Part shown: piece by piece, positions 1 to 64,000 of the stretch
Position numbering within the stretch: the stretch's first letter is position 1
How the letters are laid out: every line of letters begins with the position of its first letter
Assembly (NCBI RefSeq): GCF_008389435.1
Contig: NZ_VUYS01000005.1
Coordinates: 1-64,000, forward strand
Direction of reading: 5' to 3'
Origin: Candidatus Nitrosocosmicus agrestis
GTDB taxonomy: Archaea > Thermoproteota > Nitrososphaeria > Nitrososphaerales > Nitrososphaeraceae
DNA length: 64,000 bases
The notes under the pieces: model-generated
What the model saw: only the letters and a program-made list of their open reading frames with translations
What the model was told of the DNA's origin: nothing
Databases searched by the model: none
Translations under genes and position numbers: made by a program

Positions 1-1
1 A

Positions 2-145
2 ATTCCAGTCATGGTGGTGTTAGTCTGGTTAGGAATAGGCATCAGACAATGGCTTGTACTTTCAAAGTGGGATAAGAAATACAAGAAATACAAAGAGTTG
101 CAAAGAAAGGTCGATGAAAAATTAGATGATGATGAAAAAATTTAA
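2..145 (+). CDS. C-terminal end of a membrane protein (partial)
   Basis: An open frame runs from the window edge to a TAA at 143-145. It begins with a hydrophobic stretch (around VMVVLVWLGIGI), suggesting one membrane segment, and ends in a charged tail rich in Lys and Asp/Glu. It may be the tail of a longer gene cut by the window, or a 44-residue protein starting at the ATG at 11. The family is not recognised. Confidence 0.4.
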   Translation: MPVMVVLVWLGIGIRQWLVLSKWDKKYKKYKELQRKVDEKLDDDEKI

Positions 146-901
146 TCAGAACACGTTTCTTCTCCTACCAAGATTTCTTTAATAGAAGAATATTGTAATT
201 TGAGACTAGACTTATTTTTTAAGCATTTATGAATTACATTGCAGAAATTATTACTACAATAAATTGAATAAGAGCACCAATTAATGATTTTTCAAAGTTC
301 ATTTTTTCAATTAGATTTATAGATCTGTAACTCGTGAAATTTGAAAATTGCTACGAATCATAGTCAAATTATATAATTACTGATGTAAAATGTAAAATTG
401 TCTTGTTGAACTCAAAGGAATTATTGAAATAAAAAAAGAAAAAATTAGTTTGATATTGCATTAACTAAGCCTGGTGCTTGTTGATTCACAAGGCAATTCT
501 TCTACTTCTCACGGCTAATTTAAACCACTTTATGAATCGTATGGTATTAATCATCTTTTGCTATGAATCCTAATCTTTTTTCTAATTTCCATCAGATCAG
601 GCGAGTGGCTAATGATTTTCAATTTTATCATTTGATTCTTTTTGTTCATTAATAATATTTATGTACAGTGTTTATATGTATTACGCAGTGTAAATATATA
701 CAACATAGTCAAGAAATGTTAATTTATCTGCAACTAACATAGGATATATCTACGGAGCAAAGCCTAGAGCATTTTGAATTAATATAAAGTGGTTCGAAGC
801 CTAAACTACCCATTCCCTTACCAGATTATACAGATAATGACATTTTAAAGAACCAGACTCTAATTTTATAAGGTAATTTATTATATGTAATTATATAGTA
901 A
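146..901. other. intergenic region, no gene seen
   Basis: About 750 AT-rich bases with stops in all frames. I see no tRNA, repeat or convincing short gene. The bases before 902 are downstream of the minus-strand gene that ends there. Confidence 0.5.
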
Positions 902-1216
902 TCAAGATGAATTAACTAGTTGTTCGAGATTTACTTTAATTTTTTTTAAGCTTCGAAAAATCTGTTTATTATCGTCAAAATCGTCAACAATTTTTTTGTA
1001 CGATAGATTAAGGTCATCCTGAATCTTCTGATTAATAGTAATTTCGCTATCACCACTCTCCAAAAAAATCTCTACTCCCAAATCTTTATTAACTAACTTA
1101 AGGGTTGAGGGATTAAAATTCGAATTATCCGATATGTAAGGCTCAAAATGCAGATTGAATGGCTTGAATTTATTGTCATCAGAAGTATAAACAATGTTTA
1201 TCCCCATCTTTATCAT
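902..1216 (-). CDS. hypothetical protein, 104 aa
   Basis: A small acidic, soluble protein with no signal peptide or membrane segment and no family I recognise. The C-terminal half (residues about 65-100) is rich in Lys, Asp and Leu and probably helical. Two ATGs lie close together (residues 1 and 4), so the start is uncertain by three codons. It stands alone between two long intergenic stretches. Base use resembles other genes here, so it is more likely real than chance, but function is unknown. Confidence 0.45.
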   Translation of the reverse strand: MIKMGINIVYTSDDNKFKPFNLHFEPYISDNSNFNPSTLKLVNKDLGVEIFLESGDSEITINQKIQDDLNLSYKKIVDDFDDNKQIFRSLKKIKVNLEQLVNSS

Positions 1217-1816
1217 TTCTGCTTCGGCTTGCTAATTATAAAAGTATTTTATTACCAAATAATTGTAACCTCAAGTTTTGATGGATGGAGGTATACTGGT
1301 CAGTCTTAATGTCACTGGCAAATGAAAAGATTCTTCAAGTCGAGAAGCCAAATCAAGTTGTGTACAGCAATAACCTAATTGTTTGCAAGATTCTAACCTT
1401 TAACTTCAAGACATTGTCTAATCTGTTAGCTGTATCTAGGTAACGTCAAAATTTTTTACCAAAACAATATAACTATCAAATACAGATGTCAAAGACAACT
1501 CTACTAAAAAGGTAAGATTATCTCAAATTAACCAAATAAAATATTTGAGATTGTAGCATTTGAATTTCGAAAGCCTCTGAGCTTATGTCAGATCAGAATT
1601 TATTTCATAACTCTATACAAATACAGAATGATTCATAGCAAATGAGTCATTTGCGACATTATATGTGTATTACAATTATAAGATAATTTTTTATGTGGTT
1701 TCTCTGTACCAATCTATCTATTTTTACTTTGCAATGATGGAAATAGGCTACTATATTAAAAATACAATAAAAATTTAGAAGAAGAAATTACTCGATTTTT
1801 CTTATTAAATGTGGAT
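1217..1816. other. intergenic region, no gene seen
   Basis: Around 600 AT-rich bases between two minus-strand genes. Short frames only. Nothing recognisable beyond the 3' flank of the Lys-Ala-Thr repeat gene and the promoter side of the 902-1216 gene. Confidence 0.5.
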
Positions 1817-2137
1817 TTATGGTTGTTTCTTACGAGTAGTTTTTTTTGCTACAGCTTCACTATTATTGTTTTTTTCAGGTGTTGCTTTTGTTGCTTTTGT
1901 TGCTTTTGTTGCTTTTGTTGCTTTTGTTGCTTTTGTTGCTTTTGTTGCTTTTTTTTCAGGTGTTGCTTTTGTTGCTTTTGTTGCTTTTTTTTCAGGTGTT
2001 GCTTTTGTTGCTTTTGTTGCTTTTTTTTCAGGTGTTGCTTTTGTTGCTTTTGTTGCTTTTTTTTCAGGTGTTGCTTTTGTTGCTTTTGTTGCTTTTGTTG
2101 CTTTTTTTTCAGGTGTTGCTTTTAGTTTTTTTTCCAA
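1817..2137 (-). CDS. lysine-rich KAT/PEK-repeat protein (histone H1-like tail)
   Basis: This 106-residue protein is almost entirely Lys-Ala-Thr triplets broken by Pro-Glu-Lys: the units read KAT and ATPEKKATKAT, followed by a tail ending KKTTRKKQP. The composition (Lys, Ala, Thr, Pro) resembles linker-histone-H1-like and AlgP-like tails that bind DNA non-specifically; that role is inferred from composition alone. The start is TTG at 2135-2137, because a stop lies two codons upstream. An AT-rich TATA-like element sits about 25 bases before it, fitting a leaderless mRNA. The opposite strand is also open but would encode an implausible VAF repeat. Confidence 0.6.
   Translation of the reverse strand: MEKKLKATPEKKATKATKATKATPEKKATKATKATPEKKATKATKATPEKKATKATKATPEKKATKATKATKATKATKATKATKATPEKNNNSEAVAKKTTRKKQP
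1881..2122 (-). repeat. in-frame 9-bp tandem repeat array with 6 interruptions
   Basis: The + strand shows gttgctttt units in runs, separated by longer spacers containing ttttttcag. All unit lengths are multiples of three, so gain or loss of units keeps the minus-strand frame. Runs of 2 to 7 units alternate, which looks like slippage. Confidence 0.9.
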
Positions 2138-2823
2138 TAATCAATCTATTATAGGGTATTAAATAAATTTATTGGCTCTGAATTCAATTAAAATGGATTA
2201 AAGAATAGTAACGATATGATTTACTCGGATTTTCTCTATTGAGGAGTTTATTTTGGAAACATTAAGGTTGAAAAGAACTCGAATTTAACCAAATATTTCA
2301 AAATTTAAATAAATTCTATACGTCAAGTTAACAGGTAAACTTCTTAATTAGAGACTTTCTTATCCTTCTTCGTGTACTCCATAAGGGAAAAAACCATAAT
2401 TCAAATCTTAGGCAAGGTATCAGGTATTAATCTTAATTGTAAGATTAAATTCCTAAGGATCTCGACAGAGAACACAGTGTAACAGTAGATCAAGTAAATG
2501 ATGCGCAAAATTTCTACATTTTACATCTCAAAAGTTATTCAATTGGCCGGAGAATTCAGAATGGTGATTAGATATGAATGAAGTGTGCATTGCAGAATAA
2601 TTTGCTACATATTCAGAATTAAATCATATATTATACTATATGAAGTCATAATCCAAATTAGTAGATTTAGATTCTGTATGTCATCATTTATTGATGCAAT
2701 ATATTATTGGTAAATGGTGACCATGGTTGTGATATTATCCTAATCAAAATCACTAATAATTTATCATTATCATAGTACTAAAAAACAATAATTAGTCAAT
2801 ACAAACATAGGATAATTGTCATA
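2138..2823. other. intergenic region between divergent genes
   Basis: About 690 bases holding the promoters of the minus-strand repeat gene and the plus-strand DedA-like gene. No open frame, RNA gene or clear repeat seen. Confidence 0.5.
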
Positions 2824-3480
2824 ATGGAAATTTTTGATCTCATATCATTGATTCAAGGATTGGATTACTCTGCAATTTTTTTGTTAACTTTTATTTCAGC
2901 AATTTTAATTGTTGTTCCGATCCCATATTTTCCCATTCTTATGACTGCAGCTTTGGTCACAAGTCTGGACCCTAATTTAATAATTATTATCGGCGCTTTG
3001 GGAGCTGTATCTGCTAAATCAATAGTATATCTGATAAGTTATTTTGGAACAAATATCAACAGCATAAAAAGTAACTTTGATTCCAAAGAATATCCAGAAA
3101 CTTTTAGAATCTTAAAAAAATATGGCGGACTTGCAATATTTCTGGCAGGTGTTACACCGATACCTGATAACATTGTATTTATTCCATTTGGAATGTACAA
3201 GTATAATCCCATAAAATTTATCCTTATAACTTTTATTTCAAAAATAATTCTCAATACAATAGTTGTATGGGGAACAGTCATGATTGGAAAGCCAATAATA
3301 GGAAATTTCTCTTCAATGTCATTAGATACCAATACTTTAATTATTACTATTTTAGTTTCACTTGTTGTATTTGGTGCCTTGTTCATTTTTTTTCTAAAAA
3401 TCCGCTGGGCAGTATTTTTAGAAAAATTTCTTGTATATATAAAAAAATTGAGAACGCGAAATTTAGGAGGCAGAAATTAA
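2824..3480 (+). CDS. DedA/VTT-type (SNARE-associated) membrane protein
   Basis: A 218-residue integral membrane protein with about five hydrophobic segments (residues 15-50, 55-75, 95-115, 130-160, 170-200). The central part (GGLAIFLAGVTPIPDNIVF) matches the VTT/DedA pattern, where a re-entrant loop with a Gly and a P-[IL]-P-[DE] motif precedes a transmembrane helix. DedA proteins act in membrane homeostasis and have been proposed as lipid or ion transporters; the substrate here is unknown. The start ATG follows an AT-rich promoter region. The gene is monocistronic, with 91 bases before the ureohydrolase gene. Confidence 0.75.
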   Translation: MEIFDLISLIQGLDYSAIFLLTFISAILIVVPIPYFPILMTAALVTSLDPNLIIIIGALGAVSAKSIVYLISYFGTNINSIKSNFDSKEYPETFRILKKYGGLAIFLAGVTPIPDNIVFIPFGMYKYNPIKFILITFISKIILNTIVVWGTVMIGKPIIGNFSSMSLDTNTLIITILVSLVVFGALFIFFLKIRWAVFLEKFLVYIKKLRTRNLGGRN

Positions 3481-3571
3481 GTATGATTATTACATACTGG
3501 CGGCGGAATTAGATTCGCATTTGGGTTTAATAGAACAAGGTTATTAAGAAAAAATTACTAAGTAACGATAA

Positions 3572-4429
3572 ATGGTTGTCTTTAACTACTCTAATGTAAA
3601 GGAGGTCAAGGAGGCAGAAATTGTAATTGTAGGAGTACCTGATGAATCCAAATCACATTCAATCAGAAAAGGCGCAAATAAAGGACCAGATATACTCCGC
3701 ACAATAACTAACGAAGTAAATTTTTTTGTTAGAAAAGGTATTGTCATACCAATATCTCCGATGCGCGGGTCACTGAAGGGGAAGCTTATTTATGATTATG
3801 GCAACATCAAGAGAGATCAGGTATATCAACTGATATTTGATTTGGTTTCGAATGGAAAGATTCCTATAGTTATTGGGGGAGATCACTCAATTACTACAAA
3901 CATATTACGAGCAATTGGAGATTACCTTGGAAAGATAAGATTATTGTACTTCGATGCTCATCCTGATTTTGTTTCATCTACCAAAGACTATTATGGCTCT
4001 GTATTAACGGATTCATCAAAATGGATAGACTTTGAAAGAAGTTTGTTGATCGGAACCCGATCTGCTGAACTTGAAGAGCTTGAGAATACATCCACTGCAG
4101 GATTAGAAATTGTAACTCCGCTAGACCTCAAAGAAGATGGAATTTCCAAAACCCTCAATAAAATAAAAGCAAAAGGCAAAAATGGCAATAACTACATTTC
4201 AATTGATCTAGATTGTTTGGACCCTGCTTTTGCACCTGGCGTATCTGTACCTTCAGGAGGCGGCCTTTCCGGTATTGAATTAATTTCCATGGTCAAATCA
4301 GCCATTGGGATGGGCATTGTGGGAATGGATATAGTCGAACTTTCACCGGATTTTGATGTCAATGACACAACGTCTTTACTTGCCTCCAGAATTCTGTTGG
4401 AATCTATTGCCTCAATCAATTTTGGATAG
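3572..4429 (+). CDS. speB: ureohydrolase: agmatinase/arginase family
   Basis: A manganese ureohydrolase of 285 residues, the usual family length. All metal motifs are present in order: GGDHS near residue 102, DAHPDF near 129, and SIDLDCLDPAFAPG near 210, followed by PSGGGLS. The enzyme hydrolyses a guanidino group to release urea. In thaumarchaea the likely substrate is agmatine (putrescine synthesis), but arginine or another guanidino compound cannot be excluded from sequence. In an ammonia oxidiser the released urea could be recycled to ammonia if urease is present elsewhere. The gene sits upstream of the P450 gene with a 142-base gap. Confidence 0.82.
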   Translation: MVVFNYSNVKEVKEAEIVIVGVPDESKSHSIRKGANKGPDILRTITNEVNFFVRKGIVIPISPMRGSLKGKLIYDYGNIKRDQVYQLIFDLVSNGKIPIVIGGDHSITTNILRAIGDYLGKIRLLYFDAHPDFVSSTKDYYGSVLTDSSKWIDFERSLLIGTRSAELEELENTSTAGLEIVTPLDLKEDGISKTLNKIKAKGKNGNNYISIDLDCLDPAFAPGVSVPSGGGLSGIELISMVKSAIGMGIVGMDIVELSPDFDVNDTTSLLASRILLESIASINFG

Positions 4430-4571
4430 TATTGGACCTTATGCAAAAAAAAGAAAAAGTCTAACAATATCAGAAATTAGTTCTATCACCGTTGCCTGCA
4501 ATTACTCAGCATACATACCGATACATGAAGGGATCTAAATTATATAAGCAAGTTCTCTTCTTTAAATTAAA

Positions 4572-6047
4572 ATGGCAAAAGCAGTTGTAGACTTTCCTCC
4601 AGGACCTTCAAAGTTTTCTCCAAAATTATTACGTCAATTATCAAGAGAGCCTATTAAAACTCTTAGTGATTTAGTGAAGGAGTACGGGGAAATAGTGTAC
4701 TTTAAAATAGGAAGAGGTCAAATCTATTTAATAAATAATCCTGATTATATAGAAAAAATTTTGATATACAATTATAAGAATTTTAAGAAAGGTAAAAGAC
4801 TCCAAACCGCCAAGAGATTACTCGGTGAAGGTCTTGTAACAAGCGAAGGTACAAAACACGACAATCAAAGGAAAATAGTCCACCCGCTATTTTTGCCTAA
4901 GAAGATCTCTTCGTATGGACAAATCGTTGTGGATAAAGCAACCCAGATGCATCAACAATGGATAGATGGATCCATAATCGATATTCATAAGGAGATGATG
5001 AATGTTACCTTAAAAATAATATGCAAGTCGATAATGGATTACGAAATTGATTCCGAGGAGGCCATCAAATTCTCATCTGCACTTGAGTTCTCTAAAAAAT
5101 ACTTCAAACGTCTCCAACATCCAATTGGTCATATTTTGGATCATTTTGAAATTCTTCCCGAGGTATCCAAAAGTAGAGAATCAATAAAAACACTTGATTC
5201 CATAGTTTACCAACTAATTATAGACAGGAAAAAAATATCTAGCACTAAAATATTGAAACCCAATTCACCAAGAAATCAAGAAGAGGATTTATTATCTAGA
5301 CTTTTACAAGCACAGTTTACTTCAAATAATAATTTACAGGATGACCAAGGCAATCATGTTAAAGGTGATAAAGTTAATACAACATCTAGTCCTCGTCCGA
5401 TGACTAACCAGGAAATAAGAGATAATGTAATAACTATGCTTATAGCTGGACATGAAACAACCTCAAACGCAATAACGTGGACGTATTATCTCTTATCACA
5501 AAGCCCTGAAATCGAACAAAAAATGTTTGAAGAGATCGATTCAATCCTATCGGAAGTCCAAAATAATGGTAGCAAGGTTTATAGAAATCCAACCGTTAAA
5601 GATATTCCCAAGTTAAAGTACATCGAGAAGATATTTAGAGAGTCAATGCGAATATACCCGCCGGTCTGGAGCATTGGAAGGCTAGTTGAGGACGACTATT
5701 TAGTCGACAAATATACCATACCAAAAGGATCTTCAATAATTATGAGTCAATATGTTATGCATCATAATGACAAGTATTATGACAGACCGAATGAATTCAA
5801 TCCTGATAGATGGACAGATGAATTTAAAAGACACTTGCCAAGATTTAGCTACTTTCCCTTTGGTGGAGGACTTAGAGGTTGTATTGGCGAATCATTCGCA
5901 TGGCAAGAGGGCATATTAATGATAGCTTCAGTATCAAGTCATTGGAAGCTAGAACTAGTTCCTAATCAAAATATCAAAATGGATCCTGGGATCACACTCA
6001 ATCCTAAAAACGGCATAAGAATGAAACTAATATCCAGATCGAATTGA
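4572..6047 (+). CDS. cytochrome P450
   Basis: A complete 491-residue P450. The I-helix oxygen-binding motif AGHETTS lies near residue 292, the K-helix ExxR (RESMR) near 355, and the heme-ligand loop FGGGLRGCIGE near 430 with the ligand Cys at about 437. The N-terminus has no membrane anchor, so it should be soluble, as in bacterial class I enzymes. It resembles the bacterial/CYP102-CYP4-like shape (PPGP start, WSIGR before the ExxR follow-up). Substrate unknown. No ferredoxin or reductase gene is adjacent; the ferredoxin at 16.3 kb is a possible but unproven electron donor. P450s are patchy among ammonia-oxidising archaea, so lateral origin is plausible. Confidence 0.93.
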   Translation: MAKAVVDFPPGPSKFSPKLLRQLSREPIKTLSDLVKEYGEIVYFKIGRGQIYLINNPDYIEKILIYNYKNFKKGKRLQTAKRLLGEGLVTSEGTKHDNQRKIVHPLFLPKKISSYGQIVVDKATQMHQQWIDGSIIDIHKEMMNVTLKIICKSIMDYEIDSEEAIKFSSALEFSKKYFKRLQHPIGHILDHFEILPEVSKSRESIKTLDSIVYQLIIDRKKISSTKILKPNSPRNQEEDLLSRLLQAQFTSNNNLQDDQGNHVKGDKVNTTSSPRPMTNQEIRDNVITMLIAGHETTSNAITWTYYLLSQSPEIEQKMFEEIDSILSEVQNNGSKVYRNPTVKDIPKLKYIEKIFRESMRIYPPVWSIGRLVEDDYLVDKYTIPKGSSIIMSQYVMHHNDKYYDRPNEFNPDRWTDEFKRHLPRFSYFPFGGGLRGCIGESFAWQEGILMIASVSSHWKLELVPNQNIKMDPGITLNPKNGIRMKLISRSN

Positions 6048-6136
6048 ATAAAACACCACAGTTATTCAAGGAAAAGCAAAATCATCAAACTCACATACCG
6101 TATAACAGAGAATTGAATTAATGAATAAAAAAAGAC

Positions 6137-6694
6137 ATGAAATTTAAAACAATAAGACAAGTCCAAGAAATAAATAAAAAAAAGGTTATTACACGATCAC
6201 TAATACAATTCGCCTTTACATTACTACTACTGTACAGTTCGTTTTTCATTATTGGAGTTCCTATCGAGTTTATTATACCATATATCATATCATTTGTTAG
6301 TATTTTTCTATTGTCTAACAAATACTCCGACAGGATTATGAGATTCTACAAGGATTCGAATGGTTCGATATTCGTTGATTTAGGATGGTTTTCTAATTTT
6401 TGTTACATTTTGGCTACTGTGACCCGCATCATTATAACTTCATTAGGTATCATAGTTAGATTTGGATTACCCGAAAAAATGGGAGTAGATCTAGAATTTA
6501 CATTTCCAATTTTGGGGGAAACCGTTGCAGGGTTTGTGGTTGCGGCAATTGTATTTGACTTTTTGTTAATTTATGGTAAAGCAGTTTTGGCAGGTATGCA
6601 AATAAGGATGTTGAAGCACTACAAACTAATTTTGACAGGCAAGGAAGAAGTTAAAGAAACAAAGTCTGGCGGACATAAAGATTATTCTAAATAA
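6137..6694 (+). CDS. hypothetical membrane protein, 185 aa
   Basis: Four hydrophobic segments are visible (about residues 20-40, 42-62, 88-112, 128-150). The N-terminus is basic and the C-terminal tail is charged (residues about 160-185), consistent with both ends in the cytoplasm. Start chosen at ATG 6137; the ATG at 6121 is out of frame. Located 89 bases after the P450 gene on the same strand, so co-transcription is possible. I recognise no family. Confidence 0.6.
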   Translation: MKFKTIRQVQEINKKKVITRSLIQFAFTLLLLYSSFFIIGVPIEFIIPYIISFVSIFLLSNKYSDRIMRFYKDSNGSIFVDLGWFSNFCYILATVTRIIITSLGIIVRFGLPEKMGVDLEFTFPILGETVAGFVVAAIVFDFLLIYGKAVLAGMQIRMLKHYKLILTGKEEVKETKSGGHKDYSK

Positions 6695-6894
6695 AGGCAT
6701 TGAGTTGACTTCATGACTATCGAAATCTTTATGCATTTTTAGCGAACAAAATACTCTAACTTAATCTGCATAAAGATTGATATTTCTGAACAAATATGAA
6801 ACAGTATTATACAGAGAAAAACAAACTATCCACATATTTCTATGGTTTATACTTAGTTTGGTTATAAAAAAAATATCAAATTACTGTATTATCA

Positions 6895-7839
6895 TTAAAT
6901 GTTCTTTGCGTATAAATAAAAATTTTCATGAGATATAATTGATTCAGAATTAAGAATTTTTTCAAGGTTTGCAGATACTGGTAAGAAAAAATAAACGTTG
7001 GTATAAGAATCATTGTTAAAATACTTTTTGAATAGAAGACAGGTAAGTTTGAAGAATATGGATAATTCAAAGCAATTCAAATAACTGATCTGAAGGATAA
7101 CCTCATTATGTAATTTCTCAAGTTTTTTTGTCATATATTTTAGTATTATCACTTCGACGATCTCTTTGTTCTGATTCACGATCAATAAAAGTTCATTATT
7201 TTGCACAAGCGAAAGTAAGTTGAAAAAACCAGAATCCAGATCACAGAATCTCCACGAATCAAAATACTTGTGAAAACTCTTGCACGAATCATTTTTCGAT
7301 AAATATGTCTGGATCTCTGGTATGTCAATTAATTTTGGTACTTTTATATCAAGACTTGTTGAAAATTTCGTTGTATATCTATTTAAAGGTTCATTATTTA
7401 GAACTAATTTTTCTAATCTAATATTATAATATACGCAGTCAAAAAGTTGTATGAATCCCATCTTTTCTAGCATTTTTTGAGAAGCAAAATTATCCTGGGA
7501 TACGAGTGCGCCAAATTCATTAATTCCTTTTCTAATTCCGTAATTGATACAATAATTTAGTAATTTGGTTGCAATACCTTTTTTCCTATAGTTTTTGTTT
7601 ACTCTCAATCCCTCAAGCCATAAGATGTTTCGAGGACATTTGATAATATGTATCATTGCAATAGGTTGAGGTCTTAGTTTAGAATGAAAGGATGTAGTTT
7701 CAAAAATGAGTAACAAACCTGATTGATCGGATATCCATTCATCCCATGTCCGATCAATATAATCCCCCCATTCAAAGGTGTCCGTACAAAAGTCCAATAC
7801 CAAATTCTTATCGGATGATCGTGCATTACGAATACCCAT
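6895..7839 (-). CDS. GNAT-family N-acetyltransferase
   Basis: The first 145 residues form a GNAT domain: IRNARSSDKNLV at the start, LEGLRVNKNYRKKGIATKLL as the acetyl-CoA pyrophosphate loop (R/Q-x-x-G-x-G/A pattern, here RKKGIA), and NFASQKMLEKMGF as the typical motif B. The remaining roughly 170 residues are an unassigned second domain without obvious motifs, giving 314 residues in total, longer than a single GNAT domain. Substrate unknown. The gene is isolated and transcribed away from the small membrane protein gene at 8126. Confidence 0.75.
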   Translation of the reverse strand: MGIRNARSSDKNLVLDFCTDTFEWGDYIDRTWDEWISDQSGLLLIFETTSFHSKLRPQPIAMIHIIKCPRNILWLEGLRVNKNYRKKGIATKLLNYCINYGIRKGINEFGALVSQDNFASQKMLEKMGFIQLFDCVYYNIRLEKLVLNNEPLNRYTTKFSTSLDIKVPKLIDIPEIQTYLSKNDSCKSFHKYFDSWRFCDLDSGFFNLLSLVQNNELLLIVNQNKEIVEVIILKYMTKKLEKLHNEVILQISYLNCFELSIFFKLTCLLFKKYFNNDSYTNVYFFLPVSANLEKILNSESIISHENFYLYAKNI

Positions 7840-8125
7840 TTAGACAACTATAAAACTCCTTTATCCTTTTTATTTATTATCAGATATTTTTCTTCTTTTA
7901 AACAACCAATCTGGATGAATATTTATCGGCTGATAGGTACGAACATGTATAACAAATATTAATGAGTTAAAAATCCATTCAGAGATATCAAATGTCGATC
8001 AAAATTCCATATTCAATAATTGGGCTACAAGAATATCATTTTGATTGTGGACTGATTTTTCTCAGATATGATTCCTTTTATTCATTAACTTTTAATTGAA
8101 TATAAAGTGACAGGTATTCAAATAA

Positions 8126-8326
8126 ATGTTAAAGAGCACTTATGATTACATTTTAACAATTTGCTATGTTTGGTTAATTATCATTGGTTTTTTTATAGTC
8201 ATTACCTTTGAAATTGTAATTCTCATAGGCTTCGTTTTTCCAATTCTTATAATATTCATTCTTCATAGAGAAAAACGAATAAATGTCAACGAAAATGGCG
8301 GGCAAAAGATAAGTAAAAATAAGTAA
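8126..8326 (+). CDS. small two-helix membrane protein, 66 aa
   Basis: Two long hydrophobic stretches (residues about 8-30 and 32-47) followed by a basic hydrophilic tail. A TATA-like AATATAAAG lies about 25 bases upstream of the ATG, a good fit to a leaderless archaeal promoter, which favours a real gene. No family recognised. Confidence 0.5.
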   Translation: MLKSTYDYILTICYVWLIIIGFFIVITFEIVILIGFVFPILIIFILHREKRINVNENGGQKISKNK

Positions 8327-8889
8327 AAAATGAGGAACAATCATATCTGGATGATCTTTTAGTTTTAACATATCCATTTAATCTGATGAAATATCATGAT
8401 TAATCAAAATCAAAAAAAAGTCATTCGAAAATTCCTGTTTTTTCTTTCTATGTCCATTAGATTTAGGGTAATAGTTATCAAAATCAATGAATAGTCATTG
8501 TGTCTATAATTTCTTATCTCTCTGACGAGTGTATCATAATTTCTGATATGTATTCCGAATAAACAGGATCATTGTTACATCTATTGATGCGTTAGATATT
8601 TTTCTATTTTCCTCTATCCAATCATCCATCTTACAAGAGTGGTAAAAATCTCTCAACTCCATAATTCTGCTTGGTTTGCATCATGGTCGAACAATTAGGG
8701 CAAGTTAAATCGTTAACCTTGGATAAAATATAATTTGTCAATTACTAAATTACTAATCCTCATGTTGAAATAAAATCAAGATATTTGTTAAAGAAAATGA
8801 AACATGATTTGAATGCCACTATGATTAGCAAAGAAGATTCAGACATCAAAATTGAAAAGGCTTTTAATTAATCAAAGCATAACTATTCC
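8327..8889. other. intergenic region, no gene seen
   Basis: Around 560 AT-rich bases upstream of the SDR gene, with no convincing open frame or RNA gene. Confidence 0.5.
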
Positions 8890-9648
8890 ATGAAATTAGA
8901 TGGAAAAGTAACTATAATTACTGGAGCATCAGGAGGTATTGGAAAGTCAGCTGCAAAAAGAGTATTAAATGAAGGTAGTAAAGTAGTTTTAGTTTCCAGG
9001 GATCGTAATAAGTTAAAAAAAACAGTAGATGAAATAGGGAAAAATGATAATTTAATGTATGCATCTGCTGACGTATCCCATGAATCAGAAGTTCTAAGCG
9101 TCATTGAACAAACCTTGGCTGCATTTGATAAAATTGATATTCTCATAAACTGCGCTGCAATTATCAATGACCCTACTCCTTTTCATTTAATGACCGAAGA
9201 TCAATGGACGAATTTGATCAACGTTAATCTAAAAGGCACTTTTCAACCCATAAAAGCAGTAATTCCGATTATGATGGAACAAAAAGAAGGAAATATCATA
9301 AACATATCCTCTTTATTGGGAATGAGGGCTATACCTAAGGTCCCATTTTCAGTTTACGGGGTCACCAAAGCAGGCATAATAATGCTAACAAAAAGTATAG
9401 CAGTCGAATACGGGCAATACAATATAAGATGCAATTGCATTGCTCCATCAACTATACGCAGCCCGATAATGGAACCATATTTACAAGACGAAAATGCTAA
9501 ACGGATGTTGGAGGGAGCATTTCCTCTAAAAAGAATTGGTGAGCCTGAAGATGTATCTAATGCCATATTATTCTTAGCGTCGGAAGAATCAAATTGGATA
9601 ACTGGTTCTGTCATGTCCCTAGATGGAGGTATATCTGCAAAACTATAA
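8890..9648 (+). CDS. short-chain dehydrogenase/reductase (SDR)
   Basis: A classical SDR of 252 residues. Residues 11-18 give the TGASGGIG cofactor loop, around 88-92 the NCAA version of NNAG, around 140 the catalytic Ser in ISSLLG, and YGVTKAG the catalytic Tyr-x-x-x-Lys. The C-terminus has the usual TGSVMSLDGG. This is the FabG/glucose-dehydrogenase-like branch using NAD(P)H; the substrate is not determinable. It stands alone, 138 bases upstream of the FEN-1 gene. Confidence 0.88.
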   Translation: MKLDGKVTIITGASGGIGKSAAKRVLNEGSKVVLVSRDRNKLKKTVDEIGKNDNLMYASADVSHESEVLSVIEQTLAAFDKIDILINCAAIINDPTPFHLMTEDQWTNLINVNLKGTFQPIKAVIPIMMEQKEGNIINISSLLGMRAIPKVPFSVYGVTKAGIIMLTKSIAVEYGQYNIRCNCIAPSTIRSPIMEPYLQDENAKRMLEGAFPLKRIGEPEDVSNAILFLASEESNWITGSVMSLDGGISAKL

Positions 9649-9786
9649 GAATTTATAAAAATAAATATCACTATATAGACTTATATATTAAATTTTGGGC
9701 TCAAAAAACAACAAGTATTGATTAGCAGTTTATTAATAACAGTTCATCAAATATTTAAAAATCATTTGCGAGTATTGCTTCTAGAT

Positions 9787-10815
9787 ATGGGATTAAATTT
9801 AAAACCGTTAATTACATCTCATCCCATCAATATTTCGGATTTAAATGGCAAAGTAGTTGCAATAGACGCCTACAATGTGATATATCAATTTCTAGCTACA
9901 ATCAGAGGTCCAACTGGAGAATTACTTGCTAATAATAAGGGTGAACCCACTAGTCATCTTAGTGGTCTATTTTATCGAAATCTAAATTTACTGTGTGATG
10001 GAGTCAAACTAGTATACATCTTTGACGGGATCCCACACAGATTAAAAACCAAAGAGATCCAAAGAAGAAAGAAGGTCAAAGAAGAAGCAACTCAAAAGTA
10101 TACTTTGGCATTAGAGGAAGGAAGAATAAATGATGCAAAAAAGTTTAGTCAAGCTACTTCTGTTTTGACTTCAAATATGATAAATGAAGCAAAGTACTTG
10201 TTATCTTTGATGGGGATTCCCTTTATTGATGCAGAGTCAGAAGGAGAAGCAACTGCAGCTTTGTTATCGAAAAATGGATTAGCATATTCTTCTGTAAGTC
10301 AAGATTACGATTCCATCCTATTTGGTGCTAAAAGGCTAATAAGAAATTTAACTATTAGTGGAAAAAGAAAAGTCCCTAATAGAAATGCATATATTGATAT
10401 TGTACCAGAATTGATAGAACATGATCAAGTCCTAAAAGACAATAGTTTGACTCATGAACAACTTATAGATGTTGGAATACTTATTGGTACTGATTTTAAT
10501 CCCCAAGGGTTTAGTGGTATTGGACCTAGAAATGCTTTAAAACTTGTCCAGAAATATAAAAAGCTCGAAAATATAGAAAAGATAAAAGATGAATTATCAA
10601 ATACTCCGTATGAGGAAATTAGGGAAATTTTTTTGGCTTCACAGACCGCTAATATAGATCATATCAAAATTGAATTCAAGGAACTTGAGAAGGAAAAAGT
10701 TGTAAAATATCTTTGCAATGAAAAGAACTTTTCTAGCGAAAGAGTTATGAGCCACATAGGGAGATTCGAAAAATACACATTAAAAAAAAGTCAGTCATTA
10801 GACAAATGGTTTTGA
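9787..10815 (+). CDS. fen: flap endonuclease 1 (FEN-1)
   Basis: Structure-specific 5' flap nuclease for Okazaki-fragment maturation. The N-nuclease domain includes VVAIDAYNVIYQF and the downstream acidic cluster; the I-domain has EGEATAALL and SQDYDSILFGA, and the helix-hairpin-helix GTDFNPQGFSGIGPRNAL follows. The C-terminus SQSLDKWF is a PCNA-interacting peptide. The frame is open further upstream, but the start is placed at ATG 9787 (MGLNLKPLI) because family members begin there, giving 342 residues, the usual size. A TATA-like ATATTTAAAA lies roughly 30 bases before it. Confidence 0.93.
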   Translation: MGLNLKPLITSHPINISDLNGKVVAIDAYNVIYQFLATIRGPTGELLANNKGEPTSHLSGLFYRNLNLLCDGVKLVYIFDGIPHRLKTKEIQRRKKVKEEATQKYTLALEEGRINDAKKFSQATSVLTSNMINEAKYLLSLMGIPFIDAESEGEATAALLSKNGLAYSSVSQDYDSILFGAKRLIRNLTISGKRKVPNRNAYIDIVPELIEHDQVLKDNSLTHEQLIDVGILIGTDFNPQGFSGIGPRNALKLVQKYKKLENIEKIKDELSNTPYEEIREIFLASQTANIDHIKIEFKELEKEKVVKYLCNEKNFSSERVMSHIGRFEKYTLKKSQSLDKWF

Positions 10816-11070
10816 TATTTATTAACAACCGATAAAATTTTGATTACCAATAGTATAAGAAATCAAATATAGAAGTAAGATTTGTAAATTCAAAAATCCA
10901 TTTTTATAATGCTTTGATCTTAGGAAATAATCTTGTCATTCAGATGAAGATAAATTAAGTTGCTCTTCGATATATCTAATCGATGAGGGGAAAATAGTAA
11001 GAAAAAATTAAATTAAATTGACTTTAATTACGACATTGGTGTATCCGACATATTACTCTTGTTTATATCA

Positions 11071-11913
11071 TTAATTATTAGTAGCCATGATATGAGTAGA
11101 TTCGTTATTTTCAGCTGATGTAGCATTCTCCATTGACGTTTCTGCATAACTTGGAATTTCCTCATTGGGTATCTCTTGGGATTCATGTTGCGAATCTCGC
11201 ACATAATCAACATTCTGTTCAGATTCTTGATGATTTATATTTTGTAAATCATAATTAATGACTTCTTCCTTACTCTCGTTCTGAACAGTCAACTGATCAC
11301 CGTTGTTAGAAACTGTAGTGTTATCTATCGTTTGTTGTGTAAGTTTGTTAATGATGTTGTTAATTTCGGTTTTTTCCAAATTGACATGATCCAATAATTC
11401 GTTTGTATGTAAAGTTATTTGTTGATATATATCTTCAGTTATTTCATTACTCTTATATTGCAACTTTGCATCAAAAAGTACAGCTTTTACTCTCTTGGAC
11501 TCCATATCAATTTCTGAAATTCTCTGATTTAGTCTTTCAATAATTTCCTTTGTACTTTCTCCTAGATCTTCCAATCTTTTTTCGTATTTTAAGTATACAA
11601 GTTCGGCGTCGTCTTTCATACTGTCATTGTCGGATACTATTTCTTGTAATGCTTTAATTCTTTTTAACGTTAGAGATTTTTCCCTCAGCAGTTTTTGTGC
11701 ATCTAATCTCCATCTTGGAATGAAAATAACGTAATCTCCCTGAACTAAAAGTTGTTCATATGGCAAATTTTTGATTCCACTTGATCCACAATCTACACTC
11801 ACAGATTCAATAGATCCTTCGATATCTGTAATAATGCCTACAACCTTCCCTATGTATGTTCCATACATGTCCTTTACTTTTTTACTGACAAATTCGAGCT
11901 TCAATTCGCTCAT
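11071..11913 (-). CDS. cdvA: cell division protein CdvA
   Basis: The 280-residue protein begins with a PRC-barrel-like domain (KKVKDMYGTYIGKVVGIITD, residues about 10-75), continues with a long coiled coil (about 80-190, many Glu/Lys/Leu heptads), and ends in a low-complexity acidic Gln/Asn/Glu tail. That is the CdvA architecture; CdvA binds DNA and membrane and recruits the ESCRT-III-like CdvB at mid-cell. As in other thaumarchaea it is not next to cdvB and cdvC. The gene before it on the same strand is a small winged-helix regulator, 170 bases away. Confidence 0.9.
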   Translation of the reverse strand: MSELKLEFVSKKVKDMYGTYIGKVVGIITDIEGSIESVSVDCGSSGIKNLPYEQLLVQGDYVIFIPRWRLDAQKLLREKSLTLKRIKALQEIVSDNDSMKDDAELVYLKYEKRLEDLGESTKEIIERLNQRISEIDMESKRVKAVLFDAKLQYKSNEITEDIYQQITLHTNELLDHVNLEKTEINNIINKLTQQTIDNTTVSNNGDQLTVQNESKEEVINYDLQNINHQESEQNVDYVRDSQHESQEIPNEEIPSYAETSMENATSAENNESTHIMATNN

Positions 11914-12084
11914 ATAGTTTCATCAATAGACGGGTATAATGCTCGCTGTGTGAAAAAAAATTTATCATGTTATAAGATTTAATACACCAATATTTTTGAT
12001 ATATTAAGTTCGAAAGACAAATTAGATTGTATATTATTAATAGTTTTTAGATTAAAACAACAAAAATTGAATTTATTAATTATT

Positions 12085-12342
12085 CTACTTTTGGGTAGTT
12101 GAACTTAAAAGTTCTCCAATTTCGTTATGCATTTTGAGGAAATTCAATCCTTTCTCGGTTGTTTTATAGGTTTGTGAGCCTTCAACATATTCGATTAGAG
12201 TATTTTCTATTAATACAGATAAATATTCACGTAATTGTGCGTAACTTAAAAATGCTTTATACATGATTTTTGTCTTTGTAGCTCCACCATTGGCCGCATC
12301 AAGAATCATGGCTACTATTTCGGTTCTACTTCTATATTTCAC
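12085..12342 (-). CDS. small winged-helix DNA-binding protein (HTH_45-like), paralogue D
   Basis: An 85-residue protein with a single winged-helix fold: MKYRSRTEI start, recognition region near KTKIMYKAFLSYAQLREYL, wing near YKTTEKGLNFL. It is homologous (about two thirds identical by eye) to the three nearly identical copies at 26.9, 27.8 and 28.6 kb. Unlike them, it has no TGATCGAA iterons upstream. This is probably the ancestral copy in this window. The function is presumably transcriptional regulation; targets unknown. Confidence 0.82.
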   Translation of the reverse strand: MKYRSRTEIVAMILDAANGGATKTKIMYKAFLSYAQLREYLSVLIENTLIEYVEGSQTYKTTEKGLNFLKMHNEIGELLSSTTQK

Positions 12343-12520
12343 ATCTTATTTTCGTTCCTGCTATTTATTTTAATTTATTGCAACTTTCACATATAACATT
12401 CATATATAAGTTTGTAATGGGAGTTGAATTCTATTATATATAATAAGCAATTTAGCAAAGTCATTCTCGATATTTGAATAGAACCATTTAGTATATTCTG
12501 TTTTAATAAAAAAAGGATTT

Positions 12521-14476
12521 ATGTTAATTAAATTTATCACTTTTATGAATGATCTTCGAAATAATAGGGATGAATCACAGGAAATTATAACTCTAGAAGG
12601 AAGTAATATTAAAAAAGTTAAAGAAAATGCTAAAAACAATCCTGATGAATTTTGGACAGCTTGTGCCAAAAACTTGATCTGGTTCAAAGAGTGGGACCAA
12701 GTTTTGGATTGGAATTATCCTTTTGCAAAATGGTTTCCCGGTGGTAGAATTAATGCTTCATACAATTGTCTTGATAAACATTTGACAACAGAGATAAAAA
12801 ATAAAGCAGCTTTTATTTGGGAAGGCGAAGATGGAAAAACGATCACTGTTACATATTATCAATTATTTACGAAAGTGAATCAATTGGCCAATGCATTAAA
12901 AAAACTAGGAATCAAAAAAGGTGATAGGGTTACAATTTATCTTCCCATGATACCAGAGCTACCTATATCCATGCTAGCTTGTGCAAGAATTGGAGCCATA
13001 CATTCAGTAATATTCTCAGGATTTAGTTCCCAATCAATCATAGATAGAGTAAATGATGCAGGATCAAAAATAATAATTACTGCCGATGGTGGATATAGGA
13101 GAGGAAAAACAATTCCACTTAAAAGTATAGTGGATGAGGCCATAAAAGATACTCCCACGATCGAGAAAGTAATTATCGTCAAAAGAACCTTTGACGACGT
13201 TCATATCGGGGGAAAAGATATTTGGTATGAAGACATTGTGACCGAAGAATCAAGTTATTGCCTTTCCGAGTGGAATGACAGTAACGATCCGTTGTTTATA
13301 CTATATACTTCAGGTACCACAGGAAAACCAAAGGGTGTAGTTCACGGTAGCGGAGGGTATCTTACTCATCTATTTAATTCCGCAAAATGGGTTTTTGATT
13401 TCACATCAACTGACGTCTTTTTTTGTACTGCTGACATAGGTTGGATTACTGGACACAGTTATGTTGTATATGCACCTTTAATGCATGGGGTCACACAAAT
13501 TCTGTATGAAGGAGCTCCTGATTATCCTAATCCTGATCGATACTGGAAAATAGTTGAAAAGCATGGAGTCACCATTCTATATACCACTCCAACGGCGTTA
13601 AGATCCTATATGAGATATGGAGACAAGATACCAAATTCATATGATTTATCAAGTCTGCGATTATTGGGTACAGTAGGAGAGCCTATAAATCCGGAAGTTT
13701 GGAAATGGTATTTTAATGTTATCGGAAAAAAGAGCTGCCCGATTGTAGATACCTGGTGGCAAACCGAAACGGGAGGCATTATGATAGGCATGTGCACTGG
13801 TATTGAAAATATTAGCATGAAACCTGGTTCAGGTACATTCTCATTACCAGGAATAGAGTTAGAGATAGTCGATGAGGAAGGATTAAAGGTAGAAAATGGA
13901 AAAAAAGGATATTTGATCATTAAGAAACCATGGCCAGGAATGCTCCTTTCCTTGTGGAACAATGAGGAACGATACAAGAAAACATATTGGGAGAAGGTAT
14001 CCGGTAGTTTCTTTGCAGGTGATTTTGCTTATTTGGATAAAGATAATTATACATGGATCTTAGGCAGAGCTGATGATATTCTAAAAGTCGCTGGTCATAG
14101 ATTAGGAACCATTGAATTAGAAAGTGCTTTTGTATCTCACCCCTCAATAGCTGAAGCTGCAATCACTAGTAAAAATGATGATCTAAAAGGCGAAGCTATT
14201 GTAGCATTCCTTGTATTGCGAAAAGGAATTGAATCTTCACCACATCTAGATGCAGAAGTTAATGAACATATAAGAAATACTATAGGACCCATAGCCTCAA
14301 CCGAAAAGATATATTTCGTAAATAAGTTACCGAAAACAAGAAGTGGCAAAATAATGAGGAGGCTTCTAAAATCCATTGTAAATAAAGAAGCAATTGGAGA
14401 TATATCAACACTTGAAGATGAGGCATCCATCGAGGAAATAAATTACGAATTTAACGAGATAAATAAGCAATTATGA
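12521..14476 (+). CDS. acsA: AMP-forming acetyl-CoA synthetase
   Basis: A 651-residue acyl-adenylate-forming enzyme, typical of ACS length. The P-loop YTSGTTGKPKG lies near residue 262, the VDTWWQTETGG motif near 410, GRADDILKVAGHRLG near 520, and the lysine region KTRSGKIMRR near 605. It activates acetate (or a similar short acid such as propionate) with ATP and CoA. In a carbon-fixing ammonia oxidiser it may salvage acetate or feed the 3-hydroxypropionate/4-hydroxybutyrate pathway. The start is ATG 12521, preceded by AGGA at Shine-Dalgarno distance; ATG 12545 is an alternative starting closer to the conserved part. Confidence 0.92.
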   Translation: MLIKFITFMNDLRNNRDESQEIITLEGSNIKKVKENAKNNPDEFWTACAKNLIWFKEWDQVLDWNYPFAKWFPGGRINASYNCLDKHLTTEIKNKAAFIWEGEDGKTITVTYYQLFTKVNQLANALKKLGIKKGDRVTIYLPMIPELPISMLACARIGAIHSVIFSGFSSQSIIDRVNDAGSKIIITADGGYRRGKTIPLKSIVDEAIKDTPTIEKVIIVKRTFDDVHIGGKDIWYEDIVTEESSYCLSEWNDSNDPLFILYTSGTTGKPKGVVHGSGGYLTHLFNSAKWVFDFTSTDVFFCTADIGWITGHSYVVYAPLMHGVTQILYEGAPDYPNPDRYWKIVEKHGVTILYTTPTALRSYMRYGDKIPNSYDLSSLRLLGTVGEPINPEVWKWYFNVIGKKSCPIVDTWWQTETGGIMIGMCTGIENISMKPGSGTFSLPGIELEIVDEEGLKVENGKKGYLIIKKPWPGMLLSLWNNEERYKKTYWEKVSGSFFAGDFAYLDKDNYTWILGRADDILKVAGHRLGTIELESAFVSHPSIAEAAITSKNDDLKGEAIVAFLVLRKGIESSPHLDAEVNEHIRNTIGPIASTEKIYFVNKLPKTRSGKIMRRLLKSIVNKEAIGDISTLEDEASIEEINYEFNEINKQL

Positions 14477-14697
14477 CATTACAGTATCCATATTCGTATA
14501 GTATAATTATAAATGAAACGTATCACAAGGTCAATGCTTTAACTGACCTAGCCCTTAAACCACATAAAAACTAAGCATAAACATTATTGCTTCCCACAAT
14601 TTGAAATATGGAATCATTAAAAAATAAGAGATATTTTGAATATTATGTAGAGGTTTTTGTCATCTCATTTGGCATGATATAAGAATGGTGGTTAGGT

Positions 14698-15189
14698 TTA
14701 GGTTGAAATTATTTCTAATGTTGAATTTTTAGATATATTATTATATTGAATAAATCCAGATGATCCAGCTAATACAAATTGAGCTGGTATAGTATTTTTG
14801 AATGTACAGTTCGATGAATCAAAGATATTATTACATGGTTGTGCATTTTCTTTCAAGTAAACGATATTGCCACTGTGATTAAACCACATTAGATCTAAAG
14901 GAAATTTAACATTTAATAACGATATTGGATACAGATCGGGCTTGTCGTACGTAAGGAGCAAACCGGTATTAAGATTTAACTTTTCATTTCTAAATGTTAG
15001 CCACCTTTGCTTATCTGCATCAGTATCAGCAATTTCAACCGTTAGTAAATTTTCATCTAATTTTATTGTTCCTTTATCCAGATCAGTATTCCTATTCTTT
15101 ATATCAGATGGAATGAATACAATTCCCAGAATTCCTATCACAAACGCAGATATTATTATTGGAATAAGGAGAGATATCTTTTTTACCAT
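14698..15189 (-). CDS. DUF192-family secreted or membrane-anchored protein
   Basis: Residues about 5-28 form one hydrophobic segment, a signal peptide or anchor. The rest is a DUF192 domain: TVEIADTDADKQRWLTFR, GLLLTYD, and FPLDLMWFN. DUF192 proteins are small extracytoplasmic beta-proteins of unknown biochemical role, common in thaumarchaea. The gene is convergent with the acetyl-CoA synthetase gene. Confidence 0.8.
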   Translation of the reverse strand: MVKKISLLIPIIISAFVIGILGIVFIPSDIKNRNTDLDKGTIKLDENLLTVEIADTDADKQRWLTFRNEKLNLNTGLLLTYDKPDLYPISLLNVKFPLDLMWFNHSGNIVYLKENAQPCNNIFDSSNCTFKNTIPAQFVLAGSSGFIQYNNISKNSTLEIIST

Positions 15190-15307
15190 CTTCTAATTAT
15201 TAAAAAATAGTAGTATTTTAAGAATGGCTACAAGATTTAACAACAAAATCATTGCAAATATCAGGATATTTTTGTCAAATTTCTATTAACAAAAAAAAGA
15301 ACGAGTG

Positions 15308-15403
15308 CTATGCTTGTGATTCGCCACAAGCTGGACATAGTTTAATACTTTTAGACATTTTTGAACCGCATTCAATACAATATCTAAAATTATTCTTGCT
15401 CAT
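15308..15403 (-). CDS. 31-aa zinc-ribbon mini-protein
   Basis: A very short frame from ATG (15401-15403) to TAG (15308-15310). It encodes CIECG near residue 9 and CPACG near residue 23, two CxxC knuckles that would bind one zinc ion as a complete zinc ribbon. The strict CxxC pairing with proper start and stop argues against chance. Similar orphan zinc ribbons occur in archaea as protein or nucleic-acid binders. It is on the same strand as its neighbours, between cbiE and the DUF192 gene. Confidence 0.6.
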   Translation of the reverse strand: MSKNNFRYCIECGSKMSKSIKLCPACGESQA

Positions 15404-15476
15404 TCATTGTTATATAGAATAGATGTAATATATTTTATTTACATAACACGTATGATATGAACAATTATTAATAGAT

Positions 15477-16199
15477 CTAAAATTCTAAATAAGTTTGTCT
15501 TTTGTTTTGATCAATCACCATTACAGACAAGTCGCTAAAGGTTTTTCCTTCCAGTGAATTTAATTTTCCTTTATAGGTATTTTCTTTCTTGTTATTGGCT
15601 AAATTTTCGAATACCCATACATCTATTTTAGTAGTATCTACGCCCTTTTCTTTAAGAAATGAAGAAATTTCTGATGGCATGAAGTTTTTTAGTTTATCAG
15701 ATGGCCATGGCCTAGGCACCAATATAACACTTTTATTATCAACAACTGATTTTACCAAGCTTATCTTTTTGTCTTCAATATCACCAGTGACATGAAAACT
15801 TATAATTGCTGCTTTATCCAATGGAACTCGAGATTTGGCTGATGCCACCTGGATGGAACTTACACCAGGAACAATTTCCACATTTTCATCGCCAAATAAA
15901 TCCAAAAGCCTGTCAACAACCTCTGATTCTGAAAAATTTACATCTCCCGTAAACGGTACTGTACATATATCACCATCTTTCATTAAATCGTTAAAAACAT
16001 TAAGATATACTTGTTCTTGAGTTTTCATTGTAATCTCAAATATATTATTAAAAGATCGATCCAAAATATGTTCAATTGTATTTAACGTATATTTGTAACC
16101 TATTATATAATGAGATTTTCTAATTATATCGATCGAATAATTTGTTAAATACTTTTCAGTTCCTGGGCCTACTCCCACAACATATAACTTCTTTGACAA
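15477..16199 (-). CDS. cbiE: cobalt-precorrin-7 C5-methyltransferase (CbiE-like)
   Basis: A tetrapyrrole SAM-dependent methyltransferase of 240 residues. It starts with YVVGVGPGTEKYLT (SAM-site GVGPG loop), and has the conserved TGDVNFSES and EIVPGVSSIQVASA motifs, the latter being the dimer/substrate loop. The length and lack of a CbiT fusion fit CbiE, which acts in cobalamin corrin-ring synthesis; ammonia-oxidising archaea make B12. The start is TTG at 16197-16199. No other cobalamin gene is visible in the window, so it lies outside the main cob cluster. Confidence 0.8.
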   Translation of the reverse strand: MSKKLYVVGVGPGTEKYLTNYSIDIIRKSHYIIGYKYTLNTIEHILDRSFNNIFEITMKTQEQVYLNVFNDLMKDGDICTVPFTGDVNFSESEVVDRLLDLFGDENVEIVPGVSSIQVASAKSRVPLDKAAIISFHVTGDIEDKKISLVKSVVDNKSVILVPRPWPSDKLKNFMPSEISSFLKEKGVDTTKIDVWVFENLANNKKENTYKGKLNSLEGKTFSDLSVMVIDQNKRQTYLEF

Positions 16200-16310
16200 G
16201 TAAAATTAGTAGTAAATGTATTGGATATTTAAGTGATAATTAAAATAGCGAGAATTAAGGTTATTTATAAAATTATAAACTTTATTAATAAAAAATAAAA
16301 AAATAGAGGT

Positions 16311-16604
16311 TTAGCCCTCTTCCCAGCCTTTCATAAATATTGCGTTCTTCTTTAATGGGATTGGTTGTCCCGGAGTATATTCCATAGGCCTCATCCAGAA
16401 AATTGCCTTGGTTGGGCATACACCGATACAGGCACCGTCTGAAATACATCTCTCTGGATAAAAGACAAATGCTTTACCTCTTTTCCAACCTTCTACAGGT
16501 TTCACTCTCAGTACATCTGGACCAAGAGCTGTACAAATTTCTACACATAAAGCACATCCAATACAATGCTGTTCACTAACATCTGGAAGTATTGCTACCG
16601 GCAT
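16311..16604 (-). CDS. 2[4Fe-4S]-type ferredoxin
   Basis: A 97-residue protein with two cysteine clusters: CIGCALCVEIC (CxxCxxxxxC pattern) at about residues 14-24 and CISDGACIGVCP at about 53-64. The second cluster has an insertion between the first Cys pair, so it may bind a [3Fe-4S] or an unusual [4Fe-4S] centre. It is a probable soluble electron carrier in the cytoplasm; partners are unknown. It is monocistronic and ATG-initiated. Confidence 0.85.
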   Translation of the reverse strand: MPVAILPDVSEQHCIGCALCVEICTALGPDVLRVKPVEGWKRGKAFVFYPERCISDGACIGVCPTKAIFWMRPMEYTPGQPIPLKKNAIFMKGWEEG

Positions 16605-16713
16605 CTAATAATTCACTGAAGGTAAATTTTCATTAAAACTATTTAAACACTATGGTATTTTATAACAATGATATAAAAATATACTCATTCTACTTTCTAA
16701 ATATTAAGTATAA

Positions 16714-17247
16714 TTACAATTTTCTTGGAATATTTTCGATCATCATCCATTCTATTACAGCACCTGCGAAAAGCAGTCCCGACACTATTGCGATTTCGAG
16801 TAAAAGGTATAGGAGAGATTTCCGCGTAAATTTTCTTTTAACTAATTCCATCAAAATAATTCCCCCTCTTGATATTGCCAAGCCATATGAAATAAGCTCC
16901 AAAACTCCGAAAGGCGTCAAGAAAATAATAAGCGGATTGAGAACCAAGTTATTATTGCTGGTGACAGAAATATTCATAATCGAATTGAATACCAACCCGG
17001 TCGAAAACCCAGATATTGTTCCCATTACAATACCGATTACAGGAATGAACATCACTAAGGCTATTTTAAGATTATTGAAAAATATCCCAAACTCATCTAT
17101 ATCACGTATCTGGTTAATGAAATTTTTTGATAATTCTTTGGAAAACGACTCGTCCATTTTAAATACAAAGCCAAGATAAAATACTCCAAGGAAGAAGAGC
17201 ATTGCAATAAAGAAAAATAAAAGCCTCTTTTTAATCGAAATGAGCAT
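16714..17247 (-). CDS. SpoIIM/DUF95-family membrane protein
   Basis: A 177-residue protein with about five hydrophobic segments. The central LKIALVMFIPVIGIVMG and LIIFLTPFGVLELISYGLA sequences are the SpoIIM/DUF95 signature (FLPHGxxEL-like). In archaea this family is of unknown role, often proposed as a membrane-associated or transport component. It is divergent from the DP1 gene at 17316, sharing a short AT-rich promoter region. Confidence 0.72.
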   Translation of the reverse strand: MLISIKKRLLFFFIAMLFFLGVFYLGFVFKMDESFSKELSKNFINQIRDIDEFGIFFNNLKIALVMFIPVIGIVMGTISGFSTGLVFNSIMNISVTSNNNLVLNPLIIFLTPFGVLELISYGLAISRGGIILMELVKRKFTRKSLLYLLLEIAIVSGLLFAGAVIEWMMIENIPRKL

Positions 17248-17315
17248 GGTTAGTTATAATATTTCTATTAATATAAAAAGACTTAAAAAATATCTTAAAG
17301 TAGTTAATTTGATTA

Positions 17316-18953
17316 TTGACCGTAGACCTCAACCTATCAAAGTTGATTTCACTAATTACAAGCAAAGGGTTTCAGATTCATCCCGACGCTCTAGTATTAA
17401 TCGAAAATATTGAACAAAATGTAATTTATATAATCGAGGAAATCCTTGAGGAGAAAAGAAGGAAAAATGAGTCGAATATTATTGGATCGGACGATATCAG
17501 AAAGGCGCTAAAACATTCCCATCATCCAGATATAGGCAAGAAGTACTCTCAAAATGATAATACAATGAACGATATTGTTTCTAGTTTTGATGTTGGTATT
17601 AATATTACAAAAAACACCAAAAAATCTGCACTGGAACTGGTTACTAATACAAAAAATAATTATTATGAATATTCCCCCTCAAATAATATTATTTATGATG
17701 TAAACAACAACGTTAATAGTGGAGAAGGGGTTGATGGATACACCTCTTTGTTTCGGAGTAGATTTGAAAAATCTCTGAAAATATTATCTAATAGGCCTGA
17801 CAGCAAAAGAATTAAAAAAATTGGCAATATTAAACAATTATTCAATCAGATACGAATAACTTCGAATCCCGACCTAAATTCAAAGGAGAAGATTGAAGAA
17901 ACATTATTTGTAGCTGGATTAGTTATGGAAAAAAAATTGAAAAAGAATAGTTACAACATTACAATTGATGATCAAACTGGGTTATTAGAGGTGTCGGCAT
18001 ATAAGGAAGATTTGAAAAAGCAAATTTCGTTGTTGACTTTAGATCAGATGATTATGATAGAGTTAGAGAATAATACGAAAAGAAGGAATTGTGTTATGAA
18101 GAATTTGTATTCTTTAGACGTTCCGGATAGAATTCCAAATAGATCTAATTCAGACTCATATGCAGTATTAATATCAGATCTACACATAGGGAGTAAATTC
18201 TTTTTGGAAAATGAGTTCCAAATGTTTCTAAGTTGGCTTAACTCCAATAAGGAACCAGATGGTATTGCTTCTAAAATAAAGTATGTTTGTATTTGCGGAG
18301 ACTTGATCGATGGTATTGGTATTTTTCCTCATCAAGATAAAGAACTACTTGAAAAGGATTCATATTCTCAAATGGAACATGCCACTAACCTACTTTCGAA
18401 AATTCCAAAACATATGAAAGTATTTCTGATTCCAGGAAATCATGACTTGGGAAGGCGAGCATTACCTCAACCCGCAATACCTAAAAAATATGCTAACAAG
18501 ATCTACTCTTTTAGTAATATCAGAATGTTAGGAAATCCTTGTATGATAAATATGGATGGTGTAAAGACATTAATGTTTCATGGTCAAAGTTTGGATGACA
18601 CTATTGCTACGATACCTGGACTAAGTTATTCAAAACCCTCTGAGGCGATGAAGATCTTGTTAAAATCAAGGCATTTGTCACCCATTTATGGTCAAAGGAC
18701 ACCCATAGCACCAGAGATAGAAGACATGATGGTTATTGAAGAAGTTCCTGATATTTTTCATTCTGGGCATGTTCATGTTATTGATGTAGATAGTTATAAA
18801 GGGACGTTAATTGTTAATTCTGGAGCATGGCAAACACAGACACCTTTTCAACGTGCTATGGGAATTACTCCTACACCTGGAATTGCAATTGTAATTAATT
18901 TGGCTACATTAAAACCATATCAGATTAGCTTCATGGATAATTATTCGATGTAA
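17316..18953 (+). CDS. polB: DNA polymerase D small subunit (DP1), 3'-5' exonuclease
   Basis: A 545-residue DP1. The first roughly 60 residues are a helical N-terminal domain. The C-terminal half is a calcineurin-like phosphoesterase with all metal motifs: SDLHIGS near residue 286, CGDLIDG near 327, GNHD near 374 and SGHVH near 484. An OB-fold is expected just before it. It proofreads and assembles with DP2. The start is TTG 17316, which gives the expected N-terminus. It is convergent with the DP2 gene, with only about 20 bases between the two stops, so the two polD genes are tail to tail. Confidence 0.93.
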   Translation: MTVDLNLSKLISLITSKGFQIHPDALVLIENIEQNVIYIIEEILEEKRRKNESNIIGSDDIRKALKHSHHPDIGKKYSQNDNTMNDIVSSFDVGINITKNTKKSALELVTNTKNNYYEYSPSNNIIYDVNNNVNSGEGVDGYTSLFRSRFEKSLKILSNRPDSKRIKKIGNIKQLFNQIRITSNPDLNSKEKIEETLFVAGLVMEKKLKKNSYNITIDDQTGLLEVSAYKEDLKKQISLLTLDQMIMIELENNTKRRNCVMKNLYSLDVPDRIPNRSNSDSYAVLISDLHIGSKFFLENEFQMFLSWLNSNKEPDGIASKIKYVCICGDLIDGIGIFPHQDKELLEKDSYSQMEHATNLLSKIPKHMKVFLIPGNHDLGRRALPQPAIPKKYANKIYSFSNIRMLGNPCMINMDGVKTLMFHGQSLDDTIATIPGLSYSKPSEAMKILLKSRHLSPIYGQRTPIAPEIEDMMVIEEVPDIFHSGHVHVIDVDSYKGTLIVNSGAWQTQTPFQRAMGITPTPGIAIVINLATLKPYQISFMDNYSM

Positions 18954-18976
18954 ATGACATTTTCAAATACTAAAGG

Positions 18977-21900
18977 TTACAGATAATCTAATAATGTTGG
19001 TTGTATTTGTTTTGATTGAAATATGAAATTTAATTCAACAATTAAGGATTCTACTCTACTTTTTAAATAATTTGTTACCTTAAAATTATTGCACATATTT
19101 TCTGCCAGAAGAACATATTTTTCAACAGAACCTCTAGTAACAGTTTGCAACAAACTGTTATCACAAACTAAACATCTACCATATAACGGCATTCTTCTAT
19201 ATTTTTCTCCACATTTATTGCATCGAAAGGCCTGTGACGAATATGAACGCATGTTACCCATAATATCAGGGATTATATGCGTGGTTAGAACCATCGAAAT
19301 TACTTCGTTTGTATCAACAGAATTAATAAGATTTGCGGTTGCTATTTGCATTTCTAGTTTTTCAGTCATTGTATTTAAGGTAGAATATGCACTTCTGTTT
19401 ACGTCCGATATTAATACACTACTTAGATGAGTAAATCCATAGTCATAGAATTGTTTATTGGTTCCTATGCGATTTTTCAAAATTTCTATCGAATCAGAAA
19501 CTTCCGAAGCTTTGACTTCTGACCAAGTTTTTTGATAAAAATTGAGAGGATATTTTCCTACGACATCGATGTTGTGAGCTTGTCGCTGAACCTCATGAGG
19601 TAATACAATTGGCTGTATTAGTAATGGAGCATCCATCAAACCGCCAATTTTATCAGGCAAATATGAGTACGAAAAATTTAGGAAGGCATCGAATAAAAGT
19701 ATGATAGAGTCAGCATCGCCATCGCAATCCCTTCTCTTTGCTGAATGCCAAACAGGTGAGCCCAGACAAACTTGTGATTCTGTATATCCTATGATTCTTC
19801 CAATTATGCCCACAGATGTATGCGGAGCTAATCCCACTATTAGATGTCCAATCAGATCACTTTCATCATAGGCATTATAAACTGGTGGTAAATTGTATAA
19901 ACTAACCATTTCCTCATCGATAAATTTTGCAGTTTTCAAAAGATATTTTGCGGAGTCTAATGGAATAATTACATCTTGAATTAACAACTCGATTATTTGT
20001 TTATCAGAGGTTACCTCGATATTTTTATAATCTAGTACATATCCTAAATCTCTTAACCTTGAAATAGACGTTTTTATGAAAGATGGCATAAAATGAGTGA
20101 GTGGTTCGTTAGTTGCATCAAACCTTATAGTTCCATCTTTAAATACAGATAAGCCACATTTTTGTCTTAAGATTCCTTTTTCTATTTGTTCGGCTTCTTT
20201 ATCTTTTCCCATCAGCGATTTTACGCCCTTTAAGGGAGGATCAATTCTCACTCCTAATTTGGCTTCAGCTCTTGCCATTAATGTTTTTAAAGGAAATTTA
20301 ATAGGAGAAAATGTTTTATATTCATTACCACATTTCAAACACTTGTTCCTAGTCTTTGAGATAGCAAGATTGTCAATGTCCAAATCAAGAGATTCAATCT
20401 TGCATACCTTGCAAAAATGCTTAATGGGAGTAGGTTGGTTACAATGGTTACAATTTGTACCTAAGGATGGAATATTACAATTATAACAAAACCTATTAGA
20501 TTTCTCAGAATAGAAAGAATCAGTATTTGAAGCTTTTATTAGGTCTCTCATAGGTCCACCTTTGTTACCTACAGGAAATAACACGTGAATTGGTGGTTTC
20601 ATCTTGCGTTCTGCAGCCTTTTCAGGTCGGCCTACTCGAACAGATATAGAGGATGAAAATTTTGAGCGTATTTGAATGACTGAAATTGAATTTATCAGTT
20701 TAATAACATTTAGTTTTGCTTCTCCCTTCTCAGTCATTAAATTCTTTATCATAGATTCTAAATTTTGTTTGATTCTATTCTTTTGTAAATTATCAAATAA
20801 TACTGAAAATGGGATCGTATCGTTAGTATCATATAGGGATAGAAATGTTTGTTGAAATTCTGGTATACATAAGCACAGTAATGCTAAAATTTGGGATTCA
20901 TCTTGAAATATTATTGTATTCGTTGATGAGTTCATTTTGTGAAATACCCCAATTTTTTCAAAAATACTTTTTAGTTTATGATCCTGAATGATCTCAATCT
21001 GTTTATTATTAGAGTCCTGATTCGCTCCTACTTTATACGAGGAAATGAAGTATAGTAATGCATTTCGAACATATAAAAAATCTTTAATCGAAATCGCTTC
21101 CCAATAGAAGGAATATTTTGGGTGAAGTGGGACATCAAATATTACAGAAATTTTTAATGCCTCTATAAATAGTGGTATAATGCTAGGGTGTGTACTTAGC
21201 TCACTTAATCTCCCTTTTGCGAAGCTAAGCATCACTTTTGAGGTATTAAAATTTTTAACTCGTTCAAATAATTCCTGCGACCATATTTCTTCAACATAGC
21301 TGGCTGGTAGAAGTTGAGCATTATTTTCAAGAAAATCACCATAACTGATCAGAATATCTCCTAAAAATAAGATCTTCACAACACGAGGTCTCAAATTTAA
21401 GGCTTGTTCAATAGTATTGATCTGTAATACAGTCCCGTCGTCTAGTTTTACTATGGGTGGTTCTATTGTGTCAACCAGTGCTATAGTAGATGCTTTCCCA
21501 GGAACATCCATTTTAATTTGTGTTCCTACAACTATGGCCGAGTTTAGTAGTATTGGAATAGTTTTATGTATACCTACAGTTGCAAACCCCGTATTAAAGC
21601 ATCTCCCATATCTTAGCCTAAACCCACCGATTTTCTTGCTCATGGATAGAACAGGTCTTCCTGTAATTACCTCTGACATTCTATGGCTAACCGTATCATC
21701 ATCGCCGGTCTGAATTGCACCATTTAAATTCGCTAGCCAGTTCCATCCTTCCAAACCTAAAGACTCGACTAATTTCATTAACTTCCTACATCTCCCAATT
21801 AATCCGTCATTCATGACTCGAAGTGCTCCTCCTCTAACGCGATCGGTTTTAATCCTTTTCATCTCTCTATGGATTACAAGTTCGACTGGATCCGTATCCA

Positions 21901-22594
21901 CACCGTCGATTTCAACAGGTAGATTTGAAATGCAATAATCTACATCCTTGTCTAGAACCTTAAATTGGAAGTTACCTACTTCTCTTTCATACAACCTTAA
22001 TTCTTCAATAAATCTACCAGTTTCATCATCAAAAGAGTTTGTTTGATACTTAGACAATCCGACGACTTGTCTAACATGATCGGCAATCAACATAGTTAAA
22101 GCTGCTTCAGTTCCTCCCGCCGATCTTATCGGTCCTGCAAAAGAGATAGATAAATATTGAGTGCCGTCCTTATTATTTTTTATTTGAACATCAGAAATAC
22201 CTTGTAGAGGTGCAACGGTTACTCCCTCTGTAACGACGGCCAAACTTACTCTAACTGCATTCTCAAGTCTCATCCTAAGATCTCCGGATCCATATTCTCC
22301 CGTGGCTATCTCTTCCGCTATTTTAAGAGCTGCCTTTTCTTTAGAAGTAACATTCAGTAATGCTCTAAGTCTATCCGAAATGTCTATATTATGCATTTTT
22401 GCAACTCTGTCTGACAAATCATAGGCTATTTTTGGTTCAACATGATTAGTAACATCTAATCCTCTTTCTCGCGCTTTTTGAGCTAAATTGTAAAGTCTAC
22501 TCACCTGATTCAATAAATCATTGTGATATTGGTCATAGTAACTAGGCATGGAAATATTGCCAAGTCGTACCTTAGATTCCTCGATTAAATCCAT
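18977..22594 (-). CDS. polC: DNA polymerase D large subunit (DP2), catalytic
   Basis: The catalytic subunit of the archaeal replicative polymerase, about 1205 residues without any intein. The N-terminal dimerisation region is followed by a GGTEAALT segment near residue 165. A Cys-rich zinc module (residues about 700-760) with several CxxC pairs comes next. The catalytic motif RDCDGDADS lies near residue 960. A C-terminal zinc knuckle (CNKCGEKYRRMPLYG, near 1130) precedes the tail, which binds DP1. The start is taken at ATG 22592-22594; a GTG nine bases upstream is also possible. It lies immediately after the GGGP synthase gene on the same strand, suggesting one transcript. Confidence 0.94.
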   Translation of the reverse strand: MDLIEESKVRLGNISMPSYYDQYHNDLLNQVSRLYNLAQKARERGLDVTNHVEPKIAYDLSDRVAKMHNIDISDRLRALLNVTSKEKAALKIAEEIATGEYGSGDLRMRLENAVRVSLAVVTEGVTVAPLQGISDVQIKNNKDGTQYLSISFAGPIRSAGGTEAALTMLIADHVRQVVGLSKYQTNSFDDETGRFIEELRLYEREVGNFQFKVLDKDVDYCISNLPVEIDGVDTDPVELVIHREMKRIKTDRVRGGALRVMNDGLIGRCRKLMKLVESLGLEGWNWLANLNGAIQTGDDDTVSHRMSEVITGRPVLSMSKKIGGFRLRYGRCFNTGFATVGIHKTIPILLNSAIVVGTQIKMDVPGKASTIALVDTIEPPIVKLDDGTVLQINTIEQALNLRPRVVKILFLGDILISYGDFLENNAQLLPASYVEEIWSQELFERVKNFNTSKVMLSFAKGRLSELSTHPSIIPLFIEALKISVIFDVPLHPKYSFYWEAISIKDFLYVRNALLYFISSYKVGANQDSNNKQIEIIQDHKLKSIFEKIGVFHKMNSSTNTIIFQDESQILALLCLCIPEFQQTFLSLYDTNDTIPFSVLFDNLQKNRIKQNLESMIKNLMTEKGEAKLNVIKLINSISVIQIRSKFSSSISVRVGRPEKAAERKMKPPIHVLFPVGNKGGPMRDLIKASNTDSFYSEKSNRFCYNCNIPSLGTNCNHCNQPTPIKHFCKVCKIESLDLDIDNLAISKTRNKCLKCGNEYKTFSPIKFPLKTLMARAEAKLGVRIDPPLKGVKSLMGKDKEAEQIEKGILRQKCGLSVFKDGTIRFDATNEPLTHFMPSFIKTSISRLRDLGYVLDYKNIEVTSDKQIIELLIQDVIIPLDSAKYLLKTAKFIDEEMVSLYNLPPVYNAYDESDLIGHLIVGLAPHTSVGIIGRIIGYTESQVCLGSPVWHSAKRRDCDGDADSIILLFDAFLNFSYSYLPDKIGGLMDAPLLIQPIVLPHEVQRQAHNIDVVGKYPLNFYQKTWSEVKASEVSDSIEILKNRIGTNKQFYDYGFTHLSSVLISDVNRSAYSTLNTMTEKLEMQIATANLINSVDTNEVISMVLTTHIIPDIMGNMRSYSSQAFRCNKCGEKYRRMPLYGRCLVCDNSLLQTVTRGSVEKYVLLAENMCNNFKVTNYLKSRVESLIVELNFIFQSKQIQPTLLDYL

Positions 22595-22613
22595 AGTATG
22601 CACTAGTATATGT

Positions 22614-23351
22614 TTATGAGCGAATAATAGATATGATATCAGCTAGTTTCTTTTCCCAAAGTAGATCGCGCTCCAATAGTGTGCCAACCACCAAAATATC
22701 CGCTCCAGCATCCACCAATTCCTTAGCCACTGTCGAATCTCTTATTCCACCCCCAACAATTAATAATCCATCATAATATTTTCTGACATTCGATACCATT
22801 TCAGATGAGATATTTTTCTTTGCCCCTGATCCAGCTTCCAAATAAACAAATCGCATTCCTAAGTATTGAGCTGCTAAAGAATACATGATAGCAATATTTG
22901 ATTTTTCAAACGGAATTCCTCTTGCTCGTCCAACGAACCAAGCCGTAGTATCATCACCTATAATAATATAGCCCGTAGGTAAAGGCTCGATGTTGTATTT
23001 TTTAACTAGTAATGCACCAAGTGCTTGGGCTCCTGAAATAAAATATGGATCTTCAGAATTAAGTAAAGAGGTAAATAAAATAGCATCCGCATTGGGACAT
23101 ACCCCCGTAACATTGCCAGGGAATAATATAACAGGAATTGAAGTAGTTGACTTTATAGATACTACCTTTTTATCTAAATCTATCTGGTCAATTGCGGAGG
23201 AGCCACCAACTAGAATTGCAGAGGCACCAAGCATCTCCACTTTCCTTGCAACATCAGAAATATCATGAAAATTTTCCGAATCTAATAACGCAAAACATAT
23301 TTTTTTATGCTTCTTCAATTCATTCTTAATATAATCCTCTACACGGCTCAA
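22614..23351 (-). CDS. geranylgeranylglyceryl phosphate synthase
   Basis: A TIM-barrel prenyltransferase of 245 residues that joins glycerol-1-phosphate to geranylgeranyl diphosphate, the first committed step of archaeal ether-lipid synthesis. The signature elements are ILVGGSSAID, ILFPGNVTGVCPNADAILF, SLLNSEDPYF, VYLEAGSGA and VGGGIRD. The gene precedes DP2 with about 10-20 bases between stop and next start, so lipid and polymerase genes are probably co-transcribed. Confidence 0.92.
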   Translation of the reverse strand: MSRVEDYIKNELKKHKKICFALLDSENFHDISDVARKVEMLGASAILVGGSSAIDQIDLDKKVVSIKSTTSIPVILFPGNVTGVCPNADAILFTSLLNSEDPYFISGAQALGALLVKKYNIEPLPTGYIIIGDDTTAWFVGRARGIPFEKSNIAIMYSLAAQYLGMRFVYLEAGSGAKKNISSEMVSNVRKYYDGLLIVGGGIRDSTVAKELVDAGADILVVGTLLERDLLWEKKLADIISIIRS

Positions 23352-23440
23352 TATTATACTACATCAATATAAATTGGAGTAAATTTAATGATTGCGAATA
23401 TATAAAAAGATAGATTCAGCTATACAATAATGTATAGCTA

Positions 23441-23806
23441 TTGGATAATAATGATTACCTAAATAATTCACTTTTTGTAACATTAGTTGAGAATTCTATA
23501 TTTACTAAAAAACAAATGCAAATTATTTACAAAACTTATATGAAATCAAAAAGACCAATGAATATAAGTTCAGGCGCCTATTACAGGGAAGTAAAGCAAT
23601 CTAAATCAAAAATATACAAATTAATCTACTCTCTGATTCTTCTAGAATTACTCAATATTCTTGATCCTGATCAACTCATAACGATAACTTCAATTGTAGA
23701 ACAATTGAGACAATTACAAGAAAATCACAACAATTATCACACAAAGGACCTAGTATCAATCTTAAATGTGATAGAAGTGATGATAAGTAGAATAATAAGA
23801 CTATAA
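23441..23806 (+). CDS. conserved small helical protein, 121 aa
   Basis: Predicted mostly helical and soluble, with a LLELLNILDPDQ segment in the middle and a Leu/Ile-rich C-terminus. Residues about 38-72 could form a helix-turn-helix, but no clear family emerges. The start is TTG 23441; a TATATAAAAAG element lies about 35 bases upstream. It is divergent from GGGP synthase and directly followed by the membrane-anchored winged-helix gene. Confidence 0.55.
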   Translation: MDNNDYLNNSLFVTLVENSIFTKKQMQIIYKTYMKSKRPMNISSGAYYREVKQSKSKIYKLIYSLILLELLNILDPDQLITITSIVEQLRQLQENHNNYHTKDLVSILNVIEVMISRIIRL

Positions 23807-23835
23807 TTTATCACTTATTATTATATGAAATTCAG

Positions 23836-24600
23836 GTGAATATCACATACAATAAAGTTATATCACAGTCTATCATATCATTATTTGTGAGCATAGATCT
23901 TGTGACAATAGTGTTGTATTACTCCATTATTCCATTTGTATCTGCTTTAATTATTTCGATTCTAGCTATGCATGGATATACTAAGCTTGAATTCAAGAGT
24001 TTTAATTTTCGGAAAAACGAGTTAAAGATACAAAATATTGAAAAGGAGACAAAAGTTCAAGGTCAAAAAACTGAATTTATTATCGAGCAGTTTAACTTAA
24101 TTTACGAGAGGATTAAAAAAACTGATGAAAAAATAGATGACCTTCAAAAAATGATAAAATGGATGGATGATAAACTAATTGAGACGGAAAGGATTGCCAT
24201 CAAATCACAGAATAATGTAACACCACCAATTCAATATTACACAAGTAACTCAAATAATGGGACATCACATCCTCATCACGATATAATATCACCGAATTTA
24301 ACTCAATCCACTGACCAAAGTGATGAGCGTCAGAATGGAACTATAGAGTATATATTAAAGAAATTAAGTGACGAATCTTTAACAACTAAAGAAATCCAAA
24401 GAGTAGTGGGAAGAACAAGAGAGCACACTTCCAGGATAATGAAAAAACTCTATGATGAAAAACTTGTTGATAGAGATATGAATATGAAGCCATTCAAATA
24501 TACTATTACAAATGAAGGTCGTAAACGGTTGTCAAAGCATTCTGTTTCAGAAATTCATTCTCGTTTGAGTGGTCCAAAGTTGGAGAGTGTAGTAGATTAG
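23836..24600 (+). CDS. membrane-anchored winged-helix protein with coiled coil
   Basis: In order: two hydrophobic segments (residues about 8-27 and 30-47), a coiled coil (about 60-125, Lys/Glu/Ile-rich), a low-complexity linker (about 125-165), and a C-terminal winged helix (about 165-235: LTTKEIQRVVGRTREHTSRIMKKLYDE and the wing FKYTITNEGRKRL). This is a membrane-tethered putative DNA-binding protein, MarR/ArsR-like in the HTH. GTG start at 23836, 30 bases after the previous gene. Its 3' end overlaps the convergent gene by 95 bases. Tethering DNA or a promoter to the membrane is a reasonable inference, not shown. Confidence 0.7.
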   Translation: MNITYNKVISQSIISLFVSIDLVTIVLYYSIIPFVSALIISILAMHGYTKLEFKSFNFRKNELKIQNIEKETKVQGQKTEFIIEQFNLIYERIKKTDEKIDDLQKMIKWMDDKLIETERIAIKSQNNVTPPIQYYTSNSNNGTSHPHHDIISPNLTQSTDQSDERQNGTIEYILKKLSDESLTTKEIQRVVGRTREHTSRIMKKLYDEKLVDRDMNMKPFKYTITNEGRKRLSKHSVSEIHSRLSGPKLESVVD

Positions 24601-25084
24601 AATGAGTGTCAGATAAAATATCACTATTTGATACAGTTTCCATTTTATTTCTAATTAATTTATAAAGCCATTCTTTTCCTCGTTTAGTTCGTATCAATTT
24701 GTGCTTTTCAAAATATCTAGATAGATATGTCGATATTAAGCTGAGTTGAATTGGATCGCGGTATAACTCCTCATAAGAATCTGCGATATCAGTTGATGTA
24801 AACGAACTATACGCAAAATTATTTTCAATCAACCTCCAAATCTTGGACTCAATCGATCGATTTGTATTATCTGATTTAACATCATTCTTATAGAAATTAC
24901 TGCTTTGGCTAGTATGATATTCTTGCTCATTGATTGATTCTTCTCTAGTGGTATTCAAAGACTCAACCAGTTGAAGTACTTTTTGAATTTTATCTTTTGA
25001 TAGATTGCCTTCTAAGGACAAATTATACTTCCCACCATCGGCATCTTCCAATTCAATCTTAATTTTCTTCTTTGCAGTGGACAA
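24506..25084 (-). CDS. hypothetical protein with C-terminal winged-helix-like region
   Basis: The 192-residue protein has an N-terminal part (residues 1-45) with alternating charged strands (KKKIKIELEDADGGKYNLSL), a polar linker, and a conserved-looking helical region (residues about 80-150: IWRLIENNFAYSSFTSTDIA and LSRYFEKHKLIRTKRGKEWL) that reads like a winged helix. TTG start at 25082-25084. The last part of the tail lies in the overlap with the convergent gene and is Ser/Asn-rich, so it may be a late extension. The promoter faces the origin region. Confidence 0.6.
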   Translation of the reverse strand: MSTAKKKIKIELEDADGGKYNLSLEGNLSKDKIQKVLQLVESLNTTREESINEQEYHTSQSSNFYKNDVKSDNTNRSIESKIWRLIENNFAYSSFTSTDIADSYEELYRDPIQLSLISTYLSRYFEKHKLIRTKRGKEWLYKLIRNKMETVSNSDILSDTHSNLLHSPTLDHSNENEFLKQNALTTVYDLHL

Positions 25085-25241
25085 TCTACCTATCTGTTAA
25101 CTAAGATAACTTGTGTTAACTTAACATTATAGAATAAAAAATGATAACTATTTGATTAGTTTTTGTTAACAAAACAAGCATAATCTACTCAAGTTTTTGA
25201 AATACCAAGTGAATGATCCTTTTTTAATTCTTTTGAATGCT

Positions 25242-25282
25242 GTTCCAATGGAAATGAAGGGGTTGATTCACCCCTATTAACA
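25242..25282 (+). repeat. ORB1, 41-bp origin repeat
   Basis: The first copy begins with GTTCCAATGGAA (dyad TTCCA-A-TGGAA), continues with ATGAAGGGG (G-string) and closes with a TTGATTCACCCC arm, so AGGGG and CCCCT form a second small inverted repeat. This is the layout of archaeal origin recognition boxes bound by Orc1/Cdc6. Confidence 0.88.
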
Positions 25283-25302
25283 GAGTGATCTGCAAATTTT
25301 AG

Positions 25303-25343
25303 GTTCCAATGGAAATGAAGGGGTTGATTCACCCCTATTAACA
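25303..25343 (+). repeat. ORB2, 41-bp origin repeat
   Basis: Identical to ORB1 over 41 bases and in the same orientation, 61 bases downstream (about six helical turns, so both copies face the same side of the DNA). Confidence 0.88.
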
Positions 25344-25393
25344 ATTTTTCTATAACTGTTAATAAGAAAGATAATATTATAATAAAGAGCCCA

Positions 25394-25411
25394 GACCCCT
25401 TTATTTCTCAT
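25394..25411 (-). repeat. degenerate ORB, inverted
   Basis: On the minus strand this reads GAGAAATAAAGGGGT, matching 12 of 15 bases of the ORB core TGGAAATGAAGGGGT, including the GAAAT and G-string parts. It lacks the left dyad arm. Inverted orientation relative to ORB1/2 is common at archaeal origins. Confidence 0.5.
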
Positions 25412-25550
25412 GTAATAACTATAATTTTAATGGAGGATTATGGAATATTATATTTTATTATTATGTATAAAATAGTTGATTAACCTGTTTAAAATAGAAT
25501 GTTAATAACAAATAACAATTTAACTTGGTATTATTATTTATTATCACTCG

Positions 25551-25570
25551 AATGGAAAAAATGGGGTGTG
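25551..25570 (+). repeat. degenerate ORB upstream of orc1 start
   Basis: AATGGAAAAAATGGGGTGTG keeps TGGAAA and GGGGT at ORB spacing (12 of 15 core bases). It lies 28 bases before the orc1/cdc6 start codon, where Orc1 binding could also autoregulate its own gene. Confidence 0.5.
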
Positions 25571-25597
25571 CCCTTTCTCAATTAGAATATTTTAATA

Positions 25598-26824
25598 ATG
25601 AAAGTGAGTATTATGGATTCAGATTACTTAGATAATATCTTCGATAAAGCGGTTAAAGGTACTGACCTTATCAAAAACAGAAAAACTTTGACTATCGATT
25701 ATGTTCCTGAAAAACTTCCATTCAGGGACGAAGAATCTAAAATTATAGCACAGGTATTATCAGTAGTGCTGAAAGGAGGGAGGCCATCAAATTTATTGGT
25801 ATTTGGAAAGCCTGGAACAGGAAAAACAGCAGTTGTAAAAAATGTTATTACTAGGTTAAAAAGAAAATCTATTGAACATGGTGTAGAAATAACTGTTACT
25901 ATTATTAATGCAAAAACCTCTAACACGTCATACAAAGTATTATATGATATCGCTGAGGACATGGGAATCAATAGGTTTGACAAAAAGGTTAGAGTTCACT
26001 TCACAGGATTATCAATGGGTGAAGCTACTGATAGGATTCTAGAATTTTTAAAGAGAAATAACTTACACGTAGTGTTGGTAATAGATGAAATTGATTCTCT
26101 TGTTGAGAAAAATGGAGACGATGTATTGTATAGTCTTACTAGAGCAAATGAACGCTTGTTGGATAGTGGATTCATATCATTAATTGGAATATCAAATAGC
26201 CTCACATTTAAAGATAAGTTGGATCCTAGGGTTAGAAGCAGTCTGAGCGAAGAAGAAATTGTTTTTAACCCTTATACAGTAATTCAATTAAGAGAAATTC
26301 TAAATGACCGTTCTAAACTCGCATTTAATGAAGGATCAATAAGTCAAGCAGCGATTAACTTATGCGCTGCTGTTGCTGGTAAAGAAAATGGCGATGCTAG
26401 AAAAGCTATCGATCTCTTGCGAGTTGCTGCAGAAATAGCAGAACGAGAAAGAGCTGATATGGTTAATGAAAATCATATACGGGCAGCACAAGAAAAAATT
26501 GAAAAGGATACAAATTATGAAGTAATTAGAAATTCAACTACCCATACGAAAATTATTATTTTATCAATACTAAAATCTCAATCAGGAATGACTGGAGATG
26601 TATATGACATATATGTTTCTCTTTGCAATCGAATTGAACATGATTCTCTAACTCAGAGACGGGTAACACAGATAATTAGCGAATTGGATCAGTTAGGTTT
26701 AATCACATCAAATGTAGTAAGTCATGGAAGGTATGGTCGTTCCCAGATAATTAAGATTGCAGTCTCACCCGAAACAGTAACTAATGCCCTAAAGGATGAT
26801 AGTTTTATTTCTATATTATTATAA
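25598..26824 (+). CDS. cdc6: origin-binding initiator Orc1/Cdc6
   Basis: An AAA+ initiator of 408 residues. Walker A GKPGTGKT at about residues 70-77, Walker B VIDEID at about 162-167, sensor 1 LIGISNS near 197, sensor 2 GDARKAIDLL near 268, and a C-terminal winged helix (about 310-405) that reads origin DNA. The ATG at 25613 is an alternative start. Position next to the ORB repeats fits self-regulation and origin binding. Downstream sits the first copy of the winged-helix gene triplet, about 110 bases away. Confidence 0.94.
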   Translation: MKVSIMDSDYLDNIFDKAVKGTDLIKNRKTLTIDYVPEKLPFRDEESKIIAQVLSVVLKGGRPSNLLVFGKPGTGKTAVVKNVITRLKRKSIEHGVEITVTIINAKTSNTSYKVLYDIAEDMGINRFDKKVRVHFTGLSMGEATDRILEFLKRNNLHVVLVIDEIDSLVEKNGDDVLYSLTRANERLLDSGFISLIGISNSLTFKDKLDPRVRSSLSEEEIVFNPYTVIQLREILNDRSKLAFNEGSISQAAINLCAAVAGKENGDARKAIDLLRVAAEIAERERADMVNENHIRAAQEKIEKDTNYEVIRNSTTHTKIIILSILKSQSGMTGDVYDIYVSLCNRIEHDSLTQRRVTQIISELDQLGLITSNVVSHGRYGRSQIIKIAVSPETVTNALKDDSFISILL

Positions 26825-26847
26825 GTAACTTATTAGAAAAGTATTCA

Positions 26848-27186
26848 CTTTCTGATCGAATGTTCTGATCGAAAGACATGATCGAATGGACAGCTTTTTA
26901 TAAATACTTGATCAACAATGTTCTATTCGATAATAATGAAATATAGAAGTAGAACAGAAATAACTGTATTAATACTAGAAGCAGCAAACGGTGGAGCTAC
27001 AAAGACAAAAATCATGTACAAATCATTCCTTTCATATGCACAGTTAAAAGAATACTTTACAATGTTAATTGAGAATGGTTTGTTAGAATATGAAGATGGA
27101 ACTCAAAAGTATAGAACTACAGAAAAGGGTCTAAGATTATTAAAGATATATAATCAGATAGAGGAATTAATTCCAAGTACTATAAA
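26848..27186 (+). repeat. repeat copy A (operator + promoter + winged-helix gene)
   Basis: A 339-bp segment identical, as far as I can compare, to copy B at 27709-28047. It covers three iterons, the TATA box and all but the last codons of the gene. Confidence 0.93.
26853..26886 (+). promoter_or_regulatory. three 13-bp iterons TGATCGAA, operator of copy A
   Basis: TGATCGAA occurs at 26853, 26866 and 26879, exactly 13 bases apart, directly upstream of a TATA element (TTTTATAAAT, about 26895-26904). A protein bound here would touch the TBP/TFB site, so repression or activation of the downstream gene is likely. Autoregulation by the encoded winged-helix protein is a simple inference. Confidence 0.75.
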
Positions 27187-27190
27187 GTAA
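26936..27190 (+). CDS. winged-helix DNA-binding protein, copy A
   Basis: Residues 1-84 form one HTH_45-type winged helix: MKYRSRTEITVLILEAANGG, helix KTKIMYKSFLSYAQLKEYF, wing near KYRTTEKGLRLL. The start is set at ATG 26936, since it lies about 34 bases after the TATA centre and matches the start of the 12.3-kb paralogue; the ATG 18 bases upstream is too close to the TATA box. Near-identical to copies B and C. Confidence 0.85.
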   Translation: MKYRSRTEITVLILEAANGGATKTKIMYKSFLSYAQLKEYFTMLIENGLLEYEDGTQKYRTTEKGLRLLKIYNQIEELIPSTIK

Positions 27191-27203
27191 TCTTTAGATA
27201 TAA

Positions 27204-27506
27204 TTAAGTTTTTAATTCATAACTTATTATTTGTGATGTTCCTTCCTTATATTTAATAATTAAAGTATCTCCAACTTTATATGGGCATTGACTAATTCCT
27301 CTAGGATGATCACTTGTATCTACTACGCATATTCCATCGTTTTTTGTAGTCACTTTAACCTCCGCAGTAACTTCTTCTCTTATTAAATTTTTTACAGGGA
27401 ATACAAAGATACTTAATATTGCGAATGCGCCGATTGCTATGGCGACGAAAACCATTACAAGTTTTTTTGTAGATGGTTCTGATGAGGCGGAAGTTCCATA
27501 AGACAT
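27204..27506 (-). CDS. single-pass membrane protein with extracytoplasmic domain
   Basis: A 100-residue protein: polar N-terminus, one membrane helix (residues about 16-37, LVMVFVAIAIGAFAILSIFVF), then a roughly 60-residue outer domain with two Cys (CVVDTSDHPRGISQCPYKVGD) that could form a disulfide. No family recognised. It lies between copies A and B of the repeat and would be lost if A and B recombined. Confidence 0.6.
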   Translation of the reverse strand: MSYGTSASSEPSTKKLVMVFVAIAIGAFAILSIFVFPVKNLIREEVTAEVKVTTKNDGICVVDTSDHPRGISQCPYKVGDTLIIKYKEGTSQIISYELKT

Positions 27507-27705
27507 GTGGTCATTACCGATACATTATTTAAATAATTATCGCAGTTCATGTGATAGATCACAACATTGCATATATTTCTTGATACTAATTATTATTTTA
27601 CAAGTATAAAGTGGGATGGAGAATATTTTTTAATGTTTTCATACATCGATATAGGAATGGAATTAAACACATATCCTTTGGTATTTCAAGATCTCAGATA
27701 TTAAT

Positions 27706-28047
27706 CACCTTTCTGATCGAATGTTCTGATCGAAAGACATGATCGAATGGACAGCTTTTTATAAATACTTGATCAACAATGTTCTATTCGATAATAATGA
27801 AATATAGAAGTAGAACAGAAATAACTGTATTAATACTAGAAGCAGCAAACGGTGGAGCTACAAAGACAAAAATCATGTACAAATCATTCCTTTCATATGC
27901 ACAGTTAAAAGAATACTTTACAATGTTAATTGAGAATGGTTTGTTAGAATATGAAGATGGAACTCAAAAGTATAGAACTACAGAAAAGGGTCTAAGATTA
28001 TTAAAGATATATAATCAGATAGAGGAATTAATTCCAAGTACTATAAA
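27706..28047 (+). repeat. repeat copy B
   Basis: Identical to copy A from 27709 to 28047, at an offset of 861 bases. Its left edge also shares CACCTTTCTG with copy C, three bases longer than with A. Confidence 0.93.
27714..27747 (+). promoter_or_regulatory. three 13-bp iterons, operator of copy B
   Basis: TGATCGAA at 27714, 27727 and 27740, same 13-base spacing and same TATA box as copy A. Confidence 0.75.
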
Positions 28048-28072
28048 CTCGTCTAATAGAGAGCCTTTTTAA
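27797..28072 (+). CDS. winged-helix DNA-binding protein, copy B
   Basis: Same protein as copy A up to the Ser-Thr-Ile near residue 83; the homology then ends and the reading frame continues into unique sequence (NSSNREPF), so the C-terminus is eight residues longer. Start at ATG 27797 as in copy A. Convergent pair with copy C around the uspA gene. Confidence 0.82.
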   Translation: MKYRSRTEITVLILEAANGGATKTKIMYKSFLSYAQLKEYFTMLIENGLLEYEDGTQKYRTTEKGLRLLKIYNQIEELIPSTINSSNREPF

Positions 28073-28129
28073 AATCTTATTATCCTTTAATTTATTAGAT
28101 TTATATCATCGCACTAGTCATGTATTACA

Positions 28130-28558
28130 TTGAATTCTAAGATACTCGCTCCAGTTGATGGCTCTGAAAATTCAATGGGATCATTAGATCATGCTATGAT
28201 ATTGAGCTCAAAATTGAATACCACCCTCGTTATTCTTATTGTACTTGAAGTTCCTCCATTTGTGTACGTTCAATCTCAAAAATTGGTTAATTCTATAATG
28301 ATGGATTTGGAGAAAGAAGCAAACGACATTCTTGAAATTTGCACAGGTAGAGCTAAAAATTATGGCATAACAGTGGAGACAATGTTTTTGGAAGGACAGA
28401 ACGCAGGTTCCATCATCATTGATTATATTGAGAAGAATAATTTTGACTATATTGTTATGGGAAGCCGAGGACGAGGAAAATTTAAACATGCTATATTGGG
28501 AAGTGTCTCTCATAGAGTACTACATCATAGTAAAGTACCGGTTCTAATTGTTAAATAA
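28130..28558 (+). CDS. universal stress protein (UspA family)
   Basis: A 142-residue single Usp domain. Residues about 1-12 (SKILAPVDGSENS) and the ATP-binding signature GSRGRGKFKHAILGSVSHRV near 112-131 (G-x2-G-x9-GS) are present. It probably binds ATP. TTG start at 28130-28132. It sits alone between the inverted copies B and C of the winged-helix repeat. Confidence 0.9.
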   Translation: MNSKILAPVDGSENSMGSLDHAMILSSKLNTTLVILIVLEVPPFVYVQSQKLVNSIMMDLEKEANDILEICTGRAKNYGITVETMFLEGQNAGSIIIDYIEKNNFDYIVMGSRGRGKFKHAILGSVSHRVLHHSKVPVLIVK

Positions 28559-28603
28559 TTAATTTATTAATACTATAGTAAGGTAATCATGAGAAATTTT
28601 GAA

Positions 28604-28867
28604 TTAGTATTTTGTTTGTATTTGAGGTAATATTTCTTCTATCTGATTATATATCTTTAATAATCTTAGACCCTTTTCTGTAGTTCTATACATATTTACC
28701 AATCCATCTTCATATTCTAACAAACCATTCTCAATTAACATTGTAAAGTATTCTTTTAACTGTGCATATGAAAGGAATGATTTGTACATGATTTTTGTCT
28801 TTGTAGCTCCACCGTTTGCTGCTTCTAGTATTAATACAGTTATTTCTGTTCTACTTCTATATTTCAT
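28604..28867 (-). CDS. winged-helix DNA-binding protein, copy C
   Basis: Identical to A and B for the first roughly 53 codons, then differs: where A/B read DGTQKYRTT, this copy reads DGLVNMYRTT (9 bases replaced by 12), and the end is IEEILPQIQTKY. The fold is intact. The start is ATG 28865-28867, as in the other copies. Confidence 0.82.
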   Translation of the reverse strand: MKYRSRTEITVLILEAANGGATKTKIMYKSFLSYAQLKEYFTMLIENGLLEYEDGLVNMYRTTEKGLRLLKIYNQIEEILPQIQTKY

Positions 28868-28958
28868 TATTATCGAATAGAACATTGTTGATCAAGTATT
28901 TATAAAAAGCTGTCCATTCGATCATGTCTTTCGATCAGAACATTCGATCAGAAAGGTG
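28639..28958 (-). repeat. repeat copy C, inverted
   Basis: In inverse orientation to B, it matches B over 256 consecutive bases (28703-28958 against 27706-27961), then continues with scattered differences to about 28639. Confidence 0.9.
28917..28950 (-). promoter_or_regulatory. three 13-bp iterons, operator of copy C
   Basis: The three TGATCGAA iterons (TTCGATCA on the + strand) at 28917, 28930 and 28943, identical in spacing to copies A and B. Confidence 0.75.
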
Positions 28959-29071
28959 GATAGTTCTTATATTTAATATCGGTTTAAAATTTATATAAGG
29001 TGCAGCATATTAACTAATCTAGTCAATAGATTTTATGAATATTATTTATTTCAATTATTTTATGATACTAT

Positions 29072-29090
29072 TTCACTGCAATGCAGTGAA
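29072..29090. promoter_or_regulatory. perfect 19-bp palindrome upstream of glnK
   Basis: TTCACTGCAATGCAGTGAA has two 9-base arms around one central base. It lies about 20 bases upstream of the TATA-like element (TTATATAAAAAA, about 29110-29121) that precedes the glnK start. A dimeric regulator site is likely; a link to nitrogen control is inferred from the downstream gene. Confidence 0.7.
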
Positions 29091-29144
29091 CACAATGATG
29101 TTTTAAATATGTTATATAAAAAATAGGATGGTTGATCAATAATA

Positions 29145-29483
29145 GTGAAAAAGATTGAAATAATAATTCCAGACAGAGAGCTACAAACTGTCGGTGTAGT
29201 TTTAAAGGATAATAACATTGGTGGAATGAGCTACTATAGAGTAGAGGGAAAAGGAAAGGCTAAACCTGAACCAGTTTCAATTGGACGTGGTACCATGCAG
29301 TATACCCCCGAATTTATTCCAAGAACAAAAGTAGAAATAGTGGTAAAAGATGAAGTTGTAGAAAAGATAGTCAATACATTGTTGGATACTTTAAGTGATA
29401 AAATAGGTGGTAAAATATTCATATCTGACATACAGGAGGCAATAAGTATAAGGACAAAAGCCCGAGGCGATTCTGCCATTTAA
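29145..29483 (+). CDS. glnK: P-II nitrogen regulatory protein
   Basis: A 112-residue P-II protein. The beta-alpha-beta core (KKIEIIIPDRELQTVGVVL), the B-loop region (DKIGGKIFISDIQEAISIRT) and the C-loop end (KARGDSAI) are clear. The T-loop (residues about 36-55, EGKGKAKPEPVSIGRG) lacks the Tyr used for uridylylation in bacteria, as expected in archaea. It senses 2-oxoglutarate and ATP/ADP and binds targets such as Amt; no amt gene is adjacent. GTG start, about 25-30 bases after the TATA element. Confidence 0.92.
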   Translation: MKKIEIIIPDRELQTVGVVLKDNNIGGMSYYRVEGKGKAKPEPVSIGRGTMQYTPEFIPRTKVEIVVKDEVVEKIVNTLLDTLSDKIGGKIFISDIQEAISIRTKARGDSAI

Positions 29484-29572
29484 TATTTTTGGATGTATAT
29501 TTTCAATTTCGCCACTAATATCGATACTACATATTCACAATATTTATAATAATCTTTATTTTATCTACAACA

Positions 29573-29698
29573 TTGAGTAAACAAATTTGGTGTTTCTCTT
29601 GCAATTCGCTAAAATCAGTTTGCATTCACGATAATTGCAATGTACATTGTAATCTTTGTTCTAAAATTAATCAAATATTGCTTCAAAATAAAACTTAA
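29573..29698 (+). CDS. 41-aa cysteine-rich zinc-binding mini-protein
   Basis: A short frame from TTG 29573 to TAA 29696. It holds CFSCN near residue 7, then Cys at about 16 and 21, and CNLC near 25-28, giving six Cys with His, enough for a zinc site. A TATTTATAAT element lies about 25 bases upstream of the TTG, so a leaderless mRNA is likely. No known family. Confidence 0.55.
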   Translation: MSKQIWCFSCNSLKSVCIHDNCNVHCNLCSKINQILLQNKT

Positions 29699-29711
29699 CT
29701 AAATGATATTG

Positions 29712-30782
29712 TTATTTTTTTTCAACTTTGATAATCTCTCCTACCGTTTGATTCATTGCTGACTCTGCAATATCACTTGCATGTTCTACAGTTCTACGTA
29801 AATCTTCTAAAATCAGCTTTATCCCTGCATTAACATTTTGTTCGTCAATAGTTTTATTTTCTAAAGAATCTAAAAATAATCTAATTTCTCTCTCTGAGGT
29901 AAGAACGTTATCACATTTATCAGCGATTTTATCTGCTAGATTATAATTTCTTCTTAGAAAGGCTTCAACTGCCGAGGTCAAAACTTCAAGAGCAGAATTA
30001 CTTAATTCCTCTATTCGTTCAGCAATAGAAGTCGGAATTGGACTTAAAATTTCCATAGATTTCGATGCGATCCTAGATGCATGATCTGCTACTCTTTCAA
30101 TACTTTTTACCGTTACTCTATAACTCAAACAGTCCGAAGGATTTTCTAATCCAATTTCCTGTAATATTCGCTCATTGTTAGTTGCCATAACTAAATTTCT
30201 GAGAATATATAGACTAAATCTGTCTACTTCGTCATCAGATCTAATTACTCCTACCGCAATGTCATGATTTTTTTCTTTCAATGCTACCAAAGCATCTCTG
30301 TGCATTGAAGAGGCTATTAGAAACATCCTTCTTACTGCGGTATTCACTGAAAGTTCTGGTAATGTTAACAAAACTTGAATTGTGATGATGTCTGAGGAAT
30401 CTGCTATAATTTCTGTTCCGATTAAACTTCTTCTTACTACTTCTCTTACGGCCTCTCTTTGAATCGGTTGTATCCTTGAAGATTTCGCTTTTAAATTAAT
30501 CAAATTAAATCCTGAAAGGTATATGGATACTATCTTCCTCTTGAGGGTATTTGGTCCTTCATCAATCATTACTTGAGTACTAACTTCGTTTGCGGAATCT
30601 TGTAATCTTTTATCTTGTTCTGGGATAATACACAATGAATTATTGGACCCCCGTGAAATAGAAACATGATCACCTGCTTTCAAATTCATTTCCTCGATCC
30701 ACTTTTTAGGTAACGATAAAATATATGTAGATCGGCCGGTAAATTGAATTTTCCTAATATCTGAATTCAATTTATTTGACAT
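29712..30782 (-). CDS. AbrB/SpoVT domain-PhoU domain regulator
   Basis: Residues about 10-50 form a SpoVT-AbrB DNA-binding fold (RKIQFTGRSTYILSLPKKWI); the rest (about 100-350) holds two PhoU-type helical bundles with conserved RVADHASRIA and DLRRTVEHASDIAE metal/PhoU signatures. This architecture occurs in archaeal phosphate-signalling proteins. It probably controls phosphate or metabolic genes. Start at ATG 30782; the TTG nine bases upstream is less likely. Convergent with the small zinc protein gene just upstream in the window. Confidence 0.85.
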   Translation of the reverse strand: MSNKLNSDIRKIQFTGRSTYILSLPKKWIEEMNLKAGDHVSISRGSNNSLCIIPEQDKRLQDSANEVSTQVMIDEGPNTLKRKIVSIYLSGFNLINLKAKSSRIQPIQREAVREVVRRSLIGTEIIADSSDIITIQVLLTLPELSVNTAVRRMFLIASSMHRDALVALKEKNHDIAVGVIRSDDEVDRFSLYILRNLVMATNNERILQEIGLENPSDCLSYRVTVKSIERVADHASRIASKSMEILSPIPTSIAERIEELSNSALEVLTSAVEAFLRRNYNLADKIADKCDNVLTSEREIRLFLDSLENKTIDEQNVNAGIKLILEDLRRTVEHASDIAESAMNQTVGEIIKVEKK

Positions 30783-30944
30783 CGTTAACAACCCTATTCA
30801 TCGTATATAGATATTTGAAATTACGTTGCAATATCTCTTTGCTATATAATCTATATACTTTCTTAATATTGTATATACTTATTAATATAATTATTGTGCA
30901 ATTATATATATTGGATTATATTATGCTATTACTAAGATATATCA

Positions 30945-31154
30945 TTGGCAGAAAATTCTGTCAGACACATAGATACAATTAAAGAATTAGAGTCGATAAA
31001 GTATGAATATCAAATACGTTGCAGCCATTATAGATTAGAATATTCATCCAAGGAAAATATCATAACATGTTCTATTTGTGGAAAAATCTGGAACTTTTTG
31101 GAAGAAAAAGGATACTTAAATTTGATTCAAGTTTATAATGCAGAAATAGATTAG
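30945..31154 (+). CDS. small zinc-binding protein, 69 aa
   Basis: The TTG-started frame encodes CSHYRLEY (C-x-H) near residue 26 and CSICGKIWNF (CxxC) near 42, a C-H...C-C set likely to hold zinc. The C-terminus is hydrophobic-helical. It overlaps the convergent small membrane protein gene by 4 bases (tail to tail). Unknown function. Confidence 0.5.
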   Translation: MAENSVRHIDTIKELESIKYEYQIRCSHYRLEYSSKENIITCSICGKIWNFLEEKGYLNLIQVYNAEID

Positions 31155-31405
31155 CTCTTCCATTTGTCCTCTAATTTTTTGAATAAATATATTTTTTTGA
31201 ATTTGTTTAAAATAATTATCAATAAACCCACAATGAAAATGGCTAAAGTTGCTTGTATGATTGAAGTTAGTAAAAACGAAAAGGAACCAGATGGAGTAAT
31301 TAGAATTTTGCTGATTGGGGCTATAACAAAGATGATAAATAAACATGCAACCATTACCAAAGACCACATAAATAATATGAAAAACCTCAAATCTAAAAAT
31401 CTCAT
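31151..31405 (-). CDS. small two-helix membrane protein, 84 aa
   Basis: Two hydrophobic segments (residues about 8-32 and 42-65) followed by a short basic tail. Its ATG lies 12 bases after the stop of the upstream GT4-type transferase gene on the same strand, so both are probably one operon, suggesting a role linked to the glycosyl-phosphate transferase. Confidence 0.55.
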   Translation of the reverse strand: MRFLDLRFFILFMWSLVMVACLFIIFVIAPISKILITPSGSFSFLLTSIIQATLAIFIVGLLIIILNKFKKIYLFKKLEDKWKS

Positions 31406-31417
31406 TTCGATTTGACC

Positions 31418-32428
31418 TTATTTCGTAGTTAATATCCATTGTATTAATATAGTTATTAATGCAATGGATGATGAAAAAGTAACTAACTTGTATATTTTCA
31501 TGACTATTTGATTCTCCGAAAGCTTTCCATCAAGTAGAATGAGTCTAACCAAGGTTATTGGAGCATACTTATCTTTAGATGCCTCTAATGTAAAATCTTC
31601 ATTTAAGATAGTTGGTCGAGACTTAAGTTGCCTGTGCTCTACAATCTTTCTAACGCTGATTAAAAACAAAAACGAGTTCATTATTGCGGGCAATAATGCG
31701 ATTATGGCTATGATTTCAGATTTAGATGCAATAGCTAGTGCTCCATACATTGCTCCCATCAGAAGAGTTCCTGAATCTCCTGGAAAAATTCTACTAGGAT
31801 ATCTATGAAACAAATAGAATCCCAATAGGGCCGCTATAAATGGCATTTCAAACATAAGAATTTCTAGATCGCCGAATAGAAATGTACTAATTACAATTGG
31901 AAACATAGTTATGATCAAAAATCCTGTAGCTACTCCATTAAATACGTCTATAGAATTTATTGTATTACCAGCTAACGGTATTGATATAAGAATTAACGGA
32001 ATATATAATATAGGAATAAAAACACTTCCAAATATTACATTAAGTTCATTGTCATATATATGAAACAATATTAGGGGTATGGATGCTATTATTAATGCAG
32101 CAGGTTTGAACCATCCTGGCATTATTTTGAAATCGTCTATTATGCCAATTACAAATGCAATACTCGTAGTAATTAAGATACTTATTATCTCTAAATTTCC
32201 AGTAATAAAATATAGTATTAATTCTCCGATGATGATACTTAATAACAATATGGGTCCTGCAGGCCTTGGAACTTTTGGTTTGTTGGGTTTATGGTTATCA
32301 TTCACAACCTTTCCCTTAGATTTAAGAAAACTTATGAATTTTGGCATTAACGTTATATTTATTAGGAACGAAATGATAGATGCGATAACAGTTCCAATCA
32401 ATAACCCTTCCAAATAAGGCAAAAACAA
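31418..32428 (-). CDS. UDP-sugar:polyprenyl-phosphate sugar-phosphate transferase (MraY/GPT family)
   Basis: A polytopic membrane enzyme of 336 residues. The catalytic motifs are GIIDDF (residues about 95-100), NSIDVFNG (158-165) and FPGDSGTLLMGA (215-226). The family transfers a sugar phosphate such as GlcNAc-1-P to a lipid carrier. In archaea it starts N-glycosylation or similar surface-glycan synthesis; the sugar is not determinable. In an operon with the 84-residue membrane protein. Confidence 0.85.
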   Translation of the reverse strand: MFLPYLEGLLIGTVIASIISFLINITLMPKFISFLKSKGKVVNDNHKPNKPKVPRPAGPILLLSIIIGELILYFITGNLEIISILITTSIAFVIGIIDDFKIMPGWFKPAALIIASIPLILFHIYDNELNVIFGSVFIPILYIPLILISIPLAGNTINSIDVFNGVATGFLIITMFPIVISTFLFGDLEILMFEMPFIAALLGFYLFHRYPSRIFPGDSGTLLMGAMYGALAIASKSEIIAIIALLPAIMNSFLFLISVRKIVEHRQLKSRPTILNEDFTLEASKDKYAPITLVRLILLDGKLSENQIVMKIYKLVTFSSSIALITILIQWILTTK

Positions 32429-32697
32429 CTATTTTATTATGAACTATCTATATATATAATATCGGTCATATTATTTGCAGTGCAGTAGTAGTTTATACTA
32501 TTCGCAATAATAAATTTATATGAATATTTATGCTAACATATAAACAGATAACCTGAAAATTCTTATTTTATGTCTTTCTAATCAGCTTTTTCTAATTGTA
32601 AAAAGAATCTATCTCATTTGTTTATAATAGATATATTGTTAAGTTACTAATAGAAATCTAAAGTGCTCATTATAAAGTATGATTGTTTAATTTTTAT

Positions 32698-33744
32698 GTG
32701 CACATAGCAATCAAAACTAACTGCATTTTAGTGATACTTTTATTGATATCGTTTACAACTATTTTCGGTTCAAATTTAAACTCTTCGTTTGGTCAAATTA
32801 GTTTAGTTCCAGATAATTCACTTATTGCTCAAACTACCGACTGTATAACTAGTATGATGACTAGTGCTCTTATTGGTATAAATTCTGATTGTACAGATAA
32901 TATAAATAAAATCAACTCTACGTCCCCCGACAGTACCACATCCATATCCTCTAACAAGTCCCCCGACAGTACCACATCCATATCCTCTAACAAGTCCCCC
33001 GACAGTACCACATCCATATCCTCTAACAAGTCCCCCGACAGTACCACATCCATATCCTCTAACAGCAATCCTTATAATTTGAGCAAGAATAATCCATTTT
33101 ATCACGAATTTCAGACAACGAGTAGTGTGTCACACGACAAGGATATGACTACATTCACCCCTGGTTCGACTCCTTCAATTAGCAATAACAACATTAATAA
33201 CTTAAAATCTCCAGCTCAGGATAACCCTTCAACCTTTATTAAATCTCCAGCTCAGGATAACCCTTCAACCTTTATTAAATCTCCAGCTCAGGATAACCCT
33301 TCAACCTTGTCGATTTATAGACAGCAAAACATTAACCAACCAATATCTAGTCCGTATTCTTTCCAATCTTCATACACTACAATCAATAAAAATACATTGC
33401 CTACTTCAAATCACAATGAATTAAAAGATGCCTTAGATGGAAAGAATAAGCATTCAAAAGAAATTTCGGATTGTTTTGATAGAGCCTTTAGCACAGACAA
33501 CTATCTATCTGATTCAGAAATTATTGAATGCGCAAAAGATAGAAACAGCTTTTCTCAAAGTAGCATTAACAGTTATGCATTAAGTGAAAAAATTGTAAAT
33601 AATGACAAAAATAGTGATGGCAAAACTGATAACAAGCATTCAAAAGAAATTTCGGATTGTTTTGATAGAGCCTTTAGCACAGACAACTATCTATCTGATT
33701 CAGAAATTATTGAATGCGCAAAAGATAGAAACAGCTTTAAATAA
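32698..33744 (+). CDS. secreted low-complexity repeat protein
   Basis: The N-terminus (HIAIKTNCILVILLLISFTT) is a signal peptide. The mature protein is Ser/Thr/Asn/Pro-rich and contains three separate repeat families: four 12-residue units (SPDSTTSISSNK), three 12-residue units (KSPAQDNPSTFI) and two identical 35-residue modules near the C-terminus. The sequence DKNSDGKTD between the two modules resembles a calcium-binding loop. GTG 32698 is chosen as start because it lies 24 bases after the TATA box (TATAAAGTAT); TTG 32683 is an alternative. It is probably surface-exposed and variable; no family known. Confidence 0.7.
   Translation: MHIAIKTNCILVILLLISFTTIFGSNLNSSFGQISLVPDNSLIAQTTDCITSMMTSALIGINSDCTDNINKINSTSPDSTTSISSNKSPDSTTSISSNKSPDSTTSISSNKSPDSTTSISSNSNPYNLSKNNPFYHEFQTTSSVSHDKDMTTFTPGSTPSISNNNINNLKSPAQDNPSTFIKSPAQDNPSTFIKSPAQDNPSTLSIYRQQNINQPISSPYSFQSSYTTINKNTLPTSNHNELKDALDGKNKHSKEISDCFDRAFSTDNYLSDSEIIECAKDRNSFSQSSINSYALSEKIVNNDKNSDGKTDNKHSKEISDCFDRAFSTDNYLSDSEIIECAKDRNSFK
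32923..33066 (+). repeat. four 36-bp tandem repeats (12 codons)
   Basis: Unit TCCCCCGACAGTACCACATC... repeated four times without length change, the last one diverging in its final codon. Confidence 0.93.
33205..33312 (+). repeat. three 36-bp tandem repeats (12 codons)
   Basis: Unit starts AAATCTCCAGCTCAGG; the third copy diverges in its last bases. Unrelated in sequence to the 32923 array. Confidence 0.92.
33448..33738 (+). repeat. two identical 105-bp modules (35 codons)
   Basis: Copies at 33448-33552 and 33634-33738 are identical over 105 bases, separated by 81 bases of linker. Each module has two Cys (SDCFDRAF and IIECAKD) that could bridge. Confidence 0.93.
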
Positions 33745-33809
33745 ATTTACTTTCAAATAATTTTCTCGTTTTACTTTGTGATGATAAAACAAATATTTCT
33801 CAAAATTAA

Positions 33810-34037
33810 TCAATCTGTTGCTATGATGACAATATTCTCACCCTTGATAAAAATTTCTCCTAACTCTTGAATTTTGTTTTCTTCAAAAACTTCAGAAGCA
33901 TTATCTAATGTGAGATTCATATATTGATCAAAACTTTTCAACTTTCCTTTTATTGTTCTCTTCCCTTTAAGTTTAAGAAGTATGTCTTTATTTAAACTCC
34001 CTTGTAGGATATTTGATTGATTATTTGGTGATGACAA
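33810..34037 (-). CDS. LSm/Sm-like RNA-binding protein
   Basis: A 75-residue Sm fold. Sm1: LLKLKGKRTIKGKLKSFDQYMNLTLDNA; Sm2: GEIFIKGENIVII. It forms a ring that binds U-rich RNA and takes part in RNA processing. N-terminus at ATG 34037. It is followed on the same strand by the gene at 34091 after 53 bases upstream, so the two may share a promoter. Confidence 0.88.
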   Translation of the reverse strand: MSSPNNQSNILQGSLNKDILLKLKGKRTIKGKLKSFDQYMNLTLDNASEVFEENKIQELGEIFIKGENIVIIATD

Positions 34038-34090
34038 TAATCTTAAATATTTTTTTTGATATTTAGGTTTAACTTAGGGTACAGAATGCG

Positions 34091-34387
34091 TCAAACCCAT
34101 GACCATGGCTCAATGTTGCGTAATAAGCATTGTTTTCTTACAACCTTCTTTGAACGCTCTATCGACTCTTCTTCAGACATATTGCCTTTCTTTAAATACT
34201 GCAAGAAAACTTCTTCATAAAGTTTCTTTGCCCTTTCCTCTGTAAATTCTTTAAAGTTATTACTTGGATTACCCTCTGTTTCTAACTTTTCTTTATCTAG
34301 GTTAACTCCTTTCAAATTCCTATATTCTTCCTTGCAATCATTACATTTCAAATCAAAGAAAGCCGTATGTATATTGCACAAAGACAC
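34091..34387 (-). CDS. conserved hypothetical protein, 98 aa
   Basis: N-terminus with a CNIH...CNDC cluster (residues 4-19) that could bind zinc, then a charged helical part (residues about 40-90). The 34091 stop lies just upstream of the LSm gene on the same strand, so it is probably in the same transcript. Function unknown. Confidence 0.55.
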   Translation of the reverse strand: MSLCNIHTAFFDLKCNDCKEEYRNLKGVNLDKEKLETEGNPSNNFKEFTEERAKKLYEEVFLQYLKKGNMSEEESIERSKKVVRKQCLLRNIEPWSWV

Positions 34388-34466
34388 AGCATAAAAAAAA
34401 ATATATTATTATTTAACTTTTTCATACATGCAACGCAGAAAATTATTACATAATTCCACTTAGGGT

Positions 34467-34540
34467 GCCATAGTAGCTCAGCCTGGAAGAGCGAAGGTTT
34501 CGTAAACCTTAGGTCGTGGGTTCAAATCCCGCCTATGGCT
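34467..34540 (+). tRNA. tRNA-Thr (anticodon CGT)
   Basis: A 7-bp acceptor (GCCATAG with CTATGGC, then T), a D-arm (GCTC...GAGC), an anticodon stem AAGGT/ACCTT with loop TTCGTAA (anticodon CGT, codon ACG), a short variable loop and a T-arm GTGGG-TTCAAAT-CCCGC. No intron. No CCA is encoded. Confidence 0.96.
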
Positions 34541-34555
34541 TAAAAGTCTTAAATA

Positions 34556-34939
34556 TCATGTTACTACCAATCTAACTTGATCCATTTTTCTATTAACCTG
34601 AAATTTTTTCGTTATATTCTTAATTTCTCTTGCATCGCCATAAAGAACAAAAATCTCAAGACATCTATCTTTATCGATTTTATTGTGAATATGGGTATTA
34701 ATTATTTTATCAAATCCATGACGAATTTCACTGATTTCTTGATCAGATTTTTCATCATGTATTACTAATAAAACTGAGTGTAAAACTCCCGATAATTCAT
34801 CAATCCTTTTCTCTTCTAAAAGTAAATTTCTTACACTTGCTCTTACTATCTCCGATCTGCCAGAAAAGCCCAAAAACTTTTGCAGTTTATCCAATTCTTG
34901 GATTATATTTTCATTCAGGGAGATGCTTATTATTGGCAA
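34556..34939 (-). CDS. NikR/CopG-like ribbon-helix-helix metal regulator
   Basis: A ribbon-helix-helix N-terminus (ISISLNENIIQELDKL, residues 4-19, then RSEIVRASVRNLL) and a NikR-like ACT domain. The ligands by position are His74 (IRHGF), His83 and His85 (THIH) and Cys93 (RCLE). In NikR the last two are separated by five residues; here His85 to Cys93 has seven between, so the metal may not be nickel. Neighbouring genes encode a Zn/Mn-type ABC transporter about 1 kb away, so metal control of uptake is likely. Confidence 0.8.
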   Translation of the reverse strand: MPIISISLNENIIQELDKLQKFLGFSGRSEIVRASVRNLLLEEKRIDELSGVLHSVLLVIHDEKSDQEISEIRHGFDKIINTHIHNKIDKDRCLEIFVLYGDAREIKNITKKFQVNRKMDQVRLVVT

Positions 34940-35013
34940 TGTTTATTATTTCTCAATAATTCGTAATATTTGTTTTCTCAATTTTTATTACTAAATGAAA
35001 TATGTGGCTCAAA

Positions 35014-35858
35014 TCAACTTACTCGAGGTTCAATTTCTCTAATACTCAAATCCTTAAAATTCAATGCTACATTGTCCACACCAAATGTAACATTAGGTCT
35101 GGAATTCAAAACCATATGATCATTGGCCTGTCACAATTCGAGTTATAAAATACTTTGGGCTACTTACAAATCATCCTTCATCGTATTTGATATCAAAAAC
35201 CTTGTCCCAGAGTTTAGAACTTGAGTTGTCCAAATATGACTCAAACTTAATGGCGGAGCCATTGTAACTATTGTAAATAACAACTTTCCAACCAATCCAT
35301 CTATTCATTATAGAATCAGTTACCTTAAGTACAGCTTTTTCTTTTGTATACTCTCAGGTAAACCCGATTTGATTTTTCCATATACAGAAACGTCAGGGTA
35401 AAGTCCTCCATAAAATGACAACCCATAACATGGCGGTTTCTCATCATATTTATCAGTCCTGAAAATCCAATCAATGTCAGTTACAATTCCTTTACGACTA
35501 TTGATTCTTGGATCTATTTTCACATATCCTGTAATTTCAAGTTTCTTCAATTTCTGTTCCGTTTGATATGTCAACATTAATTCAAATCTTGTCATCTTTT
35601 ATTTTCCCAGAGTATTCATCCTGTTTGATTAGTGAGCACTAAAAGTAAAGGTTACTTCTGAATCATTCTTAGGATTGCATATGTTAATATATATTCTCTT
35701 GCCTCTAATTCAGTTAGATAAACTTGCCTGATCCCAAATTGATCATTTATTTGTGAAATACTGTTATTCTTCCTTGCTAAAGCCTGATAAATAAAAGAGG
35801 CTATGATGATGGATAATACAAAAGAGGCAGATGGTAATAAAGATAAACGTCGCTTTTA
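35014..35858 (-). pseudogene. decayed secreted lectin/lyase-like protein
   Basis: Pieces of one gene lie in three frames: an N-terminal secretion-signal-like stretch with the tail FGIRQVYLTELEAREYI, then the 91-residue open part (35320-35595, from MTRFELMLTY), then KAVLKVTDSIMNRWIGWKVV, and finally RPNVTFGVDNVALNFKDLSI ending at TGA 35014. Frameshifts separate these pieces and further stops interrupt them. The pattern (W-I-G-W-K, V-D-N-V, K-D-L-S-I-R-E-I) recalls secreted carbohydrate-binding/lyase-like proteins of soil thaumarchaea. The 91-residue frame is therefore not an intact gene. Confidence 0.72.
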
Positions 35859-35909
35859 ATCCTAATTTATCAGAGAAATAATAATATCTGGATTACCTAT
35901 ATGAATTCG

Positions 35910-36755
35910 TCATCTAGAACTTGCTACTTTTTTTACTGGATTTTTGTCCAATCTCGATTTTATTAATTTAATTAAATTTACCCCGAAAAATATTCCTGCA
36001 GCCATAATTACTATCATTCCACTAGGGGTAATATTCCATTCGTATGCTAATATTGTTCCTAATATTACCGATAATAATGAAAAACAAATGGAGATTAATA
36101 TGGTCTTTCTAAATCCGTATCCCAGAAGTAATGATGAAACATTGGGAATGATTAATAGAGATGAGACCATCAAAACCCCAATCAAGCGGATTGATATTAC
36201 TATTGCAATTGTGGCTAAGGTAATTAATAGAATATTTAGTATAGCTGTATTGATCCCATTCACTAACGCCTGCTCCTCGTTAAATACTAGATATACTAAT
36301 TTCTTGTAGAAAGCAGTTACAAAAGCTACAACAACTATGCTGAGAATTATGGTGGTTAAAGTCTCGGTGTTGTTTACTAATAGTATACTACCAAATAGAT
36401 AACTTGTAATGTCGATGGAGAACCCTCCAGATAAGCTAATTAGTACCAACCCCATAGCTAATCCTAAAGAAAGTAAAACAGATATCGACGAGTCAGCATA
36501 GACTCTTTTACTAGAATTTAGTTTAATGATAGACAAACCTCCAATTATTGAAACAACCAATGATACCCAAATAGGATTGGATTTGAGAAATAACCCTAAA
36601 GCTATACCTCCGAAAGCTACATGAGACATTGCATCGCCAAACAAGGAAAAACGCTTCAATATCAAGAATAAGCCGATTAACGTACAACTAATGGAAATTG
36701 CTATTCCTGAAATAATTGCACGCTGCATAAATTCATATTCAAAAACTTCAAACAT
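35910..36755 (-). CDS. znuB: ABC transporter permease, Zn/Mn type (ZnuB-like)
   Basis: An ABC-3 family permease of 281 residues with about eight hydrophobic segments and the conserved FGDAMSHVAFGGIALG motif near residue 36-50. It would carry zinc or manganese with the binding protein just upstream. It follows the binding protein gene on the same strand with a 34-base gap. No ATPase gene is present next to it. The specific metal cannot be told from the permease alone. Confidence 0.88.
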   Translation of the reverse strand: MFEVFEYEFMQRAIISGIAISISCTLIGLFLILKRFSLFGDAMSHVAFGGIALGLFLKSNPIWVSLVVSIIGGLSIIKLNSSKRVYADSSISVLLSLGLAMGLVLISLSGGFSIDITSYLFGSILLVNNTETLTTIILSIVVVAFVTAFYKKLVYLVFNEEQALVNGINTAILNILLITLATIAIVISIRLIGVLMVSSLLIIPNVSSLLLGYGFRKTILISICFSLLSVILGTILAYEWNITPSGMIVIMAAGIFFGVNLIKLIKSRLDKNPVKKVASSR

Positions 36756-36789
36756 CGTTGCTCAGCAATTCTCCATAATGTATATTGAT

Positions 36790-37749
36790 CTATTCTTTAC
36801 ATCCGAGTGCAACTTTCAAACTATTCAAGTTATCGTACATCTTGGAAAAGTAATCTTTTTTTAAATCTAGTTCCTTTTGAGATATCATTTCTATTGGACT
36901 TAGGATCAGTACTTGTCCCCCTATTTCTTCCGATACGGTTTGTGCAAGCCTTGGGTCAATATTGTCTTCCGAAAAAATAGTCGTAATTCCCAACTTTTCT
37001 GCCAATTCTATTGTCTGAGAAATCCTTTGAGGATTCATATCTAGCTCTGGAGATAAGCCATTGATAGCATGTTGAATTAATCCATATCTTTTTGAAAAAT
37101 ACCCAAATGCATCGTGAAATGCAATGAAATCTTTCGATGGACAAATGGTCAAATTATTAATAATATTCGAATTAAGCTCTTCAAGTTTGCTATCAAATTC
37201 CTTCAAATTAGCTTGATAGTATGCTACATTCTTGGGATCCAACGTAACGAGGTTATTGAATATTATACTTGCCATAGTTTTTACAAGTAATGGATCTAAC
37301 CAAATATGGGGATTTGAATTCGTTCCTATCTTTTCGATACTGATTTTCTTGCTTAAATCTACTATATTTGGGTTTGTTATCTTGCTAATCCATTTCTCGA
37401 AACCAGCTCCATTTATGAATACTAAATCCGCCTGCTGCAAATCGATTATCTGTTTTGGTGTTGGATCAAAATCATGTGGCTCTACACTCATAGGGACTAT
37501 TGTTGAAACATCTACCTTGTCTTTTCCTATTTTCTTTACGAAATCATATAGTGGATAAAATGATGTGTAAATCCTTAAATTAGTATCGTTTGAAGAAATC
37601 CTTTCTATCGTCTTAGATTTATTCATGGAATTTGGGTTCTCTTGTGAATATTTGGTAGATGCCCAGGCATTAGGGGAAAACACTAAAAATGAGGTTAAAA
37701 TAAAAAAGATTAAACAAATAGTATTTCTCTCTCTACAACTATTTAACAT
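36790..37749 (-). CDS. znuA: metal ABC transporter substrate-binding protein (ZnuA-like)
   Basis: A cluster-9 binding protein of 319 residues with a signal sequence (residues 9-31) and the four canonical metal ligands: His92 (EPHDFDP), His148 (NPHIWLDP), His212 (AFHDAFGYF) and Glu261 (FSEDNID). It lacks the long His-rich loop of many zinc-specific members, so manganese is possible. It delivers the metal to the ZnuB-like permease; the two form an operon. Confidence 0.9.
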   Translation of the reverse strand: MLNSCRERNTICLIFFILTSFLVFSPNAWASTKYSQENPNSMNKSKTIERISSNDTNLRIYTSFYPLYDFVKKIGKDKVDVSTIVPMSVEPHDFDPTPKQIIDLQQADLVFINGAGFEKWISKITNPNIVDLSKKISIEKIGTNSNPHIWLDPLLVKTMASIIFNNLVTLDPKNVAYYQANLKEFDSKLEELNSNIINNLTICPSKDFIAFHDAFGYFSKRYGLIQHAINGLSPELDMNPQRISQTIELAEKLGITTIFSEDNIDPRLAQTVSEEIGGQVLILSPIEMISQKELDLKKDYFSKMYDNLNSLKVALGCKE

Positions 37750-38001
37750 AATACGAATAGAATTATTAAAGATATAAAGCTTTCTTATTAATTTTTATTA
37801 ATTTTGTACGAATAAAGTAATAAAAACACTAACCAATGAATGTTTTACTAGTGATATTTAAAGAACTTTGGGTTCAGAAAGGAAAAGAAATTTTTTGTTT
37901 CATATTTATTCAATCATTTTTAAATCAATGATGTACTTGCATTTCACTATGTATTGTAAAAATTTTAATATGTAATAATATTTCTATATAGTAAATAATC
38001 T

Positions 38002-40140
38002 ATGCTGTTAAAGTCAAGCAATGATAAGGTCTATGCTTATCTTTCATTTCTTGGTTATGACACTCTTTATCCACCACAACAGTTAGCCATAGAACGTGGT
38101 TTATTGGATCATACTAACTTGTTAATTACTACTCCTACTGCAAGCGGGAAAACACTAATTGCCATACTAGCTGCAATTAAAACTCTGGAAAAAAATAAAA
38201 AAGTTGTTTATCTTACACCTTTAAGAGCTTTAGCCTATGAAAAATATCAAGAATTTACCTCTATCGATAAATCCGGCATATTTTCCAAAAAAATTAAAGT
38301 AAAAATTAGCACTGGAGATTTCAACACATCAAATGCGGATCTAAGTTCTTCTGATGTGATTATTATGACTAACGAAAAAATTGATTCAATAATGAGGCAT
38401 AGTGCTTCGTGGCTTTCAAACGTAGGATTATTTATTTCAGATGAAATACACCTTATAGGTGATCAAGATCGAGGGCCAGTTTTAGAGATGGTATTAACTA
38501 AAATAAAAAAATATTATCCCTCATCACAAATCCTTGGTCTCAGTGCTACAATAACTAATGCAGTAGAAATTGCAGAATGGTTAAATTCAAAATTGATAGA
38601 AAGCTCTTGGAGACCGACAAAATTAATAGAAGGAGTCTATTCAGAGGGTATAATACATTGCAATAATAATACAAGGTATAATGTTACTGAATCAGGTAGA
38701 GATACTACTTCAATGACCACCGATCTGATAATGGATTCCTTGCAAAATAATGTTCAGAGTCTTGTATTTGTTGAAACGAGAAAGCGTGCAGTATCACTTG
38801 CCAAAAAAGTTTCGGATCTTGCCTATACGATATTATCTCCAGATGAAAGAAAAAATGCACTTAACGTCTCCAAACAAATCTTGGAAGAAGGAGATGATAC
38901 TGATCTGACCAAAAATCTATCAAAACTAATTTCTTCTGGTATAGGATTTCATCATGCTGGTTTAAGCCTTCACAGTAGAGGCATAGTGGAGGATGCTTTT
39001 AAGAAAGGATTAATTAAATCCTTATTTGCTACACCTACACTCGCTGCAGGTGTAAATCTTCCCGCACGTAGAGTAATAATCACAAATGTTACTCGATATG
39101 ATTTTATGTATGGTGCTTCAGTTCCAATAAGTATTCTTGAATATAAACAACTTTGTGGACGGGCAGGAAGACCAAAATATGATACTCATGGAGAATCCAT
39201 AATTTTATCGGATTCGAGGACTAGCCATGAGGAATTATATGAACATTATATACTGGGGATTCCTGAACCTTTAAATTCGAACCTTGGAAATGCAGTATCT
39301 ATAAAGTTACATCTACTTGGTCTGATTGCTTCATTCAACGGAATTAGTTTGGATGATATCTATGACTTGTTTTCAAAAACTTTTTATTCATTTCAAGATA
39401 AGAACAATACTTCTTTGTTTGATAAAATTGATTCTGCATTGGATTATTTTATGGACGAAGATTTGGTATCAATAAAAGATAGTTCTTATCGTACTACTGC
39501 CTTTGGGAAATTAGTTTCAAATTTGTATCTAAATCCGGAGACCGCTGTGAGCTTTCGGGAAATTATTACTAATATAAAGCCAAGATCATTAAGTACAAAT
39601 AATGTTCTTGGTTTTCTTCAAGTGATTACAAGCTGCTCAGACTTTTATCCAAAATTTTCCTTTAGAAAACAAGATATCGAAGAATTCAACTATTTGTTTT
39701 ATAATAACTATGATGAATTTTTCACAGATATAGACATAATGGATTGCTCTCGCAGTTTATGGACCTTATATGAGTGGATTGATGAATCCACTGAAAAAAG
39801 AATAAATGAAAGAATTGGAATTGAACCAGGTGATATACATAGGATGGTTGAAGTTGCTCAATGGCTGATCTCTTCTATTTTTGAAATTGCAAAATTGCAA
39901 AAAAGAAATGATTTATTACCTATTATTTTTTCGCTTGAATCTCGAATTAAACATGGGGTAAAAGCAGAACTAGTTCCCCTGGTACAAATTAAAGATATAG
40001 GTAGAGCGAGAGCACGATCTCTTTATTCTACCGGCATTCACTTACCCAATGACTTGATTACAATTTCAGAAACTAAACTAGCTTTGATCCCAAAAATCGG
40101 ACCAAAATTAGCTAAAAAATTGAAAAAAAAATTTACTTAA
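38002..40140 (+). CDS. hel308: ATP-dependent DNA helicase Hel308
   Basis: An SF2 Ski2-like helicase of 712 residues. Motif I TPTASGKT (residues about 40-47), motif II DEIH (about 147), motif III SATI (about 183), motif VI region QLCGRAGRPKYD (about 380-392), a ratchet domain, and C-terminal HhH motifs (IKDIGRARARSL and LIPKIGPKLAKKL). It unwinds stalled or branched forks with 3'-5' polarity. It is divergent from znuA. Confidence 0.93.
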   Translation: MLLKSSNDKVYAYLSFLGYDTLYPPQQLAIERGLLDHTNLLITTPTASGKTLIAILAAIKTLEKNKKVVYLTPLRALAYEKYQEFTSIDKSGIFSKKIKVKISTGDFNTSNADLSSSDVIIMTNEKIDSIMRHSASWLSNVGLFISDEIHLIGDQDRGPVLEMVLTKIKKYYPSSQILGLSATITNAVEIAEWLNSKLIESSWRPTKLIEGVYSEGIIHCNNNTRYNVTESGRDTTSMTTDLIMDSLQNNVQSLVFVETRKRAVSLAKKVSDLAYTILSPDERKNALNVSKQILEEGDDTDLTKNLSKLISSGIGFHHAGLSLHSRGIVEDAFKKGLIKSLFATPTLAAGVNLPARRVIITNVTRYDFMYGASVPISILEYKQLCGRAGRPKYDTHGESIILSDSRTSHEELYEHYILGIPEPLNSNLGNAVSIKLHLLGLIASFNGISLDDIYDLFSKTFYSFQDKNNTSLFDKIDSALDYFMDEDLVSIKDSSYRTTAFGKLVSNLYLNPETAVSFREIITNIKPRSLSTNNVLGFLQVITSCSDFYPKFSFRKQDIEEFNYLFYNNYDEFFTDIDIMDCSRSLWTLYEWIDESTEKRINERIGIEPGDIHRMVEVAQWLISSIFEIAKLQKRNDLLPIIFSLESRIKHGVKAELVPLVQIKDIGRARARSLYSTGIHLPNDLITISETKLALIPKIGPKLAKKLKKKFT

Positions 40141-40172
40141 TTTGTTTATGAATCAAGTTGAATCGTACAAAA

Positions 40173-40910
40173 TTATTCAAAATTAACCACCCCTAGGTTA
40201 TTCATTTCTGAACCTATTCCATATCCTAATAATGCAATACCAGTACCAAGTAATGACATCTCCAAGCCACCTTTGATCCAACTTTTTTTTGCTAACCTGC
40301 CTTTGATTGCACCAATTATAAAAGATGAAGCAAGACTGATAGAAATGGCAATCATCAACGCCACAAAATTATTAATAAAACCTATTTTGACTATAAAATA
40401 CGGTAGTATTGGTAAAACTCCACCTATCAGAAAAGATACAAACATAACAATAGCTCCTTTGATTGGATTGCCTATGATTTCTAAATTAAGTCCCAGTTCT
40501 TCAGTCAACATAGTCTTTAACCATATTTTCTTATCGGAAGTAATCCTGTCTACAACCAGTTTCAATTCATCTCCTTCAAATCCTTTTGCTTTATAGATTT
40601 GTTCGATCTCTTTTCTTTCGTCTTCTGGTTTATTTTCAATTTCGTACTCTTCTCTCTCAATCTCTGACTCTAAGATCTCTTTTTGTGATTTGACTGCAAG
40701 ATAATTTTGTACTGCCATTGCCTTTGCCCCAGTAAACATTCCTATAATTGCAGCCAAAATGACTATATCCACCCCAATCGTAGCTCCTCCGATTCCTGCT
40801 ACTATTCCCAATGATGTATTAACACCGTCTCCAAAACCAAATACTACATCTCTAATGTAACTACTTTCTTTGATATGGGGCTCGACATGACGATCTGAAA
40901 TTCGGTTCAA
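40173..40910 (-). CDS. VIT1/CCC1-family iron or manganese transporter
   Basis: A membrane protein of 245 residues with the signature VFGFGDGVNTSLGIVAGIGG near residues 24-43, about five hydrophobic segments, and a central hydrophilic Glu-rich loop (residues about 80-130), which in the family binds metal. It would export or store Fe/Mn. TTG start (40908-40910) is used because no better ATG precedes the conserved part. Convergent with hel308. Confidence 0.87.
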   Translation of the reverse strand: MNRISDRHVEPHIKESSYIRDVVFGFGDGVNTSLGIVAGIGGATIGVDIVILAAIIGMFTGAKAMAVQNYLAVKSQKEILESEIEREEYEIENKPEDERKEIEQIYKAKGFEGDELKLVVDRITSDKKIWLKTMLTEELGLNLEIIGNPIKGAIVMFVSFLIGGVLPILPYFIVKIGFINNFVALMIAISISLASSFIIGAIKGRLAKKSWIKGGLEMSLLGTGIALLGYGIGSEMNNLGVVNFE

Positions 40911-41101
40911 TGTATTTTGTTCATAGGCTATACTTGATATTTAAGGTTCGACTTTTTTTTACTGTGAATATTTTATCATGAATCATCATAATTGGAGTGG
41001 ATAGTTATTTCTAGTTGAGATAACTTGCGGTAAGTAAAATTAACAATCAACAATAGGACTTTTTTTGTTAAATTGAACAATTACCTAATTATTTATTATT
41101 A

Positions 41102-42045
41102 TTAAGTTTTTCTTAATTGCCTTGAAGCTTGTGCAATTTCTTCTCTTGCGGCAGGTGTTTCTGCTACTACATTTAGCATGACGAAGTCATGAATTGTCCA
41201 ATGATTAGTTAAAACAGTAACGACTATTTCTGACTCTAGGTTTGTGAGCGTCTTTTCTACCCTTTCTCTTATTATATCAAATTTGCAAGTAATTATGAGT
41301 ATAGGCGACAAGTCATTCAACTGATCTCTTGGGACAATTATTGAACATATCGTTGGCTTGTTAAGATCTGTTTTGCTCGGCATCTAATTGTGCCAAACCC
41401 ATTTTATTGCTCTTCTAGTCAAAAAGTGGCCCTCTTAGAACATGATATGACCCAGTTTCGAGATTTCTATTTGGAACTGATAAAAAAGTACCTGAAACAA
41501 AATTTTGGGTCCATCCCGTGTCTTTACCAACATAGTAACAGCCGCAGCTATATTACAGCCAACACTGTCCCCATCTACTGCTATTCTATCGACATCCATG
41601 TTGTACGAGTGTAAATTTTCTGAAACCCATGTTGAAGTTTCATATATTTCTTTTAAAGCAATTCGATATTTAGCTTTTGGAGGTCTACTATGATTGATAA
41701 ACACCTTTTGCTCCTTAACTGAATTTGCTAATTCTCTTGCTAGGCTCTATTTGGTATCCATTCCACCCAATACCCAACCACCACTGTGTGGGTGTATAAC
41801 AACGGGAAATATCTTGTCTTTACTATCCATAGGTCTGATAATCTTTATTGAGATTCTGTTACAAGAACAATTGAAATAATGATATCTTTTATTTTAGCTA
41901 ATGGTTTTGTGGCGTCCCGGATGAATGTTAGAGAGAAACTCTTGAACTTTGTCTGAAGATAACTTGTAAATGGCAGTGCCAGAATAATTTTACAATTTTT
42001 CCAAAAAAACTTTGGTTTCCTTTTCAACTCTTAATTAGTTGTCAT
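41102..42045 (-). pseudogene. decayed alpha/beta hydrolase (acetyl-esterase/HSL type)
   Basis: On the minus strand one frame reads through the entire family order but with five in-frame stops: FLEKL near 42000, then FPVVIHPHSGGWVLGG (HGGGW oxyanion region), KYRIALKEIYETSTWVSE, RIAVDGDSVGCNIAAA (GDSxG nucleophile), and ITCKFDIIRERV with TIHDFVMLNVVAE (catalytic Asp and His). The end at 41102 is intact (ASRQLRKT). One frameshift near 42030 also separates the original start. It was probably a functional esterase of about 310 residues and is now broken by point mutations. Confidence 0.85.
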
Positions 42046-42151
42046 ATCTATATAACCAAGTAGTCAAAAGATACTTTAAGGTAAGTTTATCCACTTGCTT
42101 GTAATCTCATCCTTATTAAGAACCCGAAATTTTAGAACAAGTAAAATAAAA

Positions 42152-42439
42152 TCAGACGGATTTTGGACGGATCACTCCTAAAATCTTTAAAGTTAAATAA
42201 CACGAAAAAATGTTCTCTTGTAGTTTGTGATATTCCTTATTGGCATAATCTTTTTCAACGGATAAATATGGAATTATATTTTCTTTCAAGTCCTTCGCAG
42301 CGTTAAAAACCTCGTTCTTATCATCCTTTATACTCTTTGAGTAATCGAACTCAATTCTATCTTCCAAGAGGTCTTTAATGAAATTGTTAATTGAATTTTC
42401 CCTGATAATTGAATAGTTAAATTTTGTAGACTCGCTCAT
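42152..42439 (-). CDS. hypothetical protein, 95 aa
   Basis: A soluble, Lys/Glu/Asn-rich, helical 95-residue protein with no motif. A plausible ATG start and gene-like composition suggest it is real; nothing more can be said. It is 106 bases from the hydrolase pseudogene. Confidence 0.45.
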   Translation of the reverse strand: MSESTKFNYSIIRENSINNFIKDLLEDRIEFDYSKSIKDDKNEVFNAAKDLKENIIPYLSVEKDYANKEYHKLQENIFSCYLTLKILGVIRPKSV

Positions 42440-42550
42440 TATCTAAATTAATCTCAATCCTAAATAAAATTATTGATTAATAGTGCTTTTGTTTACCAAA
42501 CATAGAAAATATGCTATTTCTCTACTGTCTTACAAATTATCGTTTTTTAG

Positions 42551-42588
42551 GAGATGAGGTAGGGCAATGTAATAACCTTCCTCATCTC
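42551..42588. repeat. hairpin / inverted repeat
   Basis: GAGATGAGG and CCTCATCTC form a 9-bp perfect stem, extended by three more pairs after one mismatch, around a loop of about a dozen bases. It lies about 210 bases downstream of the 42800-43978 gene on its strand, so it could end that transcript or mark an operator. Confidence 0.5.
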
Positions 42589-42799
42589 AAAAGATGATAT
42601 TTTTGACTTGGGAAGTTTTAAGATATCATTTATTTACTATGATAAAAGGTTATCTTATAATTTTTATATTTGAATTTTGGGCAGAAAGACTAGTTAAATA
42701 ATACTTAAACTATCTACTAGTAGAAAATTGGTTAATTTGATATAGTTACCGTGTAACTTCTAATAATGATTTTAAAAATTCTCATTATAATTGTTCTTT

Positions 42800-43978
42800 C
42801 TATAAATCAAATGATAATGATTTAAAGGAAGCGGGCCTAGTATCAATGTTATCTGTGCGCACTAGAACATATCCAGATCCTTGATTTATTGTCTGCATAA
42901 AACCATTTTCATCATTAATTCCATCTTGTTCTTTTAGTTTTGAAAGATTATTCAATGTCCAATAAGGTACTTCATTGCCAAATCCATTATCAATAAAAGT
43001 CTCAACAGTCCTAGTATTAAGATCAGTTAAGAATGTTTTTACTTTTAACTCCACATCATCTTTGTTTGTCAGATTGTTTATGAACTGGGGTTTTCCTTCA
43101 CTATTCAATTGATGGAAAATAAAATTGTTTCCGGCTAATTGCTTCATACTATCGTAATCATATTTTACATATTTGCCGTTATCTCTATATTCTAAGAGAT
43201 TTGGATTGCTATCTCCAGAGACATCAAATAGTACCCCAAAACCTCTTTCTTGATCATCATCATGACTCCCGTGATGACCAGTATTAAATTGTAGTGAAAT
43301 ATAGGTTTCATTCTCAAATTTGCCTTTTGGTTCCTTAAAATATTCATGAATATTGCCATGCCATATTATTTCCTGATTCTTTGCTGCAGTCATATCTGGA
43401 TTTCCTTCAGAATCTTCTCTCACTATTTCTATACGTGGAGAATTGATTTTATTATTCTCACTCTGTGTATGCTTATTGAAGTCCATGGTTACTCTAAATT
43501 TATTATTGTCATTAATTGGATCATTTAGTTCAAATGAATACTGTTGGTTAAATTTTGTATCAGCCAATAAGTAGCCGTTATCGCCAAAATTATCAGGACT
43601 TAGCTCATTCTGATTATTTTCATCATCGTTTAATTCACAGGGTATTTCTGAATTATTGCCTGTATATTCAGTACAATTAATCGAGTCCGATACTCTCAAT
43701 ATTTTGCAAATTCCTTTGTTTTCATCTGACTTTGGATTTTGAGTTGATAATAATGAATCTTGGATATTATCATGGTCATTACTCATGTAATTAGGAATAC
43801 AGTTTGATACTTTTGTAGTGTTAATTAGAATGGTTGGATTTAATGACTTTGTTGAGGATTGATTAATGATTGTGCTATATACATCGCTGAACTCATAAAC
43901 CGATATCAAAGAAAAAAAAGCATAAATTGTGATTGTAACAAGCAACAATTTTGAAATCAGCGATAGACAAGATTTCAT
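42800..43978 (-). CDS. secreted protein, possibly lectin-like, 392 aa
   Basis: A clear signal peptide (residues 5-25, KLLLVTITIYAFF), a Ser/Asn-rich stretch with several Cys to residue about 120, then a beta-rich domain (about 130-385) with patterns such as ISLQFNTGHHGSHDD, YVKYDYDSMKQL and VKTFLTDLNTRTVETFIDN reminiscent of concanavalin-A-like or polysaccharide-lyase-like secreted proteins of soil thaumarchaea. Function is not shown; extracellular carbohydrate interaction is a guess. ATG start at 43976-43978. Confidence 0.65.
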   Translation of the reverse strand: MKSCLSLISKLLLVTITIYAFFSLISVYEFSDVYSTIINQSSTKSLNPTILINTTKVSNCIPNYMSNDHDNIQDSLLSTQNPKSDENKGICKILRVSDSINCTEYTGNNSEIPCELNDDENNQNELSPDNFGDNGYLLADTKFNQQYSFELNDPINDNNKFRVTMDFNKHTQSENNKINSPRIEIVREDSEGNPDMTAAKNQEIIWHGNIHEYFKEPKGKFENETYISLQFNTGHHGSHDDDQERGFGVLFDVSGDSNPNLLEYRDNGKYVKYDYDSMKQLAGNNFIFHQLNSEGKPQFINNLTNKDDVELKVKTFLTDLNTRTVETFIDNGFGNEVPYWTLNNLSKLKEQDGINDENGFMQTINQGSGYVLVRTDNIDTRPASFKSLSFDL

Positions 43979-44103
43979 GTATATGGTTATTTTTTTATTA
44001 TATATATATGATAAATTTATCCATTTTTATATTAGAGATTACACCAAATCAAGTTGTCCATGAATTATTATCTAATAACATTAAATTGATAAATAAATTC
44101 GGC

Positions 44104-45779
44104 TTATTCTACAATTATCTCTCCTATCATCGATGGATGATATATGCAATAGTATTTGTAATTTCCAGGGCTATCAAACGTAATACTATATTTTTGTTGC
44201 AATGATTGCATCAGAATCAAATATAGAGCCTTCATCCGGATCGTTATCTTGACCCTATATCATCGTGTGAGATGCTGTGTCACCATTATACCAAGTTATT
44301 GTTTGACCTACTTCTATTCTCACTGGATCAGGTAAATATGATTCACTGCCCTTGATTCCAGAACTAATAACGGGAATAGACTCTTTTGGCTGTGATTCTT
44401 CTCTTCAGGTATACTCTGTTGGTTTTTAGACGTATCGCTTTCAACCAATGGTACTACTCTATATAGTGTGCCCGTATAGCTTAGTACGTAGAGGTATCCA
44501 TCGGGTCCCACTTGAAGATCAGTATTCTATCCAATCCTTGGCCAAAAATTAGTGCCTAATTCTCCCTAGTATCATCTACTTGATTATCCGCCAATACTTT
44601 GGTATCTCTTTGGTAAGATTGGTTTATCAATATGTTATCACGTGGCTCATTTAAAGTAAAGCAGTACAATAAACCATTGTTTATATCTCCTGCGAACATA
44701 TTATTTGCATATTACTTTCCAAGTTTGTCTGAATTTAGAAATATAAGAACAGTTGGACCAATTATGGTAACCCAAACAAATTTCGGATTATAGTATTTCG
44801 CATTTCCAAAGCATACTAATTCATCCTCAGATGATATGCCACGACCAAGCAAACTCTGCATTATATATCCTTGAACTTGCGACCAACCACCATTAAAACT
44901 TGATGGAATAAGGTTAATTTCATCAGCGATGGTAGGACCATTTTCAGTATCTCACAGATTACCAGTTACTGGATCAAAGTCCATTTCAAAACTGTTGCGG
45001 ATGCCCATTGCATAGTAAATGTTCAATGGCAACTCCTCTCCAAAAATAGATTTATCAGAATCAACAATTCATCCGTATTGAGTTATGAGTAATACTCTCC
45101 CTAAGCAGCTAGGAGGAGGTCCATCGAGTATATTTTGAGCCTGGGTTCGATATCTACCCACTTAATCTATCCTAAAATGTATATTGTTATCTAGACCAAC
45201 CAAAACCTTTCCACCATTATGCTTCCCTTTTGAATTTATGGGAGTAGCCGTCAAATCTAGCAATAAAAGTGGATTTATTAGTTGACCATTTACATACTCA
45301 TATCTATAGAGTCGATTACCCCGCGGGTCAATCTGATCATCAGTATCACTTCCATCTTCTCCGTTACCTGATTCAGTACATGACAAGAATGCATATGTTT
45401 TTCCATTTAGATGCTTAAACGGCAAATCCTAACAAGCCTCGTTCAATACTGTTGGCCACAGGTACATCTAGTAATGGTTTTTCTTGTACTTGACCATCTA
45501 TTACTCTAACTACTCTACCAGTATTTTTTCAGTAGCTAGTATATCGTTCTCTCCCACAAAAGACATACTTGGATGGAAATCTAACCCCTTTGTTACCTTT
45601 TCAACTATGATTCTAACATCGTTTATGGTAGGCCCATTAGGCGATAAAGGCGCTTTCGCGTATGCGCCGTAAGAGAATTGAATATTGAAAGTGTATAAAG
45701 AAGAAAACAAAATAAATACAAGTGCACAAAAAACCGTTACTATGTGCTTATGCATGATTTTGTCAGCATCTGGTATCAA
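44104..45779 (-). pseudogene. decayed PQQ-type sugar dehydrogenase fused to a cupredoxin
   Basis: The minus strand holds a whole secreted gene in pieces. First a signal peptide and start (45510-45779), then the beta-propeller with GNRLYRYEYVNGQLINP, HNGGKVLVGLDNNIHF, YYAMGIRNSF, GPTIADEINL, and VGPDGYLYVLSYTGTLYRV, as in soluble glucose/sorbosone dehydrogenases. It is followed by a plastocyanin-like domain: VRIEVGQTITWYNGD, then HTM and CIYHPSMIGEIIVE ending at TAA 44104, with the Cys, His and Met copper ligands present. At least six in-frame stops and two or more frameshifts destroy it. Confidence 0.88.
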
Positions 45780-46022
45780 ATTTTTCAGCTAATTAAATTT
45801 ATGAATAAATCTTAATGAAAATATAAGTTACGCCTTTATTGTAATTTATACTATATCAATCTATTTATAATGAAAAAGACATGATTGTTTATTATTACAT
45901 TATATATTAAGTTGGTAACAAACTTTAGTGGCTTAGTTATCAAGGCTCCAATCAACCTCGAAATTTATTAATTCATTTGTTTTTTTACTAGTATAAAGTA
46001 TGAAACATCAATTATGATTATG

Positions 46023-46358
46023 TTATTTTGCCATAATTCTTTTCTTTTCTAACATTTTCCATTTATTAATCCAATTGTTTAATTGATGTAAAATAGACTC
46101 CAATTCCTTGGTCCTATTCGTTAAACTATATTCAACTCTAATTGGAATCTCTGGGTAAATTTTCTTTGATACAAGACCTTCTCGTTCAAGCTCTAATAAT
46201 CTTTGAGATAATACCGTACTACTTATTTCAGGAATCAATCTTTTTAACTCGTTGAATCTGACAGTACCGTTAGTGCTTAAATTCTTCAATATATGAAGGG
46301 ACCATCTTTTTCCTAGTATTTCCCAAATATCTGCTACTTCACATTGGTCTTCTTTCAT
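46023..46358 (-). CDS. HxlR-family winged-helix regulator
   Basis: A 111-residue HxlR protein: EDQCEVADIWEILGKRWSLHIL (the C-x-[VI]-x...GKRW signature), LSQRLLELEREGLVSKKIYP (recognition helix) and the wing VEYSLTNRTKEL. HxlR proteins often sense reactive aldehydes or redox stress via this Cys. Its promoter faces a long intergenic region; no divergent partner gene lies nearby, so its target is unclear. Confidence 0.9.
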   Translation of the reverse strand: MKEDQCEVADIWEILGKRWSLHILKNLSTNGTVRFNELKRLIPEISSTVLSQRLLELEREGLVSKKIYPEIPIRVEYSLTNRTKELESILHQLNNWINKWKMLEKKRIMAK

Positions 46359-47422
46359 GAGAAATCTTTATGATAATAATATCCATGGTCCTGTATTAAA
46401 ATATTGTATGATGGGTATTTCACTTATCGCTAATTTAGTCTGAGTATCATCTTGGCAATAAGAAAGCACCATATATGGATCTATTTGATACTAATTGTTA
46501 TTGGTGTAATGGAATTTGATGTCTAGAAACTTGTGTTGCCTAAATACCATTTTAAAGACCAGGTAGTAATCAATGAATCAAATTACTTTATTGTATTTAC
46601 TTGGTACTACTTATTTAAAGAATTAATGTTATTATCGGTTATTTAGATAAAGTTAATCTATTACAATACTTCGTGGTTCATAAAAAAAGAATTAGACCTG
46701 TTTACTCTGATATATCTGTGAATTACTACTGTAGCTGATACTGGTCTGATACATTCCAAATGTGGCAGTAAAATAGCAAACTGAAGTGTAAATGTTCTGT
46801 ATGAATGAAATCTAAAAAGATTTATTGTTATAACATTCACAAATCGTCTAGACTTTATAATTTTGAGAGTATAGAATTAATGGTGCATGTTTTAGATTAA
46901 TAATTCCAATAACCTGAATTGCTTTATGAAATATTAGTCAACATAAAATATGTCGACTGAGCATAAATAAATCAATCACTTTCGCAGGAACAATCCTTTT
47001 TTTTAGATCTCTTCTATCAACATAGTTTCAGGCATATCGGATGTTATCATTTTTTGTTAAATCATAACTTCTAAAACCTTACTTTACCCTAATGCACTAT
47101 TAAGTATTAAGTATTAAGCAACAAAGGCATCATTTTAGATACGGATGACCTACTCATGATTTTGTATTACACGCACACAATTTGGATATGAATTTATGCC
47201 ATGAATGTAGCCTCTTCTACTTTTTAAAGTTAAAAACTTTTTAGAACTTTTTAAAATAGAGATAGATCATTTTATTTAATCCTATTCTTGATTTTCATGA
47301 TTGAGACTTTATAAAAAAATGTAATATTTTGTAATATTCGGCCAAGAGTATATTTTTTATTTTTTATTTTTTACTTAATAATGGACTACAAAAGAATATT
47401 ATAGACAAAATAAAAAAAATTG
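46359..47422. other. intergenic region, no gene seen
   Basis: About 1060 bases, very AT-rich. Only short frames; a short taagtat repeat near 47100 is not significant. I saw no RNA gene. It may contain an old, unrecognisable gene. Confidence 0.5.
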
Positions 47423-47906
47423 TTATCGGATTTCTAGCTTTGCTAGAATATCTTCAATATTTTGTTCATCTTCTAACTCTGCGTCTAAAAGTTCTAGTGC
47501 AAGATGATAAGTACCGTGGTCCTTGCCATTAACACTATTGGCTAATCATTATGGTGTTTGATTACTTCTCTCTCAAACTCGAGCGCTTTTTCCAATGCGC
47601 TTCTCAGCGTCAAATACCTTGAGGGTTGGAGTTTACCCAAGCCGCTATCTTGCTCCCATTGTGCTGGGCCATCCGTCGGTTGAGTTTCCAATTGCATTAA
47701 TCTGAATGCCACTTTTTTTGCATGACCAAGCTCTTCTTTGGCTCGTTCTTCAAAAAATTCTGCTTCCAATACTCCTAACCCTTCAATATTCTGTGATACA
47801 TACCAAAAATAATGAAACGCAGATAATTTGGCTCCATATGCTTTTTTTAGCATTTGTACTGTACCTTCAATACCAGGTCCAGCTATTTCTTTAGACTTTT
47901 ACCCAT
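47423..47906 (-). pseudogene. frameshifted ferritin-like (Dps/bacterioferritin) gene
   Basis: The central 103 residues (47542-47853) show FFEERAKEELGHAKKVAF, with the E-x6-ExxH-like diiron pattern of ferritin-like proteins. The C-terminus continues one frame off as LALELLDAELEDEQNIEDIL ending at TAA 47423, the frame lost by a missing base at GATTAGCC. At the N-terminus an ATG at 47904-47906 is also one base out of frame with KEIAGPGIEGTVQ. Both ends are thus broken by single-base indels. They could also be assembly errors, so it is worth rechecking. Confidence 0.8.
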
Positions 47907-48543
47907 AACTTATCAAATATAGTGCGTATTTCTTTTATATAAATTTTATAATTCTGTATGATTTTTTATAAAAATATTAGTACAAGTTAACCAAATATTA
48001 ATATAATTAGTACCAATTAATATAAAATTAGTACAAATTAATTCTTCCAAGAAAATGATTTAAATTTTTGGATGCCAAATGAGAGAATATAGTCTCTTGA
48101 AACAGATTATTCGGATCAAATGGATCATTTCCAATCATTCTGCTACCGATAGAACTCCTTCAGATTGGTACATATTCTGACTTTAATATTATTAATTAAC
48201 AGAACTAAACTTGAAAATCTAATATACCCTATGAATGTATCTATGATAAAATCTTATCCATTAATCAATATCTACAAGGTTATTTTTTATGATGATCTGA
48301 CAAAGCAGGTATTTCTTGATAGCCAACAGATTAATTCATCCAATGTCGCTTATAGTTAATAAAATGAATGAGATTTCTACAAGTATTGCCCAGAAGACAT
48401 AAAATTATGTTAGCAAACATCTACTATATTTTTATGGTTATCGGAGGGTAGACAACTTTTTCTGAATATTTTGTATTTATTTTGATTACATTCTACTAGA
48501 GGATAACAAAAAATTTTAAAGTGATGTAAAATACTTTGCGTCA
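47907..48543. other. intergenic region, no gene seen
   Basis: About 640 bases downstream of the thioredoxin-domain gene. An open frame of 64 codons on the + strand (48165-48359) has hydrophobic, unstructured content and no family match; I do not call it. Confidence 0.5.
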
Positions 48544-49758
48544 TCATCCAAATGTAAATGTGTAAATTTGAAGCCCTTTTCCTTTTATATCCATAACTAT
48601 TGATCTCGGTTCATAATCGTCGTACAATCCTATATTATATAATCTTTGATTATCCACGATAACTTTCGCTTCTTTGTCTATATCGATGGCATTGTTGGAT
48701 GTATTATTTGCAAATTTATTATCTTCAGAGATCTTTATTTGCTGCCCTTTGCCAGAGGCTACAACGTTGATTGATTTCGCATAATAAGTTAATATTATTT
48801 TTCCAGCGTTACTAACCAGTTCTATATTATCCGCATTATTCTTCCAGGTGCCATTTAAATAAACTAAATTGGGTTGAATCTGTGTATTATTTAGTTTTAT
48901 TTTGTAGTCTACTTGTTGATCAGGGTGGAAACCTTCTGTGTTACCAAGAGATGATCTTGCGGAAGAGTATCCAAGATATATTTCTGGTGAAATTCTTTGA
49001 TTAGGATCCACGTATGTTAAGCTATTTGCAGTTACATTTTCTAAATTTGATTTACTAAGGTTGAATGAAATTTCTGTCTTGCCTTCCAAGGTAGCTTTTT
49101 CGGCTAGTAGGGTTTGAATTGTTTTCTCGGTTTCATTATACCCTCCTTCTCCTATGTGATCATCCCGGATGTATCCTTGGGTATCTATTAGATAATGTCT
49201 TGGCCAATAATTATTGTTAAAAGCATCCCACGTTTTGTGTTCACTGTCAAGTACTACAGGATAGCTTATATCGAATTTGTTTACTGCATTTTGAACATTC
49301 TTTGGATCTTTTTCAAAATCAAATTCAGGCGAGTGAACTCCAACTATTACAAATCCCTGATCAGCGTATCGAGCATACCAATCGTTAAGATACGGAATTG
49401 TTCTTATGCAATTTATACAAGTATAGGTCCAAAAATCTAGTAATACCACTTTTCCTTTCAAATCTGACAGTTTAATTGGCTGATTATTCATTGTATTGAT
49501 ATAATAGTCAATACCCGTCAAATCGGGTGCCTTCAAGAATCCACTCTTATCAATCGAAACAAAAGCTGTTTTATTTAAAGATACCGTCAGTATATCCCCC
49601 TTTTTAGTTATAGATTGATCAACTGATTTTTCCAACTGCTGTTGTTGTAAATAACTATGAGATGCATTACCATAAAAATTAAAATAAATACCAAAACCTA
49701 TGATCAATGAAATTACTGCCAATGCAGTTACTAATGCACTGATATTATCCTTATTCAT
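48544..49758 (-). CDS. membrane-anchored thioredoxin-like protein (DipZ/TlpA type)
   Basis: N-terminal membrane anchor (residues 7-27), then a thioredoxin-fold domain with VVLLDFWTYTCINCIRTIPYL; the redox pair is Cys114-Cys117. The rest (about 235-400) is a beta-rich domain of the kind found C-terminal in DipZ-like proteins. It should work outside the membrane, probably reducing or delivering thiols. It is downstream of a CcdA gene, with 22 bases between stop and start; CcdA would supply the electrons. Together they resemble the split form of the fused bacterial DipZ. Confidence 0.9.
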   Translation of the reverse strand: MNKDNISALVTALAVISLIIGFGIYFNFYGNASHSYLQQQQLEKSVDQSITKKGDILTVSLNKTAFVSIDKSGFLKAPDLTGIDYYINTMNNQPIKLSDLKGKVVLLDFWTYTCINCIRTIPYLNDWYARYADQGFVIVGVHSPEFDFEKDPKNVQNAVNKFDISYPVVLDSEHKTWDAFNNNYWPRHYLIDTQGYIRDDHIGEGGYNETEKTIQTLLAEKATLEGKTEISFNLSKSNLENVTANSLTYVDPNQRISPEIYLGYSSARSSLGNTEGFHPDQQVDYKIKLNNTQIQPNLVYLNGTWKNNADNIELVSNAGKIILTYYAKSINVVASGKGQQIKISEDNKFANNTSNNAIDIDKEAKVIVDNQRLYNIGLYDDYEPRSIVMDIKGKGLQIYTFTFG

Positions 49759-49780
49759 GATGCTTCTACATCTCTTTCTA

Positions 49781-50557
49781 TTAGATATTGATTAATTGTC
49801 CCAAGAATGGGATACTGATAAGTAGTGTCAATTGATTAAAGAATATTAATATTCCTAATATTATTAAGATAGCTCCCATTGCGAGATTGAAATACTTTAG
49901 ATATTTTGTCATTTTTTTTATCAAGCTAGTAGCTTGAGAAAAAAATGCACCCGTAATGAGGAATGGAATTCCAAGTCCCAACGAATAGGCCAATAACAAG
50001 TTATATGCTGTACCAGGATTCGTGACCGCTAATGCAAATGTGCTCCCCAAAATTGGCCCTACACATGGAGTCCATCCCGCTGCAAATGCTACTCCAAATA
50101 CAAAGGAAGTTATGTAACTCGTCTTAAATTTAGGTAATTTAGTGAACTTTTTTTCAATATTGAGCTGACCAATTTTTAGCGATAGGATTAGATATACTCC
50201 AAATGCAACAATTACAGTTCCTCCAATATATGACAAAGATTGTTGAAAACTATTTCCAATCGAAGTGGCAAGGACACCGTTTAAAATTACTCCTAGCACA
50301 GCAAATATCAGTGAAAATCCTAGTACAAAATAGATAGTATTTATGAAAATGTTAATCTTGACTTTTCTTGTTATTAGAATCACCGAACTATTAGGATGAC
50401 TTTGATCATTACCTTCGTCTCGTTCTCTACTTGCCTCTTTGATCGACGAACTTGAGAGATATGATAAGAACCCTGGAATAATGGGTAATATACAAGGTGA
50501 CAAAAAGGATCCTAGTCCTGCCAAAGCAGAAAGAAAAATAGGTATTTCAAGTTCCAT
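49781..50557 (-). CDS. ccdA: CcdA-type thiol-disulfide transmembrane protein
   Basis: A 258-residue protein with about six membrane helices and two conserved cysteines: Cys22 in LSPCILPIIPG and Cys165 in GWTPCVGPI. CcdA carries electrons from cytoplasmic thioredoxin across the membrane to extracellular thioredoxin-like proteins. It is the promoter-proximal gene of the operon with the DipZ-like protein. Confidence 0.93.
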   Translation of the reverse strand: MELEIPIFLSALAGLGSFLSPCILPIIPGFLSYLSSSSIKEASRERDEGNDQSHPNSSVILITRKVKINIFINTIYFVLGFSLIFAVLGVILNGVLATSIGNSFQQSLSYIGGTVIVAFGVYLILSLKIGQLNIEKKFTKLPKFKTSYITSFVFGVAFAAGWTPCVGPILGSTFALAVTNPGTAYNLLLAYSLGLGIPFLITGAFFSQATSLIKKMTKYLKYFNLAMGAILIILGILIFFNQLTLLISIPFLGQLINI

Positions 50558-50669
50558 CTAAACTTTCCAACCCCTGCTAGTAAAATTTAGTCTCATAGTA
50601 ATAATTAATATTAAGATTATTGAAATTTTATTCATATAACTGGTAACTAAAAAAAATATTAATAGTTAT

Positions 50670-50700
50670 TTCCAAATCTCTTCCAAATCTCTTCCAAATC
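50670..50700. repeat. three 11-bp iterons TTCCAAATCTC
   Basis: TTCCAAATCTC starts at 50670, 50681 and, partly, 50692, one helical turn apart. It lies about 110-140 bases upstream of the ccdA start. The same motif occurs at 51108. It probably binds a regulator. Confidence 0.65.
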
Positions 50701-50777
50701 AATAGATCTATTTTTCCCATAACTAATATTGGTGTTTAAGAAACTGTGTTCAAAACAATGAAATCAAAATATTCTAT

Positions 50778-51062
50778 CTATTCAAGAGTGATTTTCAAAA
50801 ATATGCCTATTCCAGCCATCTCTGCCAAAGAAATGGCAAGAAGGTATGGAGTAAGTATATCTGAAAATAGCATGGACATAGTAACATAAGAATAAACAGA
50901 TATGATGCTGTTAATCATTAATAAACCGCTAAAAAATATTAAACCAAGTGTGAAATTCGCTCTACTACTCCGGTATATTTTTATGAAAAGGACTATTAAT
51001 GTACTTAATAACCCCAAGTTAATGACATTGATAAAAGCATTAATTCCCATCCATATATCCAT
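50778..51062 (-). CDS. small membrane protein, 94 aa
   Basis: Three hydrophobic segments (residues about 10-27, 38-60, 70-92). It is located 65 bases downstream of an ArsR-type winged-helix gene on the same strand and shares the TTCCAAATCTC motif, suggesting joint regulation. Function unknown. Confidence 0.6.
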   Translation of the reverse strand: MDIWMGINAFINVINLGLLSTLIVLFIKIYRSSRANFTLGLIFFSGLLMINSIISVYSYVTMSMLFSDILTPYLLAISLAEMAGIGIFLKITLE

Positions 51063-51107
51063 TAGTTAAATCAAGTGTAACTGCGACTAGTGTATTTATT
51101 TATTTAT

Positions 51108-51127
51108 TTCCAAATCTCTTCCGTATC
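51108..51127. promoter_or_regulatory. second 11-bp iteron site (two units)
   Basis: TTCCAAATCTC at 51108 followed at once by the degenerate TTCCGTATC. It sits between the end of the winged-helix gene and the start of the membrane protein gene. It is the same sequence as the array upstream of ccdA. Confidence 0.6.
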
Positions 51128-51433
51128 TTATTTTTTACTTTTTTTGACTATCTGGTTTTTTACGTCTTGAAATGCATTCATGTTGGCCTCCAGATAACTA
51201 GAAATAAAATATAGTATTCCATATTTCTCTCCGGTTTTTGTGATCAAGTTATTCTTCTCTAATACATGGATATGATGTGCTACTGCTTTATAGTCGATAT
51301 GAATAATTTCGGCCAATTGGTTGATGTTATATGGTTGTTGAATTAATAGCTCTATAATTGAAATTCTTTTGGTTCCTCCCCTTGACCCTGCAAATAAAAA
51401 CCAAAATAATCTTTTAGCGTTAGGATCAACCAT
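51128..51433 (-). CDS. ArsR-type winged-helix regulator
   Basis: A 101-residue HTH protein with KRISIIELLIQQPYNINQLA and KAVAHHIHVLEKNNLITKTG as the first helices and recognition helix, wing near GEKYGILYFIS. ArsR-like fold without obvious metal-binding Cys; the His-His pair in VAHHIH lies in the recognition helix. Likely regulates the adjacent membrane gene and perhaps ccdA through the shared 11-bp motif (inference). Confidence 0.82.
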   Translation of the reverse strand: MVDPNAKRLFWFLFAGSRGGTKRISIIELLIQQPYNINQLAEIIHIDYKAVAHHIHVLEKNNLITKTGEKYGILYFISSYLEANMNAFQDVKNQIVKKSKK

Positions 51434-52248
51434 TATTCATCTTGCTTTTTAAATATCATAATTATCCAACTTTAATAAATTTAATTCAAATTAACTTGTT
51501 GAAATCGTAAATTTAACTCGGTGTAAATCTTAAAGGTGTTGATAAATTGAATTGATCAAGATGCCATGAGCAATAGGATTGTTGTGATCATTAAGAGTCA
51601 AATATCACACTGTAATGTTGATCTTTGGTGATGTCTTTATTCTTATACTTTATTATTGATATTATGGAAAATTCATATTATGCATGCTTAACAACACGAT
51701 TAATAGCGATCATACGAGATTTCTTTGAGCATTTGCACATGGAACGAAATTATAACAGTTAGATGATATGTTATCTACATTGATGAATACCATAACGGAA
51801 TCCTAGTTTATATGAAAGTCAATGCTGTTTCATTAACGTATTTGTGGCTATATCTAGACTGGAGACGTTTGCAATTGTATATAGCTTTATTGTTGTTATT
51901 GCAACCCTCGTCGATGTATAATATCAAATTAACCGTGTTATACCATCTCCTCCTCCACCTCCAAATTTTATGGTTATAAATCAGACAGTGGGGCCAGATG
52001 ATATACTGGAGTGCTATTTACCTGCTTCTGTAAAAGATGCTGATTTATGATTGATGGAAGTACATTTTCTGGGGTATAAAAACTAGATATGAGAGTCTCA
52101 AATTGCTTAATAAGATACCAGTAACTACCATTAGATTAAACCATTTGAGTAATTGGAATGTAAAAATGGTTTTGAATTATTATCCCTGAGAAGAGAACAA
52201 ATGATATACTAGTGAGTCTTAAATCCTTGAATTGGGAAGGTAGAAAGT
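51434..52248. other. intergenic region with possible remnant
   Basis: Around 815 bases. A + strand stretch near 51930-52050 reads PSPPPPPNFMVINQTVGPDD without a start and with stops on both sides; it may be the relic of a secreted protein. Nothing firm. Confidence 0.4.
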
Positions 52249-52641
52249 ATGGAATACAATAAACTTACACGAGAGGAAGAAAGGGTCATTCTGGAAAAGG
52301 AGACGGAAAGGCCATTTCTTGGTAAATATGACAATTTTTATGATGATGGAACTTTTATTTGCCGAAGGTGTAATAATCCACTGTTTTCATCTAAGAGCAA
52401 ATTTGATGCTGGATGCGGGTGGCCAAGCTTTGATGCAAGCTTTGAAAATGCATTAAAACGTATACCTGATCTTGATGGTGTAAGAACAGAAATACAATGT
52501 AATAACTGTGGGGGGCATTTAGGACATGAATTCCGGGGAGAACGTTTAACAGATAAAAACACCAGGGAGTGCGTCAATTCACTATCGATATACTTTATTC
52601 CAAAAGGGAAAGAGTTGCCAAAAATAATTCAGGTAGGATAA
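52249..52641 (+). CDS. msrB: peptide methionine-R-sulfoxide reductase MsrB
   Basis: A 130-residue MsrB with zinc-site cysteines Cys38/Cys41 (CRRC) and Cys84/Cys87 (CNNC), the GCGWPSF substrate motif, and catalytic Cys108 in RECVNSLSIYF. It repairs oxidised methionine in proteins. It is monocistronic. The usual MsrA partner is not nearby. Confidence 0.95.
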   Translation: MEYNKLTREEERVILEKETERPFLGKYDNFYDDGTFICRRCNNPLFSSKSKFDAGCGWPSFDASFENALKRIPDLDGVRTEIQCNNCGGHLGHEFRGERLTDKNTRECVNSLSIYFIPKGKELPKIIQVG

Positions 52642-53353
52642 TAAATAATTCTGGAAAATATCTAGATTTAATCTATGTCGAGGCTAGGATAATTTAATAA
52701 ATATATCATATTAAAATATTCCTTTTCTTTTCATATGAATACATTATTTGGTACTACTTAGTCAATAGTAAGTTTGTTTTTGTGTGTTGGAGGAAAATCT
52801 CAAGGGATGAATGTCAGATTTTTTTATCAAATGAGACAACAAATAAGGAGATGACTTATTCAAAATAATACAATTAGATAGATACTATTATTTATCATGT
52901 TTACAAAGTATTATTTTATTTCTTAGTAAAGGAACATTATATATATTATGTGAATTTGAACGAGTATGATCACTTTTTAATCTTCAACAGGTAAATCTAA
53001 ATCTCAACAATATTCTTGATGACCAAAAAATTGAATAATAATCAAGGTAATCTGATAATATTTAATAGTACTCCAATGACCTCTCTGCAAAAAACTAGAA
53101 AATTAAAACCCGATAGGTATTCATAATAAGAAGGAAATGTGATGTAATTCACACTAACTATGTTATTCGTCATAAAAACTTGTTATAAGTAAGTTACCTT
53201 CTCATTTTTGGTTTACTACTGATTTGAAGTATAAAAATCATGTACACTAGAGGTTCGATTCAATATGTATGTATTATTTATTTGTCTTGTTCCTTAGTCA
53301 ACCCACTAACCAGCGTAAGGTTTATTCAATAACATTCTAAAAGTAGTATACTT
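52642..53353. other. intergenic region, no gene seen
   Basis: About 710 bases, AT-rich, no convincing gene, RNA or repeat. Confidence 0.5.
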
Positions 53354-53575
53354 ATGGCAAATTATGAAAACATAAAGAAATGTTTGGATGAAAGTGGTGA
53401 AGTAATGATAAGGCTAGACAACAACGAGAGTATTGAATTACACAAGCACAACGTAAAGTTTGATGATGCATCACAAGAGATTATAATTGATGCAGCGACC
53501 GAAACATATTGGATAGGGGCAGATAAAGTTTCCTACTACTGGATACATAAAGAGGGATTTGAAAAAGGAGAATAA
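53354..53575 (+). CDS. conserved small hypothetical protein, 73 aa
   Basis: A soluble acidic protein with alternating beta-like strands (MIRLDNNESIELHKHNVKFDD, then EIIIDAATETYWIGADKVSYY). Good start, compact length and acidic composition suggest a real, small folded protein; no family known. Monocistronic. Confidence 0.6.
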   Translation: MANYENIKKCLDESGEVMIRLDNNESIELHKHNVKFDDASQEIIIDAATETYWIGADKVSYYWIHKEGFEKGE

Positions 53576-53609
53576 TTTTATTATTTTAGCTAATTTTTTG
53601 TCTCAAAAT

Positions 53610-55067
53610 CTACAGCATGTATACTACATCAGATGAATTTGTTGGATAAGCATAAAGTATTGGATCATTAAGTTCCTTTGTGGTGAGACCCAATCTTATT
53701 GCTATTGAGAATATATTTATGACCTCATCAGAATGCGGTCCTAATAAATGAGCGCCTAGAATTTTATCACTTTCTTCTTCAACCAATACTTTATATCCGG
53801 AATGTGTTTCACCTACGCGTTTTGAAGAATACCAATTGGAAGTGTCTTGATTGTTAATCCTAAACCTTAATCCTTGTTCTCTGGCCATTTTTTCTGTTAA
53901 ACCTACAGATGCAAGTGGCGGAATCGTAAAAACAACGCTAGGTAATCCTTTGTAAGTAGATTCCATAGTATTTCCATTTAGTATATTATTTGCTACTATG
54001 TGTCCGTCGTAGGTTGCTACTGGGGTTAATGGTGCACCTCCATTATCTACAGAGTCACCTGCTGCATATACAACAGGATTAGTGACACTTTGAAGGTATC
54101 TATTTACCCTTATACCTTTAGAAGTATAATCTACTTTACCACTTGTTAATTCCAGATTCATGATATTAGGAGATCGTCCAGCACCATGCACCACCAAATC
54201 AGCTTCCACTTTTGAATTTGTTGGCGCTGTTAAAGATGAATCTCTATTTAAAGATGAATCTATGATACTGGAAAAGTGAACGCTCAATTTGTTACCCTTA
54301 ATGGTCGCGTTATCTGTCAAAGATGTTCCCAGATTTTCAATCCTTTCGACTTTTTTTTCTAATATAATATTTATACCGATATCCCTACTTTTTTGTACCA
54401 ATTGATCAACAAGATCTGGATCAAAATGTTCTAATGGCTGTTTACCCCGATGCAAAATCGTGATCCTTTTAGCACCAGATCGAGCAGCAATATGAGCAAA
54501 TTCAAACGAAATATACCCACCACCTATAAATACGATATTATCAGGCAATTGCTCTTTATCCAGTTCCAAAAATTGATCACTTGTAATTACGTTCTCTGAT
54601 CCAGGAATATTTAAATTAGCAGGTTTGGCTCCTGTTGCTATCACAATATTCTTGCCATTTAATATGGCATTGCTAGAATCATTTCCTACTAGCACTGAAT
54701 CCAGACCAACAAACTTTGCAGGGCCATGAAAAGGAACAATACCGACACTGACATAGCTTTCTTCCCTCTCTTTTGGCACGGAATCTGTAAAGGTCCTCTT
54801 AAATTTTATTAAATCATGCCATTTTATGCTAATCTCATCCATGTTGCTAATACCTTTATTTTTATGCCTTTGGAATGAGTCAATTGTTTTTGCGGCTTCA
54901 ACCAGAATTTTTTTTGGCTCACAACCACGCAATGCACAAGTTCCACCAAATGGTACCTCATCAATTATTGCAACTTTTAATCCATTGGAACTACATTCCG
55001 ATGCTACTGCGGATCCCGCAACCCCTGTTCCAATTACAATCAAATCAAAAATAAATTTATCTACCAT
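53610..55067 (-). CDS. FAD-dependent pyridine nucleotide-disulfide oxidoreductase
   Basis: A class I flavin disulfide reductase (485 residues). FAD GxGxxG (VIGTGVAGSAVA, residues 11-22), redox pair GGTCALRGCEPKK with Cys44 and Cys49, NAD(P) motif FIGGGYISFEFA, and FAD/GD motif VYAAGDSVD. The C-terminal dimer motif, which in glutathione reductase is HPT..E, reads AYPTNSSD here, so the catalytic His is replaced by Tyr. It may reduce a low-molecular-weight disulfide, a quinone or a metal rather than glutathione. Substrate unknown. Confidence 0.9.
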   Translation of the reverse strand: MVDKFIFDLIVIGTGVAGSAVASECSSNGLKVAIIDEVPFGGTCALRGCEPKKILVEAAKTIDSFQRHKNKGISNMDEISIKWHDLIKFKRTFTDSVPKEREESYVSVGIVPFHGPAKFVGLDSVLVGNDSSNAILNGKNIVIATGAKPANLNIPGSENVITSDQFLELDKEQLPDNIVFIGGGYISFEFAHIAARSGAKRITILHRGKQPLEHFDPDLVDQLVQKSRDIGINIILEKKVERIENLGTSLTDNATIKGNKLSVHFSSIIDSSLNRDSSLTAPTNSKVEADLVVHGAGRSPNIMNLELTSGKVDYTSKGIRVNRYLQSVTNPVVYAAGDSVDNGGAPLTPVATYDGHIVANNILNGNTMESTYKGLPSVVFTIPPLASVGLTEKMAREQGLRFRINNQDTSNWYSSKRVGETHSGYKVLVEEESDKILGAHLLGPHSDEVINIFSIAIRLGLTTKELNDPILYAYPTNSSDVVYML

Positions 55068-55108
55068 CTATAACCAAATCCAATTTACTAACAAATAACC
55101 CGAAGGTA

Positions 55109-55348
55109 TTACATTGAAAGTTGAAAGATTTCATTCTTCAAAGTTGTTTCATCTGCATGGAGTAGATTAAAATCTGAGAGATAAAAATCAACGAATAAAT
55201 TACTTAAAATTCCTGTTAGAGGGACTATTTGACATGTATTTTCATGTTGCGAAGAATCAAGAAAACAACTTCTACAATTTTGTGAGGAATATAACCATGA
55301 TTGTAAGAGGGATGGATTTAAAGGAAAAGTTAGGTTTCCAGTTAGCAT
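55109..55348 (-). CDS. small hypothetical protein, 79 aa
   Basis: A short protein with four Cys (CRSCFLDSSQHENTC), suggesting a zinc or disulfide site, and a Leu/Phe-rich second half. A TATA-like TATATAGTATAAC lies about 25 bases upstream of the ATG. It is otherwise unsupported, so moderate to low confidence. Confidence 0.35.
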   Translation of the reverse strand: MLTGNLTFPLNPSLLQSWLYSSQNCRSCFLDSSQHENTCQIVPLTGILSNLFVDFYLSDFNLLHADETTLKNEIFQLSM

Positions 55349-55682
55349 AGAATACTAAATGCGTTATACTATATACAGGTATAGTAATTTCAATCTAAAT
55401 TTTCATTCATAATTGGACACAGTAAAATATCAACTTCGCACGATTGTTCTCTCTGTGTTGCCAAGGGTAGTCAGAAAATGTCTTATTAGCAAGTTTTATG
55501 ATACTTGAGGGAAGTATAGCCTTTTAACCATAGATAAGTGACCAATAGTTTTGACATGTAAACAGAGAAAATATTTGGATATACCCAAACAGTCCAAGTT
55601 GATGATGTCATATTGAGTTAAGACTGGTATGTTGTGACGATGCAGGGAGATTTGGATGCTGGAAAATTAAGATTCAAATACA

Positions 55683-55878
55683 TCAGGCCTGCACAAATAC
55701 ATAAAAAGTATTGTCACAATGTGGACAATAATCGTTCACGCCTAATTTGTGCGCTAATAGCGCTTCCTTTCAACTAGTTGCCAACCATTAATCTAACGGG
55801 GACCGTCAATGGGGATACTTCATGAATAGATTGTAAGAAGACATCCAGTACCTTTCTAACTTCATAAATGCGAGTCAT
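55683..55878 (-). pseudogene. remnant of small zinc-ribbon gene
   Basis: Two overlapping broken frames on the minus strand: from ATG 55878 a 34-residue start (TRIYEVRKVLDVFLQSI...) ends in a TAG at 55774, and a separate frame ending at TGA 55683 reads ALLAHKLGVNDYCPHCDN with a CxxC knuckle. They may be two fragments of one or two small proteins. The evidence is limited to the zinc-knuckle end. Confidence 0.35.
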
Positions 55879-55939
55879 ATTAAAAAATTGTCTGCCTAAT
55901 TATCTTAACCGGTAAAGCCCTCAATGATGAACCAAACAT

Positions 55940-56349
55940 CTAGGACTTAAGAAAAGACAACAGGTCATCGTTAACCTGATCCTGAAGTGTGGCAGTGAGG
56001 CCATGAGGAGCTCCAGCATAGTAAATTTCCTTAGCGCCTTTGATAAGCCGGGCCGACTTCTTAGCCGCGTCTTTAACTGGAACAATTTGGTCATCCATTT
56101 GGTCATCCTCACCATGCATAACCAAGGTTGGGATGTCGAACTTCTCGAGGTCGGGTAAAATCGGTCTCGGAGAAGGCCTTAATGCTTTCGTAAGCATTCT
56201 TAAGGCCAGCCTGCATGCTCCAGAGCCAGAATTGTTCCAGGATTCCTTGGGAGACCTGGGCACCTTTTCTGTTGGCGCCATAAAACGCAATGGCTAGATC
56301 CTTGTAGAATTGCGAGCGATCCTTAAAAAAATGGTAAAGTTTGTCGGCC
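55940..56349 (-). pseudogene. truncated, frameshifted alpha/beta hydrolase (haloperoxidase/esterase type)
   Basis: Only the C-terminal half exists: DRSQFYKDLAIAFYGANRKG, then SQGILEQFWLWSMQAGLK and YESIKAFSETDFT in one frame, and after a frameshift near 56150 DLEKFDIPTLVMHGEDDQ (catalytic Asp region) and IYYAGAPHGL (catalytic His). The MDDQ repeat shows a 12-bp duplication. The part with the catalytic Ser is missing upstream of 56349. The segment is clearly richer in G+C than its neighbours, pointing to transfer from a bacterium followed by decay. Confidence 0.85.
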
Positions 56350-56413
56350 TATTCTTATGTTACCACTTTTAATTAAGTATCATGATTGCATCATCAATAA
56401 ATAACTATAAAAT

Positions 56414-57721
56414 TTACTCCATAGAAGTCAAAAGCCGAAAGGACATAATAAAAACCAAGAATATGACCACAGCAGACACAAGGAAGGTAGTGGGACCAAT
56501 CATATTATACAATATACCTCCTAACACAAGCCCAATAATACTGGCTAAGCTTCCCATACTACTTCCAACACCTTGGATTACACCCTGATGAACAGTTCCA
56601 GCACGTTTTGAAAGTATTGACATAAATGATGGCCAACTAAGACCATTACCTACTGCAAATAGAATTAATGCGACATAGACAAATATGGTGCTATTTAAAA
56701 TAAACAGAACAAAATTTATGCTCAAAATTAAACTTCCAATTATCACCAATTTTTCCTCTGAAAATTTTTGTAGAGCTTTTCGAAGAATTGGCCCTTGAAC
56801 CAAAATCATTACTGCACTTAATACCGAATAGAATATGCCCATTTCAGTTGTCGACCATTTCAAACCTGTAGCTGCATGGATTGGAAAAGCAGTGTAAAAG
56901 ACATTAAAACCAAGAAAAATAAAAAAATACAAAACCAGCAGGAAAGATATATTCTTCAGTCGGAAGACATCTAGGATTGAAAGGTTGTTGGGATTAGGAA
57001 GTTTATAACATTCCTTTGGTTCACAAGAAAAAGCCTTTCTAATTGATTCTGTTTCTTCAGTATTGTTTATGGAAGTTGATATCGATGATGCCACTTTTGA
57101 TTCCTTTAATTTGAATGCTATGACAATCAGTGCGATCAACGAAATGAATACAGCTGCCAACACTGGTAATAGTTCCTTATAAACAGTTGCGCCTAAAAGT
57201 CCCGCCAATGCTGGCCCCACAATAAAACCCAAATTGGAAGATATTGCCATCTTCCCAAAATTTTTACTTCTATTCTTGTCTGTAGAAACATCTGCAAGAT
57301 AGGCATTAGCAACAGAAATATTGCCTCCTGTTATCCCATCTAACGCTCTGGCCAAAAATAGAATAGCCATTGGAAGTGTAATAATGAACGTCCCAAGAAT
57401 AATCGAATTAACGCTGTAAATATGCAAGGTGGGTACTAGTAATGCAACTAGAAAAATCATCCAACCGATGAAAGTACCCACATTACTAATCAGTAAAATT
57501 TTTTTTCTTCCAATTTTGTCAGACCATTTTCCTAATATAGGTGCGCCAATAAGCTGAAATGCAGGATAAATTGCAGCTAGAATCCCATAAACAAGAGAAT
57601 TACCTCCAAAATCAAGCACCAAAAATACCAAAAAAGGCAAAACTATGCTAAAACCCATAGTCCCAATAAAATTAGATAATAATAATGGAAAAATTGAAAC
57701 CTGTCTATCCAGAGTGGCCAA
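56414..57721 (-). CDS. MFS transporter (drug/multidrug type)
   Basis: A 435-residue transporter with about 12 hydrophobic segments. Motif A-like GKWSDKIGRKKILLISN between TM2 and TM3 (residues about 60-77) and the ARALDGITGGNISVANAYLAD motif near 123-143 are typical of MFS drug-efflux antiporters (TetA-like group). Ion-coupled export of small molecules is likely; substrate unknown. The ATG is at 57719-57721. Confidence 0.9.
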   Translation of the reverse strand: MATLDRQVSIFPLLLSNFIGTMGFSIVLPFLVFLVLDFGGNSLVYGILAAIYPAFQLIGAPILGKWSDKIGRKKILLISNVGTFIGWMIFLVALLVPTLHIYSVNSIILGTFIITLPMAILFLARALDGITGGNISVANAYLADVSTDKNRSKNFGKMAISSNLGFIVGPALAGLLGATVYKELLPVLAAVFISLIALIVIAFKLKESKVASSISTSINNTEETESIRKAFSCEPKECYKLPNPNNLSILDVFRLKNISFLLVLYFFIFLGFNVFYTAFPIHAATGLKWSTTEMGIFYSVLSAVMILVQGPILRKALQKFSEEKLVIIGSLILSINFVLFILNSTIFVYVALILFAVGNGLSWPSFMSILSKRAGTVHQGVIQGVGSSMGSLASIIGLVLGGILYNMIGPTTFLVSAVVIFLVFIMSFRLLTSME

Positions 57722-58442
57722 TTAAGGTACTATTCGGATCTAATTGAATATAAATATAAAAATTTGTGATTTCATACATTTTTTGTGGTTATCACGTAAT
57801 TTTTCATGCATTAAGACTTGTATCAACTGTTTTAACCAAGGACAAACTTCAATCATTATTCCAATTCTTCTAAATGTTTTTTTTAAGACATGAGCATCAT
57901 GGAAATCCTGGTGAGCTTCTTATTGATGCCTTTTCTACTTTTCCTGCTTATTATTAATTTATTTATTTTAGAAAAGATTGATATTAAAAATGAAAATCAG
58001 CATTAGAGTTATATCTACTTGGATAGATTAACAATAGCTTGTGACTTTTCAAATTTCCAATGATTCGTAGTATTGCATAAATAAGTATTATACAACATTA
58101 ATGAGAAAATAGTAGTTTTATTAAATATTGAACAATAAAGGAGACTAATGTGCAATTTAACTTAGTAAAGCTTGCCGTTATTATATTTCTTTGAAGTTAA
58201 TGATAATATCATGGTTGTTTTTTTGTCAGCCTATTATGACAATATATATTTTGTCTATTTTTGACCTCCCAATATTCCTTTTTGGGATAATCTTTTTATC
58301 AAGCTCCTAGGATATCAAAGTGTACTTTTAGACAATATACTACTAATTCTATAACTATGCTTGCTTACTTTTTTTGTTCAAATGCCCAATATTACTTTCT
58401 TAGTAGTAATCCAATAATCCTGTCGTCTAGGGGCAATGATTA
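57722..58442. other. intergenic region, no gene seen
   Basis: About 720 bases, AT-rich; no convincing gene or RNA. Confidence 0.5.
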
Positions 58443-58748
58443 ATGGGCATAATCAATACAACAAAGGATAGTGGTATAATACAATCATTGGTTATAGATG
58501 AACAAGTTGATGATCTGGCAGGATCAGCACAACCCATGATAGACTATCCTTTGTTATTGAAACTTGTCTCTGTTGTCGTTCTCATTTGGAGTAGTTGCTA
58601 CACCACAAGAGCGCGTAATTATAATAATATGCTTAAAGAAGAAAAAACTAACTCTTCATCAATATTTATAAATTTCAATCAAACGGTATTCGTTATCAGT
58701 GATTGTTATTTTTCTTGCATATCAAACAATATCTTTAAATTCATATGA
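58443..58748 (+). CDS. possible small membrane protein (doubtful)
   Basis: A 101-codon frame with a hydrophobic segment (KLVSVVVLIWSS, residues about 40-55) and no motif. It might be a remnant of a longer membrane protein. Low confidence because composition and context give little support. Confidence 0.2.
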   Translation: MGIINTTKDSGIIQSLVIDEQVDDLAGSAQPMIDYPLLLKLVSVVVLIWSSCYTTRARNYNNMLKEEKTNSSSIFINFNQTVFVISDCYFSCISNNIFKFI

Positions 58749-59531
58749 ATGAGAATAGAAGGAAAACAAACTTAGCTGACCTTTAATTTCCAATTTTGGC
58801 TCCTAATGTCTAACAAACTCTCTAATTAAATGCTTAATCAATCAGTAATTTTGTTATTATGATTTAATTATTGTTTTTTTATCTTTCTTTTTCTTGCTCA
58901 TATAACTATTTCATTAATTTATTCTCCTTATAAATAAATTAATAAACAGGATTATCAAACACTTGTGAAATCATTTCTTTAAATAAGAAAAAAATGAGAT
59001 ACGCACTCTTGTATCTTGTTTAAAATGCAACACGAATTCAATTGATATTAGATGACTTGATGAGGATTGTCATCCGACAATTTATAATTGACTGATCTTT
59101 ATATATAGAATACCTAGATTTACCATGTTATACAGGAACAAAATCTAATAGTTTTGAACTACTGATCTTTTTTCTTATCCTTTGATAGGTGAAAGGCAAT
59201 AAACCAAATTAATATACATACTTTTGAAGTTGCACTATTGCGATACTAGTACAAGAGAAATTTATATCAAATTTTGTTATACTTTCGTTATCAGTTTGAG
59301 AGACAAATAATACCTTGTCTTTTCTTAATATACTGGTGTATATACATGAGCCTTTACAAAAATATATTTGAAATAAAGTTAAATCTAAAGTAATTGAATG
59401 GTGTGGATAGTAATACACAGGGTATAACAATATATTATATATTTTACATATATTAATCAATTAAATACTATGGTGTAGGTAAACAATTTTTGACAATCTA
59501 TCATAAATTCAGCTTTATTTGTTAATTAATA
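58749..59531. other. intergenic region, no gene seen
   Basis: About 780 bases, AT-rich. A minus-strand frame at 59209-59460 exists but looks like chance (Tyr/Ile-rich, no support). Confidence 0.5.
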
Positions 59532-60008
59532 ATGAGCAAAATAAGGAAAGTTCCAAAAGGATATCATTCAGTTACACCATGTTTGGTGGTAAAAGAAGGC
59601 TTGAAAGCAGTCGAATATTATAAAAAAGTATTTGGGGCAAAAGATCAAGGATTAATGATGACTCCTGATGGAAAATCCGTTGCACACGCTGAATTAGAAA
59701 TAGGTGATTCGAAGATTATGTTGTGTGATGAATTTCCTCAAATGAAGTGTCTTGCTCCATCTACTATTGGAGGTACTCCCGTTTCATTATACTTGTACGT
59801 TGAAGATGTGGATAAAACATTTAACTTGGCCGTGACAGAAGGAGCAAAAATTTTGGATCCGTTAACAGACCAATTTTGGGGAGATAGACATGGAATTGTT
59901 CAAGATCCATTCGGTCATATTTGGTCATTAGCAACTCATGTAAAAAATCTTACTGGGTCTGAAATGAAAAAGGCTGCGGAAGAAGCATTTTCAAAGAAGC
60001 CCGCATAA
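59532..60008 (+). CDS. VOC-superfamily protein (PhnB/glyoxalase-like)
   Basis: A 158-residue VOC domain, residues about 10-140: VTPCLVVKEGLKAVEYYKKVFGA, VAHAELEIGDSKIMLCDEF, VSLYLYVEDVDKTFNLAV and FWGDRHGIVQDPFGHIW. Members range from glyoxalases to dioxygenases and metal-free binding proteins. Ligand and role not assignable. ATG start, monocistronic. Confidence 0.9.
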   Translation: MSKIRKVPKGYHSVTPCLVVKEGLKAVEYYKKVFGAKDQGLMMTPDGKSVAHAELEIGDSKIMLCDEFPQMKCLAPSTIGGTPVSLYLYVEDVDKTFNLAVTEGAKILDPLTDQFWGDRHGIVQDPFGHIWSLATHVKNLTGSEMKKAAEEAFSKKPA

Positions 60009-60378
60009 TTTATTAACTCTCCATTGATATATTTCCCAAATACCTTTCTCTTTTATGAACCTGATTACTATCATCAACCTATTTGGAAAAAGAACTATAT
60101 ATTAGAATGTGGATAGGCTAGTTCTAATTAGTCTGATTTATCTGTGAATATTCTGAATTGGTAGTGTTTAATCCAAAAGGTGATTGTTTCAGATCATGGA
60201 TAACTTTGTTAAATATTGAGTTTTGATTCAATTGCTATTACCGTAGTAAGATGCCTTGGTCTGTGTAATTTCTTTTTGGCGATAGATCAATCTATGAATA
60301 TTGCATAAATTATTACTCATAACAGGATCTAGTAATTTCTAGTGTACTTAAATAGCATATCTATTTATTCAGATATAA
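60009..60378. other. intergenic region, no gene seen
   Basis: About 370 AT-rich bases with the promoter of the luciferase-like gene near the right end; nothing else. Confidence 0.5.
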
Positions 60379-61416
60379 ATGCAAGTAGGGATCGATAGCT
60401 TTGCAGCAGCACATGATAATACTAACCTCTCAGTTAGTACTGTTGAACGTTTACAAGGATTAATGGAACAAATAGAACTAGCCGACCAACTTGGGTTAGA
60501 TATATTTGGAATTGGAGAGCATCATCGCAAAGAATACTTGGATTCTGCTCCAACTGTTATTTTAGCTGCTGCAGCAGCAAGAACCAAACGTATTCGCCTA
60601 ACAAGTGCTGTTACTGTTTTAAGTGCTGCAGATCCCGTAAGAGTTTTTCAAGAATTTGCAACTCTGGATCTATTGTCAAAGGGACGAGCTGAGATGGTAG
60701 TTGGTAGGGGCTCATTTGTAGAGGCATTCCCCCTGTTTGGTCTATCTTTACAAGACTATGATTTGCTATTTGAAGAGAAGATTGATTTGTTATTGAAACT
60801 GCGCGAGAATGAATATGTTCACTGGTCTGGTAATTATAGACCTAAACTTAGTGGACAAGGAGTTTATCCCAGACCCCTGCAAAATCCCTTACCAGTATGG
60901 ATAGGTGTGGGAGGAACGCCTGAATCATTTATCCGTGCCGGTAATCTTGGATTACCTCTTATGGTTGCAATAATTGGAGGAAAAACACATCAATTTAGAC
61001 CACTAATAGATCTGTATAAAGAAGCTGGTAGAAGAGCTGGACATCCTCTAGACAAATTGAAAGTAGGAATACATTCTCTGGGTTATGTAGGAGAAACTAC
61101 TGATGAAGCCATTGAGGACTTCTTTCCTGGATATGCACATACCATGACAGAAATTGGTAAGGAACGAGGGTGGCCAAGAATGACTCGAGAGAGATTTTAT
61201 GCTCAACAAGGCCCAGAAGGAGCACTTGTTGTGGGCGATCCTACTGAAGTTATCGAAAAAATAATTAGGCATAGTAAAGCACTTGGAGAGATTTCTAGAT
61301 TTACCTTTATGATGAATCCTTCAGCATTAACTCATGATAAACTAATCCGCTCTACCAAATTAATATGTACTAAAGTATTACCTGCATTACGTCAACATTA
61401 TGATCAAAAAGATTAA
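60379..61416 (+). CDS. LLM-class flavin-dependent oxidoreductase (luciferase-like)
   Basis: A luciferase-like TIM-barrel protein of 345 residues: GIGEHHRKEYLDSAP, TKRIRLTSAVTVLSAADP, GRAEMVVGRGSFVEAF and PRPLQNPLPVWIGVGG. Uses FMN or F420; substrates range from alkanes to sulfonates and medium-size organics. Convergent with a flavin reductase-like gene, which may supply reduced flavin, but pairing is an inference. Confidence 0.9.
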   Translation: MQVGIDSFAAAHDNTNLSVSTVERLQGLMEQIELADQLGLDIFGIGEHHRKEYLDSAPTVILAAAAARTKRIRLTSAVTVLSAADPVRVFQEFATLDLLSKGRAEMVVGRGSFVEAFPLFGLSLQDYDLLFEEKIDLLLKLRENEYVHWSGNYRPKLSGQGVYPRPLQNPLPVWIGVGGTPESFIRAGNLGLPLMVAIIGGKTHQFRPLIDLYKEAGRRAGHPLDKLKVGIHSLGYVGETTDEAIEDFFPGYAHTMTEIGKERGWPRMTRERFYAQQGPEGALVVGDPTEVIEKIIRHSKALGEISRFTFMMNPSALTHDKLIRSTKLICTKVLPALRQHYDQKD

Positions 61417-61537
61417 CCATAATTCAATTTATATGAAGTAAATAACATACTTTTATCACAACGCTTCTAAAAGGTGATACTCTGAGATCAGTAGAATCAA
61501 AAAAATGACTCATATTCTCATTTCTTGCTCTCAAGCT

Positions 61538-62179
61538 CTATCTTCTATCTATCCATTCTTTGTACGACATTCGTGGGACTTTAAATAAGTCGATGGTTCT
61601 GGTATAAAAATCTCTACCGTGGGCTCTACCTATTGGTCTTATTAACTCCACAAGAATCCTGAAATCGTTTTCATTAAATTCTATGAATTCGTCCTTTAAA
61701 TGTATATAAATTATTTCGCCCAAAATTATGCGTGTATTTCGAATTTCTATCGTGTTTACATGACGACATTCAAGATTAGCAACAGATTCGGCAATTCGAG
61801 GTGGTCTTATCTTTGTTGAGGGAATCTTAGTTAAACCGGCTATTTCGGTCTCATCAATATCTGAAGGAAAATCAACCGATGTAGTATTAACTTCATTTAC
61901 TATCTTCTCATTGACTATGTTGATTACGAATTCTCCTGTCTGTTGTATATTATACCCTGTATCTTTTAGGCCATTTCTACGTGTCTCGTCTTTTCCAACT
62001 CCCAGTGCAACTATAGGAGGATCGTTACCCATCAAATTAAAAAAAGAAAATGGGGCAGCATTTACAATTCCTTGTGTGTCTATCGAAGTAACAAAAGCGA
62101 TGGGTCTAGGAACTACTAAAGATATTAATAGATTATATCTTTTTGACGGGGACAATTTATCTAAATCAAATTCTGTCAT
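61538..62179 (-). CDS. flavin reductase-like FMN-binding protein
   Basis: A split-barrel FMN-binding protein of 213 residues: LLISLVVPRPIAFVTSID, APFSFFNLMGNDPPIVALGVG, TGEFVINIV, and AHGRDFYTRTIDLFKVPR, matching the flavin-reductase-like family (DIM6/NTAB). It may deliver reduced FMN to the adjacent LLM enzyme. Convergent orientation. Confidence 0.88.
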   Translation of the reverse strand: MTEFDLDKLSPSKRYNLLISLVVPRPIAFVTSIDTQGIVNAAPFSFFNLMGNDPPIVALGVGKDETRRNGLKDTGYNIQQTGEFVINIVNEKIVNEVNTTSVDFPSDIDETEIAGLTKIPSTKIRPPRIAESVANLECRHVNTIEIRNTRIILGEIIYIHLKDEFIEFNENDFRILVELIRPIGRAHGRDFYTRTIDLFKVPRMSYKEWIDRR

Positions 62180-62411
62180 TTTTTAAATCACTCATTCTAG
62201 ACTATTAGGACACTATATCGACATAAATGCCATTTCTTTCAAGATAAAAGATTTTCTTAAAAGTAAAAGTCAGAAAGAAATGAGAACAGTAGGTCAATTC
62301 ATAAATAAACTTAAGAAGACATTGCAAATAATAAATGACAATTAATAAATTTTTTTTTACATATGGTAGACAGATAGTTTGATTATCTCTAGTAGAAATG
62401 ATGTAATCTCT

Positions 62412-62894
62412 ATGCTAGAAAAAGACGCTGTAAATATTTTGTCAGAATCTGCATACGGTAAGCATAATTTGGTAATATATAGCACATATGGTGATTTAAG
62501 AGACTTTACATAAATATATTTAAAAGCAGATTCAAGAAAAAAATGGAGTAATCGAGTTTCTACCTTTTATTATACTGAAAATTCAATTCGAACTATCCTG
62601 TCTGACAGTAGTTTCGAAATAGTTGAAGAGATGATTGAAAACAGAGACAAAACTTTAATCCTACACGATTACTTAGGGATGTATTTTGATCAATCGTCAC
62701 CAGAATCAATAAGGAATGCCCATTTTGATTTCGTTGAACATTCCAATGCCATGAAAACCAAAGGAATTTCAATATCAAGTTATATGGGTGATTTTTTCTT
62801 CAAAAAAGAAATCCAGAGGCTTCTTGATTATGAAAAAATCTTACACAAGGATTTTGATGCAAATCTTAAAGGATACACTCTATCACCAAAATGA
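62412..62894 (+). pseudogene. decayed MEDS/DcmR-type sensor domain
   Basis: Starting at ATG 62412 the frame reads NILSESAYGKHNLVIYSTYG, typical of MEDS sensory domains, but meets a TAA near 62510. A second stretch (RKKNGVIEFLPF) is in another frame and then YYTENSIRTILSDSSFEIV returns to the first, ending ENRDKTLILHDYLG and so on. So one stop and two compensating frameshifts break it. The C-terminal 87-codon frame is a remnant, not a separate gene. MEDS domains often feed histidine kinases; a response regulator gene is next. Confidence 0.75.
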
Positions 62895-63056
62895 CTTTAA
62901 TAATTTGTCTGACGATGTTAAACAAAAACTATTTAATTATCATCAAATTGCCATAAAAATTTAGCATAGATCGAATTATTTTTATTGTCAAACGTCATTT
63001 ATTTGTCAACATAACTCGGGAAACTAGTGTTATATTAATCAGGTTATAAATATAAT

Positions 63057-63446
63057 TTATTTGACTTCGTTGGCCCATAATTCATTTATCATACTTCTTA
63101 AATCGGCAAATCTAACTGGCTTTTGAATTAGCCTGTCGAACTTGGCTTGCTTGAAATTTTCTTGGTCTCTTAGATCTTTGGTTTCAAACGCTGTCATTAA
63201 AAAGATATGAATATTTTCATTGATTTCTCTCATCTTAATGGCAAGATCAATTCCACAAATTCCTGGCATCCTCAAATCGGTAATTACTAGGGAGTGTTTG
63301 TTTGATGTTTCTTTGAAAAAATCTAATGCTATTAGTGGATCAACAAAAGATACCACACCATATCCTTCCTTTTCTAAAAATGATTTAAAAAGTGAAGCTA
63401 GTTCCATTTCATCATCTATTACAATGATGGAACGGCCAGATGACAT
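63057..63446 (-). CDS. CheY-like response regulator
   Basis: A stand-alone receiver domain of 129 residues. Acidic pair Asp11/Asp12 (IVIDDE), phospho-acceptor Asp57 (LVITDLRMPG), switch Thr85 (FLMTAFE) and Lys109 (IQKPV) are all present, so it should be phosphorylated. No output domain; it probably signals by protein contact. Convergent with the decayed MEDS sensor. Confidence 0.93.
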   Translation of the reverse strand: MSSGRSIIVIDDEMELASLFKSFLEKEGYGVVSFVDPLIALDFFKETSNKHSLVITDLRMPGICGIDLAIKMREINENIHIFLMTAFETKDLRDQENFKQAKFDRLIQKPVRFADLRSMINELWANEVK

Positions 63447-64000
63447 GAAAATTTTATTTTTAAGTTAGTATTTAATCTTATCTGAAGGTGGATATCTAAT
63501 TGATGTATTTCACTAAAAAATTAGATCTTAAAGTAATATCCAAATTATAAATCATGGCAGACGTCTCACTTAGTCGTCTATTTAAACCAAATTTCTTATT
63601 TGAGTATGGATTTTGAGCAAAAAAGCTCAAAAATAGACATAAAGATAAATAATATCTAATAATTACAATTAGTATCACTATATATTGTATTTGTTAGTTG
63701 GTGTGGACAAATTTTTGCTTAATGGAATCGGATTTAATGAAACTAAAAATGCCCACGAGGAAATGATGGGAACTACCAAAAGTTGTAGACTTTATTATGG
63801 AGGGGGAAATAAACCACAACACGAATCCTACAAATTGCTGTTATATTCGAGTTATTATTTTTATTCGATATATTGTAGGTAATAGTTCCTTCGCTCACAC
63901 AAGTAATGAGGTGTCCTCGACAGCCTACTTGATAAATTCAACTAAATAGATTCCTGTTTGTCAATTACTATGAAATTATTATTTATTTAAACTATGTGAA
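63447..64000. other. intergenic region, no firm gene
   Basis: About 550 bases. Short frames on both strands (for example 63496-63678 minus and 63685-63882 plus) have no family support; I do not call them. Confidence 0.4.

Follow-up and report, generated by a model that had tools for sequence, protein, structure and literature searches.

The closest known counterparts of the locus considered here are archaeal origins in which ORBs surround an AT-rich region. Sulfolobus oriC1 requires inverted ORB2 and ORB3 around its duplex unwinding element (DUE) (PMC12141716), and in the minimal oriC1 of Haloarcula, inverted ORBs enclose an AT-rich region (PMC3936714). A common archaeal ORB motif, TCCA[CG]T[TG]GAAA[TC][GA]AAGGGGT, has been reported (PMC4164010). 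The gap between orc1/cdc6 and a divergent gene analysed here is very probably, as judged from its sequence and that of its relatives, the chromosomal oriC of a Nitrosocosmicus-like thaumarchaeon, an ammonia oxidiser of soil. As such it is an ordinary ORB-type archaeal origin beside orc1, i.e. a known kind of thing. The initial annotation had read it as a replication origin, a reading which is now well supported by the conserved boxes and their layout, the single initiator gene, the AT-rich element between inverted boxes, and a skew switch near the locus in closed relatives.

The probable origin gap and its neighbours

In the window, i.e. the whole stretch of 64,000 nucleotides that was analysed, the origin gap (25085-25597, 513 bp, unstranded) contains four ORBs (A-D) and a cluster of TTAACA/TGTTAA motifs. 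It is bounded by orc1/cdc6 (25598-26824, +) and by the gene for an uncharacterised winged-helix protein (24506-25084, -), which diverges from orc1 across the origin. The neighbour had been named as orc1/cdc6 from the outset, and rightly so, in that Pfam recognises Cdc6 domains in it and Orc1 structures in the PDB match it, with the protein aligning over most of its length to the Orc1 proteins of Aeropyrum (2v1u, E 9e-95) and Sulfolobus (2qby_A, E 8e-87). It is the only Orc1/Cdc6 gene found in the 3.22-Mb genome (43 contigs). Box D ends 30 bp from the orc1 start, so that the boxes adjoin the initiator gene as in an Orc1/ORB-type oriC; comparison with the loci of relatives L003 and L004 suggests that the true start is the second ATG, at 25613.

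Other genes in the neighbourhood include that for the DNA polymerase D large subunit (DP2; 18977-22603, -), a replication gene a few kb from the origin. Just 3' of orc1, a small winged-helix (HTH_45) gene is present in three near-identical copies (26918-27190, +; 27779-28072, +; 28604-28885, -), and it occurs as single copies beside orc1 in some relatives. In one relative (G012:C257:17225-21027, locus L084) the orc1 region seems to be disrupted and in part duplicated, and in-frame stops are numerous, which may reflect decay or an assembly error.

Predicted ORBs and the AT-rich element

Two identical 41-bp repeats with an ORB dyad and G-string had been described, and are found as box A (25242-25282, +; 21-bp core 25243-25263) and box B (25303-25343, +; 21-bp core 25304-25324), lying 61 bp apart from start to start. 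The repeat is GTTCCAATGGAAATGAAGGGGTTGATTCACCCCTATTAACA; its core comprises the dyad TTCCA-A-TGGAA followed by the G-string AGGGGT and fits the common ORB motif (PMC4164010) everywhere except at the dyad centre, which is A here. The spacing was equated with six helical turns, which is only approximate because 61 bp corresponds to 5.8 turns at 10.5 bp per turn. A degenerate box in the opposite orientation and a further box just before the initiator start had likewise been noted, and both are present: box C (25395-25415, -; minus-strand sequence TTACATGAGAAATAAAGGGGT) has 3 mismatches to the ORB pattern, and box D (25547-25567, +; CTCGAATGGAAAAAATGGGGT), a degenerate direct box just 5' of orc1, has 2. 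The position and orientation of C are kept in relatives, as is D.

Such boxes are rare elsewhere. Scanning both strands of the 207-kb contig with the pattern YTCCANTGGAAANNNAGGGGT, allowing up to 3 mismatches, gave five ORB-like sites, four of which are inside the 513-bp gap. Genome-wide, the core occurs exactly twice with up to 2 mismatches, both times at this locus, and a reversed control pattern has no match.

The A/T-rich stretches said to separate the boxes are borne out by positions 25416-25546 (unstranded), a likely DUE of 131 bp and 16% GC, which falls in the lowest 0.14% of 130-bp windows by GC content. It is the C-D interval, and not that from A to B, that holds the lowest-GC part of the gap, so that the AT-rich element is flanked by inverted ORBs, C (-) and D (+). 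By analogy with Sulfolobus and Haloarcula oriC1, it is likely that C, the DUE and D form a melting module, with A and B as an upstream platform.

Conservation of the layout

When every locus is turned to a common orientation, each genus member examined has the layout A+ B+ C- D+, as do most Nitrososphaeraceae; elsewhere in the order and class it reappears in further families, with losses and family-specific drift of the core. All 13 genus members have A and B 61 bp apart; the A-B spacing is 60-62 bp in 34 genomes of the family, and in more distant genomes it is mostly 59-64 bp. The B-C distance is wider (about 77-103 bp) and more variable; the A-B spacing is therefore the more constrained. In three more distant relatives (L088, L092 and L053) the ORB is present in three copies, ~41 and ~61 bp apart, which corresponds to ~4 and ~6 helical turns. 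Judging from the loci compared, the recurrence of the A+ B+ C- D+ layout across the class appears to be a new detail, one not found in the literature searched.

The identity of A and B over all 41 bp (100%) might in itself be taken as a sign of a recent duplication or of an assembly artefact. However, independently assembled genomes throughout the family and class have the double box at the same spacing, which makes the chance of either practically negligible.

Concerted evolution of boxes A and B

The real peculiarity of the locus, as far as can be judged by aligning its relatives, is that the ~20 bp after the G-string evolve in concert in A and B. Over these 20 bp the two boxes of one genus member are 91% identical, compared with 77% (A-A), 84% (B-B) and 78% (A-B) between members, and none of 5000 shuffles of the partners reached the observed within-member identity. 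When changes are placed on an Orc1 tree, 12 of the 16 inferred for B match a change in A in both branch and base, where ~0.9 would be expected; across the whole family, 43 of 156 changes in B coincide with one in A (~10 expected). In the 10-bp 5' flanks no clear effect of this kind is seen.

The likeness of A and B is best accounted for by gene conversion, or by the 61-bp unit expanding and contracting, with selection keeping the core. It could instead be that, with no gene conversion, the specificity of Orc1 shifts and both boxes co-evolve with it, a proposal that draws on core changes common to all copies in some families, including GATGGTGT in place of AAGGGGT, and on the similar GGTGT ending of box D in L092 and L103. 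By contrast, boxes C and D do not carry the species-specific extension, and the extension varies among genus members even though their Orc1 proteins are 84-94% identical. Further, A and B differ at the first base in most genomes (T and C, respectively), and in some lineages this base has been overwritten, as would happen in a conversion tract. Co-evolution with Orc1 is thus rather unlikely as the source of the likeness, and conversion or turnover of the 61-bp unit is preferred. No literature on concerted evolution of ORBs was found, with subscription papers largely outside the reach of the search.

The likeness of A and B also bears on the inverted repeat AGGGG/CCCCT, which the initial annotation regarded as an extension of the ORB and as its unusual part. 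The arms are indeed present in both copies, but the view that they extend the ORB and are the notable part is not supported, because AGGGG...CCCCT is absent from 66 of the 68 A/B boxes of the family, the remaining two both being from this genome; since the copies are homogenised, these two count as one event. It was considered whether the arms, being carried by both 41-bp copies, might be a functional G-rich inverted repeat like that which enhances oriC1 in H. hispanica (PMC3936714). The H. hispanica repeat is, however, a separate element within the inverted ORB pair, not part of the G-string of each ORB (PMC3936714), and in the family sampled here an enhancer of that type is not conserved; such a function is very improbable, and the arms were rejected as a functional element.

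The winged-helix gene and the TTAACA/TGTTAA cluster

A homologue of the winged-helix gene opposite orc1 is present as one copy in 93 of the 94 good genomes sampled across the class, with orc1 likewise found in 93 of 94. Both genes are on one contig in 102 genomes, in 89 of which they are divergent within ~3 kb, mostly 440-570 bp apart; the remainder are mostly records starting at orc1, with the winged-helix gene at the far end, and in three of the 102 the winged-helix gene adjoins orc1 in the same direction. The predicted structure of the protein has a confident winged helix, before which the N-terminal part (strand-strand-helix) is of low confidence. Searches of Pfam, NCBIfam, PDB sequences and folds assigned it to no named family, giving weak, generic winged-helix matches (BlaI/MecI/CopY-like), and no prior description of the gene was found in the literature searched, most subscription papers lying outside it.

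The gap contains 9 copies of TTAACA/TGTTAA, compared with ~1 in shuffles, and no other 500-bp stretch of the contig is as rich in this motif (9 versus 4); in a relative of which ~820 kb was sampled, the gap is again the densest (9 versus 5). The related GTTAAC is ~25 times denser in the origin gap than in the genome. No prior description of the cluster was found. Most relatives have the cluster too. The motif is strong in the Nitrososphaeraceae and Nitrosopumilaceae-like families and missing in several others; since several families without it keep the winged-helix gene, the motif and the gene are not shown to belong together. It is tentatively proposed that the Nitrososphaeria origin may be a conserved module with three components: two phased ORBs that gene conversion keeps alike, a four-box Orc1 layout, and a second factor dedicated to the origin. 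This factor would be the winged-helix protein whose gene faces orc1, and it would act at the origin, with the TTAACA/TGTTAA repeats as a possible site, either in initiation or in the control of initiation.

Nucleotide skew and gene strand

Three closed genomes from the genus were each sampled as 40 pieces of 20 kb. GC skew is higher, and plus-strand genes are more numerous, to the right of the ORBs than in the left half, with permutation p values for skew of 0.09 (G006), 0.006 (G004) and 0.06 (G013) and for gene strand of 0.11, 0.03 and 0.002, respectively. The position that best halves these genomes by skew and gene strand lies 39 (G006), 127 (G004) and 50 kb (G013) from the ORBs; the joint chance of such closeness is ~0.004 if the genomes are independent, which related genomes are only in part. 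The skew signal is weak and tracks gene strand, and it is gone in gene-strand-balanced skew (two of the closed genomes, half the samples). The skew switch anticipated for this locus is seen within 39-127 kb of the ORBs in the three closed relatives, but not at 25.3 kb in the contig itself, which belongs to a genome in 43 contigs.

These data are relevant to the proposal that the boxes are mainly an operator, through which Orc1 controls two divergent genes, with replication starting elsewhere or by recombination. The proposal fits the proximity of box D to the orc1 start and the position of the gap, which in nearly all genomes lies between two divergent genes; origin-free replication is also known in Thermococcales, as mentioned in PMC5663688 and PMC11005403. 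However, an operator would not need as many as four boxes, two of them inverted about an element of 16% GC, skew and gene strand switch nearby in the three closed relatives, and a single mapped origin is reported for Nitrosopumilus maritimus, as noted in PMC4010727. A mainly regulatory role is very improbable on this balance.

Proposed mechanism and comparison with known systems

From the arrangement of the boxes we infer Orc1 binding, roles for the individual boxes, unwinding and autoregulation. Orc1 from the adjacent gene would bind the strong direct boxes A and B, which lie on nearly the same helix face, and also the weaker inverted pair C and D that brackets the low-GC element, where MCM would be loaded and the duplex would open. 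Orc1 on box D, shortly 5' of the orc1 start, could in addition restrain its own transcription. A and B would be kept alike by repeated gene conversion (or by slippage across the 61-bp unit), while selection holds the core.

No literature on Nitrosocosmicus origins or on ORBs in Nitrososphaera was found, subscription papers being mostly outside reach. The analysis maps the origin at base level for a major group of ammonia oxidisers from soil and sea, and offers a case in which a particular spacing and order of ORBs recur across a class of archaea. It also provides a natural example of predicted initiator-binding sites evolving in concert, and, in the near-universal uncharacterised gene beside the origin, a candidate replication factor that is directly testable.

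The locus resembles Sulfolobus oriC1 (Orc1-1 with ORB1-3) in having ORBs beside orc1, an inverted ORB pair around an AT-rich DUE (PMC12141716) and a homologous initiator (2qby_A). It differs in having four boxes, including the 61-bp direct pair, and one initiator gene where Sulfolobus has several; the Sulfolobus ucm motif was not identified at this locus. With Haloarcula hispanica oriC1 it shares inverted ORBs with G-strings that enclose an AT-rich region, and a position beside cdc6 (PMC3936714), but it has neither the extended halophile G-string nor a conserved counterpart of the haloarchaeal enhancer. Nitrosopumilus maritimus, a member of the same class, is likewise reported to have one origin (Pelve et al. 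2013, as cited in PMC4010727). The Nitrosopumilaceae-like genomes (family f9), in which the core has drifted to CTGGANTGGAAA, have the same order of winged-helix gene, gap and orc1, with a box pair ~62 bp apart.
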